Source of the DNA: Pseudoselenomonas ruminantium
GTDB lineage: Bacteria > Bacillota > Negativicutes > Selenomonadales > Selenomonadaceae
Direction of reading: 5' to 3'
Length of the DNA: 64,000 bases
Assembly: GCA_015058655.1 (NCBI GenBank)
Contig: SVBX01000009.1
Span: 1-64,000, forward strand
Of this stretch, positions 1 to 64,000 are shown piece by piece. How positions within the stretch are numbered: the stretch's first letter is position 1; every line of letters starts with the position of its first letter. Under the pieces are notes generated by a model that had not been told where the DNA came from, ran no database searches, and was given only the letters and a program-made list of their open reading frames with translations. The translations under genes and the position numbers were made by a program.

Positions 1-35
1 AGCAAGGAAAACCTTTGAAATTCCTTGCTTTTTTT
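1..35 (+). terminator. Rho-independent terminator before the tape measure gene
   Basis: A perfect 9-bp stem (1-9 with 21-29) is followed by a run of seven T. It would end transcription of the upstream phage gene that lies outside the window. Confidence 0.7.
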
Positions 36-96
36 GATGCGAGATTTTTGATTTCGTGGCAAAGTCGGGTTATACCAGAAAGGAGGCGGTTTTGGA

Positions 97-3000
97 GTGG
101 CAGCAGGAAAAATATTTGCTATATCCTTCGCCATAAACGCCATGATGGGTGCCGGATTTACTACGGCGATGAATCAAGGCGGGGCGGCCATGCAGCGGCT
201 CAGTGAAAAGACGAAAAATCTCAACTCAGAGCAAAAGCGTTTAGATAGAGCATGGCAGGAATCTCAGAATCAGATTAGGGCATATTCCCGTCAGATGCAG
301 AGCCTGCAGGCCCAGTACAGCCAGGGCAAAATATCCGAAAGCCAGTATCAGTATTCCATGCAGCGCATATCTCAAAGCATGAGACAAGCAGGCATGAGTG
401 CTGAGGAATATCGTGGGCACCTGGCACGGCTTAAAGCAGAGATGAACCAGACCCAGGCAGCCGCCAAACGTCTTGAAGCAGCCCAGGCTGGCAGGATGGC
501 GGCAACTGCCAAAATGAGCGCGGCCTTTGCAAGCGCAATGAGTGCCGTTTCTGTAGCCGGTATGGCGGCAAGTCCCGTTATAGGTGCTGTAGAGACGGCA
601 GCAAACTTCGAGGCGGCCATGTCCAAAGTGCAGGCTATCACAGGAATCACCGACAAGGCAGATGAACGGATGATAGCCTTGACCAATACAGCCCGCCAGT
701 TGGGAGAAACAACACAGTTTAGTGCTACCCAGGCGGCTCAGGCCATGTCGTATTTAGGTATGGCAGGCTGGGACGCTAATCAAATAATCGGTGGTATGCC
801 AGGATTACTGTCACTGGCGGCAGCAGGCGGCACAGACCTGGCACGCACAGCAGACATTGTATCTGATGATCTAACTGCCTTTGGACTTTCTGCTGATAAG
901 GCAGGGCACATGGCGGATGTATTCGCAGTCACCGTCACAAAGACCAACACGAATGTTGAAATGTTGGGCGAAACAATGAAATACGCCGCGCCTGTCGCTA
1001 AGGCCTTCGGCGCTTCCATGGAAGAGACGGCAGCCCTGGCAGGTATCATGGCCAATAGCGGTATCAAAGCCAGCCAGGCAGGTACTTCCTTGCGGGCGGG
1101 CTTCTTGCGGCTGGCAGGGCCACCCAAGAAATCTGCTAAGGCCATGGAAGAACTGGGCATATCTTTGTCAGAGGCTCAGGCCCAGCAGCAGGAGGCGCAA
1201 GCTGCCCTGAAAGATTTGGGCATTGAGTACGAAGACTTTGAGGGCAAGCCCCGGAAAATGTCTGCAATCCTGGGAGAACTCAGGGACAAGACGGCAGGGC
1301 TTTCCAAAGAGCAGAGACTGGCCACCCTTCAGGCAATCTTCGGCACTGAGGCTGCCACCGGCTGGCTGGCTGTGCTGGATGCAGGCCCGGAAGTGTTTGA
1401 TAGCCTTGTCAACGAAATGGAAAATTGCGATGGCAGGGCAGAGCAGATGGCAAAGACCATGCAAGACAATGCCAAGGGCGCATGGACACAGTTCAAAAGT
1501 GCTGCAGAGGGCGTGGCTATCTCATTAGGCACCATTTTCCTGCCCGCAATCACTTCTGGCATAAAAGGCATGGCAGAAGCAGCAAGCGGTGCGTCAGCCT
1601 GGATAAAAGAAAATGAGGAGCTAGTAAAGTCTATTGGTGAAATAGGAGCAGGGGCGGCAGCAGCCTTTGTTACTTTCAAGGGTTTCACTATAGTTAAAGC
1701 CGCTGTGGGCTATGCGATTGATTCATTTACCCTGTTTAGCGAAGCAGTGGACAAAACACTAGCAGTCGATAAGTTCAACAATTTTAGAACGCAAATAATG
1801 AGCACCTTTCAAAGCATAGGTGCCAGAGCCACGAAGATAGTGGGCACATTGCGCAGCTTGGGCACCCAGGCGGCAGGATTATTCAGCAGGTTTGGCCTCC
1901 AGGCAGTAAGTGCGCTTCAAAGTATGGGAATCAGGATTGCTGCAGCATTCAGCAATGTTGGCGCTCAGGCGGTGGCCTGCTTCCAGCGTTTAAGTGCATT
2001 GAAGTGGGGCATCATTGGCGATAAGATGGCAAACGCAATAGGCGGGGCCACCGATAGGATGGGCAATGCCTTGGAGCGAGGTTTTGCCTCCATGCAGGGC
2101 AAATGGCAGGCCATGTCTGCTAAAATCAGCAATTTCAGCATGGCTGACACTGCTCAATCAGCCAGCACGGCCATGCAGTCAAAATGGCAAGGCTTCAAAA
2201 ACGCTGTTGTCAACAATATGACCCAGGCCCAGGGCGCATTTGCAAGGGGGGCGGCAAACATAAAAGCTCATGCCTTGCAGGCTGGCGAATCCGTGAAGCT
2301 GATGTATCAAAAATTTACCCTGGCCGGGGCGGCCAATACTGCCGGGAATGCCCTTAAAAGAATGGCAGGGGCAATCATGAGTGTTGGACGGGCAAGCCTG
2401 GCGGCTATGTTCTCACCTTTGGGCATTGCAATCATGGCCATAGCGGGGGCGGCTTATCTGGTTTATAAAAACTGGGATAAGGTAGGCCCCTTCTTCATGG
2501 AGCTGTGGGGGCGGATAACTGAGGCTTTCGGCAACGCCTGGACGATGATACAGCCCGCCCTGGCACAGCTGGGGACGGCGTTTGATGGTCTGATGGGAGT
2601 ATTTTCCAATGCGTGGGCCGCGCTTCAGCCTACCTTCGCGCAACTGGGAGTGACCCTTGGCAATATAGCCATGTCCATTGGCCCTGTTCTCAGTCAGCTG
2701 GGGCAGACAATCATGACGGCGTTTGCATCTATTGCCAGCAGCGGTGTTTTTGAATATCTCATCCAGGCGGCTCAGACCTTGGCTATATTCTTCGGCGGTG
2801 CACTGGTGGGGGCTTTTATAGTCTTTGCCAATGTGGCCGTGGGCACTGTTACAACCGCTATTGGCATCGTGGCCTCTGTTATCACGGGGGCCATAGGCAT
2901 ATTCTCAGGGTTGATTCAGTTCATCACAGGTGTGTTTGCCTTGGATTGGAGAACGGCCTGGGATGGCATAGTGCAGATATTTAGCAGTATCTTCAGCACC

Positions 3001-3885
3001 ATTGGCAATATTGCTGATAGCGTGCTAGGAGGCATAAAGAATACCGTCAATGGCATTGTCAGCTCCATCAAAGGACTGGCTGGCTTTGGCGGGGGCGGTG
3101 CTGATATTTCTTCCAATGCCCAGGGCGGCATCTATCGCAAGGGTGCATTCCTTACGACCTTTGCGGAAGAATCCCCGGAAGCGGCAATCCCCCTTGATGG
3201 TTCGCAAAGAGCCATAAGCCTTTGGCAGCAGGCTGGGCAAATGCTTGGCTTAATGCCCCAGGCACCGGCAATGAATTTGCAGGAGCAGGGCGGGGAAATA
3301 AATGTGCCTAATGTCGGGTACACCCCCCTTCAGACATCAGCTGTGAATGTATTCCCCAACAAGGAGGAAAACATGCCTGCGCCATCTTTGGTGGTGAATG
3401 TTCCCCCGCAGGAAAGCACCACACCAGTGGTGCCGGTGCCGCAAGTACCTGCTGTGACGGTGCCACCTGCCATGGTGAACATACCACAGCAGGAAAGTGC
3501 TGCCCCCGTGGTAGCGATGCCCCAGGCACCTGCTGTGATGGTGCCCCCTGCTGTGGTGAATGTGCCTAAGCAGGAAGACCGTGAAAACAGCCTGGATATG
3601 TCCATTATGGATATACCCAAAGGACTGTGGGATAAGGCTGTGGAGCTATTAGGGCTGAATGGGGGCGGTGATACAACCACCATCAGCAACATAACCCGTA
3701 ATGAGCGGAAATCTGACAATTCCAGCTTTACTGCCCCAGCCATCACCATCAATCTCACAGTCAATGGCAATACAGAGCCTGAGGGAATCAAGAAAGCCGT
3801 GCTGGATGCGGGGCAGCAGATGCAGCGCTCTTTTGCCGAAGAAATGGAAGCATTCACCAGAAGGAAAGAGAGGCTGGCATATTGA
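97..3885 (+). CDS. Phage tail tape measure protein (TP901 core, gpT-like)
   Basis: A 1262-residue tape measure protein, which sets tail length and fills the tail tube. The N-terminal part is a Gln/Ala-rich coiled coil. Residues about 165-480 carry the TP901-type core (FEAAMSKVQAITG, MSYLGMAGWDANQI, GIKASQAGTSLRAGF). Several long hydrophobic helices follow in the middle (for example around SPLGIAIMAIAGAAYLV). Near the C terminus, residues about 1097-1161 hold a 27-residue Pro/Val repeat in 2.4 copies. The start is a GTG about 10 nt after AAGGAGG. The stop overlaps the next start by a few bases, so the genes are probably translationally coupled. Confidence 0.93.
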   Translation: MAAGKIFAISFAINAMMGAGFTTAMNQGGAAMQRLSEKTKNLNSEQKRLDRAWQESQNQIRAYSRQMQSLQAQYSQGKISESQYQYSMQRISQSMRQAGMSAEEYRGHLARLKAEMNQTQAAAKRLEAAQAGRMAATAKMSAAFASAMSAVSVAGMAASPVIGAVETAANFEAAMSKVQAITGITDKADERMIALTNTARQLGETTQFSATQAAQAMSYLGMAGWDANQIIGGMPGLLSLAAAGGTDLARTADIVSDDLTAFGLSADKAGHMADVFAVTVTKTNTNVEMLGETMKYAAPVAKAFGASMEETAALAGIMANSGIKASQAGTSLRAGFLRLAGPPKKSAKAMEELGISLSEAQAQQQEAQAALKDLGIEYEDFEGKPRKMSAILGELRDKTAGLSKEQRLATLQAIFGTEAATGWLAVLDAGPEVFDSLVNEMENCDGRAEQMAKTMQDNAKGAWTQFKSAAEGVAISLGTIFLPAITSGIKGMAEAASGASAWIKENEELVKSIGEIGAGAAAAFVTFKGFTIVKAAVGYAIDSFTLFSEAVDKTLAVDKFNNFRTQIMSTFQSIGARATKIVGTLRSLGTQAAGLFSRFGLQAVSALQSMGIRIAAAFSNVGAQAVACFQRLSALKWGIIGDKMANAIGGATDRMGNALERGFASMQGKWQAMSAKISNFSMADTAQSASTAMQSKWQGFKNAVVNNMTQAQGAFARGAANIKAHALQAGESVKLMYQKFTLAGAANTAGNALKRMAGAIMSVGRASLAAMFSPLGIAIMAIAGAAYLVYKNWDKVGPFFMELWGRITEAFGNAWTMIQPALAQLGTAFDGLMGVFSNAWAALQPTFAQLGVTLGNIAMSIGPVLSQLGQTIMTAFASIASSGVFEYLIQAAQTLAIFFGGALVGAFIVFANVAVGTVTTAIGIVASVITGAIGIFSGLIQFITGVFALDWRTAWDGIVQIFSSIFSTIGNIADSVLGGIKNTVNGIVSSIKGLAGFGGGGADISSNAQGGIYRKGAFLTTFAEESPEAAIPLDGSQRAISLWQQAGQMLGLMPQAPAMNLQEQGGEINVPNVGYTPLQTSAVNVFPNKEENMPAPSLVVNVPPQESTTPVVPVPQVPAVTVPPAMVNIPQQESAAPVVAMPQAPAVMVPPAVVNVPKQEDRENSLDMSIMDIPKGLWDKAVELLGLNGGGDTTTISNITRNERKSDNSSFTAPAITINLTVNGNTEPEGIKKAVLDAGQQMQRSFAEEMEAFTRRKERLAY

Positions 3886-4085
3886 GCACATACACAACCA
3901 AAAGCGGCGATATATGGGACTTGATAGCCTATGAGCAGTTGGGAGACTGCAAATATGTCAGTCTCCTTATGGAGGCGAATCCTCAGCATCTTGATGTGGG
4001 CGTATTTTCTGCGGGGGTAGTTCTCACTTTGCCGGAAATCACGGATGAGAACAAAGTGAAGAACCTGCCCCCTTGGAGGAGGTAG
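3882..4085 (+). CDS. Tail protein X (LysM-like, gpX)
   Basis: A 67-residue protein beginning with a LysM-like stretch (YTTKSGDIWDLIAYEQLGD) and ending with the short LPEI segment usual in phage tail X proteins. In P2-like phages gpX sits in the tail/baseplate hub. The TTG start overlaps the stop of the tape measure gene, and the gpD gene begins 3 nt after the stop. Size and place fit the family well. Confidence 0.8.
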   Translation: MSTYTTKSGDIWDLIAYEQLGDCKYVSLLMEANPQHLDVGVFSAGVVLTLPEITDENKVKNLPPWRR

Positions 4086-4088
4086 GCC

Positions 4089-5102
4089 ATGGAAGCAAGG
4101 CGCGTCAATGTCAAATGCTTGTATGATTCGCAGGACATATCCCAGGATATAGCCGCTTTCCTCAAGTCTTTCACTGTCAATGAAGTGCTGGGCGGGGAAG
4201 CTGACGAAGCAGAAATATCCCTCCATGACAGGGAAGAACTGTGGATGGGGGACTGGCTGCCAGAGCTGGGAGCCACCATGGATATCACTTTGCAGAACCA
4301 GAACTGGGAAAGCGAGGGAGATACCAGAGAGCTGCCTTTTGGCAAGTTCGATGTTGATGAAATTTCCATAAGCGGCTGGCCCCATGAGGTCAAAATAAAG
4401 CTGATTTCCGTACCTGTCACCGGCGGCATGAATTCCGTGAAAAAGACAAGGGCGTGGGAAAAAGTGAAACTCTCCCAGATAGCCCGAGACATAGCGAACG
4501 GCGCAGAAATGGAGCTTTTCTACGATACTGAGGAAGATCCCGTGCAGGAGAGGGCGGAACAGTCGGAGCAGACTGACCTTTCATTCCTACTGAAACTCTG
4601 CAAAGATGCGGGTCTCTCTCTCAAAATCACGGATAAGAAGATAGTTATCTTCGATGTGTCAAAGTATGAGAAAGAAGACCCGGTGCTGACCATCACCAAC
4701 GGCACCAGCGCGGTGAAATCATTTGAGTGCAGGCAGACTGTGCATCAGATATACAAAGCCTGCCACGTTAAGTACAAGCATTCAAAGAAAGATGAACTCA
4801 TAGAGTTTACTTTTACAGATCCTAAAAGGGAGAAGGGCGAAACGCTGGAAATCAACGAAAAAGTTGATTCCGTGGCTGAGGCTGAGAAACTGGCCAAGAA
4901 AAAACTCCATGAGAAAAACCTTGAAGAAACATCAGTGAGCCTCACCATGGTAGGGAATTTCTCTTTGCTTGCCAGCAATACTGTGGAACTAAAGAATTTC
5001 CACACCTTCGATGGCAAGTATCTCATAACGAAAAGTTCTCATGAAGTGGGCAACGGCTACACCACGAAGGTGGATCTAAGGAGGGTGATTGATGGATACT
5101 GA
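4089..5102 (+). CDS. Phage late control D / baseplate hub protein (gpD)
   Basis: A 337-residue protein of the gpD family, the hub below the tail tube and related to the N-terminal part of VgrG. Visible family features are the early EVLGGEADEAEISLHDREE region, an ISGWPHEVKIKLISVPV strand segment, and the middle KITDKKIVIFDVSKYE region. It sits between tail X and gpV, as in P2-like phages. A strong GGAGGAGG site lies just before the ATG. It overlaps the next gene by about 11 nt. Confidence 0.85.
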   Translation: MEARRVNVKCLYDSQDISQDIAAFLKSFTVNEVLGGEADEAEISLHDREELWMGDWLPELGATMDITLQNQNWESEGDTRELPFGKFDVDEISISGWPHEVKIKLISVPVTGGMNSVKKTRAWEKVKLSQIARDIANGAEMELFYDTEEDPVQERAEQSEQTDLSFLLKLCKDAGLSLKITDKKIVIFDVSKYEKEDPVLTITNGTSAVKSFECRQTVHQIYKACHVKYKHSKKDELIEFTFTDPKREKGETLEINEKVDSVAEAEKLAKKKLHEKNLEETSVSLTMVGNFSLLASNTVELKNFHTFDGKYLITKSSHEVGNGYTTKVDLRRVIDGY

Positions 5103-5508
5103 GGCGGAGCGCCTTTTGAGGGGCATGGTAAGAACTGGCACGGTGTCAGAGGTGAATGTGGCAAACAACACGGCCCGCGTGACTTTTGACGATAAAGACG
5201 GCATTGTAAGCCCTGAACTCCATATCTTGCACCGCTGCAGCGGGCGGAACAAAGATTACTGGGTGCCGGATATCGGTGACCAAGTGCTTTGTATCTTCAA
5301 CAATAACGACAAAAATTTTTCCACTGGCTGGATACTGGGAAGCTATTTCAACGAGAAGCAGCCGCCCCAGGTACAGGATTTGGACATTATGCGCTTTGAC
5401 TTTTCGGACGGCTCATATATTGAGTACAACCGAAAGAGCCACACCCTAAATGTGAAAATAATGGGGCCGATAAACATAAATGGCTCAGTAATCAATCTGA
5501 ACTGCTGA
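5092..5508 (+). CDS. Baseplate assembly protein V (gpV-like spike)
   Basis: A 138-residue protein with an N-terminal OB-like domain (GTVSEVNVANNTARVTF, WVPDIGDQVLCIFNNND) and a C-terminal beta-rich stretch ending in MGPININGSVINLNC, which resembles the beginning of a spike helix. gpV forms the membrane-piercing spike of contractile tails. The ATG was chosen because AAGGAGGG lies about 7 nt upstream; an in-frame TTG directly before it is the alternative. It is short, with the tip probably formed by the PAAR protein encoded next. Confidence 0.85.
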   Translation: MDTEAERLLRGMVRTGTVSEVNVANNTARVTFDDKDGIVSPELHILHRCSGRNKDYWVPDIGDQVLCIFNNNDKNFSTGWILGSYFNEKQPPQVQDLDIMRFDFSDGSYIEYNRKSHTLNVKIMGPININGSVINLNC

Positions 5509-5550
5509 AGCGGCAAAACCGCAACCGGCTGCGGAAAAGGAGGAAGATGA

Positions 5551-5871
5551 ATGCCAGCAGCAACAAGATTCGGAGACCAGGAGACTGGCACCTGTAACCC
5601 TGGCCTGCCCTGCTGCCCACACGACAGGACGGGCACCAATAGTGAAGTATCCCCAAATGTGTTTATCAACGGCTTGGGGGCGCACCGCAAAGGGGACACA
5701 GGCCCTTGCAACTGCCCGCATGGCGGCACTTATGCCACCACAGGGGGGAGTGGCACCGTCTTCATCAATGGCAAGTCTGCGACACGGGTGGGCGATGCCA
5801 CAACTTGCAAGGATTGCGGCATGGCTGGCAGTCACACCGGCGGCAGCTCAAATGTATTTATAGGGGGCTGA
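5551..5871 (+). CDS. PAAR-like spike-tip protein, cysteine-rich
   Basis: A 106-residue PAAR-type protein that would cap the gpV spike as a sharp tip. Family features are the repeated N[VI]FINGxxAxRxGD motif (SPNVFINGLGAHRKGD and GTVFINGKSATRVGD) and the final SSNVFIGG. It has three Cys clusters (CNPGLPCCPH, CNCPHGG, CKDCG), more than usual, which may bind metal at the tip. A GGAGGAAG site precedes the ATG. The next tail gene starts 4 nt after the stop. Confidence 0.85.
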   Translation: MPAATRFGDQETGTCNPGLPCCPHDRTGTNSEVSPNVFINGLGAHRKGDTGPCNCPHGGTYATTGGSGTVFINGKSATRVGDATTCKDCGMAGSHTGGSSNVFIGG

Positions 5872-5875
5872 GCGC

Positions 5876-6415
5876 ATGGGCTTTTTATCAAATGTGGCCG
5901 GAAGTGCCGCCAAAAGCATGCAACGCTCACTGAACAACATGGCTCAGGGTGTGCTTTCCCAGGTGATGGGGAAGTTATCCTCCTTTGGGCTGTCCATGCC
6001 TTTGGGGAGCTTGGGAGATATCGTCTTTCAAGTGTCCAGCCGCGAGGTTATCACCTTCGACGGCCTCAAGCGCACAACCAAGGCCCGCTATGGCACCCAT
6101 GAAATTAACGGACAAAAGCCCCTGCTGGAATATCTGGGGCCAGATGGGGAAGAAATATCCTTCACTATGAAATTTTCTACCAGCTGGGGCGTGGATCCGA
6201 CGGAACAGGCGAACCAGCTGAGGGAACTGTGCGAGAAAGGTGAGGCCATGTACCTCATCATAGGCAATCAGACCGTGGGGGCCAATCAATGGGTGATTGA
6301 GAGCGTGGGCGAAGCTATGGTGTCTGTAGACAACATGGGGCGGGTAATTGTCTCAGAAGTCGATGTTACCCTCAAAGAGTATGTGCCTCTCATGGGAGGA
6401 GGTGAAGGCGCTTGA
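5876..6415 (+). CDS. Phage tail protein U-like (gpU)
   Basis: A 179-residue protein with the gpU pattern: LGDIVFQVSSREVITFDGLKR, then GTHEINGQKPLLEYLGPDGEE, ISFTMKF, and a C-terminal segment ending in VTLKEYV. gpU proteins act in tail assembly near the baseplate or terminator ring. It lies between the PAAR gene and gp25 and overlaps gp25 by 4 nt. Confidence 0.8.
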   Translation: MGFLSNVAGSAAKSMQRSLNNMAQGVLSQVMGKLSSFGLSMPLGSLGDIVFQVSSREVITFDGLKRTTKARYGTHEINGQKPLLEYLGPDGEEISFTMKFSTSWGVDPTEQANQLRELCEKGEAMYLIIGNQTVGANQWVIESVGEAMVSVDNMGRVIVSEVDVTLKEYVPLMGGGEGA

Positions 6416-6720
6416 TAATTGATGTGACGGCAGAAATGAAGGACATCAACTTTGTGCCTGCCTCAGAGTACGAAGAAATCCTGCAGAATGTGCGCACCAT
6501 CATCAACACCCTCAAAAAGACTGTGCCCATGGATAGAGAGTTTGGTATCAATGGTGAAATCATTGACATGCCTATAGCGGCAGCCCAGGCGAAAATCACC
6601 GGCGAAATCGTGGCGGCAGTAAGCAAGTATGAGCCACGGGCCAAAGTTGTATCCGTGAGCTATGAGGGCAAGGAGACGGATGGGCAGCTGCTGCCCACAG
6701 TGAGGATAAGAATACAATGA
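6412..6720 (+). CDS. gp25/gpW-like baseplate wedge protein
   Basis: A 102-residue protein in the gp25/W position, just before gpJ. It has the family's middle NVRTIINTLKKTVPMDREFG helix-turn segment and the following strand region (RAKVVSVSYEGKETDGQLLPTVRIRI). gp25 proteins start sheath assembly at the baseplate. The TTG start lies within the end of gpU, and the stop overlaps the ATG of gpJ (ATGA), so coupling is likely. Confidence 0.82.
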   Translation: MIIDVTAEMKDINFVPASEYEEILQNVRTIINTLKKTVPMDREFGINGEIIDMPIAAAQAKITGEIVAAVSKYEPRAKVVSVSYEGKETDGQLLPTVRIRIQ

Positions 6721-7835
6721 AGCTACAAAATTTAGCAGACCTTTCCTTTGCGGATAGAGACTCTGCAGAGATTGAATCCAATATCATAACCATAGCAGAA
6801 GGAATTTTAGGCAGGAAGCTGGCAAGGGCTGACCCTCTGAGGCTTTTCTTGCTAGGACTTGAATCCATCATCATCCAGCAACGGGAAATCATCGACCAAT
6901 CGGCCAAGATGAACCTGCTGGCTTACGCCGTGGGAGATTATCTTGATCACATCGGCATCCTTGTAGGCTGTGAACGACTAAAACCTGCCGCCGCCAATAC
7001 AACTGTCAGGTATACGCTATCAATAGCAAGGGAACAGGCCACGCTTATTCCTGCAGGAAACCGTGTCACGGCAGGCGATGGCGTGTATTTTGCTACCACA
7101 GAGACCCTTTCCATTCCTGCCGGGCAGACCACGGGGGATGTGGCGGCTACTTGCACAGTAGAGGGCGCACAGGGCAATAATTACGCCGTGGGTGAGCTGA
7201 ATAAAATCGTTGACCCTCTGCCCTTTGTGAGCAGCGTGACCAATATCACTGCTACAGCAGGCGGGGACGATAGGGAAGAAGATGATTCGTACCGGCTGAG
7301 GATCCAGCAAGCGCCGGAGAGTTATTCCTGCGCTGGCAGCAAAGGAGCGTACATCTTTTGGACAAAGACAGCATCAGCCCTCATTTCGGATGTAGCAGTA
7401 ATATCCCCGGAACCATGCAAGGTGAATGTATACCCCTTGCTTGAGGGTGGGCAGCTGCCGGGGGCGGAAATGCTGGCCATAGTCAGCAATACTTTGAATG
7501 CCAGAACCGTGAGACCACTCACAGATCAAGTGACTGTGTTGGCCCCCACGGTGAAAAGCTACAATGTCAATCTCACCTACTACATAGATTCAGACGATGC
7601 CACCAGCGCTGTGGCCATACAAGCTGCTGTGCAAAGTGCTGTCTCTGAATTCGTAGACTGGCAGAAAGAGCACCTGGGGCGGGACATCAACCCCACGGAA
7701 CTCTATTACAGGGTGAGGGCGGCAGGAGCAAAGCGGGCTGTGATTACTGAGCCTGTCTTTGCCACCGTGGCTGCCAGTGAGGTGGCCATAGAAAACACCA
7801 TCACGGTGAACTTTGGAGGATTGGAAGATGGTTAA
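6717..7835 (+). CDS. Baseplate assembly protein J (gpJ)
   Basis: A 372-residue baseplate wedge protein. Family features are the early LLAYAVGDYLDHIGILVGCERL segment, the beta-strand middle (AGNRVTAGDGVYFATTETLSIPAG), and the GGDDREEDDSYRLRIQQAPESYS motif, which is very characteristic of gpJ. The C-terminal part ends in ENTITVNFGGLEDG. Length matches the family. It overlaps gpI by 8 nt. Confidence 0.92.
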   Translation: MKLQNLADLSFADRDSAEIESNIITIAEGILGRKLARADPLRLFLLGLESIIIQQREIIDQSAKMNLLAYAVGDYLDHIGILVGCERLKPAAANTTVRYTLSIAREQATLIPAGNRVTAGDGVYFATTETLSIPAGQTTGDVAATCTVEGAQGNNYAVGELNKIVDPLPFVSSVTNITATAGGDDREEDDSYRLRIQQAPESYSCAGSKGAYIFWTKTASALISDVAVISPEPCKVNVYPLLEGGQLPGAEMLAIVSNTLNARTVRPLTDQVTVLAPTVKSYNVNLTYYIDSDDATSAVAIQAAVQSAVSEFVDWQKEHLGRDINPTELYYRVRAAGAKRAVITEPVFATVAASEVAIENTITVNFGGLEDG

Positions 7836-9588
7836 AGAGTTTAAGACCCTGAGCCTTCTGGAAATCCTCCCTGAAAGTATCAGGGGGGATCCTCAGATTG
7901 AAGCGGCGGCCGGCGCGCTGGATGCAGAACTGCAGGCCGTCACGGCAGACATCAAAGAAAATCTGCTCATAAGCAGGATTGATGAACTGCCGGAGCGTGT
8001 CCTTGACCTGCTGGCCTGGCAATGGCATGTAGATTTTTACCGCCCCCTGGGCATGGATATAGACACCAAGCGGCGGCTTATCCGTGAATCTATCGCCTGG
8101 CACCGCATCAAGGGCACCCCTGCAGCCGTGGAAAAAGTGCTGGCAGCAGCTTTCGTGGAATCCTGGGTAGAAGAGTGGTATGAATACGGCGGCAGCCCTG
8201 GCTATTTCCGGGTGACTATCTCTGATGTAATCACAGACCCGGAACAGCAGGCCGATATATTAGCGGCTATCAATAGCGCCAAAAATGAGCGCTCATGGCT
8301 GGAGGCCTTGCGCTATCTGCTGGTACTCAAGGACGAACTCACTGCCAGCGACCTGCTGGCCCTGCTGGAAGAAACCGGCTTCATTGAACGCTACCCCTGG
8401 CAAGGCAGATTTGCCAATGGTGCTTATCTGGCAGGCGGGGAGCACGGGGAGGCCTTTTGTGATGGAACCTACCAGGCTGATGGAGCCATCAGAGCCAATG
8501 GGGCGGCACAAGGGGAGCAAAATCCCCTGCAGGTGTGGCCTAATATAGCAAACGGCGAATATCAAGCCAATGGCAGTATTTGCGCCAAGTGCTGGAACCA
8601 CACCGGGCTTATCTATGCCAACTCTGTGGGCATGGAAGTTTTCGTGGATATGGTGAATCTTTTCTTGTCTGACCTCTACAAGATAAATATCTGGGCAGAT
8701 GGCAGATTTAGGGCGGATGGCACCTTCACGGCTGGCTATGATAACCCCATGGCAGAGGCCTTCACGGATACCACCAGCATGGTTATCAGCGATACTGAAA
8801 GCGCCACCGAAAAAGTAGGCGGGACATTATCCGCCCATGAGGCCGAAGAGGTAGGGCTGGTTAAACTGTTCTATGCAGATGGCGCTTTCTATCCTGGCAG
8901 GCCCATCACAGCAGATGGCAGCCGCTACGCCGGAGGCATCATGCTTGCTGATGCCTTTGACGGCCTCACCAGTGAACCCCGGAAACCAAAGCTGGCCAAT
9001 GGTCAGTATAAGGCCAACGGGGCAGAAAAGCCCAGGGCGGTGACTATCAACGCCCGCGCCAATAGTGATGAAAACCTCAGTAGCAGGATAGTCCTGACAA
9101 CTGAGGAAGTGGCAGCAGAGACTTGCAGCACCGCTGAAAGAAATTCAACCAATGTGGTCACACCTCACATGGATACCGTGGATACCGGCACCATGGCGGA
9201 TGGGCAGGCCTTGGCAGACGGCAGCCGCATGGCTGCGGGCCACATGATGGACGATGCCCTAACCTTCGCTTATGAGCCTTGCCTTGCGGATAACGTGGGT
9301 GATATTTACGCTGATGGCACCGCAAAAGCGGATGGAACCATGATGGCCATGGCGGCAGATGACGATTTCGCTATTACCGTGGGCATGGGCCTGACGGCAA
9401 ACGGCATGTGCCTTGCCAATGCGGCAGGGGCTAGAAGGGCTGATGGAGAGCAAAGGGCTGACGGCGGCACCTTCGCGGCGCAAATCTACAATGCGAGATT
9501 TAAGGCAGACGGCTCTATAAAAGCTGATGGAGCACATTTCACCGGCTTTGGCGGTGCTGTCTGTGACTACAAATATTTAGCAGCATAG
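7828..9588 (+). CDS. gpI-like tail protein fused to a long ADG/ANG repeat domain
   Basis: A 586-residue protein. Residues about 1-185 are a normal gpI domain (LLAWQWHVDFYRPLG, SIAWHRIKGTPAAVEKVL, VEEWYEYGGSPGYFRV), which links baseplate and fibres. Typical gpI proteins end near 180-220 residues. Here about 400 further residues follow, with about 21 copies of a short ADG or ANG motif, often paired about eight residues apart (WADGRFRADGTF, YADGTAKADGTM, FKADGSIKADG). This looks like a repetitive beta structure, possibly a fibre or receptor-binding part. The ATG was chosen over an upstream TTG because GGAGG lies 8 nt before it. It directly precedes the tail fibre genes. Confidence 0.85.
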   Translation: MVKEFKTLSLLEILPESIRGDPQIEAAAGALDAELQAVTADIKENLLISRIDELPERVLDLLAWQWHVDFYRPLGMDIDTKRRLIRESIAWHRIKGTPAAVEKVLAAAFVESWVEEWYEYGGSPGYFRVTISDVITDPEQQADILAAINSAKNERSWLEALRYLLVLKDELTASDLLALLEETGFIERYPWQGRFANGAYLAGGEHGEAFCDGTYQADGAIRANGAAQGEQNPLQVWPNIANGEYQANGSICAKCWNHTGLIYANSVGMEVFVDMVNLFLSDLYKINIWADGRFRADGTFTAGYDNPMAEAFTDTTSMVISDTESATEKVGGTLSAHEAEEVGLVKLFYADGAFYPGRPITADGSRYAGGIMLADAFDGLTSEPRKPKLANGQYKANGAEKPRAVTINARANSDENLSSRIVLTTEEVAAETCSTAERNSTNVVTPHMDTVDTGTMADGQALADGSRMAAGHMMDDALTFAYEPCLADNVGDIYADGTAKADGTMMAMAADDDFAITVGMGLTANGMCLANAAGARRADGEQRADGGTFAAQIYNARFKADGSIKADGAHFTGFGGAVCDYKYLAA

Positions 9589-9597
9589 GAGGCAAAA

Positions 9598-10044
9598 ATG
9601 AACAATCTGGGATTTGCCGACCACGCAGACAATATGCGCGGGGCGGTGCATCTGGAAGTCTACAAGGCGGGAAGGCTTATCATTGCAGACGATGACCATA
9701 ACCTTATAGTTGCGGCAGGCCGCGCCAAGCTGGCCCGCATGCTGGGGGGCGGCTACACCGGCCATATCACCCATGTAGGCGTGGGCACCGGCTCAGCGGC
9801 AGCTGCATCCGGGGACACGGGCCTCACGGGCACCGTTAAGGTGCCGGTATCAAGCGTGGAGTATGCCAACAACAAGGTGAGATTTAACTTCACCATAGGT
9901 ACCAATGTGGCCAATGACATGGCTATCCGCGAGTTTGGCCTGTTCTTTGCGGACAACACCCTCTTTTCCCGACGGGTGAGAAAATCCACCATTGGCAAAG
10001 AGGATGATATTCAGATTACCGGCTATTGGGAAATCTATTTCTGA
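9598..10044 (+). CDS. Phage tail-associated protein of unknown function
   Basis: A 148-residue protein with no recognised domain name. It has a Gly-rich centre (MLGGGYTGHITHVGVGTGS), a strand-rich end (VRFNFTIGTNVANDMAIREFGLFF) and no membrane segment. The pattern of a fixed property line, IREFGLFF and a final YWEIYF resembles phage proteins found next to gpI and tail fibre genes. It is probably a fibre or baseplate component. An AGGAGGC site precedes the ATG. Confidence 0.7.
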   Translation: MNNLGFADHADNMRGAVHLEVYKAGRLIIADDDHNLIVAAGRAKLARMLGGGYTGHITHVGVGTGSAAAASGDTGLTGTVKVPVSSVEYANNKVRFNFTIGTNVANDMAIREFGLFFADNTLFSRRVRKSTIGKEDDIQITGYWEIYF

Positions 10045-10064
10045 TTGATAAGGAGGAAAAATAA

Positions 10065-10502
10065 ATGGCAAATGTACCTGAGAGTGCAACCTGGAAAGAT
10101 GGCGTTTATCAGCTTGAGACCACAGACCCCCTGCTGGGTGGCGTTAATGGCGTAATGAACCAGGCCAGCAAAGACCTGGCATGCAGGACGAAATACCTCA
10201 AGCAGGTGGCTGATGGCCATACAAGCGAAATCAACCAGGCCCGTGGCGGCAAGGCGAATCTTGACGAACGCTTCAAGGCTTTGGAAATGACTTCAAAGCA
10301 GGGTGATTTTACTTTCAATGGCACCACCGGCACCACGGTTTCCCACACCATTGGCAACACTAACTATGTTGTCAATGTCGCGGCCACGGCAGGCACTAAC
10401 GGCGATTTGGGTGATATCTATATTTCCCGTGGTGCCTACTACTTTACCGTCTACAACACCGGCGGTTACAAGGGCAATGGCCGTTATCAGATCCTGAATT
10501 GA
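10065..10502 (+). CDS. Short tail fibre-like protein
   Basis: A 145-residue protein. Its N terminus (residues 1-48: WKDGVYQLETTDPLLGGVNG, then MNQASKDLACRTKYLK) resembles the attachment end of tail fibres, which binds the baseplate. The rest is a short coiled stretch and a beta-rich tail (GTTVSHTIGNTNYVVNVAAT). The lack of a long shaft suggests a minimal fibre or an adaptor for the DGR-diversified protein encoded two genes downstream. AAGGAGG precedes the ATG. Confidence 0.7.
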   Translation: MANVPESATWKDGVYQLETTDPLLGGVNGVMNQASKDLACRTKYLKQVADGHTSEINQARGGKANLDERFKALEMTSKQGDFTFNGTTGTTVSHTIGNTNYVVNVAATAGTNGDLGDIYISRGAYYFTVYNTGGYKGNGRYQILN

Positions 10503-10517
10503 TAAGGAGGCATAGAA

Positions 10518-10922
10518 ATGCTGGATATCGTTGTAATCAATCCCGACATGAACCATGCGGATTTTTCCGTGAATGAAAAAGACCATTCTGTTATTGACCT
10601 CCACGATTTCACTCTGGGAGATCTCAGGGTGAGGGGGCGGAGCTTTGACCTCAGGGAGCATTGGGGCGGCATTGCCCGTATCTTCTGCGAGTATAACGGG
10701 GACTTGTCCACGGACAATACTGTAGACCACCCCTACATGTTGGCTGAAATTTATGTGCCGCCCATCGACACTAAGACGATCCCCACGGGCCAGCGCGATG
10801 CCAGCGGGCAGGAAATCACCAAAACCGAAATTGTTTGGCCTGACTTGTCCGATACGCGGATTTTGCTTTACCCCATCCCCGGCCCCGTGGAAACTGAGAA
10901 TGACAATGAGGAGGAAAACTAA
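10518..10922 (+). CDS. Phage protein of unknown function upstream of the DGR target
   Basis: A 134-residue acidic protein with no recognised family. Most of it looks beta-rich (FTLGDLRVRGRSFDLREHWG), and it ends in an acidic tail (ETENDNEEEN). The DGR target starts directly after its stop codon, with GAGGAAAAC as its ribosome site inside this gene's end. The two are therefore very likely co-translated, and this protein may be an adaptor or chaperone for the variable protein; that is only inferred from position. Confidence 0.65.
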   Translation: MLDIVVINPDMNHADFSVNEKDHSVIDLHDFTLGDLRVRGRSFDLREHWGGIARIFCEYNGDLSTDNTVDHPYMLAEIYVPPIDTKTIPTGQRDASGQEITKTEIVWPDLSDTRILLYPIPGPVETENDNEEEN

Positions 10923-12323
10923 ATGATTAAAGACCTTTCTTTGAAAGCAATCCGCGAGCAGATTATGTCCGGCATGCGTGACGTTACCTTCAAGACGGAT
11001 GACGGCGCGACCACCGAAATGGTGTATATTCCGAAGTTCACTATTCCCGCCGGTGCCTATGATGGCGGTGCTTTCCCTGCCGAACCTCTGAATCTGGGTG
11101 GCTTCTTCATCGACAAGTATCAGTGTTCGCACCAGACCGGCGATAATGCCAACATCCCCGTTTCCCTGCCGGGCCGTATCCCCTGGGCAAATGTTAACCA
11201 GACTGAAGCAAAGACGGCCTGCGCTGCCCGCGTCATTAACGGCGTGGCTTGCCACTTGCCCACCATGAAAGAATGGGCAACCGTCTGCTTCCTTACCAAG
11301 CTGCTGGGGCATGATATCCACGGCAATAACAACTATGGCAAGGATTACCGCGACAGCAACGCCTGGGGTAACTATGGCGTACCTGATAAGACCTGTGATG
11401 GCCGTGTGCTGACCGGCACCGGCCCCGTGTCCTGGAGCTGTGACGGCACCAGCAAGGGCGTGTTTGATATCGTTGGCAATGTTTGGGAGTGGATGGACTT
11501 CAACATTGAGAACGGTGTCTACACCCACCAGAAGCAGGCCCTTATCAATGATGCAGACGGCATCACGGCAGTGGATAAGACTATCACCATTGACAATGTT
11601 GAAGACATTGACGCATGGCCTGCAACTGGCCTTATCCTTATTGGCACCGAATACATCACCTATGATGCCATTGACAAGCAGACCGCTACCACGGCGGTGC
11701 TGTCTAACTGTACCCGTGGTGCCAAGAGCTCCACGGCGGCTGCTCATGCAAATGATGCAGTGGTTTATCAGCTGACGGATTACTGCGTAATCCCCGGCGG
11801 TGCTACGGCCTATTTTGCAGCCAATGTTTCTGCCAGCGCGACTTCCTTTGCCTTCAATGACCTGCTGAACGGCCCGGACAATAACGGCTTTAGTGTGGGC
11901 GATACTTTGCAGATGGGCACAGAGCAGGCTATTGTCACAGCGGTAGAGAGCAACACCCTCACCGTGAGCCGTGGCGCAAATGGTAGCACTGCCATTGCTC
12001 ATAACAGCGGCGATGCCTTCACCAAGATTTCCCCGCAGATGAGCAACGGCGATCCTGCCGGTGATGCGAACCAGTACGCAAAGATTAACACTATGCGCTT
12101 TGAATCCGACCTTGCACCCCTTGCCCTTCCCAAGAATGTAGGCACCGGCACTGAAGAATGGAAGGACGGCTTCTGGCTCCGTTCGAAAGGCTCGCGGGCT
12201 GCCCTCCGTGGCGGCGACTGGAGCAATGGCGGCGATGCCCGTTCTGGCTTCTCCCTGTCCCTCAGCCACGCGCCGTCGATTCGCTACGCTTCCTTCGGCT
12301 TCCGCGCCGCTTTGTCTATCTGA
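10923..12323 (+). CDS. DGR target protein: C-type-lectin/FGE-like variable receptor-binding protein
   Basis: A 466-residue protein likely to bind the host receptor. Residues about 30-195 match the formylglycine-generating-enzyme/C-type-lectin fold (MVYIPKFTIPAG, GGFFIDKYQCSHQ, LPTMKEWATVC, FDIVGNVWEWMDF). Residues about 205-375 are an insertion with two similar beta domains, each ending in a CTRGA or VSRGA segment followed by AHANDAV or AHNSGDA. The fold resumes at FWLRSKGSRAALRGG, and the C-terminal 44 residues (423-466) are the variable region. Twelve residues there differ from the template: 428, 432, 434, 438, 444, 446, 448, 449, 453, 455, 457 and 458. Having the variable repeat at the extreme C terminus is standard for DGR targets. 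Confidence 0.92.
   Translation: MIKDLSLKAIREQIMSGMRDVTFKTDDGATTEMVYIPKFTIPAGAYDGGAFPAEPLNLGGFFIDKYQCSHQTGDNANIPVSLPGRIPWANVNQTEAKTACAARVINGVACHLPTMKEWATVCFLTKLLGHDIHGNNNYGKDYRDSNAWGNYGVPDKTCDGRVLTGTGPVSWSCDGTSKGVFDIVGNVWEWMDFNIENGVYTHQKQALINDADGITAVDKTITIDNVEDIDAWPATGLILIGTEYITYDAIDKQTATTAVLSNCTRGAKSSTAAAHANDAVVYQLTDYCVIPGGATAYFAANVSASATSFAFNDLLNGPDNNGFSVGDTLQMGTEQAIVTAVESNTLTVSRGANGSTAIAHNSGDAFTKISPQMSNGDPAGDANQYAKINTMRFESDLAPLALPKNVGTGTEEWKDGFWLRSKGSRAALRGGDWSNGGDARSGFSLSLSHAPSIRYASFGFRAALSI
12189..12320 (+). repeat. DGR variable repeat (VR) with initiation-of-mutagenic-homing end
   Basis: Aligns without gaps to the TR at an offset of 613. In 12189-12311 there are 14 differences, all at TR adenines (A to G four times, A to C five, A to T five). 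12295-12311 is a GC-rich stretch identical to the TR. It is followed by differences at 12312 (T for TR C, the first non-adenine change) and 12320 (C for TR A), which fits the IMH/IMH* boundary where homing begins. Confidence 0.95.
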
Positions 12324-12347
12324 AATCTGTCAGCCTGATAATCTGAT

Positions 12348-12367
12348 GGCCTCGCGGTAGCGAGGCC
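12348..12367 (+). other. DGR target-site hairpin/cruciform
   Basis: A perfect 8-bp inverted repeat (GGCCTCGC with GCGAGGCC) around a 4-nt GGTA loop, starting 27 nt after the VR. An 8-bp stem with a 4-nt loop downstream of the VR is the form known to stimulate homing in phage DGRs. No T-run follows, so a terminator is unlikely. Confidence 0.75.
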
Positions 12368-12390
12368 TTAACCCCAAAGGAGATAACGAA

Positions 12391-12765
12391 TTGGAAGAAA
12401 ACAATAGCAATGCACCAACCAAAAGCGGATTTAAGGGACTTAAAATCCAAACCAAGACAGAAGATATGATTGGGTACATGTATATAGTGCTCAGGCAGTA
12501 TCCAAAATCTGAGAAATTCGTGCTGGCAGCAGAAACCAAAAGGGCGGCCCTTGAACTCATGGAGCTTATCATATCCTGCAATAAGCACTATATGAAGAAG
12601 ACCACTATGAGAGATATGGACATCCAGCTGGATACTTTGCGGGCCATGGTGAGGCTGGGGCATACGCTGGGCTTTTTGAAGAATCATCCTTATGAGGTGT
12701 TATCAGGCAAGATAGATGAGATAGGCCGTATGATTGGCGGCTGGATGAAGAGTATACAAGCATAA
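12391..12765 (+). CDS. avd: Avd, DGR accessory variability determinant
   Basis: A 124-residue, mostly helical basic protein (residues about 28-120), matching the four-helix-bundle Avd family (S23-like). Visible traits are EDMIGYMYIVLRQYPKSEKF, LAAETKRAALELMELI and LRAMVRLGHTLGFL. Avd forms a pentamer that binds the reverse transcriptase and the TR RNA and is needed for cDNA synthesis. The TTG start follows AAAGGAG. Place and length between VR and TR are typical. Confidence 0.88.
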   Translation: MEENNSNAPTKSGFKGLKIQTKTEDMIGYMYIVLRQYPKSEKFVLAAETKRAALELMELIISCNKHYMKKTTMRDMDIQLDTLRAMVRLGHTLGFLKNHPYEVLSGKIDEIGRMIGGWMKSIQA

Positions 12766-12801
12766 AATTTTAGGGTGCATGCTGTATCTGCGCACTGGCC
12801 C

Positions 12802-12933
12802 GGCTCGCGGGCTGCCATCCGTGGCGGCAACTGGAACAATGGCGGCAATGCCCGTTCTGGCTTCTACCTGAACCTCAACAACGCGCCGTCGAATCGCAAC
12901 GCTAACATCGGCTTCCGCGCCGCTCTGTCTATA
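12802..12933 (+). repeat. DGR template repeat (TR)
   Basis: Non-coding template for the VR. The core 12802-12924 has 23 adenines, mostly as AAC/AAT codons in the frame matching the target: ten Asn codons plus one Tyr and two Ile codons that start with or contain A. In the current VR, 12 of these 13 codons differ. AAY codons are the usual DGR design because A changes there give many amino acids but no stop codon. Confidence 0.95.
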
Positions 12934-13028
12934 TGTCAGAAGATGCAGGGTAAAGCTGACCCCGCATACAGTTACTTAGACAAAGGAGCATGTGTCCTTG
13001 TTTTGAAAAAAGCAAAAATAAGTTACCA

Positions 13029-13069
13029 AGCGCCCGCTCAGTAGGCAGAAAGACCGAAAAGCGGGCGCT
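13029..13069 (+). other. Perfect stem-loop in the TR-RT spacer
   Basis: A perfect 10-bp inverted repeat (AGCGCCCGCT with AGCGGGCGCT) with a 21-nt loop, 17 nt before the reverse transcriptase start. A weaker stem lies upstream (about 12981-13003). The spacer after the TR is part of the template RNA in studied DGRs and is bound by RT-Avd, so this may be its structural core. A regulatory or terminator role is possible, but the T-run is poor. Confidence 0.5.
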
Positions 13070-13086
13070 ATTCATTTAGGAGAACT

Positions 13087-14136
13087 ATGAAAACCTACAA
13101 TGACTTATACCCAAAAATCTATAGCTTCCAAAATCTCCTGCTGGCTTACCAGAAAGCTAAGAAGTGCAAGAGGTACAGGCCGGAGGTATTGAAATTCACA
13201 GAACACCTGGAAGAAAATCTGATAGACATACAAAACTCCCTTATCTACAAGACCTATGAGCCTGGCAGATATAGGGAGTTTTATGTTTATGATCCAAAGA
13301 CGCGGCTGGTGCTGGCTGCGCCGTTCCGGGACAGGGTAGTGCATCACGCCCTGTGCAATCTCATAGAGCCTATATTTGATAGAACCTTCATCTATGACAG
13401 CTACGCTTGCAGGAATGACAAGGGCACCCACAAAGGCGTGGAAAGGCTCATATACTTCCTAAGGAAAATGAAGGCCAGACACGGGAAAGTATACGCCCTG
13501 AAGTGTGATGTTCACCATTACTTCCAAAGCATAGACTGCGCTATCCTGGAGGGGCTTATCAGGAAGAAGATATGGGACAGGGAGGCTCAATGGCTTTTCC
13601 ATAAGATACTTTATAGCGCCGTGGATGAAGGCGGCAGGGCTGTGGGCGTTCCTTTGGGAAATCTCACCAGCCAGCTTTCCGGGAACATCTACCTCAATGA
13701 ATTGGATCACTTTGTAAAGCAGGAGCTGAGGTGTAAATATTATCTTCGCTACATGGATGATTTCATATTGTTGCACCCGGACAAAGCCCAGCTCCATGAG
13801 TGGCTGGAAGAAATCAAGGAGTTTGTTGAGCACAGCTTGCTGTTGAGGCTCAACGGCAAAACATCCGTATTCCCCATATCGCAGGGCATAGATTTTCTTG
13901 GGTATAGGATTTGGCCATACAAGTTACTATTGCGCAAGAAGTGCATAACGAGAATGAGGAGAGGAATGGAGCACCTAAAGAGATACAGAAATCAGATCCC
14001 TCCTGAGCATATTCAATCCGTAGTAACTTCATGGTACGGGCACACTCAGAGAGCTGATGTGCCGAATATCAAGGACTGGCTTGAGAAAGAAGCATGGCAG
14101 AATTTCGGCATAGTGCTGAAACGAAAAGAAGATTAG
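13087..14136 (+). CDS. DGR reverse transcriptase
   Basis: A 349-residue reverse transcriptase. The catalytic YMDD is at residues 222-225. Motif 4 reads PLGNLTSQ (189-196), the LGxxxSQ form that marks DGR enzymes instead of QGxxxSP. Other RT features are APFRDRVVHHALCNLIEP, DSYACRNDKGTH and the thumb-proximal GIDFLGYRIWP. There is no maturase or endonuclease domain, as expected. It copies TR RNA with adenine-directed errors together with Avd. TTAGGAGA precedes the ATG, and the holin gene begins 14 nt after the stop. Confidence 0.95.
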   Translation: MKTYNDLYPKIYSFQNLLLAYQKAKKCKRYRPEVLKFTEHLEENLIDIQNSLIYKTYEPGRYREFYVYDPKTRLVLAAPFRDRVVHHALCNLIEPIFDRTFIYDSYACRNDKGTHKGVERLIYFLRKMKARHGKVYALKCDVHHYFQSIDCAILEGLIRKKIWDREAQWLFHKILYSAVDEGGRAVGVPLGNLTSQLSGNIYLNELDHFVKQELRCKYYLRYMDDFILLHPDKAQLHEWLEEIKEFVEHSLLLRLNGKTSVFPISQGIDFLGYRIWPYKLLLRKKCITRMRRGMEHLKRYRNQIPPEHIQSVVTSWYGHTQRADVPNIKDWLEKEAWQNFGIVLKRKED

Positions 14137-14150
14137 CGGGAGGGCGAGGA

Positions 14151-14585
14151 ATGTATGATTTATTTCTTGGCGTATTGCCCAGCAGGGCAAGCGCTGTGGG
14201 CAGCAGCATAATAGGAGCAATAGGAATGGTAATCACATACCTTTTTGGCGGCTGGACTTCGGCGCTGGAAGCGCTGGTGGTAGCCATGGCCATAGACTAC
14301 GCCACGGGGATAATGGCGGCATATATCAATCCCCGCTCCCATCTTGATTCAAGGGTGGGCTTCAGGGGCATAGGCAAAAAGCTGATGATACTTTCCCTTG
14401 TATCTTTGGCACATTTCTTGGACATGGCCACAGGCCAGACTGTGATCAGCCTGGTGGTCACATGGTTCTATTTCGGCAATGAGGGGCTTTCCATCATTGA
14501 AAACGCTGCCAAGGCAGGCGTGCCGGTGCCTGAGAAATTGCGGAAATCATTGAAGCAGCTGCATGAGGAGAAAAGGGAGCCGTAA
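14151..14585 (+). CDS. Phage holin (TcdE/toxin secretion-lysis holin family)
   Basis: A 144-residue membrane protein with about four hydrophobic segments (SIIGAIGMVITYLFGG, LVVAMAIDYATGIMAAYI, LMILSLVSLAHFLDM, VISLVVTWFYFG). DYATGIMAAYI and YFGNEGLSIIENAAKAGVPVPEKL are diagnostic of this holin family. It would form the pores that release or trigger the endolysin. A GGGAGGGCGAGGA stretch precedes the ATG. It is the first gene of the lysis module, directly after the DGR. Confidence 0.92.
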   Translation: MYDLFLGVLPSRASAVGSSIIGAIGMVITYLFGGWTSALEALVVAMAIDYATGIMAAYINPRSHLDSRVGFRGIGKKLMILSLVSLAHFLDMATGQTVISLVVTWFYFGNEGLSIIENAAKAGVPVPEKLRKSLKQLHEEKREP

Positions 14586-14602
14586 GCGGAGGCGAATGAA
14601 AA

Positions 14603-14782
14603 TTGACAAAGCTATTGGCGAAGTTACAGACATTGCAGAGATCGAACAGAGAGCGGCGCTTGCGCTGCCGTGGCTATCAGCCGGGGGCCATGAGCGACCG
14701 CTTCCGGCTTTGGTGGAACGATGATGATGAATGTGTCATAGAAGAAAGGGGCAGAGACGATGAAGCAAGCAGTTACGATTAA
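14603..14782 (+). CDS. Small basic/acidic phage protein between holin and amidase
   Basis: A possible 59-residue protein. It has a basic N-terminal half (residues 1-25, Arg/Lys-rich) and an acidic C-terminal half (WWNDDDECVIEERGRDD). The TTG start lies about 10 nt after GGAGG. An ATG in another frame at 14596 has worse spacing and gives only 42 residues. The end overlaps the amidase start by 23 nt. No family is recognised; the only support is ribosome site, packing and the lack of other genes in the gap. Confidence 0.4.
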   Translation: MTKLLAKLQTLQRSNRERRLRCRGYQPGAMSDRFRLWWNDDDECVIEERGRDDEASSYD

Positions 14783-15392
14783 AGACCTGGAGCGGCTGGC
14801 AGATGAAGCCAGGGCGCGGGTGTGGGATAACGCTGCCGCATACGGCAGGGAGCCTAAGATCTATATGCACTGGAGCGCCGGGCACTATGACCAATGCCAT
14901 GATAGTTACCATGTCTGCATCACCGGCGGCGGAGAAGTCTATCTGATGGCACCGCTCTATGAAACTACCGACGGCACCTGGAAGCGCAACAGCGGCGCTA
15001 TCAATGTAGCTATCAATGGGTGCTGGGATGCGGGGAGTAACGACCTTGGCAGTGAGCCACCCACAGAAGTGCAGCTTGAGGCCCTGGCCCAGGTGGTGGC
15101 CGCCATAGCCAATGGCTTGTGGCTTACCATCGACAAAGCTCATGTGATGACCCATGGCGAAGCCGCTAATAATGAAGATGGCTATTATGATGCCCACCAG
15201 CCTTATGCCTGGTGGAATGACAGCTACGGAGATGGGGACACCCGGGGTGATCTGGAATATCTTGGTACGCCCAAAAGCCCCTGTTATAACCCCCACGCCA
15301 CAGACGGAAGCCGTGGTGGGGATGTGCTGAGGGGCAACGCCAATTTTTACCGCGACATGTGGAAGATAGCGGAAGAGGTGCAAGAAGGATGA
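14760..15392 (+). CDS. Endolysin, N-acetylmuramoyl-L-alanine amidase (Amidase_2/PGRP fold)
   Basis: A 210-residue amidase that would cut the bond between muramic acid and the stem peptide. Family features are YMHWSAGHYD with the first zinc His, YHVCITGGGEVY, NSGAINVAINGCWDAG, and the TEVQLEALAQVVAAI helix. VMTHGEAAN has the later His-containing motif. No signal peptide is seen, so export depends on the holin. It lies downstream of the holin and is coupled by ATGA overlap to the next lysis gene. Confidence 0.88.
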   Translation: MKQAVTIKDLERLADEARARVWDNAAAYGREPKIYMHWSAGHYDQCHDSYHVCITGGGEVYLMAPLYETTDGTWKRNSGAINVAINGCWDAGSNDLGSEPPTEVQLEALAQVVAAIANGLWLTIDKAHVMTHGEAANNEDGYYDAHQPYAWWNDSYGDGDTRGDLEYLGTPKSPCYNPHATDGSRGGDVLRGNANFYRDMWKIAEEVQEG

Positions 15393-16006
15393 CAAAGCAC
15401 GAAATAGCTTATGAGATTGCCCGTGGCCTGCTTGAAACCGGCGTGGAGGGCGGCTATGATGCTGTCAGCTGCAGCACGGGCGGTAACTATCCATCCATTG
15501 GCTGTAGCCAATGGGAGGGAGGCAGGGCGAATGACCTTCTGAGCAAAATTCCCGGTGGCGCGAGGTTCATAGGCAGAGCTTACAATGACATTGCGGATGC
15601 AGGAGAGCTTGACGAACTGGCAGAACTGCTGGATAGCGAAGCAGGCCAGCGGGTACAACTGGAACAGCTCATAGAAGATTGTGAGGGCTATGTGGAGGAA
15701 CTGCAGACTATCGTCTTTTTAGATGATAGCCGTTGCATCATCTACGCCGGGATGTGGTGCCCTACCAGCACCAGCGTGGTGAACCGCTTCATCCGCCGGC
15801 GTCAGGAGCGTGGCTACAACATCAGGAGCCTTGAGGCCCTGCGCGACATGTTCCGGGATGAGTATGCAGCTGCCGCCTGCATCCCAGCAAACTGCTATGA
15901 AGGCTATGCAAACAGGGCGGAAAATACCTACCAATATGTAGCGGCCGTAGACCTAACCACGGCCTATGGCGTGCCCGTCTATGGGGAAGGGCCTTTTGGC
16001 CGGTGA
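15389..16006 (+). CDS. Lysozyme-like lysis-module protein (function tentative)
   Basis: A 205-residue protein overlapping the amidase stop. Residues about 18-55 (VEGGYDAVSC, then YPSIGCSQWEGGRANDLL) resemble the EGxY...SIGxxQWxGxRAxxLL pattern of lysozyme-like domains in phage cell-wall hydrolases, with the early Glu as candidate catalytic residue. The later part (about 110-150) has MWCPTSTSVVNRFIRRR and no known wall-binding repeat. It could be a second muramidase next to the amidase or a tail-tip hydrolase. The match is by eye only. Confidence 0.55.
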   Translation: MTKHEIAYEIARGLLETGVEGGYDAVSCSTGGNYPSIGCSQWEGGRANDLLSKIPGGARFIGRAYNDIADAGELDELAELLDSEAGQRVQLEQLIEDCEGYVEELQTIVFLDDSRCIIYAGMWCPTSTSVVNRFIRRRQERGYNIRSLEALRDMFRDEYAAAACIPANCYEGYANRAENTYQYVAAVDLTTAYGVPVYGEGPFGR

Positions 16007-16027
16007 CTTGATTTTTGTGCAAAAATC

Positions 16028-16068
16028 GGCCACTTACTTTACATAAAAAGTAAAGCAGGTGGCCATGT
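16028..16068 (+). terminator. Hairpin after the lysozyme-like gene
   Basis: Two stacked stems, GGCCAC/GTGGCC outside and CTTTAC/GTAAAG inside, separated by a small internal loop and closed by an A-rich loop. ATGTTTTCG follows. It probably ends or weakens transcription before the spanin-like genes. Confidence 0.5.
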
Positions 16069-16107
16069 TTTCGTTAAAAGACAAGCTATAGAAAAGGAGG
16101 TAGAACC

Positions 16108-16536
16108 TTGAATGAAAAGCAAAAACTTATCCTGGCGGGTATTGGTACTGCTCTTTTTATTGCTTTTTGTGTCGCTGCCCTTTGGTTCCTGTTCCGGGAC
16201 ATCCGAACAGACCCGGGAGCAAGTGACCCTGTCAATGAGCGACTTCAAGACCTTGAGAGAGAACAGCAGGAGACAGCAGGAGCTATTGACGCAGCTATCG
16301 AAAGAACTGCAGACAGCCAGGGAACAGCTGCAGACCTCACGGGGAGAATTGACCATAGTCAAGGCATCGTTGACGAAATCTCAATCGCAAACGATGGAGC
16401 TAGAGAGGGAGTTGGCAGAGCAGAAACAGCTGTCACAGAAGCTGCAAGCGCAATTGACAGAGCTGCAGGACTTGCAGATGAATGCCAGGAGCTCATTAGA
16501 AGCAGCGAATCAATCCTTGAAAAGTATGACAGATGA
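16108..16536 (+). CDS. Inner-membrane spanin-like protein, overlapping frame A
   Basis: A 142-residue protein with an N-terminal membrane anchor (residues about 7-29, LILAGIGTALFIAFCVAALW) followed by a long Ala/Glu-rich helix ending in SILEKYDR. This is the layout of Rz-type inner-membrane spanins or of small phage membrane proteins. The TTG start is 7 nt after AAAAGGAGG, an ideal distance. The whole gene except 4 nt lies inside another reading frame (next entry). One of the two could be a shadow; the membrane segment in both frames partly reflects a T-rich stretch. Confidence 0.55.
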   Translation: MNEKQKLILAGIGTALFIAFCVAALWFLFRDIRTDPGASDPVNERLQDLEREQQETAGAIDAAIERTADSQGTAADLTGRIDHSQGIVDEISIANDGAREGVGRAETAVTEAASAIDRAAGLADECQELIRSSESILEKYDR

Positions 16537-16648
16537 AATCAAGGCCGAAAGGGCCCAGCGGGACAAGACGGAGAAAGGACTGAGACAGCAGAAGACACTA
16601 TGGCAAGTATTGGCTATAGGGCTGGGAATATGGGCGGCAGCTAAATAG
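16112..16648 (+). CDS. Spanin-like lipoprotein with C-terminal hydrophobic segment, overlapping frame B
   Basis: A 178-residue protein in the +1 frame relative to the previous gene. Residues 1-27 look like a lipoprotein signal (VLVLLFLLLFVSLPFGSC) with a lipobox FGSC that is off-consensus at -3. Residues about 40-155 are a Gln/Leu/Glu-rich coiled coil. The end (TLWQVLAIGLGIWAAAK) is hydrophobic. A signal lipoprotein plus C-terminal membrane segment is the plan of a unimolecular spanin, which joins outer and inner membranes at lysis. Paired with frame A it also resembles Rz/Rz1. Start ATG is 11 nt from the shared ribosome site. Confidence 0.6.
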   Translation: MKSKNLSWRVLVLLFLLLFVSLPFGSCSGTSEQTREQVTLSMSDFKTLRENSRRQQELLTQLSKELQTAREQLQTSRGELTIVKASLTKSQSQTMELERELAEQKQLSQKLQAQLTELQDLQMNARSSLEAANQSLKSMTDEIKAERAQRDKTEKGLRQQKTLWQVLAIGLGIWAAAK

Positions 16649-16716
16649 ATAAGGACGCATTCATGGCGGTGAGCCACTTGTATAGATACTGCATGATTGT
16701 GTATAGAACGGAAACC

Positions 16717-16738
16717 AATTTGGCAAGAATTTGGCAAG
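16717..16738 (+). repeat. Two perfect 11-bp tandem repeats, possible integrase arm sites
   Basis: AATTTGGCAAG occurs twice head to tail, about one helical turn apart, just after the last phage gene. Short direct repeats next to attR are typical of arm-type sites for tyrosine integrases. The function is inferred. Confidence 0.45.
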
Positions 16739-16904
16739 AAAAGAGGGAAAAACCAAGAAAAAATATTAAACATAGGCAACAAATTATTTCCTTTATATAT
16801 AGCATTTTCAAAGCCTCAAAGACTTTATGTGAAAATGGGGATTTGCGACAATCTACGCCGGGCATGATGTAATGCCTGCTTGAGCAGTCCAACAGAATAG
16901 ATAC

Positions 16905-16945
16905 ATCCCGCACCGAATGCGTTTGGTGCGGGATTGTTTTGTTTT
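16905..16945 (+). terminator. Rho-independent terminator upstream of uvrB
   Basis: A 10-bp stem (ATCCCGCACC with GGTGCGGGAT) and a 10-nt loop are followed by TGTTTTGTTTT. It may belong to the host gene next to which the prophage integrated. Confidence 0.8.
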
Positions 16946-17025
16946 GGCGGCTCTTCTGGTAAAATAAGGACAGTTGAACTGAAACCATGCTGAAGTGATT
17001 TCAGATTGCTGTGTGAAAGGAGCGG

Positions 17026-19080
<2,055 letters not shown>

Positions 19081-19115
19081 ATCCTGCAAATTTCCTCACT
19101 GACAAGGAAAAATGC

Positions 19116-19144
19116 TTGACAGTCTGCAAAAGTCTGCGTATAAT
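19116..19144 (+). promoter_or_regulatory. Consensus sigma-A promoter for the ylxM-ffh operon
   Basis: TTGACA, a 17-nt spacer, then TATAAT: both hexamers match the consensus exactly. It lies 51 nt before the chosen ylxM start and should drive ylxM-ffh and perhaps rpsP onward. Confidence 0.88.
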
Positions 19145-19194
19145 AGCCAATGTCAAGGAGATGACCTTGGCAGATATCAATGACAGGTGAGGAT

Positions 19195-19554
19195 ATGCTG
19201 GAACAGCTTTTATACTTATCTACGCTCTTCGACCTTTACGGCCCCCTGCTGACGGAAAAGCAGCAAGAATGCCTGAGACTTCATCTTTTTGAAGATTTCT
19301 CTCTGGCAGAGATTGGGGAGAGCCTGGGGATTTCCAGGCAGGCGGTGTACGACAATATCCACCGCGCCCAGAAAGCCATGGAGGGGTATGAGGAAAAGCT
19401 GGAGCTGGCCAGGCGCTATCACCTGGAACGGCAGGAGCTCACAGAGCTGGCCGGCAAGATAGAAGGGCTGAGACAGCCGGGGAACGAAGCGGCTGTGGAT
19501 GATATATTAGAGAGGCTGACCCCGCTGTTGGGGCAGACAGGCCAGGAGGCATAA
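19195..19554 (+). CDS. ylxM: YlxM family helix-turn-helix protein (SRP-associated)
   Basis: A 119-residue DNA-binding-like protein with sigma-70 region 4-like helix-turn-helix (FSLAEIGESLGISRQAVYDN, residues about 37-56) after the LLTEKQQECLRLHLFEDFS family motif. YlxM is found next to ffh and is thought to modulate SRP. The ATG at 19195 was preferred because AGGTGAGG precedes it; the ATG at 19180 has no good site. The stop is 3 nt before ffh. Confidence 0.88.
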   Translation: MLEQLLYLSTLFDLYGPLLTEKQQECLRLHLFEDFSLAEIGESLGISRQAVYDNIHRAQKAMEGYEEKLELARRYHLERQELTELAGKIEGLRQPGNEAAVDDILERLTPLLGQTGQEA

Positions 19555-19557
19555 CCT

Positions 19558-20943
19558 TTGATTTTTGAATCTTTATCCGAGCGCCTGCAGGAAACCTTCA
19601 AGAAGCTGCGGGGCCATGGCAAATTGACGGAGGATGATGTCAATGAAGCCATGCGAGAAGTGCGCATGGCGCTCCTTGAAGCCGATGTGAACTTCAAGGT
19701 GGTCAAGGACTTCATCAAAACCGTCAAGGAACGGGCCGTGGGCCAGGAAATCCTGGAGACCCTGACGCCCGCCCAGGTAGTGGTGAAGATCGTCGATGAA
19801 GAGCTCACGAACCTCATGGGAGGTACTCAGAGCCGCATCAACATGAGCCCAAATCCGCCCACCGTCATCATGATGGTGGGCCTGCAGGGCGCCGGCAAGA
19901 CCACTTCCGCCGGCAAGCTGGGGCTGTCCTTGAAGAAACAGGGCAAGCGACCCCTGCTGGTGGCGGCAGATATCTATCGCCCGGCTGCTATCAAGCAGCT
20001 GCAGGTAGTGGGTGAGCAGCTGGGGCTGCCAGTTTTCACCATGCCCCAGGGCACAGATGCGGTGACCATTGCCAAATCCGCCCTGCCATATTCCCAGAGC
20101 CATGCCAATGATGTCATCATCATCGATACGGCAGGCCGCTTGCAGATTGACGAAAAGCTCATGCAGGAGCTGCGGGATATCAAGGGCAATGTGAAGCCAC
20201 ACGAAATCCTGCTGGTGGTAGATGCCATGACCGGCCAGGAGTCAGTGAATGTGGCGGAAGTCTTCAATGACAGCCTGGGGCTGGACGGCGTGGTCATGAC
20301 CAAGCTGGACGGCGATGCCCGCGGTGGCGCAGCTCTTTCCGTCAAGGCTGTTACCGGCGTGCCCATCAAGTTCATCGGCATGGGGGAGAAGCTGGAGGCT
20401 CTGGAGCCCTTCCACCCCGACCGCATGGCTTCCCGCATTTTGGGCATGGGCGATGTGCTTTCTCTGGTGGAGAAGGCGCAGGCTACCTTCGACATGGAGG
20501 AAGCCAAGGCCATGGAGAAGAAGCTGCGCAAGGATGAATTCACCCTTGACGACTTCCTCTCTCAGATGCAGCAGGTCAAGAAGCTGGGTTCCCTGGAAAG
20601 CATTCTGGGCATGATTCCCGGCATGGGAGGGCTCAAGAAGCAGCTTGAGGGGCAGGATATAGACCTTGATGGCAAGGAAATGCGCCAGATTGAGGCCATC
20701 ATCAAGTCCATGACCCCCAAGGAAAGGGCAGACATCACCATCATCAACGGCAGCCGCCGCAAGCGCATAGCCATGGGCAGCGGCACCAGGGTGCAGGATG
20801 TGAACAGGCTTTTGAAGCAGTTCGGTGAAATGCGCAAGATGATGAAGAAGATGAAGAAAATGCAGAAGGGCAAGAAGGGCGGCTTCCCCGGCCTTGGTGC
20901 TCTGGGCGGTCTTGGCCTTCCCAAGATGCCCTTTATGAAGTAA
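19558..20943 (+). CDS. ffh: Signal recognition particle GTPase Ffh
   Basis: The SRP54 homologue, which binds signal sequences and SRP RNA and delivers ribosomes to FtsY. 461 residues: N domain; G domain with GLQGAGKTTSAGKL, DTAGRLQID and TKLDGDARGG; and the Met-rich M domain from about residue 300, ending in a Lys/Gly/Met tail. The TTG start follows AGGAGG. Length is normal for the family. Confidence 0.97.
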   Translation: MIFESLSERLQETFKKLRGHGKLTEDDVNEAMREVRMALLEADVNFKVVKDFIKTVKERAVGQEILETLTPAQVVVKIVDEELTNLMGGTQSRINMSPNPPTVIMMVGLQGAGKTTSAGKLGLSLKKQGKRPLLVAADIYRPAAIKQLQVVGEQLGLPVFTMPQGTDAVTIAKSALPYSQSHANDVIIIDTAGRLQIDEKLMQELRDIKGNVKPHEILLVVDAMTGQESVNVAEVFNDSLGLDGVVMTKLDGDARGGAALSVKAVTGVPIKFIGMGEKLEALEPFHPDRMASRILGMGDVLSLVEKAQATFDMEEAKAMEKKLRKDEFTLDDFLSQMQQVKKLGSLESILGMIPGMGGLKKQLEGQDIDLDGKEMRQIEAIIKSMTPKERADITIINGSRRKRIAMGSGTRVQDVNRLLKQFGEMRKMMKKMKKMQKGKKGGFPGLGALGGLGLPKMPFMK

Positions 20944-21000
20944 TTTTGATTTTATCCCTTTGTGGATGACATAAAGAACCAACGAAAGGTGGTGAAATAA

Positions 21001-21276
21001 ATGGCAGTAAAGATTCGCTTGAACCGCATGGGTGCAAAGAAGAACCCCTTCTATCGCATCGTGGTAGCTGATTCCCGCGCTCCCCGTGATGGTCGTTTCA
21101 TCGAGATCCTCGGTAACTACGATCCTTCCAAGCAGCCGGCAGCAGTCAGCGTTGACGAGGACAAGGTTCTCGATTGGATGAACAAAGGTGCTCAGCCGAC
21201 CGATACCGTCAAGAATCTCCTGAGCAAGCAGGGCATCATGGCTAAGTTTGCTGAGAGCAAGAAGGCTAAGAACTAA
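21001..21276 (+). CDS. rpsP: 30S ribosomal protein S16
   Basis: A 91-residue S16 with the family N terminus ([20 protein letters not shown]) and [20 protein letters not shown]. It binds 16S rRNA in the body of the small subunit. AAAGGTGG precedes the ATG. It lies in the usual ffh-rpsP-khpA-rimM-trmD order. Confidence 0.97.
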
Positions 21277-21291
21277 GAGGAGAACTGAGAC

Positions 21292-21519
21292 ATGAAAGAA
21301 ATTGTTGAGGTTATCGCTAAGTCCTTAGTGGATCATCCCGAGTCCGTTGAGGTCTCTGAGAAGCAGGACGGGGACCAGCTCTTGCTGGAGCTCCGTGTGG
21401 CTGAGGATGATATGGGCAAGGTCATTGGCCGCCAAGGGCGCATAGCGAAAGCCTTGCGTACCGTGGTCAAGGCTGCAGCCACCCGGGAGAACAAAAAAGT
21501 CACGGTTGAGATTATTTGA
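21292..21519 (+). CDS. khpA: KH-domain RNA-binding protein KhpA (YlqC)
   Basis: A 75-residue single KH domain with the GxxG loop GRQG in DDMGKVIGRQGRIAKALRTV. KhpA with KhpB binds many RNAs and affects cell elongation in other Firmicutes. It lies 15 nt after rpsP and is followed by a hairpin terminator. Confidence 0.93.
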   Translation: MKEIVEVIAKSLVDHPESVEVSEKQDGDQLLLELRVAEDDMGKVIGRQGRIAKALRTVVKAAATRENKKVTVEII

Positions 21520-21562
21520 AGAAAAGCGGCAGGGCCCTTTTGAGGCTTGGCCGCTTTTCTTG
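21520..21562 (+). terminator. Hairpin between khpA and ylqD
   Basis: An 11-bp stem (AGAAAAGCGGC with GCCGCTTTTCT) around a 19-nt GC-rich loop, directly after the khpA stop. The 3' arm ends in CTTTTCTTGC. It may partly terminate, reducing expression of ylqD-rimM-trmD. Confidence 0.6.
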
Positions 21563-21590
21563 CTAAAAAGCTATAGAAAGAGGTATGGAC

Positions 21591-22013
21591 ATGGATTCTA
21601 TTTCCCTTAAAATGCCTGTGACCATCAAGGCAAAGCTGACCGAGAAGCTCCGCGAGAAGATGATCAAGGAACTGGACGAAGGCATCAGCCGCGCTCAGCT
21701 GGAAGTGCAGCAGATTGAAATCCAGGCCAAGAGAGCCATTCAGGAAAACGAAGTGCCTGAGCCTACGGTGACGGACATTCAGCGCCTGAACATGATCAAG
21801 CAGCATTTCGGTGAGGAGCGCCAGAAGCGCCTGGACTTCATTGCCGAGTCCCAGCAGCGCCGTGAGGATGCTCAGAAGTTGGTCCTGGGCGCTGAGATTG
21901 TCCAGGGCACTCTGGAGCGCCAGGTAGAGGTTCATGTAGGTGACGATATGCGCGAGCTCATGAATGTGGAAGTGCTGGTGGAAGATGATAAGATCGTTGC
22001 CATCAGAGGCTAA
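21591..22013 (+). CDS. ylqD: YlqD family protein
   Basis: A 140-residue helical protein of the YlqD family, known only from its fixed place between khpA and rimM in Firmicutes. It has long charged helices (residues about 12-110, coiled-coil-like) and a final short beta part (VEVHVGDDMRELMNVEVLVE). Function is unknown. The ATG at 21591 has GAAAGAGG 7 nt upstream; an ATG six bases earlier has no room for one. It overlaps rimM. Confidence 0.82.
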   Translation: MDSISLKMPVTIKAKLTEKLREKMIKELDEGISRAQLEVQQIEIQAKRAIQENEVPEPTVTDIQRLNMIKQHFGEERQKRLDFIAESQQRREDAQKLVLGAEIVQGTLERQVEVHVGDDMRELMNVEVLVEDDKIVAIRG

Positions 22014-22548
22014 GGCTAAAGACCGTATCACCATCGGCAAGGTGGGGGCTGCCCATGGCATCAAGGGAGAGATGCGCATCATCCCTTTGACTGACTTCAC
22101 GGAGCGCTTCAGCACCATGAAGGAAGTCATGGTGGGAAATGAACTGCTTCACATCGAAAGCTGCAAGTACCACAAGCAGTATGTGCTGCTGAAGTTTCGT
22201 GAATATCCTCAGCGGGAGCAGGCCGAAGCCCTCACGGGCAAGATGCTCACCATTGACCGCCAGGAGGCAGCTCCCCTTAGCGAGGGCGAGTTCTACACCT
22301 TCGACATCATCGGCCTCAAGGTGCTTGATCCTGCAGGCCAAGAGCTGGGTACAGTGGAAAATGTCCTGCGCACGGGCAGCAATGATGTGTACCAGGCCAG
22401 GAAGCCCGATGGGGGGGAGTTGCTGATTCCTGCCCTTAAGGCAGTGGTGAAGGATATCGATATCCCAGGTGGCACTATGACGGTGGAAATGCCCGAGGAA
22501 ATTACGGCAGGCGCCAAAGAAGCCGCAGGAGACAGCCATGCGCATTGA
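21997..22548 (+). CDS. rimM: Ribosome maturation factor RimM
   Basis: RimM, which helps 30S head assembly and binds S19. About 183 residues: N-terminal barrel (ITIGKVGAAHGIKGEMRI) and C-terminal PRC-barrel-like part (EFYTFDIIGLKVLDPAGQELG, DVYQARKPDGGELLIPAL). The TTG start inside the end of ylqD is a guess from the family's usual N terminus; the ribosome site is weak. It overlaps trmD by 11 nt. Confidence 0.9.
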   Translation: MPSEAKAKDRITIGKVGAAHGIKGEMRIIPLTDFTERFSTMKEVMVGNELLHIESCKYHKQYVLLKFREYPQREQAEALTGKMLTIDRQEAAPLSEGEFYTFDIIGLKVLDPAGQELGTVENVLRTGSNDVYQARKPDGGELLIPALKAVVKDIDIPGGTMTVEMPEEITAGAKEAAGDSHAH

Positions 22549-23281
22549 CATGGTTACCCTTTTCCCGGAGATGTTTTTGGGACCCTTTGGTGACAGCATC
22601 ACCAAGAGGGCCATCGAAAGCGGCATCCTGGATATCCACTATCTCAATTTCCGTGATTATTCCTTTGACAAGCACCATCATGTAGACGATTCTCCCTTTG
22701 GGGGCGGCGCCGGCATGGTATTGAAGCCGGAGCCGCTTTTCAGGGCAGTCAGGGCTTTGAAGGAAGAAACCAAGGAATATGAGGGAAATCGGCGGGTGCT
22801 CTTGATGGACCCTTCCGGGCCTACCTTCACCCAGGCCAAGGCCAAGGAATTGGCAGGCTATGACCAGCTCATCTTCATCTGCGGCCATTACGAAGGCTTT
22901 GATGCCCGTATCACGGAGAATCTGGCAGACGAAGCCATTTCCATCGGTGATTATGTGCTCACTGGTGGGGAACTGCCTGCCATGGTCATTACTGATGCTG
23001 TGTCCCGTATGCTGCCCGGGGTGCTGGGGGATGAGGAATCTGCTCCCACTGATTCTTTTTACGAAGGGCTGCTGGAGTTCCCCCAATATACCCGCCCCCG
23101 GGAATTTGAGGGCATGGAGGTGCCGGAGATACTGCTTTCCGGCGACCACGGCAAGATCAGGGAGTGGCGGCGGCAGGAGTCGTTGCGCATTACTCTGAAG
23201 AACCGCCCTGACCTTTTGGAAAAAGCGCCCTTGACGGATAAGGACAGGGAGTATCTGGCAAGGTTTAGGGAAAACTTGTAA
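22538..23281 (+). CDS. trmD: tRNA (guanine37-N1)-methyltransferase
   Basis: TrmD makes m1G37 next to the anticodon, which prevents frameshifts. 247 residues with the knotted SPOUT fold: HHHVDDSPFGGGAGMVLKPE, then YVLTGGELPAMVITDAVSRM with the knot and SAM site, and YTRPREFEGMEVPEILLSG. Family length is normal. Last gene of the operon; rpsO has its own promoter. Confidence 0.97.
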   Translation: MRIDMVTLFPEMFLGPFGDSITKRAIESGILDIHYLNFRDYSFDKHHHVDDSPFGGGAGMVLKPEPLFRAVRALKEETKEYEGNRRVLLMDPSGPTFTQAKAKELAGYDQLIFICGHYEGFDARITENLADEAISIGDYVLTGGELPAMVITDAVSRMLPGVLGDEESAPTDSFYEGLLEFPQYTRPREFEGMEVPEILLSGDHGKIREWRRQESLRITLKNRPDLLEKAPLTDKDREYLARFRENL

Positions 23282-23297
23282 AAGAGCCAGTTTTTCC

Positions 23298-23327
23298 TTT
23301 ACAAGTCAGCGTTTCCTATGGTATACT
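23298..23327 (+). promoter_or_regulatory. Promoter of rpsO
   Basis: TTTACA, an 18-nt spacer, TATACT. It starts a leader of about 95 nt before the rpsO ATG. Confidence 0.7.
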
Positions 23328-23348
23328 GCAAAAGGTGCCAATGACATC

Positions 23349-23399
23349 GGGGAGCCTCAGCCCAGATAGCGATTCTCCAACGCACTCTTGGCTGCAGGC
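23349..23399 (+). promoter_or_regulatory. Structured rpsO leader, candidate S15 autoregulatory element
   Basis: An outer stem (GCCT/AGGC at 23354-57 and 23396-99, then AGCC/GGCT at 23359-62 and 23390-93) encloses a small hairpin with GCG/CGC arms. Its 9-nt loop contains CTCC, which can pair back with GGAG at 23351-54, giving a pseudoknot or alternative fold. S15 commonly represses its own mRNA by binding such leaders. Confidence 0.5.
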
Positions 23400-23430
23400 G
23401 CTGAACTTAAATTTTTAGGAGGAATTTTTC

Positions 23431-23697
23431 ATGCTGACTCAGGAAGCAAAACAGGAAATCATCAAAAAGTATGCTGTGCACGAGGGCGACACCGGTTCTG
23501 CAGAGGTGCAGATCGCTGTGCTCACCGCTCGCATCCAGTACCTCACTGACCACCTGAAGGAGCACAAGAAGGATCATCATTCCCGTCGCGGCCTGTTGAA
23601 GATGGTCGGCCATCGCCGTCGTCTCCTCAGCTACCTCTACAAGACGGATATCGAGCGTTATCGCTCCATCATCAGCAAGCTGAACCTGCGCAAGTAA
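23431..23697 (+). CDS. rpsO: 30S ribosomal protein S15
   Basis: An 88-residue S15, an early binder of the 16S central domain. It has the family motifs [39 protein letters not shown] and [24 protein letters not shown] precedes the ATG. It has its own promoter, leader and terminator, and pnp follows as in many bacteria. Confidence 0.98.
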
Positions 23698-23719
23698 TTG
23701 CCGCTCTTTTGGTTTGCGA

Positions 23720-23746
23720 AAAGCGGGATTTTATCCCGCTTTTTTA
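23720..23746 (+). terminator. Rho-independent terminator of rpsO
   Basis: Stem AGCGGGAT/ATCCCGCT with a tiny T-loop, followed by six T. Confidence 0.85.
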
Positions 23747-23827
23747 ATTGCGTGAAGGATTCGCTGCATTTTTATAGAATATACATAGGTGTTATGTGAA
23801 AGTATAGATGTTCAGGAGGGAAACTAG

Positions 23828-25897
23828 ATGCATAGTTTCGAAATGGAGCTGGGCGGACGCAAGCTCATCATTGAAAATGGCAAGATGGCAAAGCAGGCCA
23901 ATGGTGCAGTGCTGGTGCGCTACGGCGATACGGTGGTGCTGGTGACGGCTACTGCCTCGGCAGAGCCCCGGGAGGGTGTGGATTTCTTCCCCTTGACGGT
24001 GGATTATGAGGAGAAGATGTATGCAGCAGGGAAGATTCCCGGCGGCTTCATCAAGCGCGAGGGCCGTCCCTCCAGTGATGCTATCCTCTGTGCCCGCCTC
24101 ATTGATCGTCCTATCCGTCCTCTTTTCCCTGAGGGCTTCCGCAATGATGTGCAGATTGTTGCTACTGTCATGTCCGTGGAGCAGGACAATGCCCCGGAAC
24201 TGGCAGCCATGATTGGCGCTTCCTGCGCTCTCACCGTGTCCGACATTCCCTTCATGGGACCCATCGCCGGTGTGCGCGTAGGCCGGGTGAATGACGAGTT
24301 CGTCATCAACCCCACGGAGGCTCAGCGGGAGGTTTCCACCCTGAACCTGACGGTGGCAGGTTCACATGATGCGGTGATGATGGTGGAGGCAGGCGCCAAT
24401 GAGCTGCCTGAGGAGGTAGTTTTGGATGCTATCCTCTTCGGCCATAAGGAAATCCAGCGTCTGGTAGAGTTCCAGCAGGATATTCAGAAGGAGTGTGGCA
24501 AGGAGAAGAAGGAAGCCAAGCTTTTCTCTGTGCCTGAGGAGCTTTCTGCCGCCATCAGCGACTATGCCAAGACCCGCCTGGATGAGGCTACCCGCAATCC
24601 GGACAAGCTGGAGCGGGATGCCAACATTGCGGAAATCAAAGCCGACACCATGGAGCATTTTCTGGCTGAATATCCTGAGTCCGACAAGGAAATCTCCTAT
24701 ATCCTCTACAAGCTGGAGAAGGATATCGTCCGCCACATGATCACTCATGAGAAGATTCGTCCCGATGGCCGTGCCCTGGACGAGGTGCGCCCTGTATCCT
24801 GCGAAGTGGGCATCCTGCCCCGTACCCATGGGTCCGGCCTCTTCACCCGTGGTCAGACCCAGATCCTTAATGTGACTACTCTTGGTGCCATCGGGGATGA
24901 GCAGATCATCGACGGCCTTGGCCCCGAAACTACCAAGCACTATATCCATCACTACAACTTCCCCGGCTACAGCGTAGGCGAGGCCAAGCCCATCCGCAGC
25001 CCGGGCCGCCGTGAGATTGGTCATGGCGCATTGGCTGAACGCGCTCTGGTGCCGGTGATTCCTTCCCTGGAGGAGTTCCCCTACACCATTCGTCTGGTAT
25101 CCGAGGTGCTGGAGTCCAACGGCTCCAGCTCCATGGGCAGTGTCTGCGGCAGCACCCTGTCCCTCATGAATGCCGGCGTGCCCATCAAGCGCCCCGTGTC
25201 CGGCGTGGCCATGGGCCTGGTGAAGGATGGGGACGCATATACCATCCTCACTGACATTCAGGGCATGGAAGATGCTCTGGGGGACATGGACTTCAAGGTG
25301 GCAGGCACGGAAAAGGGTGTCACTGCCATTCAGATGGATATCAAGATTGCAGGCATCACCCGCGAAATCCTCCACTCTGCCCTGGAGCAGGCCAAGCGCG
25401 GCCGGGCTTTCATCCTGGGCAAGATGCTGGAGTGCATTCCCGAACCTGCCAAGGAGCTTTCTCCCTATGCTCCCAGGGTGGAGACGGTCACCATCAAGGT
25501 GGACAAGATTCGCGATGTCATCGGCACCGGCGGCAAGGTGGTTAGGAAGATTACCGAGGAAACCGGCGTGCAGATGGATATCCACGAGGACGGCAATATC
25601 TTCATCACCTCCAATGATGCAGAGGGCATGAAGCGGGCCAAGGAGATGATTGAGGAAATCGTCCATGAGATTGAAGTGGGTGAGGTCTACACCGGCAAGG
25701 TCACCCGTCTGATGAAGTTCGGTGCCTTCGTGGAACTCCTGCCGGGCCGTGAAGGTCTCTGCCACATCTCCCAGCTGGCCAAGCGCCGGGTAGAGAAGGT
25801 GGAAGATGTGGTGCAGGAAGGCGACCAGCTCCAGGTGAAGGTAGTGGAGATCGATGACAAGGGCCGCGTGAATGTCAGCCACAAGGCACTCCTTTGA
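23828..25897 (+). CDS. pnp: Polyribonucleotide nucleotidyltransferase (PNPase)
   Basis: PNPase, a phosphorolytic 3'-5' exoribonuclease trimer. 689 residues: two RNase PH domains (the second with [13 protein letters not shown] and [15 protein letters not shown]), a KH domain ([20 protein letters not shown]) and a C-terminal S1 domain ([20 protein letters not shown]). It ends right after S1, without the long acidic tail some species have. The next gene starts 3 nt later. Confidence 0.97.
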
Positions 25898-25900
25898 TTT

Positions 25901-26743
25901 ATGGAAATAAAAGTGCGTGTGCCCGGCTCTTGCGGGGAACTGGTGCAGGGTATCTATCAAGGGGAGCCTTATCTCATCACCTGCCCTATTGAGGCCTGCA
26001 GCGAAGCTGTGGTGTCAGACAGCTGGCAGGGGGTGGAAGGTCTGGGGGAAAAGTCCCGGCAGGCTCTGAAGCTTACGCTGGAGTATCTGGGAGAATCCTC
26101 CTTTCTTTACGGCATGCGGCTCAGGAGCCAGCTGCCCCATGGCAAGGGCATGGCTTCTTCCAGTGCAGATATTGCAGCTGTCTGTGCGGCAGCAGCTGCT
26201 GCCCTGGGCAGGAAGTTGTCTCCTGAGGAAATCCTGAGGCTGGCGGTGGCTATTGAGCCCACCGACCCCATCTTTTTCCCGGGGCTGGTCTGCGCCAATC
26301 AGCTGGAGGGCAGGATTTTTGCCCAGTACCGTACATTTCCGCGCTTGTGGATAAGTATTTTCGATACAGGCGGCAGGGTGGATACCGTCAGTTTCCATGA
26401 CCATGCCAGACAGGTGGGGGCAGAAATGCCGCCACCTGTCTTTATATCCGGCTCACGGCAGGCCTTGGAAAAGCAGTTGGCGCAGGCAGCCACCAAAAGC
26501 GCTCTGGCCAACGAAGCCAGGCTCCCCAAGCCTTGCCTGAGGGAGCTGCTGGAAATGTCGCGGGACTATGGCGCGCTGGGCATCAATGCCGCCCACAGCG
26601 GCACGGTGCTGGGGGTGCTCTGGTCAGAGACAGCAGGGGAAGGCGAGATAGCCCAAGCTTCGGGGGAGATAGCAGCCAGGCTGCCAAAACTTAAGCTGGC
26701 AGGCCAGACCAGGCTGGCTTCTGGTGGGATTTTCTATGAATGA
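25901..26743 (+). CDS. GHMP kinase, probable L-threonine kinase (PduX-like)
   Basis: A 280-residue GHMP-fold kinase. The N-terminal VPGSCGELVQG and ATP loop LPHGKGMASSSADIAAV match PduX, which makes O-phospho-L-threonine for the aminopropanol arm of cobalamin. The C-terminal GALGINAAHSGTVLGVL is also typical. No cobalamin genes are nearby, so the assignment rests on family resemblance; another small-molecule GHMP kinase is possible. It is packed against pnp (3 nt), probably cotranscribed, and followed by the repeat elements. Confidence 0.72.
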   Translation: MEIKVRVPGSCGELVQGIYQGEPYLITCPIEACSEAVVSDSWQGVEGLGEKSRQALKLTLEYLGESSFLYGMRLRSQLPHGKGMASSSADIAAVCAAAAAALGRKLSPEEILRLAVAIEPTDPIFFPGLVCANQLEGRIFAQYRTFPRLWISIFDTGGRVDTVSFHDHARQVGAEMPPPVFISGSRQALEKQLAQAATKSALANEARLPKPCLRELLEMSRDYGALGINAAHSGTVLGVLWSETAGEGEIAQASGEIAARLPKLKLAGQTRLASGGIFYE

Positions 26744-26800
26744 TTTCTCAGCTCCTGGCTCCTTTTGGGAGTGGACTTGAAAAATTTCAAAAAAACATAT

Positions 26801-26940
26801 ATAACGAGTACAAGATGTCCCCCACTTCCATAAGTGGGGGCGGCAAACTACTAACAGGCGGCGAGTTAATATCTCCCGCCTCGTTGAAAGGCCAAGAGGA
26901 GGTTTTGCCTACGGCAAAACTGGAACAATGGCCTTATAAC
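26801..26940 (+). repeat. Intergenic three-hairpin element, copy A
   Basis: Starts and ends with ATAAC. Hairpin 1 is a perfect 9-bp stem (26819-27 with 26832-40, loop CCAT). Hairpin 2 is AGGCGG-C-GAG/CTC-CCGCCT. Hairpin 3 is an outer AAGGCC/GGCCTT stem holding GTTTTGCC/GGCAAAAC. It abuts copy B, sharing the terminal ATAAC. Confidence 0.8.
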
Positions 26941-27079
26941 TCGGAATGAGATGTCCTCCAGCTCTGCAGCTGGGTGTGGCTCATATCATAATAGGCGGTG
27001 AGCTAATATCTCCCGCCTCGTTGAAACGCTGATTGGAAGATTTTGCCTATGGCAAAATTTGAACAATGGCGTTATAATA
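26936..27079 (+). repeat. Intergenic three-hairpin element, copy B
   Basis: The same architecture with other stems: CCAGCT/AGCTGG (loop CTGC), AGGCGG-T-GAG/CTC-CCGCCT, and AACGC/GCGTT enclosing ATTTTGCC/GGCAAAAT. Its end carries ATGGCA, 18 nt, TATAAT, which could serve as a promoter for the carbonic-anhydrase-like gene 53 nt downstream. Confidence 0.8.
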
Positions 27080-27131
27080 TGAAAGAATAAGAAATGGGAT
27101 TTCAGATGCTAAGCACGAGGAGGCGGCAATT

Positions 27132-27650
27132 ATGGGCCATATTTTACCTTACAACTCCATCATGCCGAAACTGGGCGAGAATGTCTTTGTAGCTCCTACA
27201 GCCACCGTGGCAGGAGATGTGACTATCGGCGAAGATTCGAGCATTTGGTTCGGTGCTGTGGTGCGGGGGGATTTCCAGCCTGTCATCATCGGCAAGGGCA
27301 CCAATGTGCAGGATAATGCCATTGTCCATGTCATGGGGGATAAGCCTACTGTCATAGGAGATGGGGTTACTATCGGGCATGGGGCCATCATCCATTGCGG
27401 GCGCATTGGCAATAACTGCTTGGTGGGCATGGGGACCATTGTTCTGGGGTATTCGGACATTGGGGATAATGTCATCATCGGTGCCGCCAGTCTCATCACC
27501 CAGCACAAGAAGATTCCCTCCAATTCCCTGGTCTTCGGCAATCCGGCCAAGATCATCCGCGGCCTTAGGGATGATGAGATTGAAGCTCTGCGGGAATCCG
27601 CTGAGAATTATGCCAGGATGGCGCAGAAATACAAGGCAGAGCTTTTGTAA
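27132..27650 (+). CDS. Gamma-carbonic-anhydrase-like hexapeptide-repeat protein (YrdA/PaaY type)
   Basis: A 172-residue left-handed beta-helix protein made of hexapeptide repeats (VAGDVTIGEDSSIWFGAVVR, VIGDGVTIGHGAIIHCG, IGDNVIIGAASLI). The zinc-ligand His pattern of gamma carbonic anhydrases is visible (IVHVMGD, then GHGAIIH). Substrate is uncertain: many such proteins have weak or no anhydrase activity. GAGGAGG precedes the ATG. Its only nearby upstream promoter-like sequence is in repeat copy B. Confidence 0.85.
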   Translation: MGHILPYNSIMPKLGENVFVAPTATVAGDVTIGEDSSIWFGAVVRGDFQPVIIGKGTNVQDNAIVHVMGDKPTVIGDGVTIGHGAIIHCGRIGNNCLVGMGTIVLGYSDIGDNVIIGAASLITQHKKIPSNSLVFGNPAKIIRGLRDDEIEALRESAENYARMAQKYKAELL

Positions 27651-27683
27651 GCAAAACAAATAAAACAGCAAGGAGTTGTCTCC

Positions 27684-28121
27684 ATGGAAAAAACCTTAGT
27701 TCTTATCAAGCCGGATGCTTTTGCCAAGCATTACAGCGGCGATATTATCAAGCGCTACGAAGAAGAAGGCCTTCGCATCGTTGCCATGAAGCTCATGAAA
27801 ATGGATGAACGCCTGGCATCCATTCACTATGCAGAGCATATTGGCCAATATTACTATGAAGATTTGGTGGGCTTTATGACTTCTGCGCCTCTTATAGCTA
27901 TCGTGCTGGAAGGGGAGAATGCTGTCTCCCGTGTGCGCAAGCTTCACGGCAAGACCAACCCCAAGGAGGCCGAGGAAGGCACTATCAGGAAACTCTATGC
28001 TTCCAGCGGCAGCCGCAACGCTGTCCACGCGTCCGATAGCCAGGAAAATGCTCAGAGGGAGATTCATATCTTCTTCAATGAGACGGAGATCCTGGATGGG
28101 GAATACCACCCCAAAGACTAA
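27684..28121 (+). CDS. ndk: Nucleoside diphosphate kinase
   Basis: A 145-residue NDK, which moves phosphate from ATP to other NDPs. Family motifs: EKTLVLIKPDAFAK at the start and GSRNAVHASDS with the catalytic His that becomes phosphorylated. Length is normal. It lies 33 nt after the hexapeptide gene and is followed by a strong terminator. Confidence 0.95.
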   Translation: MEKTLVLIKPDAFAKHYSGDIIKRYEEEGLRIVAMKLMKMDERLASIHYAEHIGQYYYEDLVGFMTSAPLIAIVLEGENAVSRVRKLHGKTNPKEAEEGTIRKLYASSGSRNAVHASDSQENAQREIHIFFNETEILDGEYHPKD

Positions 28122-28137
28122 GTACATAGTTCGCTCT

Positions 28138-28171
28138 TTGCACAACTCGGAAGGGTTGTGCAATTTTTTTT
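28138..28171 (+). terminator. Rho-independent terminator of ndk
   Basis: A 9-bp stem (TTGCACAAC with GTTGTGCAA) with an 8-nt loop, then eight T. Confidence 0.9.
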
Positions 28172-28282
28172 CTAACTTATGCAGGAGCAGGAGGAATCTC
28201 TGCTGTTGTCAGAGAATAAGGAAAATATGAAACATATCAGAGAATCACACCTGTACATAGGGCTTAGGAGGAGGAAGATTCG

Positions 28283-30355
28283 ATGAAAATGTACAAGAGC
28301 ACCAACATAAGGAATGTTGCCGTGGTAGGCCACGGCAAGACAGGCAAGACCAGCTTGTTGGATGCCTGTCTCTTTGATACCGGAGCCGTGAAAAGACTGG
28401 GCAGTGTCGAGGAGGGCACCAGTGCTCTGGACTATGAGCCCGAGGAAAGCAAGCGGGGCATGACTATCAGCGCCAAGCTGGTGGCCTGCGAATGGGGAGA
28501 ATTCAAGCTGAATTTTCTTGAGACCCCGGGATACCCGGATTTTGTGGGGGATGTGAAAGGTGCTCTGGCAGCTGCTGACAGCGCTTTGATCCTGATTTCG
28601 GCTACCTCTGGCATTGAGGTGGAGACGGAGAAGCTCTGGCAGTATGCTGAGGAGGCAGAGCTTCCCAGGGCGTTCTTTGTGAACAAGATGGACAGGGAGC
28701 ATGCAGACTTCAAGAGCGTAGTGGATGAGTTGCGGGTGCGTTTCGGTGATGGCGTTGTACCAGTGCAGGTGCCTATCGGCAAAGAGGCAGCCTTCCAGGG
28801 TGTAGCAGACCTGCTTACCCTGCATATGAAGATCGTGCCCAATAGGAACGAACATGAGTATATTGTGGCAGAACTGCCGGAGTATATCAAGGGCGAGGTA
28901 GAGGAAGCCCGCCAGCAGCTTATTGAGGCTGTAGCAGAATTCAACAATGAGCTGATGGAAAAATATATCGAGGGCACTGAAATAACCGAGGTGGAGATAG
29001 CAGCAGCCCTTATCGAAGGCATTCAGGCCGGAAAGATTTTCCCTGTGTTCTGCGGTTCGGCCAAGCAGAATGTTGGGGTGAAGAACCTGATGAATGGCAT
29101 CGTGGAGTATCTGCCCACGCCGTACTTCAAGGTTTCCATAGGCACCAGCCCTGCAGATGGGGAAATCAAGGAGCGCAAGACGGAAGATCCTTTCTCCGCT
29201 CAGGTGTTCAAGACAGTGGTGGACCCCTTTGTAGGCAGGCAGAGCTTTATTCGCATCTTGTCTGGCGACATGAAAGGCGATGCCAATTACTACCATGTGA
29301 ATAAGGATGAATCCGAACGCATCGGCACTCTCTTCACCATGCAGGGCAAGCAGCAGTTCAACCTGGCTCAGGCTGCTGCAGGTGATATCGTGGTGACTTC
29401 CAAGCTTCAGGATGTAAAGACCGGAGATACCCTTTGCGATAAGTCTGACCCCATTCAGTATGAATCAATTGCCTACCCTGAGGCCATGCTGGAAATGGCC
29501 GCTTCTGCTGCCAAGAAAGGGGAGGAGGACAAGGTGTTCTCTGCCCTGGCCAAGCAGCAGGAGGAAGATGCTACCCTCATTGTCTGCAAGAACAAGGAAA
29601 CGCGGGAAACGCTTCTCCGTGGCATTGGCGAAGTCCATCTGGAAATCCTGGCAGAAAAGCTGGAGCGCAAGTTTGGCGTAAAGCTGAAACTCACCCAGCC
29701 CCAGGTGGCTTACCGTGAAACTATCCGCAAGAGCGTGAAGGTGCAGGGCAAGCATAAGAAACAGAGCGGTGGTCACGGCCAGTATGGCGATGTATGGCTG
29801 GAAATCAGCCCGCAGCCGGCAGGGGAAGGAAATGCCTTCACGGAAACTATCTTTGGCGGCAGCGTACCTCGTCAGTACATTCCTGCAGTGGAGAAGGGGA
29901 CAGAGGAAACCCTGGCTGGAGGTGTTTTGGCAGGGTATCCTGTTGTAGATGTGAAGGTGAATCTCTATGACGGCTCCTATCATGCGGTAGATTCCTCCGA
30001 GGCGGCTTTCAAGACGGCAGCGGCTTTGGCCATCAGGAAGGGCATCATGGAGGCAAGCCCCATCCTTCTTGAGCCCATTGATAAGATTACCGTTACGGCT
30101 CCCGAATATTACATGGGCGATGTCATGGGCAAGCTTAACTCCAAGCGGGCCCAGATCATGGGCGTGGATAGCAAGGGCAAGGACATGAGCGAGATCCAGG
30201 CCAGGATTCCCGTGGCAGAACTCTTCAAATTCGCCACGGATCTTCGCTCCCTGACCCAGGGGCGCGGTTCCTATAGCCTGGAGTTCTCCCATTATGAGCC
30301 CATGCCGGAAAAAGCTGCGGAGAAAGTGATAGCTGAAGCTTCGGTCAAAGAGTGA
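28283..30355 (+). CDS. Elongation factor G-like GTPase (FusA2 type)
   Basis: A 690-residue EF-G paralogue with all five EF-G domains. The P-loop GHGKTGKTS (16-24) replaces the usual AHxDAGKTT, RGMTIS replaces RGITI, and the G3 motif reads ETPGYPDF, so the catalytic His of DTPGHVDF is a Tyr; NKMD is kept. These changes mark the EF-G-2/FusA2 group, which may have slow GTPase activity and acts in special translation states or is uncharacterised. The canonical fusA is expected elsewhere. A single-gene unit with AGGAGGAAG before the ATG. Confidence 0.9.
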   Translation: MKMYKSTNIRNVAVVGHGKTGKTSLLDACLFDTGAVKRLGSVEEGTSALDYEPEESKRGMTISAKLVACEWGEFKLNFLETPGYPDFVGDVKGALAAADSALILISATSGIEVETEKLWQYAEEAELPRAFFVNKMDREHADFKSVVDELRVRFGDGVVPVQVPIGKEAAFQGVADLLTLHMKIVPNRNEHEYIVAELPEYIKGEVEEARQQLIEAVAEFNNELMEKYIEGTEITEVEIAAALIEGIQAGKIFPVFCGSAKQNVGVKNLMNGIVEYLPTPYFKVSIGTSPADGEIKERKTEDPFSAQVFKTVVDPFVGRQSFIRILSGDMKGDANYYHVNKDESERIGTLFTMQGKQQFNLAQAAAGDIVVTSKLQDVKTGDTLCDKSDPIQYESIAYPEAMLEMAASAAKKGEEDKVFSALAKQQEEDATLIVCKNKETRETLLRGIGEVHLEILAEKLERKFGVKLKLTQPQVAYRETIRKSVKVQGKHKKQSGGHGQYGDVWLEISPQPAGEGNAFTETIFGGSVPRQYIPAVEKGTEETLAGGVLAGYPVVDVKVNLYDGSYHAVDSSEAAFKTAAALAIRKGIMEASPILLEPIDKITVTAPEYYMGDVMGKLNSKRAQIMGVDSKGKDMSEIQARIPVAELFKFATDLRSLTQGRGSYSLEFSHYEPMPEKAAEKVIAEASVKE

Positions 30356-30371
30356 ATGAATGTGGTAACCC

Positions 30372-30406
30372 AAAAGCGCGTGGCTTCTGCCATGCGCTTT
30401 GCTTTT
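30372..30406 (+). terminator. Terminator of the EF-G-like gene
   Basis: A 12-bp stem with one G-T pair (AAAGCGCGTGGC with GCCATGCGCTTT, loop TTCT) followed by GCTTTTGC. Confidence 0.65.
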
Positions 30407-30429
30407 GCAATACTGCTTGCAAGCATATT

Positions 30430-30458
30430 TTGGCATAAGCGGTCTTTTGTGGTAAAAT
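30430..30458 (+). promoter_or_regulatory. Promoter of the ireB-ruvX-trhP cluster
   Basis: TTGGCA, a 17-nt spacer, TAAAAT, 40 nt before the ireB start. Confidence 0.72.
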
Positions 30459-30498
30459 ATCCATAAATTACTTTTTGGAAGGAAGGCAGGTATGAATC

Positions 30499-30750
30499 AT
30501 GGTAAGTCAGGAAACAATGATGTTCAAGTTCGGCAATGATGAAAACAAGGCCGAAACGGTTATCCGCAATGCTTGCGCCGCTATGGAGGAAAAAGGTTAT
30601 AATCCCATCAATCAGCTGGTGGGTTATCTGCTCTCCGGGGATCCGGCCTATGTGACCAGCCACAATGATGCCCGCAGCAAGATTCGCTCCCTGGAACGGG
30701 ACGAACTGCTGGAAGAGCTGGTGCGGGCTTATCTGGAGAAGAAGCAATGA
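30499..30750 (+). CDS. IreB family regulatory protein (UPF0297)
   Basis: An 83-residue protein with the family motif [20 protein letters not shown] and [20 protein letters not shown]. IreB is a substrate of the IreK Ser/Thr kinase in enterococci and affects cephalosporin resistance; here the role is unknown. Its stop overlaps the ruvX start by 4 nt. This pair is conserved in Firmicutes, usually after alaS, which is not present here. Confidence 0.92.
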
Positions 30751-31172
30751 AGAGGTATTTGGGCCTGGACATAGGTGACCGCACTATAGGCATTGCAGCC
30801 AGTGACTTGCTGGGGCTGACTGCCCAGGGAGTTGAGACTATCCGCCGCACGGATATGGAATCGGATATCAGGCGACTGGGGGAACTGATGGAGCAGTATG
30901 AGACGAAATCCCTGGTTTCCGGCTATCCCAAGAACATGAATGGCACTGAAGGGGAACGCTGTGAGTTTGTGAAGGAATTCATGGCAGAGGTGCAGAAGGC
31001 ATATCCGGAGGTTGAGGTGTTCTTCTGGGATGAGCGCCTTTCTACCGTAGCTGCCACCCGTTCCCTTCTTGAGGCAGATGTGTCCCGTCGCAAGAGGCGC
31101 AAAGTCATAGACAAGATGGCGGCAGTCTTTATCCTGCAAGGCTTTCTGGACAGCCCCCAGGCCAAGGGTTGA
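30747..31172 (+). CDS. ruvX: Putative pre-16S rRNA nuclease / Holliday junction resolvase-like YqgF
   Basis: A 141-residue RNase H-fold protein with the family motifs [29 protein letters not shown] and [15 protein letters not shown]; the acidic residues of the active site are present. In E. coli it matures the 5' end of 16S rRNA. It is coupled by overlap to ireB and followed by the DUF1292 gene, as in Bacillus yrzL-yrrK-yrzB. Confidence 0.92.
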
Positions 31173-31233
31173 CAAGCAGGTTTTTATTAAGGTACAATTC
31201 AGTTATTGAAAGAAGACAGGAGAGGTGATTATC

Positions 31234-31557
31234 ATGTCCGATAAGGAAAAAGATATGCAGGATGAGGATGTCATGGTGGTTATGACAGACGAAGAGGGCA
31301 ACGAGTATTACTATCAGGAAGAAATGATCATTCCCGTGGGAGATCAGCGCTATGCCCTGCTGGTAGGCATTCATGATGAAGAGCATGAGCATGGTTGCGG
31401 TTGCGGCTGTGGCTGCGAAGATGACGAGGATGTGCTGATTGCCAAGATCGTCATCAACGATGAGGGTGAAGAGGAATACATCGAACCCACCGATGAAGAA
31501 TTTGAGGCCGTGCAGAAGGCATACGATGCCTTGGTCGAGGAGTCCGAAAAGGAATAA
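31234..31557 (+). CDS. DUF1292 protein with a Cys-Gly cluster
   Basis: A 107-residue very acidic protein of the DUF1292 (YrzB) family, function unknown. Family parts: VMTDEEGNEYYYQEEMIIPV and IVINDEGEEEYIEPTDEEF. Between them, residues about 54-63 read HEHGCGCGCGC, four alternating Cys after two His, which could bind metal. The ATG was chosen over a GTG nine bases earlier because AGGAGAGGTG fits it. Confidence 0.85.
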   Translation: MSDKEKDMQDEDVMVVMTDEEGNEYYYQEEMIIPVGDQRYALLVGIHDEEHEHGCGCGCGCEDDEDVLIAKIVINDEGEEEYIEPTDEEFEAVQKAYDALVEESEKE

Positions 31558-31569
31558 GGGCTGAAATGC

Positions 31570-31604
31570 AAAGAGCTGCCATCCGGATGGGTGGCGGCTC
31601 TTTC
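31570..31604 (+). terminator. Hairpin after the DUF1292 gene
   Basis: A 15-bp stem with wobble pairs (31570-84 with 31589-603, loop GGAT). Only three T at the end, so it may be a partial terminator or an mRNA-stabilising stem before mltG. Confidence 0.6.
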
Positions 31605-31629
31605 ATGTAACTAGATGGGAGAGATGGGC

Positions 31630-32796
31630 ATGGAACCTAAGCTGCCTGAGGATGGGAATACGGATATCTTTGGCAGGCTCATGGGATATGTGAGGGATTT
31701 CGTTGGCTGCTTGAAGGGATTTTATCGTGATGCCGCAAGCTTGTTGAAAGGTGAGGAACTCAGGAAAAAGCTGGAGGATCTTTCTGATAAGCTTACCTGG
31801 AAGCGCTGGGCCATGCTGGCATCAGCGCTGTTAGTATTGGTCATGGGCTCCATGTATCTGGCCTTTGGTGCTTCAAATGTCCCAAGGACTTCCCATGATC
31901 CCGATCAGAAGATCTACATTACAGTGAAGCCTGGCATGGATGCAGATGCCATTGCCGGGCAGCTGCTGGCCCATGGGGTCATTGACAGCAAATTTTCCTT
32001 CTGGTGGCAGGTGAAGACAGGAGGCTTCCAGGACAAGTTCAAGGCAGGCACTTATCTGCTGCATCCGGGCATGAAGACCGAAGATGCCATCGGCAAGCTC
32101 ATTTCCGGAGAAACTACCTCCATCAAGTTCACCATTCCCGAAGGGTTTGGCATCAAGGAAATTGCAGAAAGATTGTCTGATGAAGGTCTGGTGGACAAGG
32201 AGAAATTCCTGAAGCTGGCCAAGGACTATGCTCCTTATGACTATGTGGAGAAGCATGAGAATGTCCGCTATGCTGCGGAAGGATTCCTCTTTCCGGACAC
32301 TTACGAGATTCAGTCCGATGTGTCGGAAAAGGAGATCATGGCTATGATGGCCCAGGACTTTGACCAGCGGCTCACCAAGAAACTTCGGGCCAGGGCAGAG
32401 GAGATGAACCTCTCCATCTATGATTTGGTGACTCTGGCTTCCTTGGTGGAGAAGGAAGCCCGTTATGAGGAGGACAGGCCCATCATTGCCCAGGTGTTCT
32501 TCAAGCGGCTGCGCATCGGCATGCCCCTGCAGTCAGACACTACTCTGCAGTATTTGCTGGACGCACCCAAAGAAGATGTCAGCATAGCCGATACCAAGAT
32601 GGAATCGCCTTACAATACCTATCAGAACTATGGCCTGCCCCCCGGTCCCATTGCCAGCCCAGGCATGGCAGCCATTGAGGCGGTGCTCTACCCGGCAGAC
32701 ACGGATTATCTTTATTTCGTGGCTGACCGTCAGGGCCATAACCATTACTCCAATACTTATGCGGAGCACCTGGCCATTGTGGATGAAGTGCGTTGA
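31630..32796 (+). CDS. mltG: Endolytic murein transglycosylase MltG
   Basis: MltG (YceG-like), an inner-membrane lytic transglycosylase that cuts nascent glycan strands. About 388 residues: a cytoplasmic N-terminal part, one membrane segment (WAMLASALLVLVMGSMYLAF), a LysM-like part, and the catalytic domain with LASLVEKEARYEEDRPIIAQ (the Glu of VEKE is catalytic) and LQSDTTLQYLL. The ATG at 31630 has GGGAG 7 nt upstream; ATGs at 31615 and 31624 are alternatives. Confidence 0.93.
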   Translation: MEPKLPEDGNTDIFGRLMGYVRDFVGCLKGFYRDAASLLKGEELRKKLEDLSDKLTWKRWAMLASALLVLVMGSMYLAFGASNVPRTSHDPDQKIYITVKPGMDADAIAGQLLAHGVIDSKFSFWWQVKTGGFQDKFKAGTYLLHPGMKTEDAIGKLISGETTSIKFTIPEGFGIKEIAERLSDEGLVDKEKFLKLAKDYAPYDYVEKHENVRYAAEGFLFPDTYEIQSDVSEKEIMAMMAQDFDQRLTKKLRARAEEMNLSIYDLVTLASLVEKEARYEEDRPIIAQVFFKRLRIGMPLQSDTTLQYLLDAPKEDVSIADTKMESPYNTYQNYGLPPGPIASPGMAAIEAVLYPADTDYLYFVADRQGHNHYSNTYAEHLAIVDEVR

Positions 32797-32815
32797 ATTT
32801 TAAGGAAGACGAGAT

Positions 32816-33484
32816 TTGGAAGAACTTTTGCGGGAAATGGAAGCCTATGCGGAAAAGGAACATGTGCCCATCATCAATGAAAGGGGCAGGCAGGCTTTCA
32901 TCAAGATAATTGAGGAATGCAAGCCACGGCGGGTGCTGGAGATAGGCACGGCCATAGGCTACTCTGCCCTGCTTATGGCTGAGCATGGGGCAGAGGATAT
33001 ACATATCACCACTCTGGAGCTTTCCGAGGAGAGGGCAGCTCTGGCTAAAGCCTTTTGGAGGAAATCTCCCTACTATGACTGCATGGAACTTCGTTTGGGA
33101 GATGCCGGGGATATCCTGGCAAGGCTGACCCCGCCTGCAGGGGGCTTCGATTTTGTCTTCATAGATGCTGCCAAGGGACAGTATGTGGATTATTTCCGCA
33201 AGGTGCAGCCGCTACTTTCGAAAAAAGCGACAATCGTGGCTGACAATGTACTTTTCCGGGGATATGTGCTGGGACAGGAGAAGCCGCCCCGGCGATATAA
33301 GACCATTGTGAAAAGATTGAGAGAATATCTTGAGCTGGTGCAGAGTGCCCCGTTCAGGACAGAAATACTGTCAAATGGGGATGGCCTGGCTGTCACTCAT
33401 AACTCGGAAGAAGATGTCCCCGCCTCTATAGGTGGGGGGGCGAATATCATAACGGGCGGGAGCGCATATCTCCCGCCTCGTTGA
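32816..33484 (+). CDS. trmR: tRNA 5-hydroxyuridine methyltransferase TrmR-like, C-terminus supplied by a repeat element
   Basis: A 222-residue class I SAM methyltransferase (VLEIGTAIGYSALLMAEHG; FDFVFIDAAKGQYVDYF). Its place between mltG and a U32 protein matches Bacillus yrrM (TrmR), which methylates ho5U34 to mo5U34 in tRNA. The fold appears complete at about residue 194 (NGDGLAVTH). The last 28 residues (195-222) are encoded by the three-hairpin repeat copy C and are not expected to be homologous to the family. The TTG start follows AAGGAAG. Confidence 0.85.
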   Translation: MEELLREMEAYAEKEHVPIINERGRQAFIKIIEECKPRRVLEIGTAIGYSALLMAEHGAEDIHITTLELSEERAALAKAFWRKSPYYDCMELRLGDAGDILARLTPPAGGFDFVFIDAAKGQYVDYFRKVQPLLSKKATIVADNVLFRGYVLGQEKPPRRYKTIVKRLREYLELVQSAPFRTEILSNGDGLAVTHNSEEDVPASIGGGANIITGGSAYLPPR

Positions 33485-33538
33485 AACGCTGATTGGAAGA
33501 TTTTGTCTATCGACAAAATCTGAACAATGGCGTTATAA
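33399..33538 (+). repeat. Intergenic three-hairpin element, copy C
   Basis: The same architecture as copies A and B. Hairpin 1 is CCCCGCCT/AGGTGGGG (loop CTAT), hairpin 2 GGGCGGGAG/CTCCCGCCT, hairpin 3 AACGC/GCGTT enclosing GATTTTGTC/GACAAAATC. It overlaps the 3' end of trmR. The end has TCGACA, 18 nt, TATAAA, a promoter-like pair 28 nt before trhP. Confidence 0.8.
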
Positions 33539-33565
33539 AGACAAATCACACTTGGAGGAAAGAAT

Positions 33566-34795
33566 TTGATTTTGAAGAAACCGGAGCTTTTGGCCCCTGC
33601 CGGCAATATGGAAAAGATGAAGATGGCCCTGCTCTACGGAGCTGATGCTGTCTACCTTGGGGGCAAGTCTTATGGCCTGCGGGCCTTGGGGGGCAACTTC
33701 ACCCGTGAGGAACTCAAGGAAGCTATGGACTTTGCCCACAGTCTGGGGAAGAAAGTCTATGTGACGGTGAATATCTTCCCTCACAATGCTGATTTGGAGG
33801 CCTTGCCGGAATATCTGCGATACCTTGATGAAATCGGCACTGATGCTCTGCTGGTGGCAGACCTGGGGCTATTCCGCATGTGCCAGCAGGTTATTCCCGA
33901 GATGGAGCTGCACATCAGCACCCAGGCCAACAATACCAATTGGGCTACCGTCAATGCCTGGCATGAGCTGGGGGCAAAGAGGGTGGTGCTGGCCAGGGAG
34001 ATGAGCCTCAGGGAAATTGGCACCATCAGGGAAAAGACCAAGGCAGACTTGGAGATGTTCGTCCATGGAGCCATGTGCATTTCCTATTCTGGCAGGTGCC
34101 TGCTGAGCAACTATTTCACAGGCAGGGATGCCAATAGGGGAGCTTGTGCCCAGTCCTGCCGTTGGAAGTATGCGCTGGTAGAGGAAACCCGTCCTGGCAA
34201 GTATTTTCCTATCGAGGAAGATGATAGGGGAAGTTACATCATGAACTCCAAGGACATGTGCCTGCTGCCTCACTTGAAAGAGGTGATAGAGAGCGGCGTG
34301 GACAGCCTGAAGATAGAGGGCCGCATGAAAAGCGTCCATTATGCCGCCAGCGTCACCAAGGCCTACCGTTTGGCCATTGACAGCTATTTTGAAGATCCGG
34401 AACATTTCACTGTAAAGCAGGAATGGCTGGATGAATTGGAGAAAGTATCCCATAGGCCTTATACCACAGGTTTCTATTATCATCAGCCTGATGCTGACGA
34501 CCAGATTTACGGTACATCTTCGTATATCCAGACTTCGGATTTTGTGGGGTTGGTGCTTTCCTATGACGAAGTTTCGGGCTACGCTACGGTGGAACAGCGG
34601 AACAATATGAAGACTGGCCAGGAGCTGGAAATCTTTCAGCCCAAGGGTGAGGGCTTCAGGCAGAAGCTTGCTGACATGCTGGACGAGGAGGGGCAGCCTA
34701 TTGAGGTGGCACCTCATCCGCAGCAAATCGTAAAAATCCGCATGGAAAAACCTGTGGAGCCGTACACGATTCTCAGAAGGGATGTTCAGTGCTGA
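33566..34795 (+). CDS. trhP: U32 family protein, tRNA hydroxylation protein TrhP-like
   Basis: A 409-residue peptidase U32 family protein. The N-terminal KPELLAPAGNMEKMKMALLYGADAV and the Cys-rich GAMCISYSGRCLLSNYFTGR, then GACAQSCRWKY, match TrhP/YrrO, which makes 5-hydroxyuridine at tRNA position 34 using prephenate and an Fe-S cluster. The product is the substrate of TrmR encoded just upstream. TTGGAGGAAAG precedes the TTG start. The distance from trmR is filled by repeat copy C. Confidence 0.88.
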   Translation: MILKKPELLAPAGNMEKMKMALLYGADAVYLGGKSYGLRALGGNFTREELKEAMDFAHSLGKKVYVTVNIFPHNADLEALPEYLRYLDEIGTDALLVADLGLFRMCQQVIPEMELHISTQANNTNWATVNAWHELGAKRVVLAREMSLREIGTIREKTKADLEMFVHGAMCISYSGRCLLSNYFTGRDANRGACAQSCRWKYALVEETRPGKYFPIEEDDRGSYIMNSKDMCLLPHLKEVIESGVDSLKIEGRMKSVHYAASVTKAYRLAIDSYFEDPEHFTVKQEWLDELEKVSHRPYTTGFYYHQPDADDQIYGTSSYIQTSDFVGLVLSYDEVSGYATVEQRNNMKTGQELEIFQPKGEGFRQKLADMLDEEGQPIEVAPHPQQIVKIRMEKPVEPYTILRRDVQC

Positions 34796-34821
34796 GTTGA
34801 AAACAAGAGGGGTGTTTTGCA

Positions 34822-35106
34822 ATGGAAGAAACAGTACGCTATTTTGCCAAAGCTGCCGGCCGTGTCCAAGGGGTGGGGTTCCGTATGTATGTACGGGAAA
34901 ATGCCAGCAAGCTGGGCCTCAGGGGCTGGGTCATGAATATGAGCGATGGCACTGTGGAGATGGAAGTGCAGGGACCATCTGGCAGCGTAGACAGGCTTTT
35001 TGAGATAATCCAGGAGGGGAACTATTTCATCAAGGTGACGGAACTGCAAATGGAAAAGCAGAATCCTGTTCTGCCGCCGGAAAGCGGTTTCCAAATCCGG
35101 TACTGA
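34822..35106 (+). CDS. acyP: Acylphosphatase
   Basis: A 94-residue acylphosphatase that hydrolyses acyl phosphates. Catalytic Arg in GRVQGVGFRMYV and Asn in GWVMNMSDGTVEMEVQG. It is short and complete, 12 nt before aroQ. Confidence 0.92.
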   Translation: MEETVRYFAKAAGRVQGVGFRMYVRENASKLGLRGWVMNMSDGTVEMEVQGPSGSVDRLFEIIQEGNYFIKVTELQMEKQNPVLPPESGFQIRY

Positions 35107-35118
35107 GGAGGCAGCTGC

Positions 35119-35562
35119 ATGGCAAAGGTTTTAGTTCTTCACGGCCCCAATCTCAATCTGTTGGGGACCCGTGAGCCAGAGATTTACGGTTCTGCTACTT
35201 TGGCAGACATCAATGATATGCTAAAAAAAAGGGCCGAAGAGGCAGGTGTAGGAATAGACTTTCTCCAGTCCAACCATGAGGGCGTGCTGGTGGATGCGGT
35301 GCAGGCATCGCGCGGGAAGTATGACTACATCATCTTCAATGCGGCAGCCTTCACCCATTACAGCATTGCCTTGCGGGATGCTATTGCCGCCGTGGATGTG
35401 CCGGTGATAGAGGTGCATATATCGAATATCCATCAGCGAGAGGAGTTCCGCCATGCTTCTGTGCTGGCTCCTGTTGCCATGGGACAGATTTGCGGTTTGG
35501 GAATTGCCAGTTATCTGGCGGCGTTGGAGGCTGTTATCTTCAAGCTCGATAATAAGAACTGA
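35119..35562 (+). CDS. aroQ: 3-dehydroquinate dehydratase, type II
   Basis: A 147-residue type II enzyme of the shikimate pathway. Motifs: LHGPNLNLLGTREPEIYG, QSNHEGVLVDAV, NAAAFTHYSIALRDAI, and VHISNIHQREEFRHASVLAP. It works upstream of AroA, also encoded in this window (about 48 kb). AGGAGGC precedes the ATG, and a terminator follows. Confidence 0.96.
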   Translation: MAKVLVLHGPNLNLLGTREPEIYGSATLADINDMLKKRAEEAGVGIDFLQSNHEGVLVDAVQASRGKYDYIIFNAAAFTHYSIALRDAIAAVDVPVIEVHISNIHQREEFRHASVLAPVAMGQICGLGIASYLAALEAVIFKLDNKN

Positions 35563-35581
35563 TTATCTGTGATTATGATGG

Positions 35582-35607
35582 GGGCGCAGCCACTGCGTCT
35601 CTTTTTT
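35582..35607 (+). terminator. Terminator of aroQ
   Basis: A short stem with wobble pairs (GGGCGCAG with CTGCGTCT, loop CCA) followed by CTTTTTTG. Confidence 0.7.
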
Positions 35608-35744
35608 GTTGGGGACCATAGGCCAAATACAAGGCGGGCTGTTTTGAAGCGCGGTGGGAGGGCTTTGTGATGGATAATGATCACGCAACAGACATGGCAC
35701 ATTCAGGAGTTGCTGGTGCCCATGAGTGAGCGGTGCAGGGAGGT

Positions 35745-35781
35745 TTCTCTTCGACAAAAACGGAACAATGGTGTTATAATG
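35745..35781 (+). repeat. 3' remnant of the three-hairpin element, copy D
   Basis: Only the last third is recognisable (TTCGACAAAAACGGAACAAT, then GGTGTTATAATG). It keeps the promoter-like TCGACA, 18 nt, TATAAT, 50 nt before the pepP gene. The preceding part of the aroQ-pepP gap (35608-35744) has no recognisable feature. Confidence 0.65.
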
Positions 35782-35830
35782 TTTTTCATATCAGCATAAC
35801 AGAAGCAGTACATGGAAAGAGGTAATACTT

Positions 35831-36910
35831 ATGATAGAGAGTCGTCTGGCAGCTTTGCGTGCCATGCTTGAGGAGCAGGGCCTTGACGGAGTGGTGGTGA
35901 CCAAGCATGTGAACCTGCACTATTTCAGCGGATTCAGGGGAGACGATACCACTTTGGTCATCACCCGTGAAAAAGCAGCTTTGATTACGGATAATCGTTA
36001 TACAGAGCAGGCAGGGCAGCAGGCGCCTATGTTTGAAATCGTAGAGCAGAAGGATGGACTCCTTGGGAAGACGGCAGAGGTAGTGAAGTCTTTCGGTTGC
36101 AGGAAGGTTGCTTTTGAGGGCAATGCCCTTATCTATGATGACTACAAGAAACTCACGGAACTTTTGGCAGGCGTGGAGTTCAACGCTGCCCTTCACCTGG
36201 ACAAGCTGAGGGAAATCAAGGATGCAGAAGAGATTTCTCATATCCGCAGGGCATGCCAGATTGCGGATGCAGCTTTTGCTGAGACGCTGAAGTTCATTCG
36301 TCCCGGAATTACAGAAATCGCCGTGGCAGCCAGGCTGGAAAATGCCATGCGGGAGAACGGTTCGGAGAAGCCTTCCTTCACCACCATAGTAGCTTCCGGC
36401 TTGAGGGGCAGCCTGCCTCATGGCACTGCTACGGACAAGGTGATTGAGGCAGGCGAGTTTGTCACCATGGATTTTGGCGCCATGTATCAGGGCTATTGCT
36501 CCGATATCACTCGCACCATCTGTGCAGGCCAGGCCACAGAGAGACAGCGCTTCGTTTATGATAAGGTCCTGGATGCCCAGAAGATGGCTTTGGCCCTTAT
36601 CAAGCCCGGTGCTGCAGGCAAGGCTGTGGACCAGGCGGTGCGGGAGGCACTGGACAAGGATGATTTGGGACAATACTTCGGTCACGGCCTGGGGCACAGC
36701 CTGGGGCTGGAAATCCACGAGTCTCCCCGCCTTTCCAAGAAAAGCACCTGCGAAGACCTGCGTCCCGGCATGCTGGTCACTGACGAGCCCGGCGTCTATA
36801 TCCCTGGTTGGGGAGGGCTTCGCATCGAGGATACGGTGCTGGTGACTGAGACTGGCAGCGAGGCTCTGACCCATGCCAATAAGGAATTTATAGAAATACC
36901 GTTGAATTAA
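35831..36910 (+). CDS. pepP: M24 family Xaa-Pro aminopeptidase
   Basis: A 359-residue metallopeptidase that removes N-terminal residues next to proline. The metal ligands are visible: Asp in DFGAMYQGYCSDITRTI, His in GHGLGHSLGLEIHESPRLS, and Glu in TDEPGVYIPG and GLRIEDTVLV. The N-terminal creatinase-like domain is residues 1-125. It lies upstream of efp as in many Firmicutes (yqhT-efp). GAAAGAGG precedes the ATG. Confidence 0.93.
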   Translation: MIESRLAALRAMLEEQGLDGVVVTKHVNLHYFSGFRGDDTTLVITREKAALITDNRYTEQAGQQAPMFEIVEQKDGLLGKTAEVVKSFGCRKVAFEGNALIYDDYKKLTELLAGVEFNAALHLDKLREIKDAEEISHIRRACQIADAAFAETLKFIRPGITEIAVAARLENAMRENGSEKPSFTTIVASGLRGSLPHGTATDKVIEAGEFVTMDFGAMYQGYCSDITRTICAGQATERQRFVYDKVLDAQKMALALIKPGAAGKAVDQAVREALDKDDLGQYFGHGLGHSLGLEIHESPRLSKKSTCEDLRPGMLVTDEPGVYIPGWGGLRIEDTVLVTETGSEALTHANKEFIEIPLN

Positions 36911-36930
36911 CGGGAAAAATATTTTATAAT
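36902..36930 (+). promoter_or_regulatory. Promoter of efp
   Basis: TTGAAT, a 17-nt spacer, TATAAT. It overlaps the pepP stop region and lies 49 nt before the efp start. Confidence 0.8.
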
Positions 36931-36978
36931 AAGTAGCATCACTATAGCATATCGCTGAAATTTGGAGGGCGTAAGTTA

Positions 36979-37536
36979 ATGATTAACAGTACTGATTTCC
37001 GCACGGGCCTGACCATCGAGATTGATGGCGGTGTCTGGCAGATCGTAGATTTCCAGCATGTGAAGCCGGGCAAGGGCGCAGCCTTCGTTCGTACCAAGAT
37101 CAAGAATGTTGAGACTGGTGCCGTGGTTGAGCGCACTTTCAACCCCAACGAGAAAATGCCTGCGGCTCACCTTGAGAACCGCAACATGCAGTTCCTCTAT
37201 GAGTCTGATGGCATGTATACCTTCATGGATATGGAGACTTATGAGCAGTCCGAGCTCAACAAGGAGCAGTTGGGCGATGCTCTCAACTATCTCATGGAGA
37301 ACATGGAGGTTTCCCTCCAGTCTTTCAAGGGCCGCATCATCGGCATCACCCTGCCGAACTCCGTCAACCTCAAGGTTGTGGAGTGCGAGCCCAGCGTCAA
37401 GGGCAACACTGCTACCGGCGCTACCAAGATGGCCAAGGTTGAGACTGGCTATGAGGTGCGCGTGCCTCTCTTCGTCAACGAGGGCGATACCCTTCGCATT
37501 GATACCCGTACGGGCAACTACATCGAGCGCGCTTAA
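36979..37536 (+). CDS. efp: Elongation factor P
   Basis: A 185-residue EF-P, which relieves ribosome stalling at polyproline. Three beta-barrel domains. The tip loop reads VKPGKGAAFV with the Lys that is modified in some bacteria; the C-terminal GDTLRIDTRTGNYIERA is typical. TTGGAGGG precedes the ATG. The polyproline-like stretch in the phage tape measure protein would be an EF-P-dependent kind of sequence. Confidence 0.97.
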   Translation: MINSTDFRTGLTIEIDGGVWQIVDFQHVKPGKGAAFVRTKIKNVETGAVVERTFNPNEKMPAAHLENRNMQFLYESDGMYTFMDMETYEQSELNKEQLGDALNYLMENMEVSLQSFKGRIIGITLPNSVNLKVVECEPSVKGNTATGATKMAKVETGYEVRVPLFVNEGDTLRIDTRTGNYIERA

Positions 37537-37545
37537 GGAATTCGG

Positions 37546-37581
37546 CTGCCGTATCATCAAGGCATGGTACGGCAGTTTTTC
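37546..37581 (+). terminator. Rho-independent terminator of efp
   Basis: A 12-bp stem (CTGCCGTATCAT with ATGGTACGGCAG, loop CAAGGC), then five T. Confidence 0.9.
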
Positions 37582-37728
37582 TGTAAAGGGCATGCTCCAC
37601 GGGGCGCTTGAGCGAGGCTTTTATTTGCCGTAGAAGGAAAATCGAGAAACGGCATAGAATAAAGAATAAACATAGGTGTTTTCAATTACTAGCTGAAGCA
37701 GTTCTGAAGGTTCGAGGAGGTTTTCAAC

Positions 37729-38130
37729 ATGGCAAACGAAAAGGAAATTGTACGCAAGGACAATTCTTTAGGCTCTATCCGCATAGCAGATGAAGTGGTC
37801 AGCATCATTGCTGGTTTGGCCGCTACTGAGGTCGAAGGCATTGCCGGCATGAGCGGCGGCATTGCAGGCGGCATTGCTGAGATGTTGGGCCGCAGGAACT
37901 TTGCCAAGGGCGTAAAGGTCGAAGTGGGTGAGAAGGAAGCTGCTGTCGACCTCTACATCATCGTGAAGTATGGCGTGCGCATTCCTGATGTGGCTCTGGC
38001 TGCTCAGGAGAATGTGAAGCAGGCTATTGAGACCATGACGGGACTTTCTGTAGTTGAGGTAAATATTCATGTTCAGGGCGTAGGCTTCCCGGACGAAGAA
38101 AACAAGCCGGATGAAGTGCGTGTAAGATAA
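37729..38130 (+). CDS. Asp23/Gls24 family envelope stress protein
   Basis: A 133-residue Asp23-family protein: GSIRIADEVVSIIAGLAATE, VEGIAGMSGG, then VDLYIIVKYGVRIPDVA and VEVNIHVQGV. Asp23 proteins form a layer at the membrane and are tied to it by AmaP, encoded next. The role is cell-envelope homeostasis. AGGAGG precedes the ATG. Forms a cluster with amaP, DUF2273 and nusB. Confidence 0.93.
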   Translation: MANEKEIVRKDNSLGSIRIADEVVSIIAGLAATEVEGIAGMSGGIAGGIAEMLGRRNFAKGVKVEVGEKEAAVDLYIIVKYGVRIPDVALAAQENVKQAIETMTGLSVVEVNIHVQGVGFPDEENKPDEVRVR

Positions 38131-38171
38131 TCCGTTGCAAGTTTTTTCGAAACTGAAGAGAGGCTTGATAG

Positions 38172-38741
38172 ATGGGGATACTCAATCGCTTTTTCTTATT
38201 TGTTCTTACGCTTTTTTTTGTCTTGCTCTCTTTGGGAGTGTTGGCTGTTTGCCTGCAGGTCGTGCCGGAGCATTATTGGCTCAATGAACTGCGCTTTGCC
38301 TTGGGGAGGACGGAGACGGTTGCGGTTTTCGCAGCCGTGCTCTTCCTCAGCCTTCATTTGCTGCTGGTTTCTTGCAGCCGTCAGGCGCCCAAGAAGGTTT
38401 CGCATGGAGAACTGGTGATGGTAGAAAGTTCTATGGGCGAGGTGGGGGTTGCTCTGGAGGCAGTGCGCGGGCTGGTGGACAAGCTGGTGCGCGAGGTCAG
38501 AGGTGTCCGTGATGCCAAAGTGAAGGTTTGCTCAGCTAAGAAGGGAGAGGGGGAGCCTCTATCCGTCTCGCTGGCGCTTATCATCGGACAGGAAACGAAT
38601 GTGGCAGAGGTGTCTGCCGCAGCTTCCCAGCTGATCAGCAGCCATCTGGAGAAAATCCTGGGCTATAGCCAGGTGCCTGTGGAAGTGTTGATTACGGATA
38701 TTACCAATGCTGCTCCCGACAGGAAGCACAGGGTGGTTTAA
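38172..38741 (+). CDS. amaP: Alkaline shock response membrane anchor protein AmaP
   Basis: A 189-residue protein with two N-terminal membrane segments (FLFVLTLFFVLLSLGVLAV; VAVFAAVLFLSLHLLLV) and a cytoplasmic Asp23-like domain. That domain pattern (VLITDITNAAP at the end) fits AmaP, which anchors Asp23. It follows the Asp23 gene by about 40 nt. Confidence 0.87.
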   Translation: MGILNRFFLFVLTLFFVLLSLGVLAVCLQVVPEHYWLNELRFALGRTETVAVFAAVLFLSLHLLLVSCSRQAPKKVSHGELVMVESSMGEVGVALEAVRGLVDKLVREVRGVRDAKVKVCSAKKGEGEPLSVSLALIIGQETNVAEVSAAASQLISSHLEKILGYSQVPVEVLITDITNAAPDRKHRVV

Positions 38742-38746
38742 GGCTG

Positions 38747-39019
38747 GTGAGGAAGATGAAAGCTGAGATACGCAAAGAACTTCTGAACCTGTGGCGAAAT
38801 CATCGGGGAGCCAGCGTGGGCCTCGCAACTGGTACTATGATTGCTGTGGCCATGTTGATCTTTGGCTTCTGGCAGACAGTGTTCGTGTTGTTCATGGCAG
38901 CGGCAGGTTTGTGGCTGGGGCATGAGCATGATATAGGAGGAGATGCCTGGCTGGATTTGAAGGAAAGCCTGGCGCATCTCCTACCCGTGAGGTTTCAGCG
39001 CTACAGAGGCAAGGATTGA
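38747..39019 (+). CDS. DUF2273 small membrane protein
   Basis: A 90-residue protein with a Gly-rich membrane region (GLATGTMIAVAMLIFGFWQ, FVLFMAAAGLWLGHE). DUF2273 proteins go with Asp23 and AmaP and probably join their membrane complex. GTG and ATG (38756) are both possible starts; the GTG is used here. The C-terminal 30 residues are polar. Confidence 0.82.
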   Translation: MRKMKAEIRKELLNLWRNHRGASVGLATGTMIAVAMLIFGFWQTVFVLFMAAAGLWLGHEHDIGGDAWLDLKESLAHLLPVRFQRYRGKD

Positions 39020-39055
39020 TTTCGGTTTTAGGAAAGAAAGGTAACGAATTTAGAT

Positions 39056-39496
39056 ATGAGTCGTAGACAAGCAAGGGAAGTGGCTTTGCAAGCGCTTTTC
39101 CAGTTGGATTTCAACAACCATGATGAGGAAGAGCAGAGAGAAGCTTATGAAACCCTGGCCATTGATGCAGCTTTGGGCGAAGCAGAGGGTGATACCCTGA
39201 CGAAAAAAGATCGCCGGTACATTGAGAGCGTAGTGTCTGGCACCAGAAGCAAGCTGGAGGCCATTGACGAGATGCTCAGCGCTCATGCCAAGGGCTGGAA
39301 GCTTGGACGCATGGCGGCAGTGGATCGTAATCTGGCACGCCTGGCTGTGTTCGAAATGTGCTTCGCAGAGGATAAACTGGCTCCCGGCATCGCTATTAAC
39401 GAGGCAGTGGAACTGGCCAAGAAGTTCGGAACTGACGAATCGGGACGCTATATCAATGGCATCCTGAACGCCTTGGCCAAGAAGCAGGCAGATTGA
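39056..39496 (+). CDS. nusB: Transcription antitermination factor NusB
   Basis: A 146-residue helical NusB, which with NusE (S10) binds boxA of rRNA leaders. Motifs: SRRQAREVALQALFQLDF, then GWKLGRMAAVDRNLARLAVF and PGIAINEAVELAKKFGTDES. No close ribosome site is seen: AAAGG is about 16 nt upstream. A terminator follows. Confidence 0.95.
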   Translation: MSRRQAREVALQALFQLDFNNHDEEEQREAYETLAIDAALGEAEGDTLTKKDRRYIESVVSGTRSKLEAIDEMLSAHAKGWKLGRMAAVDRNLARLAVFEMCFAEDKLAPGIAINEAVELAKKFGTDESGRYINGILNALAKKQAD

Positions 39497-39507
39497 TTGT
39501 AGACTCC

Positions 39508-39546
39508 AAAGGGTCAGACGACATCATGTGGTCTGGCCTTTCTTGT
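39508..39546 (+). terminator. Terminator of nusB
   Basis: A stem of 11 pairs with a one-base bulge (AAAGG-TCAGAC with GTCTGG-CCTTT) and an 11-nt loop, then CTTGTGCTTTT. Confidence 0.7.
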
Positions 39547-39571
39547 GCTTTTCAGGTGCTTTCAGGGGGGG

Positions 39572-40780
39572 ATGGAGTTGGCAGTACATAGTGTCAGTGA
39601 GGTAAACAGGTATATCAAGAATCTGGTAGCAGGAGAGCTGCCCTTGCAGCATATGATGGTACGGGGGGAGATTTCGAATTTTAAAAAGTATCCTTCCGGT
39701 CATTGCTACTTTACTCTTAAAGATAGTGTTTCAGCATTGAAATGCGTCATGTTTCGCAGCTATGCGCAGCACCTTCGTTTTCTGCCAGTCAATGGACTGC
39801 AGGTCATTGCAGGAGGCGGCATAGCCGTATATGAGCGGGACGGCATTTACCAGCTGTATGCAGAGTCCCTGGTACCGGAAGGTACGGGAGACTTGGCCCT
39901 GGCCTTTGAGCAACTGAAGGAAAAGCTGACGGCGGAGGGGCTTTTTCTGGAAGAGCACAAGCAGGCTTTGCCTAGATTCCCCAAGAAAATTGGCGTGGTG
40001 ACTTCTGTGGCAGGAGCTGTGCTCAGGGATATTTATCGCGTGGTATCCCATCGCTGGCCTATGGCGCAGTTAGTTCTCTATCCTGTGCAGGTGCAGGGGG
40101 AAGGAGCCGCGGAGCAAATTGCCAGAGCCATAGGCTTCTTCAACCGCAGCTACCATGTGGATACCCTGATCGTGGGGCGTGGCGGCGGCTCTATGGAGGA
40201 TTTGCAACCCTTCAATGAAGAGAATGTGGTGCGCGCTATATTCGCTTCAAGGATTCCGGTGATTTCTGCGGTGGGGCATGAAACAGACTTTACACTGTCG
40301 GATTTTGCCAGTGACAGGCGGGCAGCTACGCCGTCCCAGGCGGCGGAGTTGGCGGTGCCGGACAGGCAGGAGTTGCAACGCTATCTGCAGCTTTTATCCG
40401 GCAGGCTCAGGCAGGTGGCTGCTGACGGACTGGAGCAGCGGCGTGAAAGGCTTCTGCGCCTTATGGAGCGCACTGCGCTGAAGGAACCACAGAAATTGCT
40501 GGCAGAAAGGCGCCAACGGCTGGATATAGTCAGCTTGAAACTTGACCAGTTGACCAAAACTGCTTTGAAGGACAAGAAGCACGGACTGGAAGTGGCCATG
40601 GAGAAGCTGGAAGCTCTCAGTCCCATACAGGTTCTGAGGCGTGGCTACGGTGTTGTGGAGCGCGATGGAAAGATTTTGACCAGCATCAAAAATGCAGCTG
40701 TGGATGATGAAATAAAAATCAGCCTGAAAGACGGCTGCCTGAAGGCCAGGGTTGAATCTGTTTCAGGGCAGAAAGGATGA
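39572..40780 (+). CDS. xseA: Exodeoxyribonuclease VII large subunit
   Basis: About 402 residues. N-terminal OB domain (VRGEISNFKKYPSGHCYFTL) and the catalytic domain with KIGVVTSVAGAVLRDI, VGRGGGSMEDL, VGHETDFTLSDFASDRRA and ATPSQAAELAVP. With XseB it degrades single-stranded DNA. The start is uncertain between the ATG at 39572 and a TTG at 39578 that has a better distance to the GGGGGGG stretch. Confidence 0.95.
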   Translation: MELAVHSVSEVNRYIKNLVAGELPLQHMMVRGEISNFKKYPSGHCYFTLKDSVSALKCVMFRSYAQHLRFLPVNGLQVIAGGGIAVYERDGIYQLYAESLVPEGTGDLALAFEQLKEKLTAEGLFLEEHKQALPRFPKKIGVVTSVAGAVLRDIYRVVSHRWPMAQLVLYPVQVQGEGAAEQIARAIGFFNRSYHVDTLIVGRGGGSMEDLQPFNEENVVRAIFASRIPVISAVGHETDFTLSDFASDRRAATPSQAAELAVPDRQELQRYLQLLSGRLRQVAADGLEQRRERLLRLMERTALKEPQKLLAERRQRLDIVSLKLDQLTKTALKDKKHGLEVAMEKLEALSPIQVLRRGYGVVERDGKILTSIKNAAVDDEIKISLKDGCLKARVESVSGQKG

Positions 40781-40786
40781 GCGATT

Positions 40787-41020
40787 ATGCCAAGAAAGAA
40801 AGAAATACCGTTTGAGGAGTCTCTTGCCCGCCTGGAGGAAATTGTGGCAGCTATGGAAAAGGGCGATATGAGCCTCAAAGAGCTTATGATAGCTTATTCA
40901 GAAGGGGTCACCCTGTCGCAGAATTGCCTGAAGGCACTGGACATGGCTGAGAAAACCATGGATCTGATGGTGCAGGAAGAGTCTGGAAAGGCAGTAGGAA
41001 AAGACTTGGTAATAGAATGA
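40787..41020 (+). CDS. xseB: Exodeoxyribonuclease VII small subunit
   Basis: A 77-residue XseB with the family pattern IPFEESLARLEEIVAAMEKG, SLKELMIAYSEGVTLSQNCL. It is a small helical hairpin that binds the large subunit. Directly after xseA. Confidence 0.94.
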   Translation: MPRKKEIPFEESLARLEEIVAAMEKGDMSLKELMIAYSEGVTLSQNCLKALDMAEKTMDLMVQEESGKAVGKDLVIE

Positions 41021-41058
41021 AGTCTTATTGAGCAGCGCATGTATAGAGGAGAAGGGGT

Positions 41059-44000
41059 ATGCCGTTTACGCATCTTCATGTCCATACGGAATTCAGCCTG
41101 TTGGACGGGGCAAGCCGTATAGGGGATCTGATCAGCGCCACTAAGGAGCTGGGAATGGATTCTATCGCCATTACCGACCATGGGGTGATGTATGGAGTTA
41201 TAGATTTTTACAAGGAAGCCAGGAAGCAGGGCATAAAGCCCATCATAGGCTGCGAGGTGTATTTGGCTCCCGCCTCCCGGCTGGAGAAAGAGGAGGTAAA
41301 CGGGGTAAGATATTATCACCTTATCCTGCTGGCAGAGAATCAGCAAGGTTACCGTAATTTGGTGCAGCTGGTCTCTTTGGCGCATATAGAAGGCATGTAC
41401 TACAAGCCACGGGTGGATAAGGAGCTCCTTCGCAAGTATCACGAGGGCTTGATTTGCCTCAGCGCCTGCGTGGCGGGAGAAATTCCCCAAGCGCTCATTG
41501 CGGGGAACAAGGAGAAAGCCGAGGCGTTGGTGCAGGAGTATGTGGACATTTTCGGCAGGGATAATTTCTTCCTGGAAATACAGAATCACGGCTTGAAGGA
41601 AGAAATGGTCACCAATGCAGGCTTGCTGGAGTTGTCTCAGAAGCATGGCCTGGGGTTGGTGGCTACTAATGACCTGCATTATGTTCACAGGGAGGACAGT
41701 GAATTCCACGATATCTTGTTGTGCGTGCAGATGAACAAGACCGTGGAAGATTCTGACCGCATGCGCTTCAATAGCGATGACTACTATCTGAAATCTCCTG
41801 GGGAAATGGAAGCTCTTTTCAAGGATTATCCTGGAGCCTTGGCCAACACGGAAAAGATTGCTGCCCGCTGTCAGGTGGACTTCGAGTTCGGCAAGCTGCA
41901 GCTGCCCTTTTATCTCATACCCGCCCCCTTTGCCGATGATGAAGCCTATTTGCGCCACCTCTGCGAGGAACGGCTGGAGAGCCACTATCCTGAGGTCACT
42001 CAGGAGGTGCGGGAGCGGTTGGAATATGAGCTGGGCATTATCCACCGCATGGGGTATGACAGCTATTTCCTCATTGTATGGGACTTCATCAACCACTCTA
42101 GGGAAAATGGCATCGCCGTAGGGCCGGGACGCGGTTCTGCGGCTGGCAGCATTGTGGCCTATATCTTGGGTATCACCAATCTTGACCCGTTGAAGCATGA
42201 TTTGCTCTTCGAGCGCTTCCTGAATCCAGAGCGTGTCACCATGCCGGATATTGATGTGGACTTCTGCTATATCCGCCGCAAGGAAGTCATAGACTATGTG
42301 AAGGAACGCTACGGCTACGACCATGTGGCTCAGATAGCTACCTTTGGCACTATGGCAGCCAAGGGAGCCATCCGTGATGTGGGCAGGGCTTTGGGCATGC
42401 CCTATGCGGAAGTTTCGGAGATTGCCAAGTTGATTCCCAATGAATTGCATATCACCATTGACAAGTCATTGAAGGGCGTGGCTGATTTGAAGGCCATGTA
42501 TGATACCAGGCCGGAAGTGAAGCAGCTCATAGACATGGCCAGGAAACTGGAGGGGCTGCCACGCAATGCTTCTACCCATGCGGCCGGCGTGGTGATTGCC
42601 CGTCACCCCCTGACAGACTATGTGCCTGTGTCCGTTTCTGACGGTACATTGGTGACGGAATTTGACAAAGACCATGTGGAAGAGCTGGGGCTCTTGAAGA
42701 TGGACTTCTTGGGGCTCAGAACCCTGACTGTCATCGCCGATACCTTGAAGAATATCAAGGAGCAGCGGGGGGAAGAGGTGGATATCGACCATATTCCCTT
42801 AAAGGATGAACTGACAGCCAAGATGCTTTGCGAAGGACGCACCGGGGCTGTATTCCAGATGGAATCTGCGGGCATGACCAGGCTGGTGATGGATCTGGCC
42901 CCTGAGAGGTTTGAGGATTTGATTCCCACAGTGGCGCTTTATCGTCCTGGCCCTTTAGGCAGCGGCATGGTGGAGGACTTCATCAACGGACGCCATGGCA
43001 GGAAGCAGCCGGAGTATATGCATCCCCTGCTGGAGCCGATTTTGAAAGAAACCTTCGGTGTGGTGCTCTACCAGGAGCAGGTAATGCAGATCGTGCAGGT
43101 GCTGGCCGGCTTCACCCTGGGTCAGGCAGACCTCTTGCGCCGGGCCATGGGCAAGAAGAAGCATGAGATATTGATGGCTCAGAAGGAGAATTTCCTGAAA
43201 GGGTGTGCAGCCAATCGCATTGAGGCTGGCCTGGCAGAGCATATCTTTGATTTGCTGACTCATTTCGCTGACTATGGCTTCAACAAATCCCACAGCGCCG
43301 CCTACGGGCTGGTGGCCTGGCAGACGGCATATCTCAAGGCTCACTATCCCCAGGAATACATGGCTGCCATGCTCACCAGCATCATGGATACGCAGAAGGT
43401 GCCTTTCTATATTGACCTGTGCCGCCGCATGAAGCTGAAAATCCTGCCGCCGGATATCAATGCCAGCCACGGCACCTTCAGCGTGGATGGAGAAGCCATC
43501 CGCTTTGGCCTGGCGGCAGTGAGGAATGTGGGCGAAGGAGCCATAGAAAATGTGGTAGCAGAAAGGGAAAAAGGCGGTCCGTTTACCTCGCTGGTGGATT
43601 TCTGCAGCCGGGTGGACTCCCGCATCCTCAACAAGCGGGTCATGGAAAGCCTGGTGAAATGCGGAGCTTTTGATAGCCTGGGAGCGAAGCGCAGCCAGCT
43701 CTTGCATATCCTTGACCGGGCTATCAGCGAGGCAAACACTGCCCAGAAGGACCGTCTCAGTGGCCAGATTGGCCTTTTTGCAGATGAAAATCAGGGTGGA
43801 GTCATGGATATTCCCCTGCCGGAGATGGAAGAAGTGCCGGAAATGGAACGGCTGGGCTGGGAGAAGGAAATAACGGGCTTTTACATTACCGGCCATCCTT
43901 TGAACCGCTTTCAGAAGAAATTGGCCAACCTGCCCTCCATACAGGAACTTGGCGGCGGTGCTGTCCGTGACAAGCAGGTAGTGCGGTTGGGAGGCATGCT

Positions 44001-44439
44001 GACAGAAGCCAAGCGCCACACCACCAAGAAGGGGGATACCATGTGCTTTGCAGTGCTGGAGGACTTCTCGGACAAGATTGAAGTGACGGTATTCCCCAGA
44101 ACCTTCTACCAGAATGTGAACCTGCTGGTCCCCGATATGCCGGTGGTATTGCAGGGAAAGCTGGACATCGGTGATGAACGCATCACAGTGCTGGCAGACA
44201 AGTTCTGGTCTTTGGATGAATACCTGCCGGAATATTTCCTCTGCCTGCCTGCAGGAGAGGCATATGCCAAAGCCAGGGACGGGGTGAAAAAACTTCTCCT
44301 GGAACATCCAGGAGAAGACCCTGTCCATGTGCAGGTGGGAGGACGCTGGCAGCTTTTGTCACAAGGGCTGTCAGATGATGAGGAAGTGAAAGCTGCCCTC
44401 ATTGCCTTGCTGGGGGCATCGGCTGTGAAAAAACGCTGA
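41059..44439 (+). CDS. dnaE: DNA polymerase III alpha subunit DnaE
   Basis: A 1126-residue C-family replicative polymerase. The PHP domain begins FTHLHVHTEFSLLDGASRIG and keeps its metal-binding His residues. The palm has GPGRGSAAGSIVAYILG and PDIDVDF with catalytic Asp residues. The fingers, the helix-hairpin-helix region and a C-terminal OB domain (GGMLTEAKRHTTKKGD) follow. Many Firmicutes also have PolC; it is not in this window. GAGGAGAAGGGG precedes the ATG. Confidence 0.97.
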   Translation: MPFTHLHVHTEFSLLDGASRIGDLISATKELGMDSIAITDHGVMYGVIDFYKEARKQGIKPIIGCEVYLAPASRLEKEEVNGVRYYHLILLAENQQGYRNLVQLVSLAHIEGMYYKPRVDKELLRKYHEGLICLSACVAGEIPQALIAGNKEKAEALVQEYVDIFGRDNFFLEIQNHGLKEEMVTNAGLLELSQKHGLGLVATNDLHYVHREDSEFHDILLCVQMNKTVEDSDRMRFNSDDYYLKSPGEMEALFKDYPGALANTEKIAARCQVDFEFGKLQLPFYLIPAPFADDEAYLRHLCEERLESHYPEVTQEVRERLEYELGIIHRMGYDSYFLIVWDFINHSRENGIAVGPGRGSAAGSIVAYILGITNLDPLKHDLLFERFLNPERVTMPDIDVDFCYIRRKEVIDYVKERYGYDHVAQIATFGTMAAKGAIRDVGRALGMPYAEVSEIAKLIPNELHITIDKSLKGVADLKAMYDTRPEVKQLIDMARKLEGLPRNASTHAAGVVIARHPLTDYVPVSVSDGTLVTEFDKDHVEELGLLKMDFLGLRTLTVIADTLKNIKEQRGEEVDIDHIPLKDELTAKMLCEGRTGAVFQMESAGMTRLVMDLAPERFEDLIPTVALYRPGPLGSGMVEDFINGRHGRKQPEYMHPLLEPILKETFGVVLYQEQVMQIVQVLAGFTLGQADLLRRAMGKKKHEILMAQKENFLKGCAANRIEAGLAEHIFDLLTHFADYGFNKSHSAAYGLVAWQTAYLKAHYPQEYMAAMLTSIMDTQKVPFYIDLCRRMKLKILPPDINASHGTFSVDGEAIRFGLAAVRNVGEGAIENVVAEREKGGPFTSLVDFCSRVDSRILNKRVMESLVKCGAFDSLGAKRSQLLHILDRAISEANTAQKDRLSGQIGLFADENQGGVMDIPLPEMEEVPEMERLGWEKEITGFYITGHPLNRFQKKLANLPSIQELGGGAVRDKQVVRLGGMLTEAKRHTTKKGDTMCFAVLEDFSDKIEVTVFPRTFYQNVNLLVPDMPVVLQGKLDIGDERITVLADKFWSLDEYLPEYFLCLPAGEAYAKARDGVKKLLLEHPGEDPVHVQVGGRWQLLSQGLSDDEEVKAALIALLGASAVKKR

Positions 44440-44469
44440 AGGGTCTGGGCTTTACCCCCGTCGCTCCGC

Positions 44470-44498
44470 TTGCAAGGAAAGTATGGTAATGATAAAAT
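44470..44498 (+). promoter_or_regulatory. Promoter upstream of the D,D-carboxypeptidase gene
   Basis: TTGCAA, a 17-nt spacer, TAAAAT. It lies over the upstream ATG (44483), which argues for a later translation start. Confidence 0.55.
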
Positions 44499-44572
44499 AT
44501 TGCTCATGCGGTGTTGAAAAACGCCTGCGCAAGCAAGTTAGTGTTCAGATTATAAGGAGTTGCAAGTCCATT

Positions 44573-45796
44573 TTGCGGAAAAATCTATCTATCAGGGTAC
44601 TGGCAGCAGGACTTTCTGCTTGTGTGTTTTGGGGCTGCGCTGCCGGGGCTATGGCTGCCCCCAGCCGTGCCCTTTATGATATTACGCCGTTGGAGCGGCC
44701 AGAGGTTGAGGGGCTGATAGTAAGCCCTTCGGACAAATTGCCAAAGCTCACCGCCAGGTCGGCGGTGGTGATGGACGCCGCCACTGGTATGGTGATTTAT
44801 TCCCGCGATATGGAGGCGCGGCGCTATCCTGCCAGCACCACCAAGATCATGACCTTGATCATAGCGCTGGAGCAGGGCAATCTGGATGATACTGTCACTG
44901 TCAGCAAGAATGCGGCAGGGCTGGAAGGCTCCACCCTCTGGCTGGAGCAGGGGGACAAAGTGCCCTTGCGGGAGCTTTTGTACGGCATGATGATGGCCTC
45001 TGGCAATGATGCCACTGTGGCCGTGGCAGAACATATTGCAGGTTCTGTGCCGGCTTTTGTCAGGCTTATGAATGAAAAAGCTGCAGCAGTCGGGGCGAAG
45101 GATACTCATTTCGTGAATCCCAACGGCTTGCCTGACGAAAATCATTACACCACCGCCCATGATATGGCTCTCATCGCCTCTTATGGCTATAGCCTGCCTG
45201 AGTTCGAAAAGATTGTCAGCACCAAGGAAATAACCTTCCCCTGGGTGAAGGACGACACTCATCGCCTGCGCAATGAGAATCAGATGCTCTGGCTCTTTGA
45301 AGGCGGCAACGGGGTCAAGACAGGCTATACGGATGCTGCGGGGCGCTGCCTGGTGTCTGGTGCCAGGGAGAATGGGCTGCAGCTGGTGGCAGTGGTGCTG
45401 GATAGCGTCTATATGTGGAATGATTCCATTGCTCTGCTGGATTATGGCTTTGATAATGTGGAGCCGGAGGAAATCTTCCGCAAGGGAGAGATCGTTGGTT
45501 CCGTGTCCGTAGGATTGTTTCAGGGAGAGCTGGAAGTGAAGGCGGCCAGGGATTTGTCCGTAGCCAGGATGAAGGACGGCCCGAAGGTCAAATACGACAA
45601 GAAGCTGGAAGTGTCCGAAAACCTTACTGCTCCCATCAAAGAAGGTGAGAAGGCAGGCAGGATGGTGCTCCTGCAGGATGGCAAGCCCGTGGGGGCTGTC
45701 GATGTGCTGGCGGCTAAAAGTCTAACAGCAGAAGAGCAGGGCTTTTTCTCCCGTCTGATAGCTTGGTTGCAGTCTCTTTGGAAAGGATTGTTCTGA
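44573..45796 (+). CDS. dacF: D-alanyl-D-alanine carboxypeptidase (PBP5/DacF family)
   Basis: A serine D,D-carboxypeptidase that trims peptidoglycan stem peptides. Signal peptide IRVLAAGLSACVFWG...AMA near the start. Catalytic motifs: STTK (Ser88, Lys91 from the chosen start), SGN in MASGNDATVAVAEHI, and KTG in GNGVKTGYTDAAG. A C-terminal beta domain and amphipathic end (FFSRLIAWLQSLWKGLF) would bind the membrane. An ATG at 44483 would add 30 residues, but a promoter seems to overlap it. The stop overlaps the rluB start. Confidence 0.93.
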   Translation: MRKNLSIRVLAAGLSACVFWGCAAGAMAAPSRALYDITPLERPEVEGLIVSPSDKLPKLTARSAVVMDAATGMVIYSRDMEARRYPASTTKIMTLIIALEQGNLDDTVTVSKNAAGLEGSTLWLEQGDKVPLRELLYGMMMASGNDATVAVAEHIAGSVPAFVRLMNEKAAAVGAKDTHFVNPNGLPDENHYTTAHDMALIASYGYSLPEFEKIVSTKEITFPWVKDDTHRLRNENQMLWLFEGGNGVKTGYTDAAGRCLVSGARENGLQLVAVVLDSVYMWNDSIALLDYGFDNVEPEEIFRKGEIVGSVSVGLFQGELEVKAARDLSVARMKDGPKVKYDKKLEVSENLTAPIKEGEKAGRMVLLQDGKPVGAVDVLAAKSLTAEEQGFFSRLIAWLQSLWKGLF

Positions 45797-46536
45797 TGGA
45801 AGCCAGATTGCAGAAAATCATCAGCCAGGCGGGGCTTGCTTCCCGGCGGGCTGCAGAGACTATGATCCTTGAAGGCCGGGTGGAAGTCAACGGTGCCGTA
45901 GTCAGGGAACTGGGAGGCAAATTTGACCCTGCGCAGGTGGAAATCAAGGTGGACGGCAAAGTCATACGCACAGCTGAGGCCCATGTGTACTACCTGCTTA
46001 ACAAGCCCAAGGGGTATGTATCTACTGTCAGCGATGAGCGGGGACGACGCACGGTATTGGATCTTCTGCCGGAGGTAAAAGAGCGCATCTACCCCATTGG
46101 GCGGTTGGATATGAACACGGAGGGGCTCCTGCTGCTCACCAATGACGGTGAGCTGATGAACGGCCTCCTGCATCCCCGTTATGAGGTACAGAAGACATAT
46201 GTGGCAGGGATAGCCGCAAGCTTATCCGAAGATGAGATAAAGGCCCTGCAAGAAGGCGTGCAGCTAGAAGACGGAGTTACGGCTCCGGCCAGAGTTCGTG
46301 TCCTCGATGAAAGGCCGGGGCGGGCGAGGGTGGAAATCACCATCCATGAGGGACGCAACCGTCAGGTACGCCGCATGTTCAAGGCCGTTGGCCATGAAGT
46401 GCTGGCTCTCAAGCGCACGGTTTTTGCCGGGCTGACACTTGAGGGGGTAAAGCGTGGGAAATACCGTCCCTTGACGGAAGCTGAGATTGGAATGTTGTAT
46501 GAAAAGGCAGGAGGCAGCCGGGATGAGCAAGCATAG
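45796..46536 (+). CDS. rluB: Pseudouridine synthase (RluB/RsuA family)
   Basis: A 246-residue enzyme with an N-terminal S4 domain (RLQKIISQAGLASRRAAETM) and the RsuA-type catalytic domain with PIGRLDMNTEGLLLLTND; the Asp in GRLD is catalytic. It probably modifies 23S rRNA. The ATG overlaps the upstream TGA by one base, and the next gene begins inside its end. Confidence 0.93.
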   Translation: MEARLQKIISQAGLASRRAAETMILEGRVEVNGAVVRELGGKFDPAQVEIKVDGKVIRTAEAHVYYLLNKPKGYVSTVSDERGRRTVLDLLPEVKERIYPIGRLDMNTEGLLLLTNDGELMNGLLHPRYEVQKTYVAGIAASLSEDEIKALQEGVQLEDGVTAPARVRVLDERPGRARVEITIHEGRNRQVRRMFKAVGHEVLALKRTVFAGLTLEGVKRGKYRPLTEAEIGMLYEKAGGSRDEQA

Positions 46537-47794
46537 GATCATCGTTATAGGTGCCGGACCTGCGGGGATGATGGCCGCCATCAAAGCAGCCGAAACCAGC
46601 GAAAGCATGGGGGGGAATGCCGAGGTCTTGCTGCTGGAGAAGATGAAAAAGCCTGGCCGCAAGATGATGATTACGGGCAAGGGCCGTTGCAATATCACCA
46701 ATGCCGCCGATGTGCCGGAGATAATCAAAAATATTCAGGGCAATGGGCGCTTCCTTTTCAGTTCCATGAAGGCTTTTGACAATCGGGCGGTCATAGACTT
46801 TTTCGAGGAGCAGGGGGTAGCTACCAAAGTGGAGCGGGGACAGCGTGTTTTCCCCGTATCTGACAAGGCTCAGGATGTGGTGGATGCCATGGTCAGCCGC
46901 TTGCATGAATTGGGCGTGAAGCTTGAGACAGATGCTGCTGTCAAGGACATATTGACGGAGGAGGGCAAAGTCCGGGGGGTGCGCCTGAAGTCCGGGGCCA
47001 TCTACAAGTCAGATGCCGTGATCCTGGCAGTGGGGGGCGCTTCCTATCCAGGCACCGGCTCTTCCGGTGATGGCTATGCCATGGCAGAGGCGCTGGGGCA
47101 TGATGTCGTGCCTGTGCGTCCTTCCTTGGTCCCCCTTACTGTCGAGGAAGAATGGGTCAAGGATGTGCAAGGATTGTCGTTGAAGAATGTGCGCGCAGAA
47201 CTCCTGGTGGATGGCAAGGCAGAGCTTTCTCTTTTCGGGGAAATGATGTTTACCCATTACGGAGTCACAGGCCCGGTGATACTTTCCATGAGCCGCACAG
47301 CTTCAGGATATTTGATGGAAGGCAGCCATTTCCTTGAGCTTAGCTTGAACTTGAAGCCTGCGCTTTCCGAAGAGAAACTGGAGGCCAGGCTGCAGCGGGA
47401 CTTTGAGAAATATCAGAGGAAAGAACTCAAGAACGGTCTGGTGGATCTCCTGCCCCATAAGCTTATCGCGCCGGTGCTGGATGCTGCTTATCTGGCAACG
47501 GATAAGCCTGTGCATCAGGTGACGGTGGAGGAACGCAGGCGGTTGGTGCATACTTTGCAGCATCTGGTGCTTACCATTGCCGGCACCAGGCCTTTGGCCG
47601 AGGCTATTGTGACTGTGGGGGGGATTTCCGTCAAGGAAATCGAGCCACGCACCATGGAGTCCAAGCTGGTGAAGGGGCTGTACCTGGCAGGAGAAGTGGT
47701 GGATGTGGATGCCTTCACAGGCGGCTATAACCTTCAGGCTGCTTTTTCCATGGGAGCAGCCGCTGGCTGTTGGAGCATATGGAATTTGGAGTAG
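46523..47794 (+). CDS. HI0933-type NAD(P)/FAD-dependent oxidoreductase
   Basis: A 423-residue flavoprotein of the HI0933/YhiN (BaiN-like) family. FAD-binding IIVIGAGPAGMMAAIKAAE, then KMMITGKGRCNITNA and the C-terminal AGEVVDVDAFTGGYNLQAAF are family signatures. The reaction is unknown; some members reduce steroid or bile-acid intermediates. GGAGGCAGCCGGG precedes the ATG at 46523. It overlaps the rluB end by 14 nt. Confidence 0.9.
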   Translation: MSKHRIIVIGAGPAGMMAAIKAAETSESMGGNAEVLLLEKMKKPGRKMMITGKGRCNITNAADVPEIIKNIQGNGRFLFSSMKAFDNRAVIDFFEEQGVATKVERGQRVFPVSDKAQDVVDAMVSRLHELGVKLETDAAVKDILTEEGKVRGVRLKSGAIYKSDAVILAVGGASYPGTGSSGDGYAMAEALGHDVVPVRPSLVPLTVEEEWVKDVQGLSLKNVRAELLVDGKAELSLFGEMMFTHYGVTGPVILSMSRTASGYLMEGSHFLELSLNLKPALSEEKLEARLQRDFEKYQRKELKNGLVDLLPHKLIAPVLDAAYLATDKPVHQVTVEERRRLVHTLQHLVLTIAGTRPLAEAIVTVGGISVKEIEPRTMESKLVKGLYLAGEVVDVDAFTGGYNLQAAFSMGAAAGCWSIWNLE

Positions 47795-47828
47795 GGTTAA
47801 TTGGCTTGATGTCGAAAGGGGATTGGGC

Positions 47829-49139
47829 ATGGCAGAAATTATGACAATAGACAAGGTGTGCCGGGGGCTGCAGGGAGAAGTGGCAATCCCCGGGGATAAA
47901 TCCATCTCCCATCGCAGCGTGATGCTGTCAGGACTAGGCAGCACTCCGGTGCATATAACCAATTTCCTCCATGCCCAGGACTGCCTTTCCACGGTGGCCT
48001 GCCTGCGGGCTTTGGGCGCCGAGATCGAGTTTCAGAGCGATACGGAGCTTACGGTGGAGGGCAATGGTTTTCATGGCTTGCAGGAGCCTGGCGGTATCAT
48101 CGATGCGGGCAATTCTGGCACTACCTTGCGGCTGATGATGGGGCTCCTTTCAGCCCAGCCCTTTTTTTCAGCCTTTACCGGCGATGTGTCCTTGCATCGC
48201 CGTCCTATGGGGCGGGTGGCAAAGCCCCTTTCCTTGATGGGGGCGCGGATTTACGGCCGTGAAGGCAACTCGAAGCTGCCGCTGGCCGTGGTGCCTGCAG
48301 AGGGAGGGCTCAAGGGCATCAGCTATGAAAGCCCCGTGGCCAGCGCCCAGGTGAAGTCTGCCCTGCTTCTGGCGGGGATGTACGCCGATGGTCCCACTAC
48401 GGTAAGGGAACCCTTCGTTTCCCGTGACCACACAGAGCGCATGCTGGCGGCTTTCGGCGTGCTTGTTAGGCGTGAGGGCACGGCGGTGACCATAAATCCC
48501 GTCAAGGCAGAGGAGTACAAGGCTCCGGAGGCCATCGAGGTGCCGGGGGATATCAGTTCTGCCGCCTATTGGCTGGTGGCGGGCTCTGTCCTGCCGGGCA
48601 GCAAGCTGCTTCTGAAGAATGTGGGTGTCAATGAAACACGCACTGGCATCTTGGAAGTGCTGGAGCAGATGGGAGCGAAGTTGGAACTCATGAATGAACG
48701 AGTTTCTGGCGGCGAAGCTGCGGCAGACATCTGCGTGGAAGCAGGGCCTCTCAAGGGGGCGGAGTTTGGGGCAGAGATCATGCCCCGGCTTATTGACGAG
48801 ATTCCCATCATTGCCGTGGCGGCCCTGCTGGCTGAGGGGGATACCGTTATCACCGGGGCAGGCGAGCTCAGGGTCAAGGAAACTGACAGGCTGGCTGCTA
48901 TTGGGCAGGAATTCAACAAGCTTTCTCCCGGGGCGGTGGAGACTACCGAGGACGGATTGGTCATTCATGGGGGGCGGCCCATCCAAAAGGCCAGATGCTT
49001 CACTTATGATGACCATCGCATTGCCATGTCCCTGGCCATCCTGGGGGCGGCAGGCGACGGTGTGGAACTGGAGCGCCCTGACTGCGTGAATATTTCCTAT
49101 CCTGCTTTTTATGGGGATTTGGAGAGACTTAGAGGTTGA
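47829..49139 (+). CDS. aroA: 3-phosphoshikimate 1-carboxyvinyltransferase (EPSP synthase)
   Basis: A 436-residue EPSP synthase of the shikimate pathway. Motifs: IPGDKSISHRSVMLSGLG, DAGNSGTTLRLMMG, HRRPMGRVAKPL, and LIDEIPIIAVAALLAEG with ELRVKETDR. The ATG was chosen over upstream in-frame codons because AAAGGGG lies 8 nt before it. It makes an aroA-cmk-plsC-type cluster common in Firmicutes. Confidence 0.96.
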   Translation: MAEIMTIDKVCRGLQGEVAIPGDKSISHRSVMLSGLGSTPVHITNFLHAQDCLSTVACLRALGAEIEFQSDTELTVEGNGFHGLQEPGGIIDAGNSGTTLRLMMGLLSAQPFFSAFTGDVSLHRRPMGRVAKPLSLMGARIYGREGNSKLPLAVVPAEGGLKGISYESPVASAQVKSALLLAGMYADGPTTVREPFVSRDHTERMLAAFGVLVRREGTAVTINPVKAEEYKAPEAIEVPGDISSAAYWLVAGSVLPGSKLLLKNVGVNETRTGILEVLEQMGAKLELMNERVSGGEAAADICVEAGPLKGAEFGAEIMPRLIDEIPIIAVAALLAEGDTVITGAGELRVKETDRLAAIGQEFNKLSPGAVETTEDGLVIHGGRPIQKARCFTYDDHRIAMSLAILGAAGDGVELERPDCVNISYPAFYGDLERLRG

Positions 49140-49167
49140 CAAAATTTCATAAAATGGAGGGATTCCT

Positions 49168-49836
49168 TTGCAGGATTCAAAGAAAAAACTTGTAGTGGCC
49201 ATTGACGGCCCCGCCGGTGCCGGCAAGAGCACCGTGGCCCAGCTGGCTGCCAAAGCCCTTGGCTACACTTATATCGATACGGGAGCTATGTACCGTGCTG
49301 TGGCCTGGAAGACCTTGCAACAGAAAAAAGAAGTCACTGACGAGCTGATCGTTTCCCTGATGCCGGAAATCGATGTGAACCTTCGCTATGCCGATGGCAA
49401 GACCGTAGTGAAGGTGGATGGCAGGGATGTGACGGGAGAGATCCGCACGCCAGAAATCAATGCCATAGTCTCCCAGGTGGCTCGTCTCGGCCCCGTCAGG
49501 GAGAAGATGGTTGACCTCCAGAGGAAGATGGCAGATGAGGGGGGCGTCCTCATGGACGGCCGCGATATCGCCACCAATGTGCTGCCGGGGGCAGATGTGA
49601 AGATTTTCCTCACTGCATCCATCGAGGAGAGGGCCAGGCGCCGCTATCTGGAAATGAAGGAAAAGGGCTATGATGTGAGCCTGGAGCAGTTGCAGAAGGA
49701 TATCGCAGCCAGGGACAAGGCTGATTCCGAGCGGGAGATTTCTCCGCTGGTTCAGGCAGAGGATGCGACTTTGCTGGACACCACAGGGCTTTCTATAGAA
49801 GAAGTGGTGCAGCGCATCCTGGAAATGTGCAGGTGA
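49168..49836 (+). CDS. cmk: Cytidylate kinase
   Basis: A 222-residue (d)CMP kinase. P-loop DGPAGAGKSTVAQLAAKALG, then YIDTGAMYRAVAWKTL, VLMDGRDIATNVLPGADVKI and the lid RARRRYLEMKEKG. The TTG start follows TGGAGGG. plsC begins 4 nt after. Confidence 0.96.
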   Translation: MQDSKKKLVVAIDGPAGAGKSTVAQLAAKALGYTYIDTGAMYRAVAWKTLQQKKEVTDELIVSLMPEIDVNLRYADGKTVVKVDGRDVTGEIRTPEINAIVSQVARLGPVREKMVDLQRKMADEGGVLMDGRDIATNVLPGADVKIFLTASIEERARRRYLEMKEKGYDVSLEQLQKDIAARDKADSEREISPLVQAEDATLLDTTGLSIEEVVQRILEMCR

Positions 49837-49840
49837 TGAA

Positions 49841-50437
49841 ATGCTCTACGCACTGTTGAAAGTTATTTTCTGCCTGTTTTTCAAGCTGCTTTTCCGGGCG
49901 GAGATCAAGAACGCCGACAGGCTGCCCAAGGAGGGGGCTTTTATCCTGGCCGCCAACCACATGAGCAACTGGGACCCACCTTTGCTGGCCTGCTTTGCCA
50001 CACGCCCTGTGGGCTACATGGCCAAGGAGGAGCTCTTCGAGCCGCCTGTTTTCGGTACGGCTATCCGCCATTGCCACGCCTTTCCCGTGAAGCGGGGGGC
50101 GGCAGACCGTGGCGCCATCAAGACGGCGGTGCAGGTGCTGAAAGGCGGCCATTGCCTGGGGCTGTTCCCTGAGGGCACCCGCAGCAAGGATGGCAAGCTT
50201 CACAAGGCTGAAGCCGGCGTGGGCCTTATCGCCGCCATGACCGGGGCGCCGGTGGTGCCTGCCGCCCTTATCGGCACAGACAAGATCTTCAAGAGCGGCA
50301 GTCTTTTCCCGAAACTCAAGGTCATTTACGGCGAGCCCATGAGCTTCACCGGTGATCGCAAGGACAAGGAACAGCTGGCAGCCTTTTCCCAGTCTATCAT
50401 GGACAGGATAGGGGAATTGAAAGCGGAAAACGAATAG
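49841..50437 (+). CDS. plsC: 1-acyl-sn-glycerol-3-phosphate acyltransferase
   Basis: A 198-residue membrane-associated acyltransferase making phosphatidic acid. An N-terminal hydrophobic stretch (YALLKVIFCLFFKLLF), HxxxxD box NHMSNWD, and the FPEGTRSKDG substrate-binding motif. With PlsY, encoded at about 55.4 kb, it covers both acylations of glycerol phosphate. A hairpin without T-run (about 50448-50484) follows. Confidence 0.94.
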   Translation: MLYALLKVIFCLFFKLLFRAEIKNADRLPKEGAFILAANHMSNWDPPLLACFATRPVGYMAKEELFEPPVFGTAIRHCHAFPVKRGAADRGAIKTAVQVLKGGHCLGLFPEGTRSKDGKLHKAEAGVGLIAAMTGAPVVPAALIGTDKIFKSGSLFPKLKVIYGEPMSFTGDRKDKEQLAAFSQSIMDRIGELKAENE

Positions 50438-50548
50438 AAACTATGCTGATGCCTCATTTCTTCTTCGAAAGAGATGGGGCATTAAGTCTACCATCTTATA
50501 AAAGTGAATAAACAATGAAAAAAAAATAAAAAACCAGTGAAAAACTAT

Positions 50549-50577
50549 TTGCTTAGCCCTCTTACTCATGTTATACT
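50549..50577 (+). promoter_or_regulatory. Promoter of ispH-S1
   Basis: TTGCTT, a 17-nt spacer, TATACT. It supports translation from 50646 and not from the in-frame ATG at 50568. Confidence 0.72.
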
Positions 50578-50645
50578 ATGTCTTAGATTGCATAGAAACA
50601 GTGTTTTGTGTTTCGTGCATGACTAAGAGATATGGTGGTAGATGT

Positions 50646-51476
50646 ATGGAAGTAATCCTGGCAGATTACCTGGGCTTCTGTTATGGCGTGAAGCGCGCCA
50701 TCAAGATAGCCAGGGAAAATGCTTCCGCAGATGGCACATCCTGCACCTTGGGACCAATCATCCATAACCCTCAGATGGTAGAACGCCTGAAAGATGAGGG
50801 TGTGGGCACGGTTGACAGGTTGGATGAATTGCCAACGGGTACCATCATCATCCGTTCTCATGGGGTAGGCCCGGAGGTCTATCGTGAGGCTGAGGAACGG
50901 GGGCTCAATGTGGTAGATGCCACTTGCCCTCATGTGAAGAAAGCTCAGCTTTCTGCCAAGGAATTGGTTGATGAGGGGTATAATGTAGTTATTATCGGAG
51001 AAAAGCAGCATCCTGAGGTCAAGAGCATCTTTGAATGGTCTGGCCGCAAGGCTGTGGTGCTGGAGACTGAAGCTGAGGCAAGGGAACTTGATTCTTGTGC
51101 CAGGCTGGGCATAGTGTGCCAGACCACTTTTTCCGGGACGAAGTTCAGGCAGATTGCTTTGCACCTGCTGGAAAAGTCCAGGGATGTGAGGATTCTCCGC
51201 ACTATATGCACCGCAACAGACCAGAGACAGGCGGCGGCCATTGAGTTGGCTCAGAGAGTTGACCTGATGTTGGTCATAGGCGGCAAGAACAGCGCGAATA
51301 CCACGCGGTTGGCCCAGCTGTGCAATGAGTATTGTCTGACTTATCACATCGAGACGGCAGCAGAGCTCCGTGACGAGTGGTTTGACAAAATAGAAAAAAT
51401 TGGTATTACAGCGGGTGCTTCTACACCTGACTGGATTATCAAGGAGGTATATAAAAAGTGTCAGAACAGAGCATGA
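50646..51476 (+). CDS. ispH: 4-hydroxy-3-methylbut-2-enyl diphosphate reductase
   Basis: IspH makes IPP and DMAPP in the last step of the MEP pathway with a 4Fe-4S cluster. 276 residues; the three cluster Cys are in YLGFCYGVKRAI, DATCPHVKKA and RTICTATDQRQ. The ATG at 50646 fits the family N terminus and the promoter. Its end overlaps the S1 gene by 19 nt in another frame. In many related Firmicutes these two are one fused protein. Confidence 0.95.
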   Translation: MEVILADYLGFCYGVKRAIKIARENASADGTSCTLGPIIHNPQMVERLKDEGVGTVDRLDELPTGTIIIRSHGVGPEVYREAEERGLNVVDATCPHVKKAQLSAKELVDEGYNVVIIGEKQHPEVKSIFEWSGRKAVVLETEAEARELDSCARLGIVCQTTFSGTKFRQIALHLLEKSRDVRILRTICTATDQRQAAAIELAQRVDLMLVIGGKNSANTTRLAQLCNEYCLTYHIETAAELRDEWFDKIEKIGITAGASTPDWIIKEVYKKCQNRA

Positions 51477-52588
51477 AGGAATTATTGGAAGAAGCAGAGA
51501 ACTCGATGCCGGATATCCAGGAGCGCACGGTTGTCACCGGTGAGGTCATCCAGGTTTCCCGTGACGAGGCTTATATCGATATCGGCTACAAGCAGGAAAT
51601 CGCTGTGCCGAAGCGCGAGCTGGCTTACCCCACTCCGGAGTCTGCTGAGGATGTCGTGAAGGTCGGCGACAAGATTGATGTTTATATCGTTTCTCTCGGC
51701 GGCGACAACGGCGGTATCCTCTCCAAGGTCAAGGCTGACCGCATGGTTGCCTGGAAGGAGATGGAAGCTGTTCAGGAGCGCGGCGAGACTGTCGAGGCTC
51801 AGGTGAACCAGGTTGTCAAGGGTGGCCTTGTGGCTTCTGTCAACGGTCTCCGTGGCTTTATCCCTGCTTCCCAGATGGAGCTTCACTTCGTGAAGGATCT
51901 CTCTGTCTATGTCGGTCAGACCGTGGAGGCTGAGATCATCGAGATCGATGTCCACAAGCAGCGTCTGGTTCTCTCCCGTCGCAATCTCCTTGAGAAGGAG
52001 CGTTCTGAGAAGGAAGGCGAGATTTTCTCCACCCTGGAGGCTGGCCAGACTGTACACGGCGTCGTAAAGCGTCTCGTGGATTATGGCGCTTTCATCGATA
52101 TCGGCGGCGTGGATGGCCTTGCTCATATTTCCGACCTGGCTTGGCACCGCGTGAAGCATCCTTCCGATGTGCTTGAAGTGGGTCAGGAGCTGGATGTGTT
52201 CGTGAAGAGCGTTGATGCTGATGCTAAGCGCATCTCCCTGTCTGTGAAGGACACCATGCGTGATCCTTGGCTCGATAAGGCTGAGAGCTATGCAGAGGGC
52301 GACTACATTGAAGGAAAGGTCATCAAGCTGACCGACTTCGGCGCTTTCATGGAGATTGAGCCGGGCTTTGACGGTCTCATCCCCATGGGCGAGCTGGCTG
52401 AGCGTCGCATCGAGCGCGCTGATGAGGCTGTGCATGTGGGCGATGTGGTGAAGGTGAAGGTCCTTCGCATCGACATGAAGCGCAAGCGCATCTCCCTCAG
52501 CATCACCAAGGCTAAGAAGGATGCCGATACTGCTGTTTTCAAGAAGTATCAGGCTGAGCAGGAAGCCGCTGAGGAAGTTCAGGAGTAA
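51458..52588 (+). CDS. rpsA: 30S ribosomal protein S1-like, four S1 domains
   Basis: A 376-residue protein with four S1 domains in a row: VVTGEVIQVSRDEAYIDIGY; VEAQVNQVVKGGLVASVNGL; VHGVVKRLVDYGAFIDIGGV; and IEGKVIKLTDFGAFMEIEPG. This is the short S1 of Firmicutes, which helps mRNA binding. The GTG start lies inside the ispH end after AAGGAGG; an ATG at 51473 is the alternative. Codon use is strongly biased, fitting high expression. Confidence 0.93.
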   Translation: MSEQSMKELLEEAENSMPDIQERTVVTGEVIQVSRDEAYIDIGYKQEIAVPKRELAYPTPESAEDVVKVGDKIDVYIVSLGGDNGGILSKVKADRMVAWKEMEAVQERGETVEAQVNQVVKGGLVASVNGLRGFIPASQMELHFVKDLSVYVGQTVEAEIIEIDVHKQRLVLSRRNLLEKERSEKEGEIFSTLEAGQTVHGVVKRLVDYGAFIDIGGVDGLAHISDLAWHRVKHPSDVLEVGQELDVFVKSVDADAKRISLSVKDTMRDPWLDKAESYAEGDYIEGKVIKLTDFGAFMEIEPGFDGLIPMGELAERRIERADEAVHVGDVVKVKVLRIDMKRKRISLSITKAKKDADTAVFKKYQAEQEAAEEVQE

Positions 52589-52620
52589 TTCCTGCTTCAT
52601 CAATTAGATAAGAAATATAC

Positions 52621-52657
52621 AGGGGAGTGATGTTTTCGCATCGCTCCCTTGTTATTT
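52621..52657 (+). terminator. Terminator of rpsA
   Basis: A 12-bp stem including G-T wobble (AGGGGAGTGATG with CATCGCTCCCTT, loop TTTTCG) followed by GTTATTTG. Confidence 0.75.
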
Positions 52658-52676
52658 GATTTTAGAGAAAGAATCT

Positions 52677-54089
52677 ATGAGCAAGAATGAAATGATCAGA
52701 GCCAGGCACCCAGGCATTATCCTCAGAGTGCATCCGGAAAGTTTGGCAGAGGAACTGGAACTTATCCCCGGGGATAAGATTGTAGCCATCAATGGGGAAG
52801 AAGTGCGTGACATCATTGAGCTGTCCTTTGCCATGGCTGATGAAGAAATCGAGCTTCTGGTAGAGCATGCAGATGGAGAGCAGGAAATCATAGAATTCGA
52901 CAAAGATTTCGATGAAGACCTTGGGGTGGAGTTTGAAAGCGCCGTCTTTGATGGCATCAGGAGCTGCGCCAATCACTGCTACTTCTGCTTCGTGGACATG
53001 GTGGCGCCCAATATGCGAAGCAGCCTGTCCATAAAGGATGACGATTACCGTTTGTCTTTCCTTTACGGCAATTTTGTCACCATGACCAATATGGGGCCAA
53101 AGGATTTCGAGCGGGTGGAAAAGTATCATCTGTCACCGCTCTTTGTTTCCGTTCAGTGCATGAATCCTGAACTGCGAGCTCAGATGCTGCGTTGCCCTGG
53201 GGCGGCCCGCATCGCCAGCCAGCTGGACAATCTGGAGAAAGCCGGGGCGGAATACCATACCCAGGTGGTGCTCTGCGCAGGGCTCAATGACGGAGAGGAA
53301 TTGGAACGCACTATCCGGGAGATAACCGAAAGGCGTCCTCATGCCCTTTCTCTGGCCATTGTGCCTGTCGGCATCACCAAGCATCGCACCGACCCTTATC
53401 CGCTGCAGCAGTTTGATGAAGAGAGTGCCGGCAGGGTTATTGATCAGGTGGAGAAATGGCAGCGCAAGATCCAGCAGGAAGAAGGGCGTACCTTTATTTA
53501 TCTGGGAGATGAATTCTACTTCCTGGCGGGCCGGCCTGTTCCATGCGCAGAGTTTTACGATGGATTTCCTCAGCTGGACAACGGCATCGGCCTCACCCGC
53601 AATTTCATCAATGACTGGGAAGAGTACGAAGGGGAGGAAGGGGACTACGAGGAGCCTGTGTATCTGGATGTAGTTTCCGGCACTTCTGTGGCACCCATGC
53701 TGCAGGATTTGGCAGATAGGGCGAAGAAGACGAATCTCCATGTGCGTGTGGTGCCTGTGGTGAATGAATACTTTGGTCCCACCGTCAATGTCTCCGGGCT
53801 GCTGACGGCCCAGGACATCATCAGGACGCTTAAGGCGCTGCCGGGTGAGCGTACGGGCATCCTGTTGCCTGAATCTGCGCTCAGGTCAGGGGAGGACATT
53901 TTTCTCGATGATGTATCCCTGGCTGATTTTGCCAGGGAATTTCCCGGTGCAAGGGTAGAGCCTGTTCAGAGCGGGGCAGACTACCATGAGGCACTTGCAG
54001 ATTGGCACAATTATCATAAGGACCGCAGTGGCGAGACTGCCTATATGTGGCAGAGCAACGCTGCTTATACCAAGACAATTATGGAATGA
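52677..54089 (+). CDS. PDZ-DUF512 radical SAM protein
   Basis: A 470-residue protein: N-terminal PDZ-like part (HPGIILRVHPESLAEELELI), CxxxCxxC cluster motif in CANHCYFCFVDM, then the long DUF512 domain. Members lie next to der in Firmicutes; the role is unknown and may be linked to ribosome or envelope assembly. The ATG at 52677 is preferred; an in-frame TTG lies 21 nt earlier. No strong ribosome site is visible. Confidence 0.88.
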   Translation: MSKNEMIRARHPGIILRVHPESLAEELELIPGDKIVAINGEEVRDIIELSFAMADEEIELLVEHADGEQEIIEFDKDFDEDLGVEFESAVFDGIRSCANHCYFCFVDMVAPNMRSSLSIKDDDYRLSFLYGNFVTMTNMGPKDFERVEKYHLSPLFVSVQCMNPELRAQMLRCPGAARIASQLDNLEKAGAEYHTQVVLCAGLNDGEELERTIREITERRPHALSLAIVPVGITKHRTDPYPLQQFDEESAGRVIDQVEKWQRKIQQEEGRTFIYLGDEFYFLAGRPVPCAEFYDGFPQLDNGIGLTRNFINDWEEYEGEEGDYEEPVYLDVVSGTSVAPMLQDLADRAKKTNLHVRVVPVVNEYFGPTVNVSGLLTAQDIIRTLKALPGERTGILLPESALRSGEDIFLDDVSLADFAREFPGARVEPVQSGADYHEALADWHNYHKDRSGETAYMWQSNAAYTKTIME

Positions 54090-54113
54090 ACTATAGAAAG
54101 AAGGTAATAGCAG

Positions 54114-55436
54114 ATGAAACCCATAGTGGCTATTGTGGGACGGCCTAATGTAGGCAAGTCCACTCTTTTCAATCAGATTGGCAAGAAGCGCGTTTCCATC
54201 GTAGACGATATGCCCGGTGTCACCCGTGACCGCATCTATATGGATGCGGAATGGCTGAACCATGAGTTCACCATGATAGATACAGGTGGCATTGAGTTCG
54301 ACGAAAGCGACCATATCCTGAAGTCCATGCGCCAGCAGGCAGAGCTGGCCATGGAGGAGGCAGATGTCATTCTCTTCCTGGTGGATGGTCGCAGCGGCCT
54401 CACCAACTCAGATGAGGAAGTGGCCAAGCTCCTGCGCCATGCCAAGAAACCCGTTATCCTTGGCGTCAACAAGATTGACAGTCCCCAGCAGGCCATGAGC
54501 ATCTACGAGTTTTACAATCTGGGATTGGGGGATCCCATTGCCCTGTCCGCTTCCAATTCCATGAATATCGGCGATCTGCTGGATGCCGTGGTGGGGGCTT
54601 TCCCCAAGGAAGCGGAGTCGGATGAGGAAACTGATGAACTGGCCATCGCCGTCATCGGTCGTCCTAATGTGGGCAAGTCCTCCCTGGTGAACAAAATGCT
54701 AGGGGAGGAACGGGTCATTGTCAGCGATGTGGCAGGCACTACCCGTGATGCCATTGACACTCACTTCATGAAAGACGGCATCAAGTTCATCCTTATCGAC
54801 ACTGCAGGCATGCGTCGCCGGGGCAAGATCGAAGAGGCGGTGGAGCGCTACAGCGTCATGCGTTCCTTGAGAGCCGTAGACAGGGCCGATGTAGTGCTTA
54901 TGATGATCAATGCAGAGGAAGGCATCACCGAGCAGGACAAGAAGATTGCCGGCTATGCCCATGAATCAGGCAAGGGCGTCATCATCGTAGTGAATAAGTG
55001 GGACATTTACCCTGATAAGGATGACAAGTCTACCCTGCGCTTTACTGAGGATTTGCGGGATCAGCTTGGGTTCCTGCAGTATGCTCCCGTGCTTTATGCT
55101 TCTGCCCTCACAGGCCAGAGAGTGGGCAGGGTGACTGAGCTGGTGAAGTATGTGGCAGAGCAGCAGTCCATGCGCATCAAGACCAGCGTGCTGAACGAGC
55201 TCATTCGCGATGCCGTTTCCATCAATCCGCCTCCCATGCACAAGGGACGCCGTCTGAAAATCATGTATATGACCCAGGTGGATATCCAGCCGCCTACCTT
55301 CATCATCTTTGTCAACGACCCGGAGCTGATGCATTTTTCCTACCTGCGTTTCATCGAGAACAGGCTCAGGGAAAGCTTCGGCTTCGAGGGCACGCCTTTG
55401 AAGCTCATTGTGCGTTCCAGGGAGGAGGAAGAGTAA
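54114..55436 (+). CDS. der: Ribosome biogenesis GTPase Der (EngA)
   Basis: A 440-residue protein with two GTPase domains in tandem: GRPNVGKSTLFNQIGKKR and GRPNVGKSSLVNKMLGEER, each with DTxG and NKxD motifs, and a C-terminal KH-like domain (GRRLKIMYMTQVDIQPPTFI). It is essential for 50S assembly. plsY starts directly after the stop. Confidence 0.97.
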   Translation: MKPIVAIVGRPNVGKSTLFNQIGKKRVSIVDDMPGVTRDRIYMDAEWLNHEFTMIDTGGIEFDESDHILKSMRQQAELAMEEADVILFLVDGRSGLTNSDEEVAKLLRHAKKPVILGVNKIDSPQQAMSIYEFYNLGLGDPIALSASNSMNIGDLLDAVVGAFPKEAESDEETDELAIAVIGRPNVGKSSLVNKMLGEERVIVSDVAGTTRDAIDTHFMKDGIKFILIDTAGMRRRGKIEEAVERYSVMRSLRAVDRADVVLMMINAEEGITEQDKKIAGYAHESGKGVIIVVNKWDIYPDKDDKSTLRFTEDLRDQLGFLQYAPVLYASALTGQRVGRVTELVKYVAEQQSMRIKTSVLNELIRDAVSINPPPMHKGRRLKIMYMTQVDIQPPTFIIFVNDPELMHFSYLRFIENRLRESFGFEGTPLKLIVRSREEEE

Positions 55437-56033
55437 ATGGCCATGACAGCACTTAGCTGCTTGATTGCCTATGTACTGGGGTCAATCCCCAATGGTCTGT
55501 GGCTGGGAAAAGCTCTCTGGCATACAGACCTCAGAGAGCATGGCAGCCATAATATCGGTGCTACTAATGCCTGGCGCACTCTGGGCAAGGGGCCGGGGTT
55601 CCTGATCTTTTTGCTGGACTTTCTGAAGGGCTTGCTCAGCGTGTACATTGCCTCTGCTTTGGTGGGGACGCCACTTGCTATGGTGCTGGCCGCCATTTTT
55701 GCCATCGTGGGTCATTCCGCATCCCTTTTCATGGGCTTCAAGGGGGGGAAAGGAGTGGCCACAGGCCTGGGGGTGCTTTCCATGCTCATGCCCCAGGTAA
55801 CGCTGATAGTCTTCCTTGTCTGGCTGGCATTGGTAAAAATTACGGGCTATGTCTCCCTGGGCAGCATGGTGGCTGCAGCCTGTGTGCCGGTGCTGGCCTA
55901 TGCGTTTGGCGCTCCGGTGGAATACCTTGTCTTTGGCGTGGCTGCGGCTATCCTGATAGTGGTTAGGCATAGGGCCAATATAGGCAGGCTCCTCAGTGGC
56001 ACCGAGTCCAAAATCAAGGCTGGTCACCGCTAA
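55437..56033 (+). CDS. plsY: Acyl-phosphate glycerol-3-phosphate acyltransferase
   Basis: A 198-residue membrane enzyme for the first acylation of glycerol 3-phosphate. Family motifs: YVLGSIPNGLWLGKALWHTD, REHGSHNIGATNAWRTLG, and FMGFKGGKGVATGLG. Several membrane segments. A strong terminator follows. Confidence 0.96.
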   Translation: MAMTALSCLIAYVLGSIPNGLWLGKALWHTDLREHGSHNIGATNAWRTLGKGPGFLIFLLDFLKGLLSVYIASALVGTPLAMVLAAIFAIVGHSASLFMGFKGGKGVATGLGVLSMLMPQVTLIVFLVWLALVKITGYVSLGSMVAAACVPVLAYAFGAPVEYLVFGVAAAILIVVRHRANIGRLLSGTESKIKAGHR

Positions 56034-56075
56034 GATTTTCCTAAAGAACAGCATTTAACACAAATATTTACATTT

Positions 56076-56107
56076 GCCCAAGGAAAATGCATTTCCTTGG
56101 GCTTTTT
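56076..56107 (+). terminator. Rho-independent terminator of plsY
   Basis: A perfect 11-bp stem (GCCCAAGGAAA with TTTCCTTGGGC, loop ATGCA), then five T. Confidence 0.92.
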
Positions 56108-56128
56108 GTTATATTTTGTTAAAAGCTA

Positions 56129-56158
56129 TTGGCAAGATTGTCCACCCTGTGATATACT
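56129..56158 (+). promoter_or_regulatory. Promoter of the ACT-hom-thrB operon
   Basis: TTGGCA, an 18-nt spacer, TATACT, 56 nt before the first start codon. Confidence 0.7.
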
Positions 56159-56213
56159 ATCTCTTGTAAAAGGACAATGATATTATTATATAAAAACATT
56201 TGGAGGTGCTGTG

Positions 56214-56660
56214 ATGCCAAAGGAAGAAAATGGTTTTTTCCTGGTGAAGGAGGAAATCTTGCCGGAAGCCATCAAGAAGACCATCAGGGTCAAAGAGATG
56301 CTGAAGCGTGGGGACGCCCGCACCATTAACGAGGCAGTGGAGAAGATGGAACTTTCCCGCTCTGCTTACTATAAGTACAAGGACTATGTCTTCCCCTTCT
56401 ACGAGGCCAGCAAGAACAAGATCGTGACTTTGACTTTCCTCCTGGAGCACAAGAAGGGCGTGCTTTCCAGTGTGCTGAATACTATCTCGTCGGATTCCGG
56501 CAGTGTGCTCACCATCAACCAGGGCATTCCCCTGCAGGGAGTGGCCAACGCTACCATTTCTATTGAAACCATGAATCTATCTGTTGATTTGGAGGCGCTC
56601 TTGGATAAGCTGCGCATGGTGGATGGCGTGAAGCGGCTGGAAGTTCTGGGGCAGGCCTAA
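56214..56660 (+). CDS. ACT domain protein (PheB/UPF0735 type)
   Basis: A 148-residue protein with an N-terminal helical part (MLKRGDARTINEAVEKMELS, SAYYKYKDYVFPFYE) and a C-terminal ACT domain (LTFLLEHKKGVLSSVLNTIS). It probably senses an amino acid. Being first in an operon with hom and thrB suggests threonine-family control. The ATG has GGAGGT 6 nt upstream; the GTG directly before it is too close. Confidence 0.88.
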   Translation: MPKEENGFFLVKEEILPEAIKKTIRVKEMLKRGDARTINEAVEKMELSRSAYYKYKDYVFPFYEASKNKIVTLTFLLEHKKGVLSSVLNTISSDSGSVLTINQGIPLQGVANATISIETMNLSVDLEALLDKLRMVDGVKRLEVLGQA

Positions 56661-56676
56661 AGAAAGCAGGTGTGAA

Positions 56677-57978
56677 ATGGGACAGGAAATAAAGATTGGA
56701 CTCCTGGGGGCAGGCACGGTAGGTTCCGGGGTCATACGGGTACTGGAAATGAATGCCCAGGAAATCCAGCAGCGCACAGGGGTGCCACTGGTGCTGAAGA
56801 AAGTCCTGGTCCGTGACAAGAGCAAGAAGCGTCCGGATTTCCCAGCGGGGCTGGAACTTACCGAAAAGATCGAAGATATCCTGGGAGATCCCGAGATTCA
56901 GATCGTGGTGGAGCTTATGGGGGGATTGCACCCTTCAAGGGAGTATATGCTGCAGGCCTTGGAGGCGGGCAAGCATGTAGTCACAGCCAACAAGGATGTG
57001 GTGGCCCAGTTCGGCAAGGATATGTTTGAGGCAGCCGAGAAGCACAAGGTGAATTTCCTCTTTGAGGCCAGTGTGGGGGGCGGCATTCCCATTATCGCTG
57101 CCATGAAGCAGAGCCTCACTGCCAATCGCATCTACGAAGTCATGGGTATCGTGAACGGCACTACCAACTACATGCTTACCAAGATGAGCGAGGATGGCTG
57201 CGATTATGACAGCGTGCTGAAAGAGGCCCAGGAAAAGGGCTATGCCGAGGCAAATCCTTCTGCTGATGTGGATGGCCTGGATGCTGCCCGCAAAGCGGCT
57301 ATCCTTGCCTCCCTGGCCTTCAATACCCGGGTGCAGCTCAATGATGTTTCCGTGGAAGGCATCACCAATATCACGGCAGAAGATATTTCCTATGCCAAAG
57401 GGTTGGGGTATGTCATCAAACTGCTGGCGGTGGGCAAGGAGACAGAGGAATACGGCGTGGATGTGCGGGTGCATCCGGTGTTCCTGCCCAAGACGCATCC
57501 GTTGGCCTCGGTAAACGGGGTTTTCAACGCCATTTTCGTGCGTGGCAATGCCATTGGGGAAGCCATGTTCTACGGCCAGGGAGCAGGTTCATTGCCCACA
57601 GCCTCGGCAGTGACGGCGGATATCGTAGAAGCTGCCCGCAGCATCAATTCCGGAGATGTGAGCAGGAGTCATTGCACTTGCTACAGCCAGAAGAAGTTCT
57701 GCCCGCTGGAAAAGACGGTTTCTTCTTATTATGTTCGCTTGCTGGTAGACGACAAGCCAGGCGTATTGGGGGCTATTGCCACTGCTTTCGGCAATGCAAA
57801 AGTCAGCTTGAAGTCTGTTATCCAGACGCCGCTGAATGTGAAGGACCATGCAGAGATTGTGGCAGTGACCCATCCGGTGGAGCATGCCTGCCTGCAGGAG
57901 GCTTTGTCTGTATTCAAGGGCCTGCCTGTGGTGGATGAGATCAGAAATGTGATAAGAGTGGAAAACGAACGGGGGTAA
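56677..57978 (+). CDS. hom: Homoserine dehydrogenase
   Basis: A 433-residue enzyme reducing aspartate semialdehyde to homoserine. NAD(P)-binding GLLGAGTVGSGVIRVLE, catalytic region GIVNGTTNYMLTKM and AEANPSADVDGLDAARKAAI, and a C-terminal ACT domain (SSYYVRLLVDDKPGVLGAIA) for feedback control. Next gene thrB begins 4 nt after. Confidence 0.97.
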   Translation: MGQEIKIGLLGAGTVGSGVIRVLEMNAQEIQQRTGVPLVLKKVLVRDKSKKRPDFPAGLELTEKIEDILGDPEIQIVVELMGGLHPSREYMLQALEAGKHVVTANKDVVAQFGKDMFEAAEKHKVNFLFEASVGGGIPIIAAMKQSLTANRIYEVMGIVNGTTNYMLTKMSEDGCDYDSVLKEAQEKGYAEANPSADVDGLDAARKAAILASLAFNTRVQLNDVSVEGITNITAEDISYAKGLGYVIKLLAVGKETEEYGVDVRVHPVFLPKTHPLASVNGVFNAIFVRGNAIGEAMFYGQGAGSLPTASAVTADIVEAARSINSGDVSRSHCTCYSQKKFCPLEKTVSSYYVRLLVDDKPGVLGAIATAFGNAKVSLKSVIQTPLNVKDHAEIVAVTHPVEHACLQEALSVFKGLPVVDEIRNVIRVENERG

Positions 57979-57982
57979 TGCC

Positions 57983-58909
57983 ATGGGAGAGCGCACGATA
58001 CGGGTGAGAGTGCCCGGTACAAGTGCGAACTGCGGACCAGGCTTTGATTCCCTTGGTTTGGCTTGCGATATATACAATGATTTGGAACTGACCCTTACTA
58101 CGGAGCCTGAACTGGAGATAAAGATGTCGGGCGAGGGGGCAGAAAACATTCCTTGCGATGAGAGAAATATCTGCTGGCAGTCGGTGCAGCTATTGCTGAA
58201 GCGGGCAGGCGTCACGGAGTTCAAGGGGGCCCGCATCCATATGCTGAACCGCGTGCCCCTGTCCAGAGGTCTGGGCAGCAGCGCTACCGCTATTGTAGCG
58301 GGGCTCAAGGCTGCCAATGTAATCATTGGCAACCGTTATAACCGTCATGAGCTTTTGCAGTTTGCCAATGAGATTGAGGGACATCCTGACAATGTGGCTC
58401 CTGCTATCTATGGGGGATTTACTATCAATACAGTCACGGATGGACATGTGGAGTGCTTCTCCTTGATGCCGAAGCTGCGACTGGAACTGGTGGTGGCCGT
58501 GCCGGATTTTCCCCTTTCCACTCGCAAGGCCAGAGAGGTGCTGCCGGAGAAAGTCACCCGCCAGGAGGCAGTGTTCAATATCAGCCGTGCAGCCATGCTG
58601 GCAGCGGCTTTGGTGAGAGGGAATGAACGCTTCCTCAAGACAGCTTTTGACGATGCCCTGCATCAGCCTTATCGCGCGGCCCTTATCCCGGGCATGTATG
58701 AGGTTTTCCAGGCAGCCAGGGAAGCAGGTGCCATAGGGGCTAATCTCAGCGGAGCAGGACCCTGCCTGATTGCCTATGTGCCGGAGCGCTTGCGCTCTGC
58801 CCGGCAGGTGGGAGAAGCCATGTGCGCTGCCTTCAGGGCGCATGGGGTAAATGCTGCGGCAAAGATCCTGGCCCTTGATTCACGCGGGGCGCATATTATC
58901 AATCATTGA
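57983..58909 (+). CDS. thrB: Homoserine kinase
   Basis: A 308-residue GHMP kinase. N-terminal VRVPGTSANCGPGFDSLGLA and ATP loop PLSRGLGSSATAIVAGL are clear thrB signatures; EGHPDNVAPAIYGGF follows. It phosphorylates homoserine for threonine synthase, which is not in the window. A terminator follows. Confidence 0.96.
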   Translation: MGERTIRVRVPGTSANCGPGFDSLGLACDIYNDLELTLTTEPELEIKMSGEGAENIPCDERNICWQSVQLLLKRAGVTEFKGARIHMLNRVPLSRGLGSSATAIVAGLKAANVIIGNRYNRHELLQFANEIEGHPDNVAPAIYGGFTINTVTDGHVECFSLMPKLRLELVVAVPDFPLSTRKAREVLPEKVTRQEAVFNISRAAMLAAALVRGNERFLKTAFDDALHQPYRAALIPGMYEVFQAAREAGAIGANLSGAGPCLIAYVPERLRSARQVGEAMCAAFRAHGVNAAAKILALDSRGAHIINH

Positions 58910-58916
58910 AAATCAT

Positions 58917-58941
58917 AGCCTTCCCTTGTGGAAGGCTTTTC
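58917..58941 (+). terminator. Rho-independent terminator of thrB
   Basis: A perfect 8-bp stem (AGCCTTCC with GGAAGGCT, loop CTTGT), then TTTC. Confidence 0.8.
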
Positions 58942-58963
58942 TGGTGTTTGCAAGGAGAAGGTC

Positions 58964-60193
58964 ATGAAGGAAGAAGAATTTGCCAGAAGGCTGGAAGAGT
59001 GTGGCGCTGAAGCCTATATTGTAGGTGGCTGGGTCAGGGATTCCTTGAGGGGGACGAAGCCAAAGGACAAGGACTACATGATCTGCAAATGCAGCGAGGA
59101 AACTTTTGTGTCGCTTTTTCCGGGGGCGGCAAAGGTTGGCAAGTCATTTCCAGTTTATCTGCTGGAGATAGACGGTGAGAAATGTGAGGTGGCCTTTGCC
59201 CGCAGAGAGCGCAAGGATGGAACAGGCTATCGTGGGTTTCAGGTTGAATATGGCCCGGAGGTAACTTTGGAGGAAGACCTCTATCGTCGTGACAGCACCA
59301 TGAACAGCATGGCTTTGCGCCTGAGTGACAGAGCCATTGTCGACCCTTACGGCGGTAGGGATGACATAGCAGCAGGGCGTATCAGGGCGGTGTCACATCA
59401 TTTCCGTGATGATCCCGTCCGGGCACTGCGGGCTGCCCGTCAGGCAGCGGAACTGGACTTTGCCATCACAGAGGAAACATATGACCACATGGCGGCGTGT
59501 GGCCGGGAACTGGCAGGGGAGCCGCAGGAAAGGCTGTTGGAAGAAATGAAGAAGGCTTTGGCTGCTAAGATGCCTTCTGTCTTTTTCAGGGCTTTGCAAA
59601 AGGCGGGATTGCTTGCCATAGCTTTCCCGGAAATATTCGCTCTGATAGGCAAGACTCAGCCGGAGGCTTTCCATCCTGAGGGGGATGCCTTTGAGCATAC
59701 CATGCTGATAGTGGATAAGGTAGCGGCTGAGACAGCAAGCCTTACTGCCAGATTTGCTGGCCTGGCCCATGATTTGGGCAAGGGCAGAACCCCGGCAGAT
59801 ATGCTCCCTCACCATTATGGGCACGAAATAAAGGGGCTGGAGGTGCTGGACCATTGGAACCGACATATGACCCTGCCAAGGGAGTGGATGAAAGCAGCCT
59901 CTTTTGTCATCAGGGAACATATGCGGGCTCCCAGGCTGAGCAAGCCGGGGAAGATAGCTGCATTGCTGCTGGGACTGTCCCGGTCAGGGCTTGCCGTAGA
60001 GGAATTCCAAGCCGTCATCAGGGCAGATCACGGCAGGTTGCCGGATTATCTTGAGGATGCGGGGCGCCTGATAGAAGCTATGGGTAAGGTAGCGGGCCAG
60101 GAGGCTCCGGAAGGCTTGTCGGGGGCGGCTATAGGTGAATGGGTGCGAAGCAGGCAAGTCAAGGTGCTACAAGCTGCGTTAAGAGGCCAGTGA
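58964..60193 (+). CDS. cca: CCA tRNA nucleotidyltransferase / poly(A) polymerase family, with HD domain
   Basis: About 409 residues. Nucleotidyltransferase domain YIVGGWVRDSLRG with KPKDKDYMIC holding the metal-binding Asp residues, and RRDSTMNSMALRL. The C-terminal part has an HD motif (FAGLAHDLGKGRTPADMLP), like the E. coli-type CCA enzyme with phosphohydrolase activity. The ATG at 58964 has AAGGAGAAGG upstream; an earlier in-frame start would lie in the thrB terminator. Confidence 0.92.
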   Translation: MKEEEFARRLEECGAEAYIVGGWVRDSLRGTKPKDKDYMICKCSEETFVSLFPGAAKVGKSFPVYLLEIDGEKCEVAFARRERKDGTGYRGFQVEYGPEVTLEEDLYRRDSTMNSMALRLSDRAIVDPYGGRDDIAAGRIRAVSHHFRDDPVRALRAARQAAELDFAITEETYDHMAACGRELAGEPQERLLEEMKKALAAKMPSVFFRALQKAGLLAIAFPEIFALIGKTQPEAFHPEGDAFEHTMLIVDKVAAETASLTARFAGLAHDLGKGRTPADMLPHHYGHEIKGLEVLDHWNRHMTLPREWMKAASFVIREHMRAPRLSKPGKIAALLLGLSRSGLAVEEFQAVIRADHGRLPDYLEDAGRLIEAMGKVAGQEAPEGLSGAAIGEWVRSRQVKVLQAALRGQ

Positions 60194-60309
60194 TAGCAAG
60201 TTGTTGGCGCCATAACTGCATCTATGAGGTTTTTCTGGCAATTTCAAGGCAGATACGCTATTATTAGATATACTGTGTTAACTTGATTTTGAAGGATGGA
60301 GAAAAAGCA

Positions 60310-61650
60310 ATGGATAAGGCTCGCGAGACGGCCATGAAGGTCTTGCAGGAAGTGCACGAAAAAGGCGCCTATGCCAATGTGGCTCTGGCTCAGGCTCTGC
60401 GGCGTACTGAACTTGCAGATCAGGATCGTCGCTTTGTGACGGAACTGGTTTATGGGACGGTCAAGGCAGGAGAGACTCTGGATTGGATATTGCGGCGCTA
60501 TGTGAACCGCCCCCTCAGCAAGATTCCTCCTGCCATCAGGGCGATACTGAGATTGGGACTGTATCAGATCTTCTATCTGGACAAGGTTCCTCATTCGGCT
60601 GCCTGCAATACTGCTGTAGATTTGGCCAAGAAATACGGTCATAAGGGGGTGGCAGGTTTTGTGAATGCAGTCCTGCGCACGGCGGTACGGGAGCCGGAGA
60701 AAGCGGCTTTTCCAAAAGGCAAGGGCCATGCTACGGAAGAATTGGCTTTGAAGAGCCAGCATCCCCTTTGGCTGGTGAAGCATTGGGTGAAAAGCTTTGG
60801 CTTAGAGGAAACTGCAAGGCTTTGCGAATTTGATAATGACAGTGCCAGGCTTTGCCTGCGGGCCAATACCTTGAAAGTGAGCCGACAGGAACTTTTGCAG
60901 GAACTGGAGACCTGCGGGACGGAGTCCGAGCCCTCTGGCTGGGCCCCTGAAGGGGTGCTAGTGAAATCCCATGGCGCTCTTGATGCTCTGGCACCTTTGC
61001 AGGAAGGCAGGGCACAGGTTCAGGATGAAAGCTCCATGCTGGTGGCCCATGTGGTTGCTCCACAGCCTGGGGAGCTTATTCTGGATTGCTGCAGCGCTCC
61101 GGGGGGGAAGACCACTCATATGGCAGCCCTGATGAAGAATAAGGGGCGCATTGTGGCGGGAGATATATATGAGCACAAGCTTCAACGCATAGAAGAAAAT
61201 GCCAGGCGCCTGGGCATAGATATCATTGAAACCTTGCTCCTTGACGCCAGGAAGGCAGGTGAACGCTTTGGCGGGCAGGCTGATCGGGTGCTGGTGGATG
61301 CTCCTTGTTCCGGGCTGGGGGTGTTGCGCCGCAAGCCTGATGCCCGTTGGCACAAGCAGCAGGAAGAATTGCAGGAATTGCCTGCCCTGCAGCTGGAAAT
61401 CCTGCAAAGCGCTGCTCAGGCAGTAAAGCCGGGAGGGGTACTGGTCTATAGCACCTGTACTATTGAGCGAGCTGAGAATCAATCGGTGGTGGAAGCTTTT
61501 TTGGCGGCAAACAAAGAATTTGTCTTGGAAAAAACAGGCAGTTTCCTGCCCTGTCACGGCAGCCACAGTGAAGATGGAATGGTGCAGCTCTATCCTCAGA
61601 GGGATGGTACGGATGGATTTTTCATAGCCCGTATGAAACGGCGCGGCTGA
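60310..61650 (+). CDS. rsmB: 16S rRNA (cytosine967-C5)-methyltransferase
   Basis: About 446 residues: N-terminal NusB-like RNA-binding domain (AMKVLQEVHEKGAYANVALA) and C-terminal methyltransferase with LDCCSAPGGKTTHMAALM, DAPCSGLGVLRRKPDARW and the nucleophile Cys in STCTIERAENQ. The ATG at 60310 gives the family N terminus. rlmN follows by 16 nt. Confidence 0.95.
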   Translation: MDKARETAMKVLQEVHEKGAYANVALAQALRRTELADQDRRFVTELVYGTVKAGETLDWILRRYVNRPLSKIPPAIRAILRLGLYQIFYLDKVPHSAACNTAVDLAKKYGHKGVAGFVNAVLRTAVREPEKAAFPKGKGHATEELALKSQHPLWLVKHWVKSFGLEETARLCEFDNDSARLCLRANTLKVSRQELLQELETCGTESEPSGWAPEGVLVKSHGALDALAPLQEGRAQVQDESSMLVAHVVAPQPGELILDCCSAPGGKTTHMAALMKNKGRIVAGDIYEHKLQRIEENARRLGIDIIETLLLDARKAGERFGGQADRVLVDAPCSGLGVLRRKPDARWHKQQEELQELPALQLEILQSAAQAVKPGGVLVYSTCTIERAENQSVVEAFLAANKEFVLEKTGSFLPCHGSHSEDGMVQLYPQRDGTDGFFIARMKRRG

Positions 61651-61666
61651 AGAGAGGAATATAATC

Positions 61667-62710
61667 TTGAAAGATATTTTTGGCATGAGGCTGGAAGAGC
61701 TTCAGCAGGTGCTGGCAGATTTCGGATTGCCGAAATTCAGGGCCAGGCAGGTGGCAGAATGGCTCTATGTGCGGGGGGCAGCTTCCTTTGAGGAAATGAC
61801 CAACCTGCCTAAAAAAGCCAGGGCAGAGCTGGGGGCCGCTCTCAGCATAGGTCGGCCCAGGCTCAGGGCCCGTCTGGATTCTGTCGATGGATGTACCACC
61901 AAGTTCCTGCTGGAATTTGCCGATGGTACGGCGGTGGAGTCCGTGCTCATGCGCCAGCCATACGGCAACAGCATCTGTGTGTCTACTCAGGCAGGGTGCA
62001 ATATGGGCTGTGTATTCTGTGCTTCTACCTTGCATGGCATGGCCAGGAATCTTACCGTAGGGGAAATCACGGGACAGGCCGTGTATATCAATGATATGCT
62101 GAAAGATGAAGACGGTGGCAAGGTAGACACGGTGGTCATCATGGGCTCTGGCGAGCCTTTGATGAATTATGATAATGTGCTGGGCTTCATTCGCTTGCTG
62201 CATGAAGATTATGCGCTGGGGCTGGGCTACCGCAATTTTACCCTTTCCACCTCCGGGATCGTGTCCAATATGTATCGTCTGGCAGAGGAGGGGCTGCCCA
62301 TTTCCCTTTCCCTGTCTCTTCATGCCCCTAACGATGAGCTGCGCTCGAAGATCATGCCTATCAACCGCAAGTATCACTTGCCTGAGGTCATGGCTGCGGC
62401 GATAAATTACGCTGAGGTCACCAAGCGCAGGGTCACCTATGAGTATATACTCATTGACCAGCTCAATGACAATGAGAAAGAGGCAGAGGAATTGGCGGTG
62501 CTGATGAAGGGACAGTTGGCCAGTGTCAACCTGATTCCCATCAATCCCGTAAAGGAAAGGAACCTTCTGCGACCCAGTCTTGCCCGCATTGAGGCTTTTG
62601 AGAATTATCTCAAAAACCGCCATATCAATGTGACAGTGCGCAAGGAAATGGGTACGGATATCCAGGCCGCTTGCGGCCAGCTAAGGAACAAGCATCTGCA
62701 GGATAATTAG
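61667..62710 (+). CDS. rlmN: Dual-specificity 23S rRNA/tRNA adenine-C2 methyltransferase
   Basis: A 347-residue radical SAM methyltransferase making m2A in 23S rRNA and some tRNAs. Cluster motif CNMGCVFCAST, then MGSGEPLMNYDNVLGFIRLL and SLSLHAPNDELRSKIMPINR. The C-terminal Cys of the family is in TDIQAACGQLRN. TTG start. Last plus-strand gene of the window. Confidence 0.96.
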   Translation: MKDIFGMRLEELQQVLADFGLPKFRARQVAEWLYVRGAASFEEMTNLPKKARAELGAALSIGRPRLRARLDSVDGCTTKFLLEFADGTAVESVLMRQPYGNSICVSTQAGCNMGCVFCASTLHGMARNLTVGEITGQAVYINDMLKDEDGGKVDTVVIMGSGEPLMNYDNVLGFIRLLHEDYALGLGYRNFTLSTSGIVSNMYRLAEEGLPISLSLSLHAPNDELRSKIMPINRKYHLPEVMAAAINYAEVTKRRVTYEYILIDQLNDNEKEAEELAVLMKGQLASVNLIPINPVKERNLLRPSLARIEAFENYLKNRHINVTVRKEMGTDIQAACGQLRNKHLQDN

Positions 62711-62717
62711 CATAGCG

Positions 62718-62765
62718 AAGGCGCTGCTGCATAAGCATGATGAGCTTATGCGGCAGCGCCTTTTG
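62718..62765 (+). terminator. Terminator between convergent rlmN and the metallophosphatase gene
   Basis: An 18-pair stem with one mismatch (62719-62736 with 62744-62761, 7-nt loop) and TTTTG on the plus strand. On the minus strand the T-run is weak. Confidence 0.85.
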
Positions 62766-62766
62766 T

Positions 62767-63786
62767 CTACTTCCCCAGCGTGATGCTGTCAATTTTTTTA
62801 TTGCTTAGGGTATAGCATTCAATGCCGAGTCTTTCCGGACTGGCTGACAAAACAAGGTAATTTGGCTCGGTGGGCTGGGGAATGGCTATTATGTCCAGTG
62901 GATCGGATGGGACAGTGTATTGCTGGTCGCCGGCAGGTCCGCTCATGATGCAGAGCGGACCTTTTTCTGCACTGTGGAAGTTTTGCAGGGGGCCGCGGCG
63001 GCGATAGGTGTGCATATGGCCTGTCAGAATAAGGTCTGCGCCTGCTTCTTCCAGAGCAGGCAGAAGAGCGCGTCCTGCATCACTGAAACCGAAAGCTTTG
63101 TCCTGACCAGGCTGGTATTCATCGTAAGCCAGTATGTCCTTGTGCATCAGCACCACCCGCCAGGGCAGAGGCTTGGTTTCCCGATTTTTCAGCCAGCCCA
63201 GCTGGGCGTTCAGCAGGTGACCTGCTCCGAAGAATCCATCCAGTTCCAGCATCTGGGTGTTCAGCACAATGAATTCCACGGGACCGCAGAAGAAGTTGTA
63301 GAAGTAGCCGTGGAAAGCGCTCATGCCGTTGCCGGGAAAGGCAAAGGTTGAGAGATAGCGGCGGGGCAGGCAGTTTTTCCAGTCCAAACCGTAACATTCA
63401 TGATTGCCCATGACAGGCACGAAGGGATGGTCAAGGTAAGGTGAGATGGCTTCAAGGAAGCCTTCCCATTGCCAATCTGCCTCTCCATTATCTGCAAGAT
63501 CTCCCAAATCTGCAAAAAAGGCTGCTTGCGGACATTTTGACCAGCCGGCGGCCAAGGTGTCGTGGAAAATCTGATAAGAAGCGTTGCTGCATTGGGAGTC
63601 AGCAAAAATCAGGGCTTGAAAGGAAGCATTGGCAGGCGGTTTCGTGCCAGGGGAGAAAAACGCTCCCTTGATTGGCAGATCACGGCTTTGAGCCATCGCT
63701 CTTTGCCAGCTGGTTGGCAGCATGGCAAAAAGGCCCAGTGAGAGCATGAGCTTGCCTGTTTTTTGCAAAAAAGTTCTGCGAGTCAT
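62767..63786 (-). CDS. Tat-exported calcineurin-like metallophosphatase
   Basis: A 339-residue secreted phosphoesterase. Twin-arginine signal at the start (TRRTFLQKTGKLMLSLGLFA). Metal-binding motifs in order: IFADSQCSN, DLGDLADNGE, MGNHECYG, LMHKDIL and LTGHMHTYRR. It resembles purple-acid-phosphatase-like enzymes; the substrate is unknown. AAGAAAGAAG precedes the ATG. It lies 15 nt downstream of the TVP38 gene on the same strand, so the two are probably one operon. Confidence 0.9.
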   Translation of the reverse strand: MTRRTFLQKTGKLMLSLGLFAMLPTSWQRAMAQSRDLPIKGAFFSPGTKPPANASFQALIFADSQCSNASYQIFHDTLAAGWSKCPQAAFFADLGDLADNGEADWQWEGFLEAISPYLDHPFVPVMGNHECYGLDWKNCLPRRYLSTFAFPGNGMSAFHGYFYNFFCGPVEFIVLNTQMLELDGFFGAGHLLNAQLGWLKNRETKPLPWRVVLMHKDILAYDEYQPGQDKAFGFSDAGRALLPALEEAGADLILTGHMHTYRRRGPLQNFHSAEKGPLCIMSGPAGDQQYTVPSDPLDIIAIPQPTEPNYLVLSASPERLGIECYTLSNKKIDSITLGK

Positions 63787-63801
63787 ATAAAATCTTCTTT
63801 C

Positions 63802-64000
63802 TTAGTTTTGAACTTTAGATGATTTCCGTTCGTAAATCCATGCACATACAATCAAAACTATGGCGGCGATGATCACTAAAATAAGCCTGGTAGGGTCTTC
63901 TTGGGCAGTGATGGTGTCATGGCCAATGATGGCTTCGATGCCTGTGGAGGGGAATTTCCCTATGAAGGAGGCGATTACATAATCCCGCAGGGAAATGGCA
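63802..64000 (-). CDS. TVP38/TMEM64 (DedA-like) membrane protein, C-terminal fragment cut by window edge
   Basis: The last 65 residues of a membrane protein whose start lies beyond the right edge. SLRDYVIASFIGKFPSTGIE matches the conserved end of TVP38-family proteins, followed by a final membrane segment (LILVIIAAIVLIVCAWIY) and a basic tail. The family is thought to act in lipid or small-molecule transport across the inner membrane. It is incomplete only because of the window edge. Confidence 0.75.
   Translation of the reverse strand, partial: AISLRDYVIASFIGKFPSTGIEAIIGHDTITAQEDPTRLILVIIAAIVLIVCAWIYERKSSKVQN

What the first reader, a model, noticed from the sequence alone, without database searches (positions are those of the whole stretch)
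12189..14136. Complete diversity-generating retroelement in the tail-fibre region, with perfect adenine specificity
VR (12189-12320) and TR (12802-12933) align at offset 613. In the 123-bp core all 14 differences are at TR adenines: 14 of 23 adenines changed, 0 of 100 other bases. Changes are spread over G (4), C (5) and T (5). Twelve of 13 adenine-bearing codons now encode another residue. avd and an LGxxxSQ/YMDD reverse transcriptase are present. This is direct evidence that the element has worked and diversifies a probable receptor-binding tail protein.
Basis: partly seen in the sequence, partly recalled or inferred. Interest (0 to 1): 0.92.

Follow-up and report, generated by a model that had tools for sequence, protein, structure and literature searches.

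The report
Prophage tail-protein hypermutation cassette (DGR)
A virus dormant in this bacterium carries a complete, already known type of cassette that copies a short template through an error-prone reverse transcriptase to keep rewriting the tip of one of its tail proteins, probably to follow changes on host cell surfaces; a clean new example of an ordinary system, with related phages showing that it works in nature.

Summary
VR 12189-12311 and TR 12802-12924 differ at 14 of 23 template adenines and at 0 of 100 other bases. The element is a complete phage diversity-generating retroelement (DGR) of the BPP-1/Avd kind in a P2-like contractile-tail prophage of a Selenomonadaceae bacterium. The parts are a TaqVP-type C-type-lectin target gene, VR, a GRNA-loop hairpin (12348-12367), avd, TR, a structured spacer RNA (Rfam RT-14, 12923-13069) and a DGR-clade reverse transcriptase. 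A same-genus genome carries the orthologous DGR. There the VRs differ at 18 of 23 adenine columns, 4 of 100 other columns, and 15.5% of the rest of the target gene. At all four non-adenine differences each VR matches its own TR, so TR-to-VR copying has occurred since the strains split. Metagenome relatives give population-level evidence: two target genes that differ at 5/1419 sites outside VR differ at 20/26 adenine columns and 0/94 others inside it. It missed the hairpin, the spacer RNA, the target fold, and a baseplate-type beta-barrel inserted in the lectin-like scaffold. Activity in this very prophage and receptor binding remain inferred. New member of a known kind; low to modest interest.

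The parts
10923..12323 (+). DGR target gene, 466 aa: TaqVP/FGE-type C-type-lectin-fold protein with a baseplate-type beta-domain insert (about residues 202-370) and VR at the C-terminus
   Evidence: Pfam FGE-sulfatase E 8e-8; PDB 5vf4 TaqVP E 4e-16, profile aligns both the N-terminal part and the VR; fold match 5vf4 Z 11.6 over 19-466
12189..12311 (+). VR core (variable repeat)
   Evidence: 14/23 adenine columns changed, 0/100 others
12312..12323 (+). VR-specific 3' end and stop codon (IMH side of the VR/TR boundary)
   Evidence: sequence identical in both orthologous VRs, unlike their TRs
12348..12367 (+). DNA hairpin GGCCTCGC-GGTA-GCGAGGCC, 8-bp GC-rich stem with GRNA loop, downstream of VR
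   Evidence: fold z -5.05; conserved in L032, other stems with GGTA/GATA loops in several relatives; matches the rule of Guo 2011
12391..12765 (+). avd, accessory variability determinant (124 aa, TTG start)
   Evidence: NF033474 E 8.6e-33 over cut-off, PF22296 E 8e-31, phrog_3206
12802..12924 (+). TR core (template repeat)
   Evidence: the orthologous TR differs from this one at 4 non-adenine positions, all shared by its own VR
12923..13069 (+). structured spacer (Sp) RNA between TR and RT; Rfam RT-14
   Evidence: 62.7 bits, gathering 48.1; at the same place in relatives
13087..14136 (+). DGR reverse transcriptase, 349 aa, LGNLTSQ and YMDD
   Evidence: RVT_1 E 2e-16, phrog_1423 E 5e-127, PDB 8ub7 E 1e-67, tree

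Best explanation
This is a complete phage-borne DGR that works by mutagenic retrohoming. A transcript through avd-TR-spacer is bound through its structured spacer by Avd and the RT. The RT copies TR into cDNA with random bases opposite template adenines, and the cDNA replaces VR in the target gene, guided by the VR 3' end and the downstream hairpin. The result is a new set of up to 12-13 variable residues at the C-terminal end of a lectin-fold tail/baseplate protein, most likely an adhesin that decides which host surfaces the phage binds. Shown here: all parts, adenine-only TR/VR differences, concerted non-adenine change of TR and VR between strains, and population-level variation concentrated at adenine columns in close relatives. 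Inferred from studied DGRs: spacer-primed cDNA synthesis, hairpin use, receptor binding, and activity in this prophage today.
For: repeats and specificity; RT, Avd; RT tree; spacer RNA at the same place in relatives; hairpin and its rule; ortholog: adenine columns 18/23, others 4/100, TR and VR change together; variation between near-identical relatives; target fold; P2-like tail, holin and amidase neighbours; 42, 43 (same gene order in Bacillus phage BalMu-1 and Faecalibacterium phage Lagaffe).
Against: None of substance. The only second copy of this exact phage (L002) has an identical VR, and the two copies in the same-genus genome share one VR, so no ongoing variation was caught in this phage itself. 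VR residues have low model confidence, so their surface exposure was not shown.
Confidence: 0.97

Rival explanations
1. A DGR relic: the cassette worked in the past but is no longer active in this prophage.
For: VR is identical in the only other copy found; no expression data.
Against: All reading frames are intact, TR and VR stay matched at non-adenine positions, hairpin and spacer RNA are kept, and the ortholog, 15.5% away in its target gene, has the same intact set. A long-dead element would lose the non-adenine match between VR and TR.
Confidence: 0.12
2. Not a DGR: VR and TR are a chance or recent duplication and the RT is a group II intron or defence RT nearby.
For: The NCBIfam and PADLOC scans list group II maturase and DRT families.
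Against: None of the NCBIfam RT matches reaches its cut-off (124.8 bits against 300 for group II); the best solved relative is the BPP-1 DGR RT and the RT sits among DGR loci in the tree; mismatch pattern P 8.5e-13; Avd is over its curated cut-off.
Confidence: 0.005
3. The DGR is real but the target is not a receptor binder; it may vary for another reason, such as evading host surface defences or antibodies.
For: No receptor data; target homology is to FGE/TaqVP folds, and in TaqVP another activity is not excluded (PMC6328139).
Against: The gene lies in a tail-gene block (baseplate J, GpU, gp25, gpI, fibre genes before it, holin after it), and the insert matches phage baseplate and tail-tip domains. 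Viral DGR targets are mostly tail structure proteins (PMC8144416).
Confidence: 0.1

Closest known systems
Bordetella phage BPP-1 DGR (mtd-avd-TR-brt)
   Same: Same order VR target - hairpin - avd - TR - spacer - RT; RT 39.8% identical over 334 aa; 8-bp GRNA-loop hairpin; adenine-only changes
   Different: Target is TaqVP-like with an inserted baseplate-type domain, not Mtd; host phage is P2-like with a contractile tail
Bacillus phage BalMu-1 and Faecalibacterium phage FP_Lagaffe DGRs
   Same: SUMF1/FGE-type target, avd, TR, RT in the same order; holin and endolysin follow in BalMu-1, endolysin in Lagaffe; RT-14 RNA also in BalMu-1
   Different: RT 39-45% identical; the Lagaffe-type prophage Lagaffe_CP has two VRs (PMC11792537), here there is one
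Thermus aquaticus DGR variable protein TaqVP (PDB 5vf4)
   Same: Fold match over residues 19-466 with Z 11.6, VR on VR in the profile alignment
   Different: About 100 residues longer between the N-terminal part and the VR, with beta-domains that match baseplate/tail-tip proteins (8rk3 Z 11.8; 8vjh) and Pfam Rcc01698_C in 14 of 20 aligned target proteins
Selenomonas-type phage DGRs (Selenomonas ruminantium MAG UBA6979, IMG/VR contigs)
   Same: RT 53% and target 60% identical, same insert
   Different: Different VR/TR sequence; phage genes diverged

Membership tests
Diversity-generating retroelement (DGR) | TR/VR pair with differences confined to TR adenines | tested here: met
   14/23 A, 0/100 others, P 8.5e-13
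Diversity-generating retroelement (DGR) | RT of the DGR clade with [LIV]GxxxSQ | tested here: met
   LGNLTSQ/YMDD, phrog_1423, PDB 8ub7 1e-67, tree with DGR loci and BPP-1 (deep forks weak)
Diversity-generating retroelement (DGR) | Accessory protein (Avd type here) | tested here: met
   NF033474 112.8 bits over cut-off 80
Diversity-generating retroelement (DGR) | VR at the C-terminal end of a C-type-lectin-fold target | tested here: met
   VR core ends 12 nt before the end of the gene (relatives); 5vf4 TaqVP by sequence and fold; the VR part itself is modelled with low confidence
Diversity-generating retroelement (DGR) | Hairpin with GC-rich 7-10 bp stem and GRNA loop downstream of VR (phage DGRs) | tested here: met
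   8-bp stem, GGTA loop, 12348-12367
Diversity-generating retroelement (DGR) | Structured spacer RNA between TR and RT | tested here: met
   Rfam RT-14 over gathering score, same place in relatives
Diversity-generating retroelement (DGR) | VR diversity between related genomes concentrated at TR-adenine columns | tested here: met
   Ortholog 18/23 vs 4/100; relatives 16/22 vs 1/100, 20/26 vs 0/94 and 18/26 vs 2/103
Diversity-generating retroelement (DGR) | Demonstrated RT-dependent retrohoming | not testable with these tools
   needs an experiment or read data
Group II intron maturase / DRT defence RT | Score over the curated family cut-off | tested here: not met
   group_II_RT_mat 124.8 of 300 bits; Drt families far below cut-off

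The most novel reading that the evidence does not exclude
The target belongs to a distinct subfamily of DGR variable proteins in which baseplate/tail-tip-type beta-domains are inserted into the TaqVP-like lectin fold between its conserved N-terminal part and the VR, perhaps docking the variable face on the baseplate; and the curated Rfam family RT-14 is the spacer RNA of this Avd-type DGR clade.
Probability: 0.5. Interest if true: 0.35.

Novelty: new member of a known kind. Interest (0 to 1): 0.22.

Why it matters
It is a well-resolved DGR in a Selenomonadaceae P2-like prophage with an orthologous, differently diversified copy in a sister strain. That pair gives a clean comparative demonstration of both hypermutation and TR-to-VR copying (concerted change). 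It is useful as a reference case and as a possible model for host-surface adaptation of phages of these bacteria, but it does not change what is known of DGRs.

Tried and rejected
L002 looked like a population sample but is 100% identical over 8562 bp, so it says nothing on variation. The second copy in the same-genus genome (L031) looked like a second VR variant; it has 0 substitutions and 40 single-base indels against L032, so it is read as a low-quality contig end, not biology. The first structure model (poor alignment over the insert) had pLDDT 56 and meaningless fold matches; a second alignment of 20 full-length relatives gave 68 and clear matches. An Ig-fold target was considered, since some DGR targets were once called Ig-like; the fold search instead gives TaqVP plus baseplate-type beta-domains. 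Promoter and terminator scans were at chance level. The paper that described RT-14 (Weinberg 2017) is not held; no held paper was found that names RT-14 as DGR spacer RNA.

Full report
Observation. At offset 613 the 123-bp core 12189-12311 (VR) and 12802-12924 (TR) differ at 14 sites, all opposite TR adenines (14 of 23), with 0 changes at the other 100 bases; new bases are C 5, T 5, G 4, and 12 of 13 adenine-bearing codons change the residue. If 14 mismatches fell at random over 123 columns, all would hit adenines with P 8.5e-13. No third copy was found in the genome. Beyond the core, 12312 (T vs C) is the first non-adenine mismatch and marks the 3' boundary; both orthologous VRs keep TTTGTCTATCTGA there while their TRs differ.

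Parts. The 124-aa ORF at 12391 is Avd (NCBIfam NF033474, 112.8 bits over a cut-off of 80; PF22296; PHROG 'Avd protein of DGR'). The 349-aa ORF at 13087 is a reverse transcriptase (RVT_1; phrog_1423 E 4.6e-127) with LGNLTSQ and YMDD. Among solved structures its best match is 8ub7 (E 1e-67), whose entry names it only 'Reverse transcriptase'; that this is the BPP-1 DGR complex is from my own knowledge. The next are group II/retron-type RTs at 7.6e-17. In a tree of 46 RTs it sits with loci that carry TR/VR pairs, on the same side as BPP-1, VHML, BalMu-1 and Lagaffe and apart from most of the group-II-like RTs of the same bacterial family; deep forks are weak. None of the group II or DRT models of NCBIfam reaches its cut-off.

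(a) 12348-12367, GGCCTCGC-GGTA-GCGAGGCC, folds as a DNA hairpin (z -5.05). It fits the rule for phage DGRs of a 7-10 bp GC-rich stem and a GRNA loop downstream of VR, required for efficient homing in BPP-1 (Guo 2011, PMC3240598). It is conserved in the ortholog, and different stems with GGTA, GATA or GAAA loops follow the VR in several relatives and in BPP-1. (b) 12923-13069, from the end of TR to just before the RT, is Rfam RT-14 (62.7 bits, gathering 48.1). RT-14 hits occur at the same place in L006, L009, L032 and in BalMu-1 and L090, and below the gathering score in L007, L073, L017, L081 and VHML. Every hit begins at or just after the 3' end of TR (for the TR positions), so RT-14 appears to be the DGR spacer RNA of this clade. 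In BPP-1 the spacer recruits the RT-Avd complex and an internal adenine primes cDNA synthesis (PMC12875486).

Target. The 466-aa target matches FGE-sulfatase and TaqVP, the Thermus aquaticus DGR variable protein (5vf4, E 4e-16). A profile of 20 relatives aligns to TaqVP in two collinear blocks, the N-terminal part and, weakly, the VR. The predicted model (mean pLDDT 68) matches TaqVP over 19-466 (Z 11.6), the only match that spans the whole protein; residues 203-285 match a domain of the JBD30 phage baseplate (Z 11.8, 1.6 A), and the second part of the insert matches the phage Chi tail tip by sequence. The insert is shared by the Selenomonas-type relatives and missing from the shorter Geobacillus-type targets. 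The VR itself is modelled with low confidence, so exposure of the variable residues was not tested; in TaqVP they are solvent-exposed (PMC6328139).

Context. The gene block is that of a contractile-tail P2-like phage: tape measure, base plate V, PAAR, GpU, gp25, baseplate J, gpI, fibre genes, target, DGR, holin, amidase. Host genes begin with uvrB at 17026. The window starts at a contig end; the terminase of the same phage type is on another contig of the genome (C19). The nearest named relatives place the host in Selenomonadaceae (an inference from the family grouping).

Does it work? A same-genus genome has the orthologous cassette (RT 87% identical). Its VR differs from this one at 18/23 adenine columns but 4/100 others, against 15.5% in the rest of the gene. 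At the four non-adenine columns each VR carries the base of its own TR. Hypermutation alone cannot do that; copying from TR to VR can, so homing has occurred in at least one lineage since they split. In closer relatives of the target: L003/L018, 16/22 adenine columns vs 1/100 others, 3.0% elsewhere; L082/L084, 20/26 vs 0/94, and 5/1419 elsewhere; L093/L087, 18/26 vs 2/103, and 2/1413 elsewhere. For this exact phage only an identical copy was found, so present activity is inferred.

Verdict. A complete, textbook phage DGR, a new member of a known kind. Adenine bias and C-type-lectin targets are near universal in DGRs and viral targets are mostly tail proteins (PMC8144416). Mild points of interest are the baseplate-type insert in the TaqVP-like scaffold, the RT-14 link, and the concerted TR/VR change between two strains.

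Noticed in passing
window 7813-9588: The gpI-like tail protein (591 aa) has a long C-terminal extension full of short repeats of the kind xADGxx/xANGxx (for example RADGTFTAG, ANGQYKANGAE), kept in the same-genus ortholog; function unknown.
   Followed up: no
window 16108-16648: Two overlapping open frames on the same strand (142 and 178 aa, one with a lipoprotein-like start), both kept open in the same-genus phage (L033 11-551); possibly an overlapping spanin pair.
   Followed up: no
L006, L007, L009, L017, L032, L067, L068, L073, L081, L090 just downstream of TR: Rfam RT-14 RNA coincides with the DGR spacer in many Avd-type phage DGRs, so this curated family can be given a likely function.
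   Followed up: partly
L031/L033/L032 (same-genus genome, contig 8): Two copies of the related phage about 39.9 kb apart, joined through an att-like sequence next to an integrase gene; either a tandem prophage or an assembly artefact from circular phage DNA (the first copy has only indel differences).
   Followed up: partly
window 1 and G000:C19:8557-10407: The prophage appears split over two contigs of this genome; a terminase 92% identical to that of the related phage lies on contig 19.
   Followed up: partly
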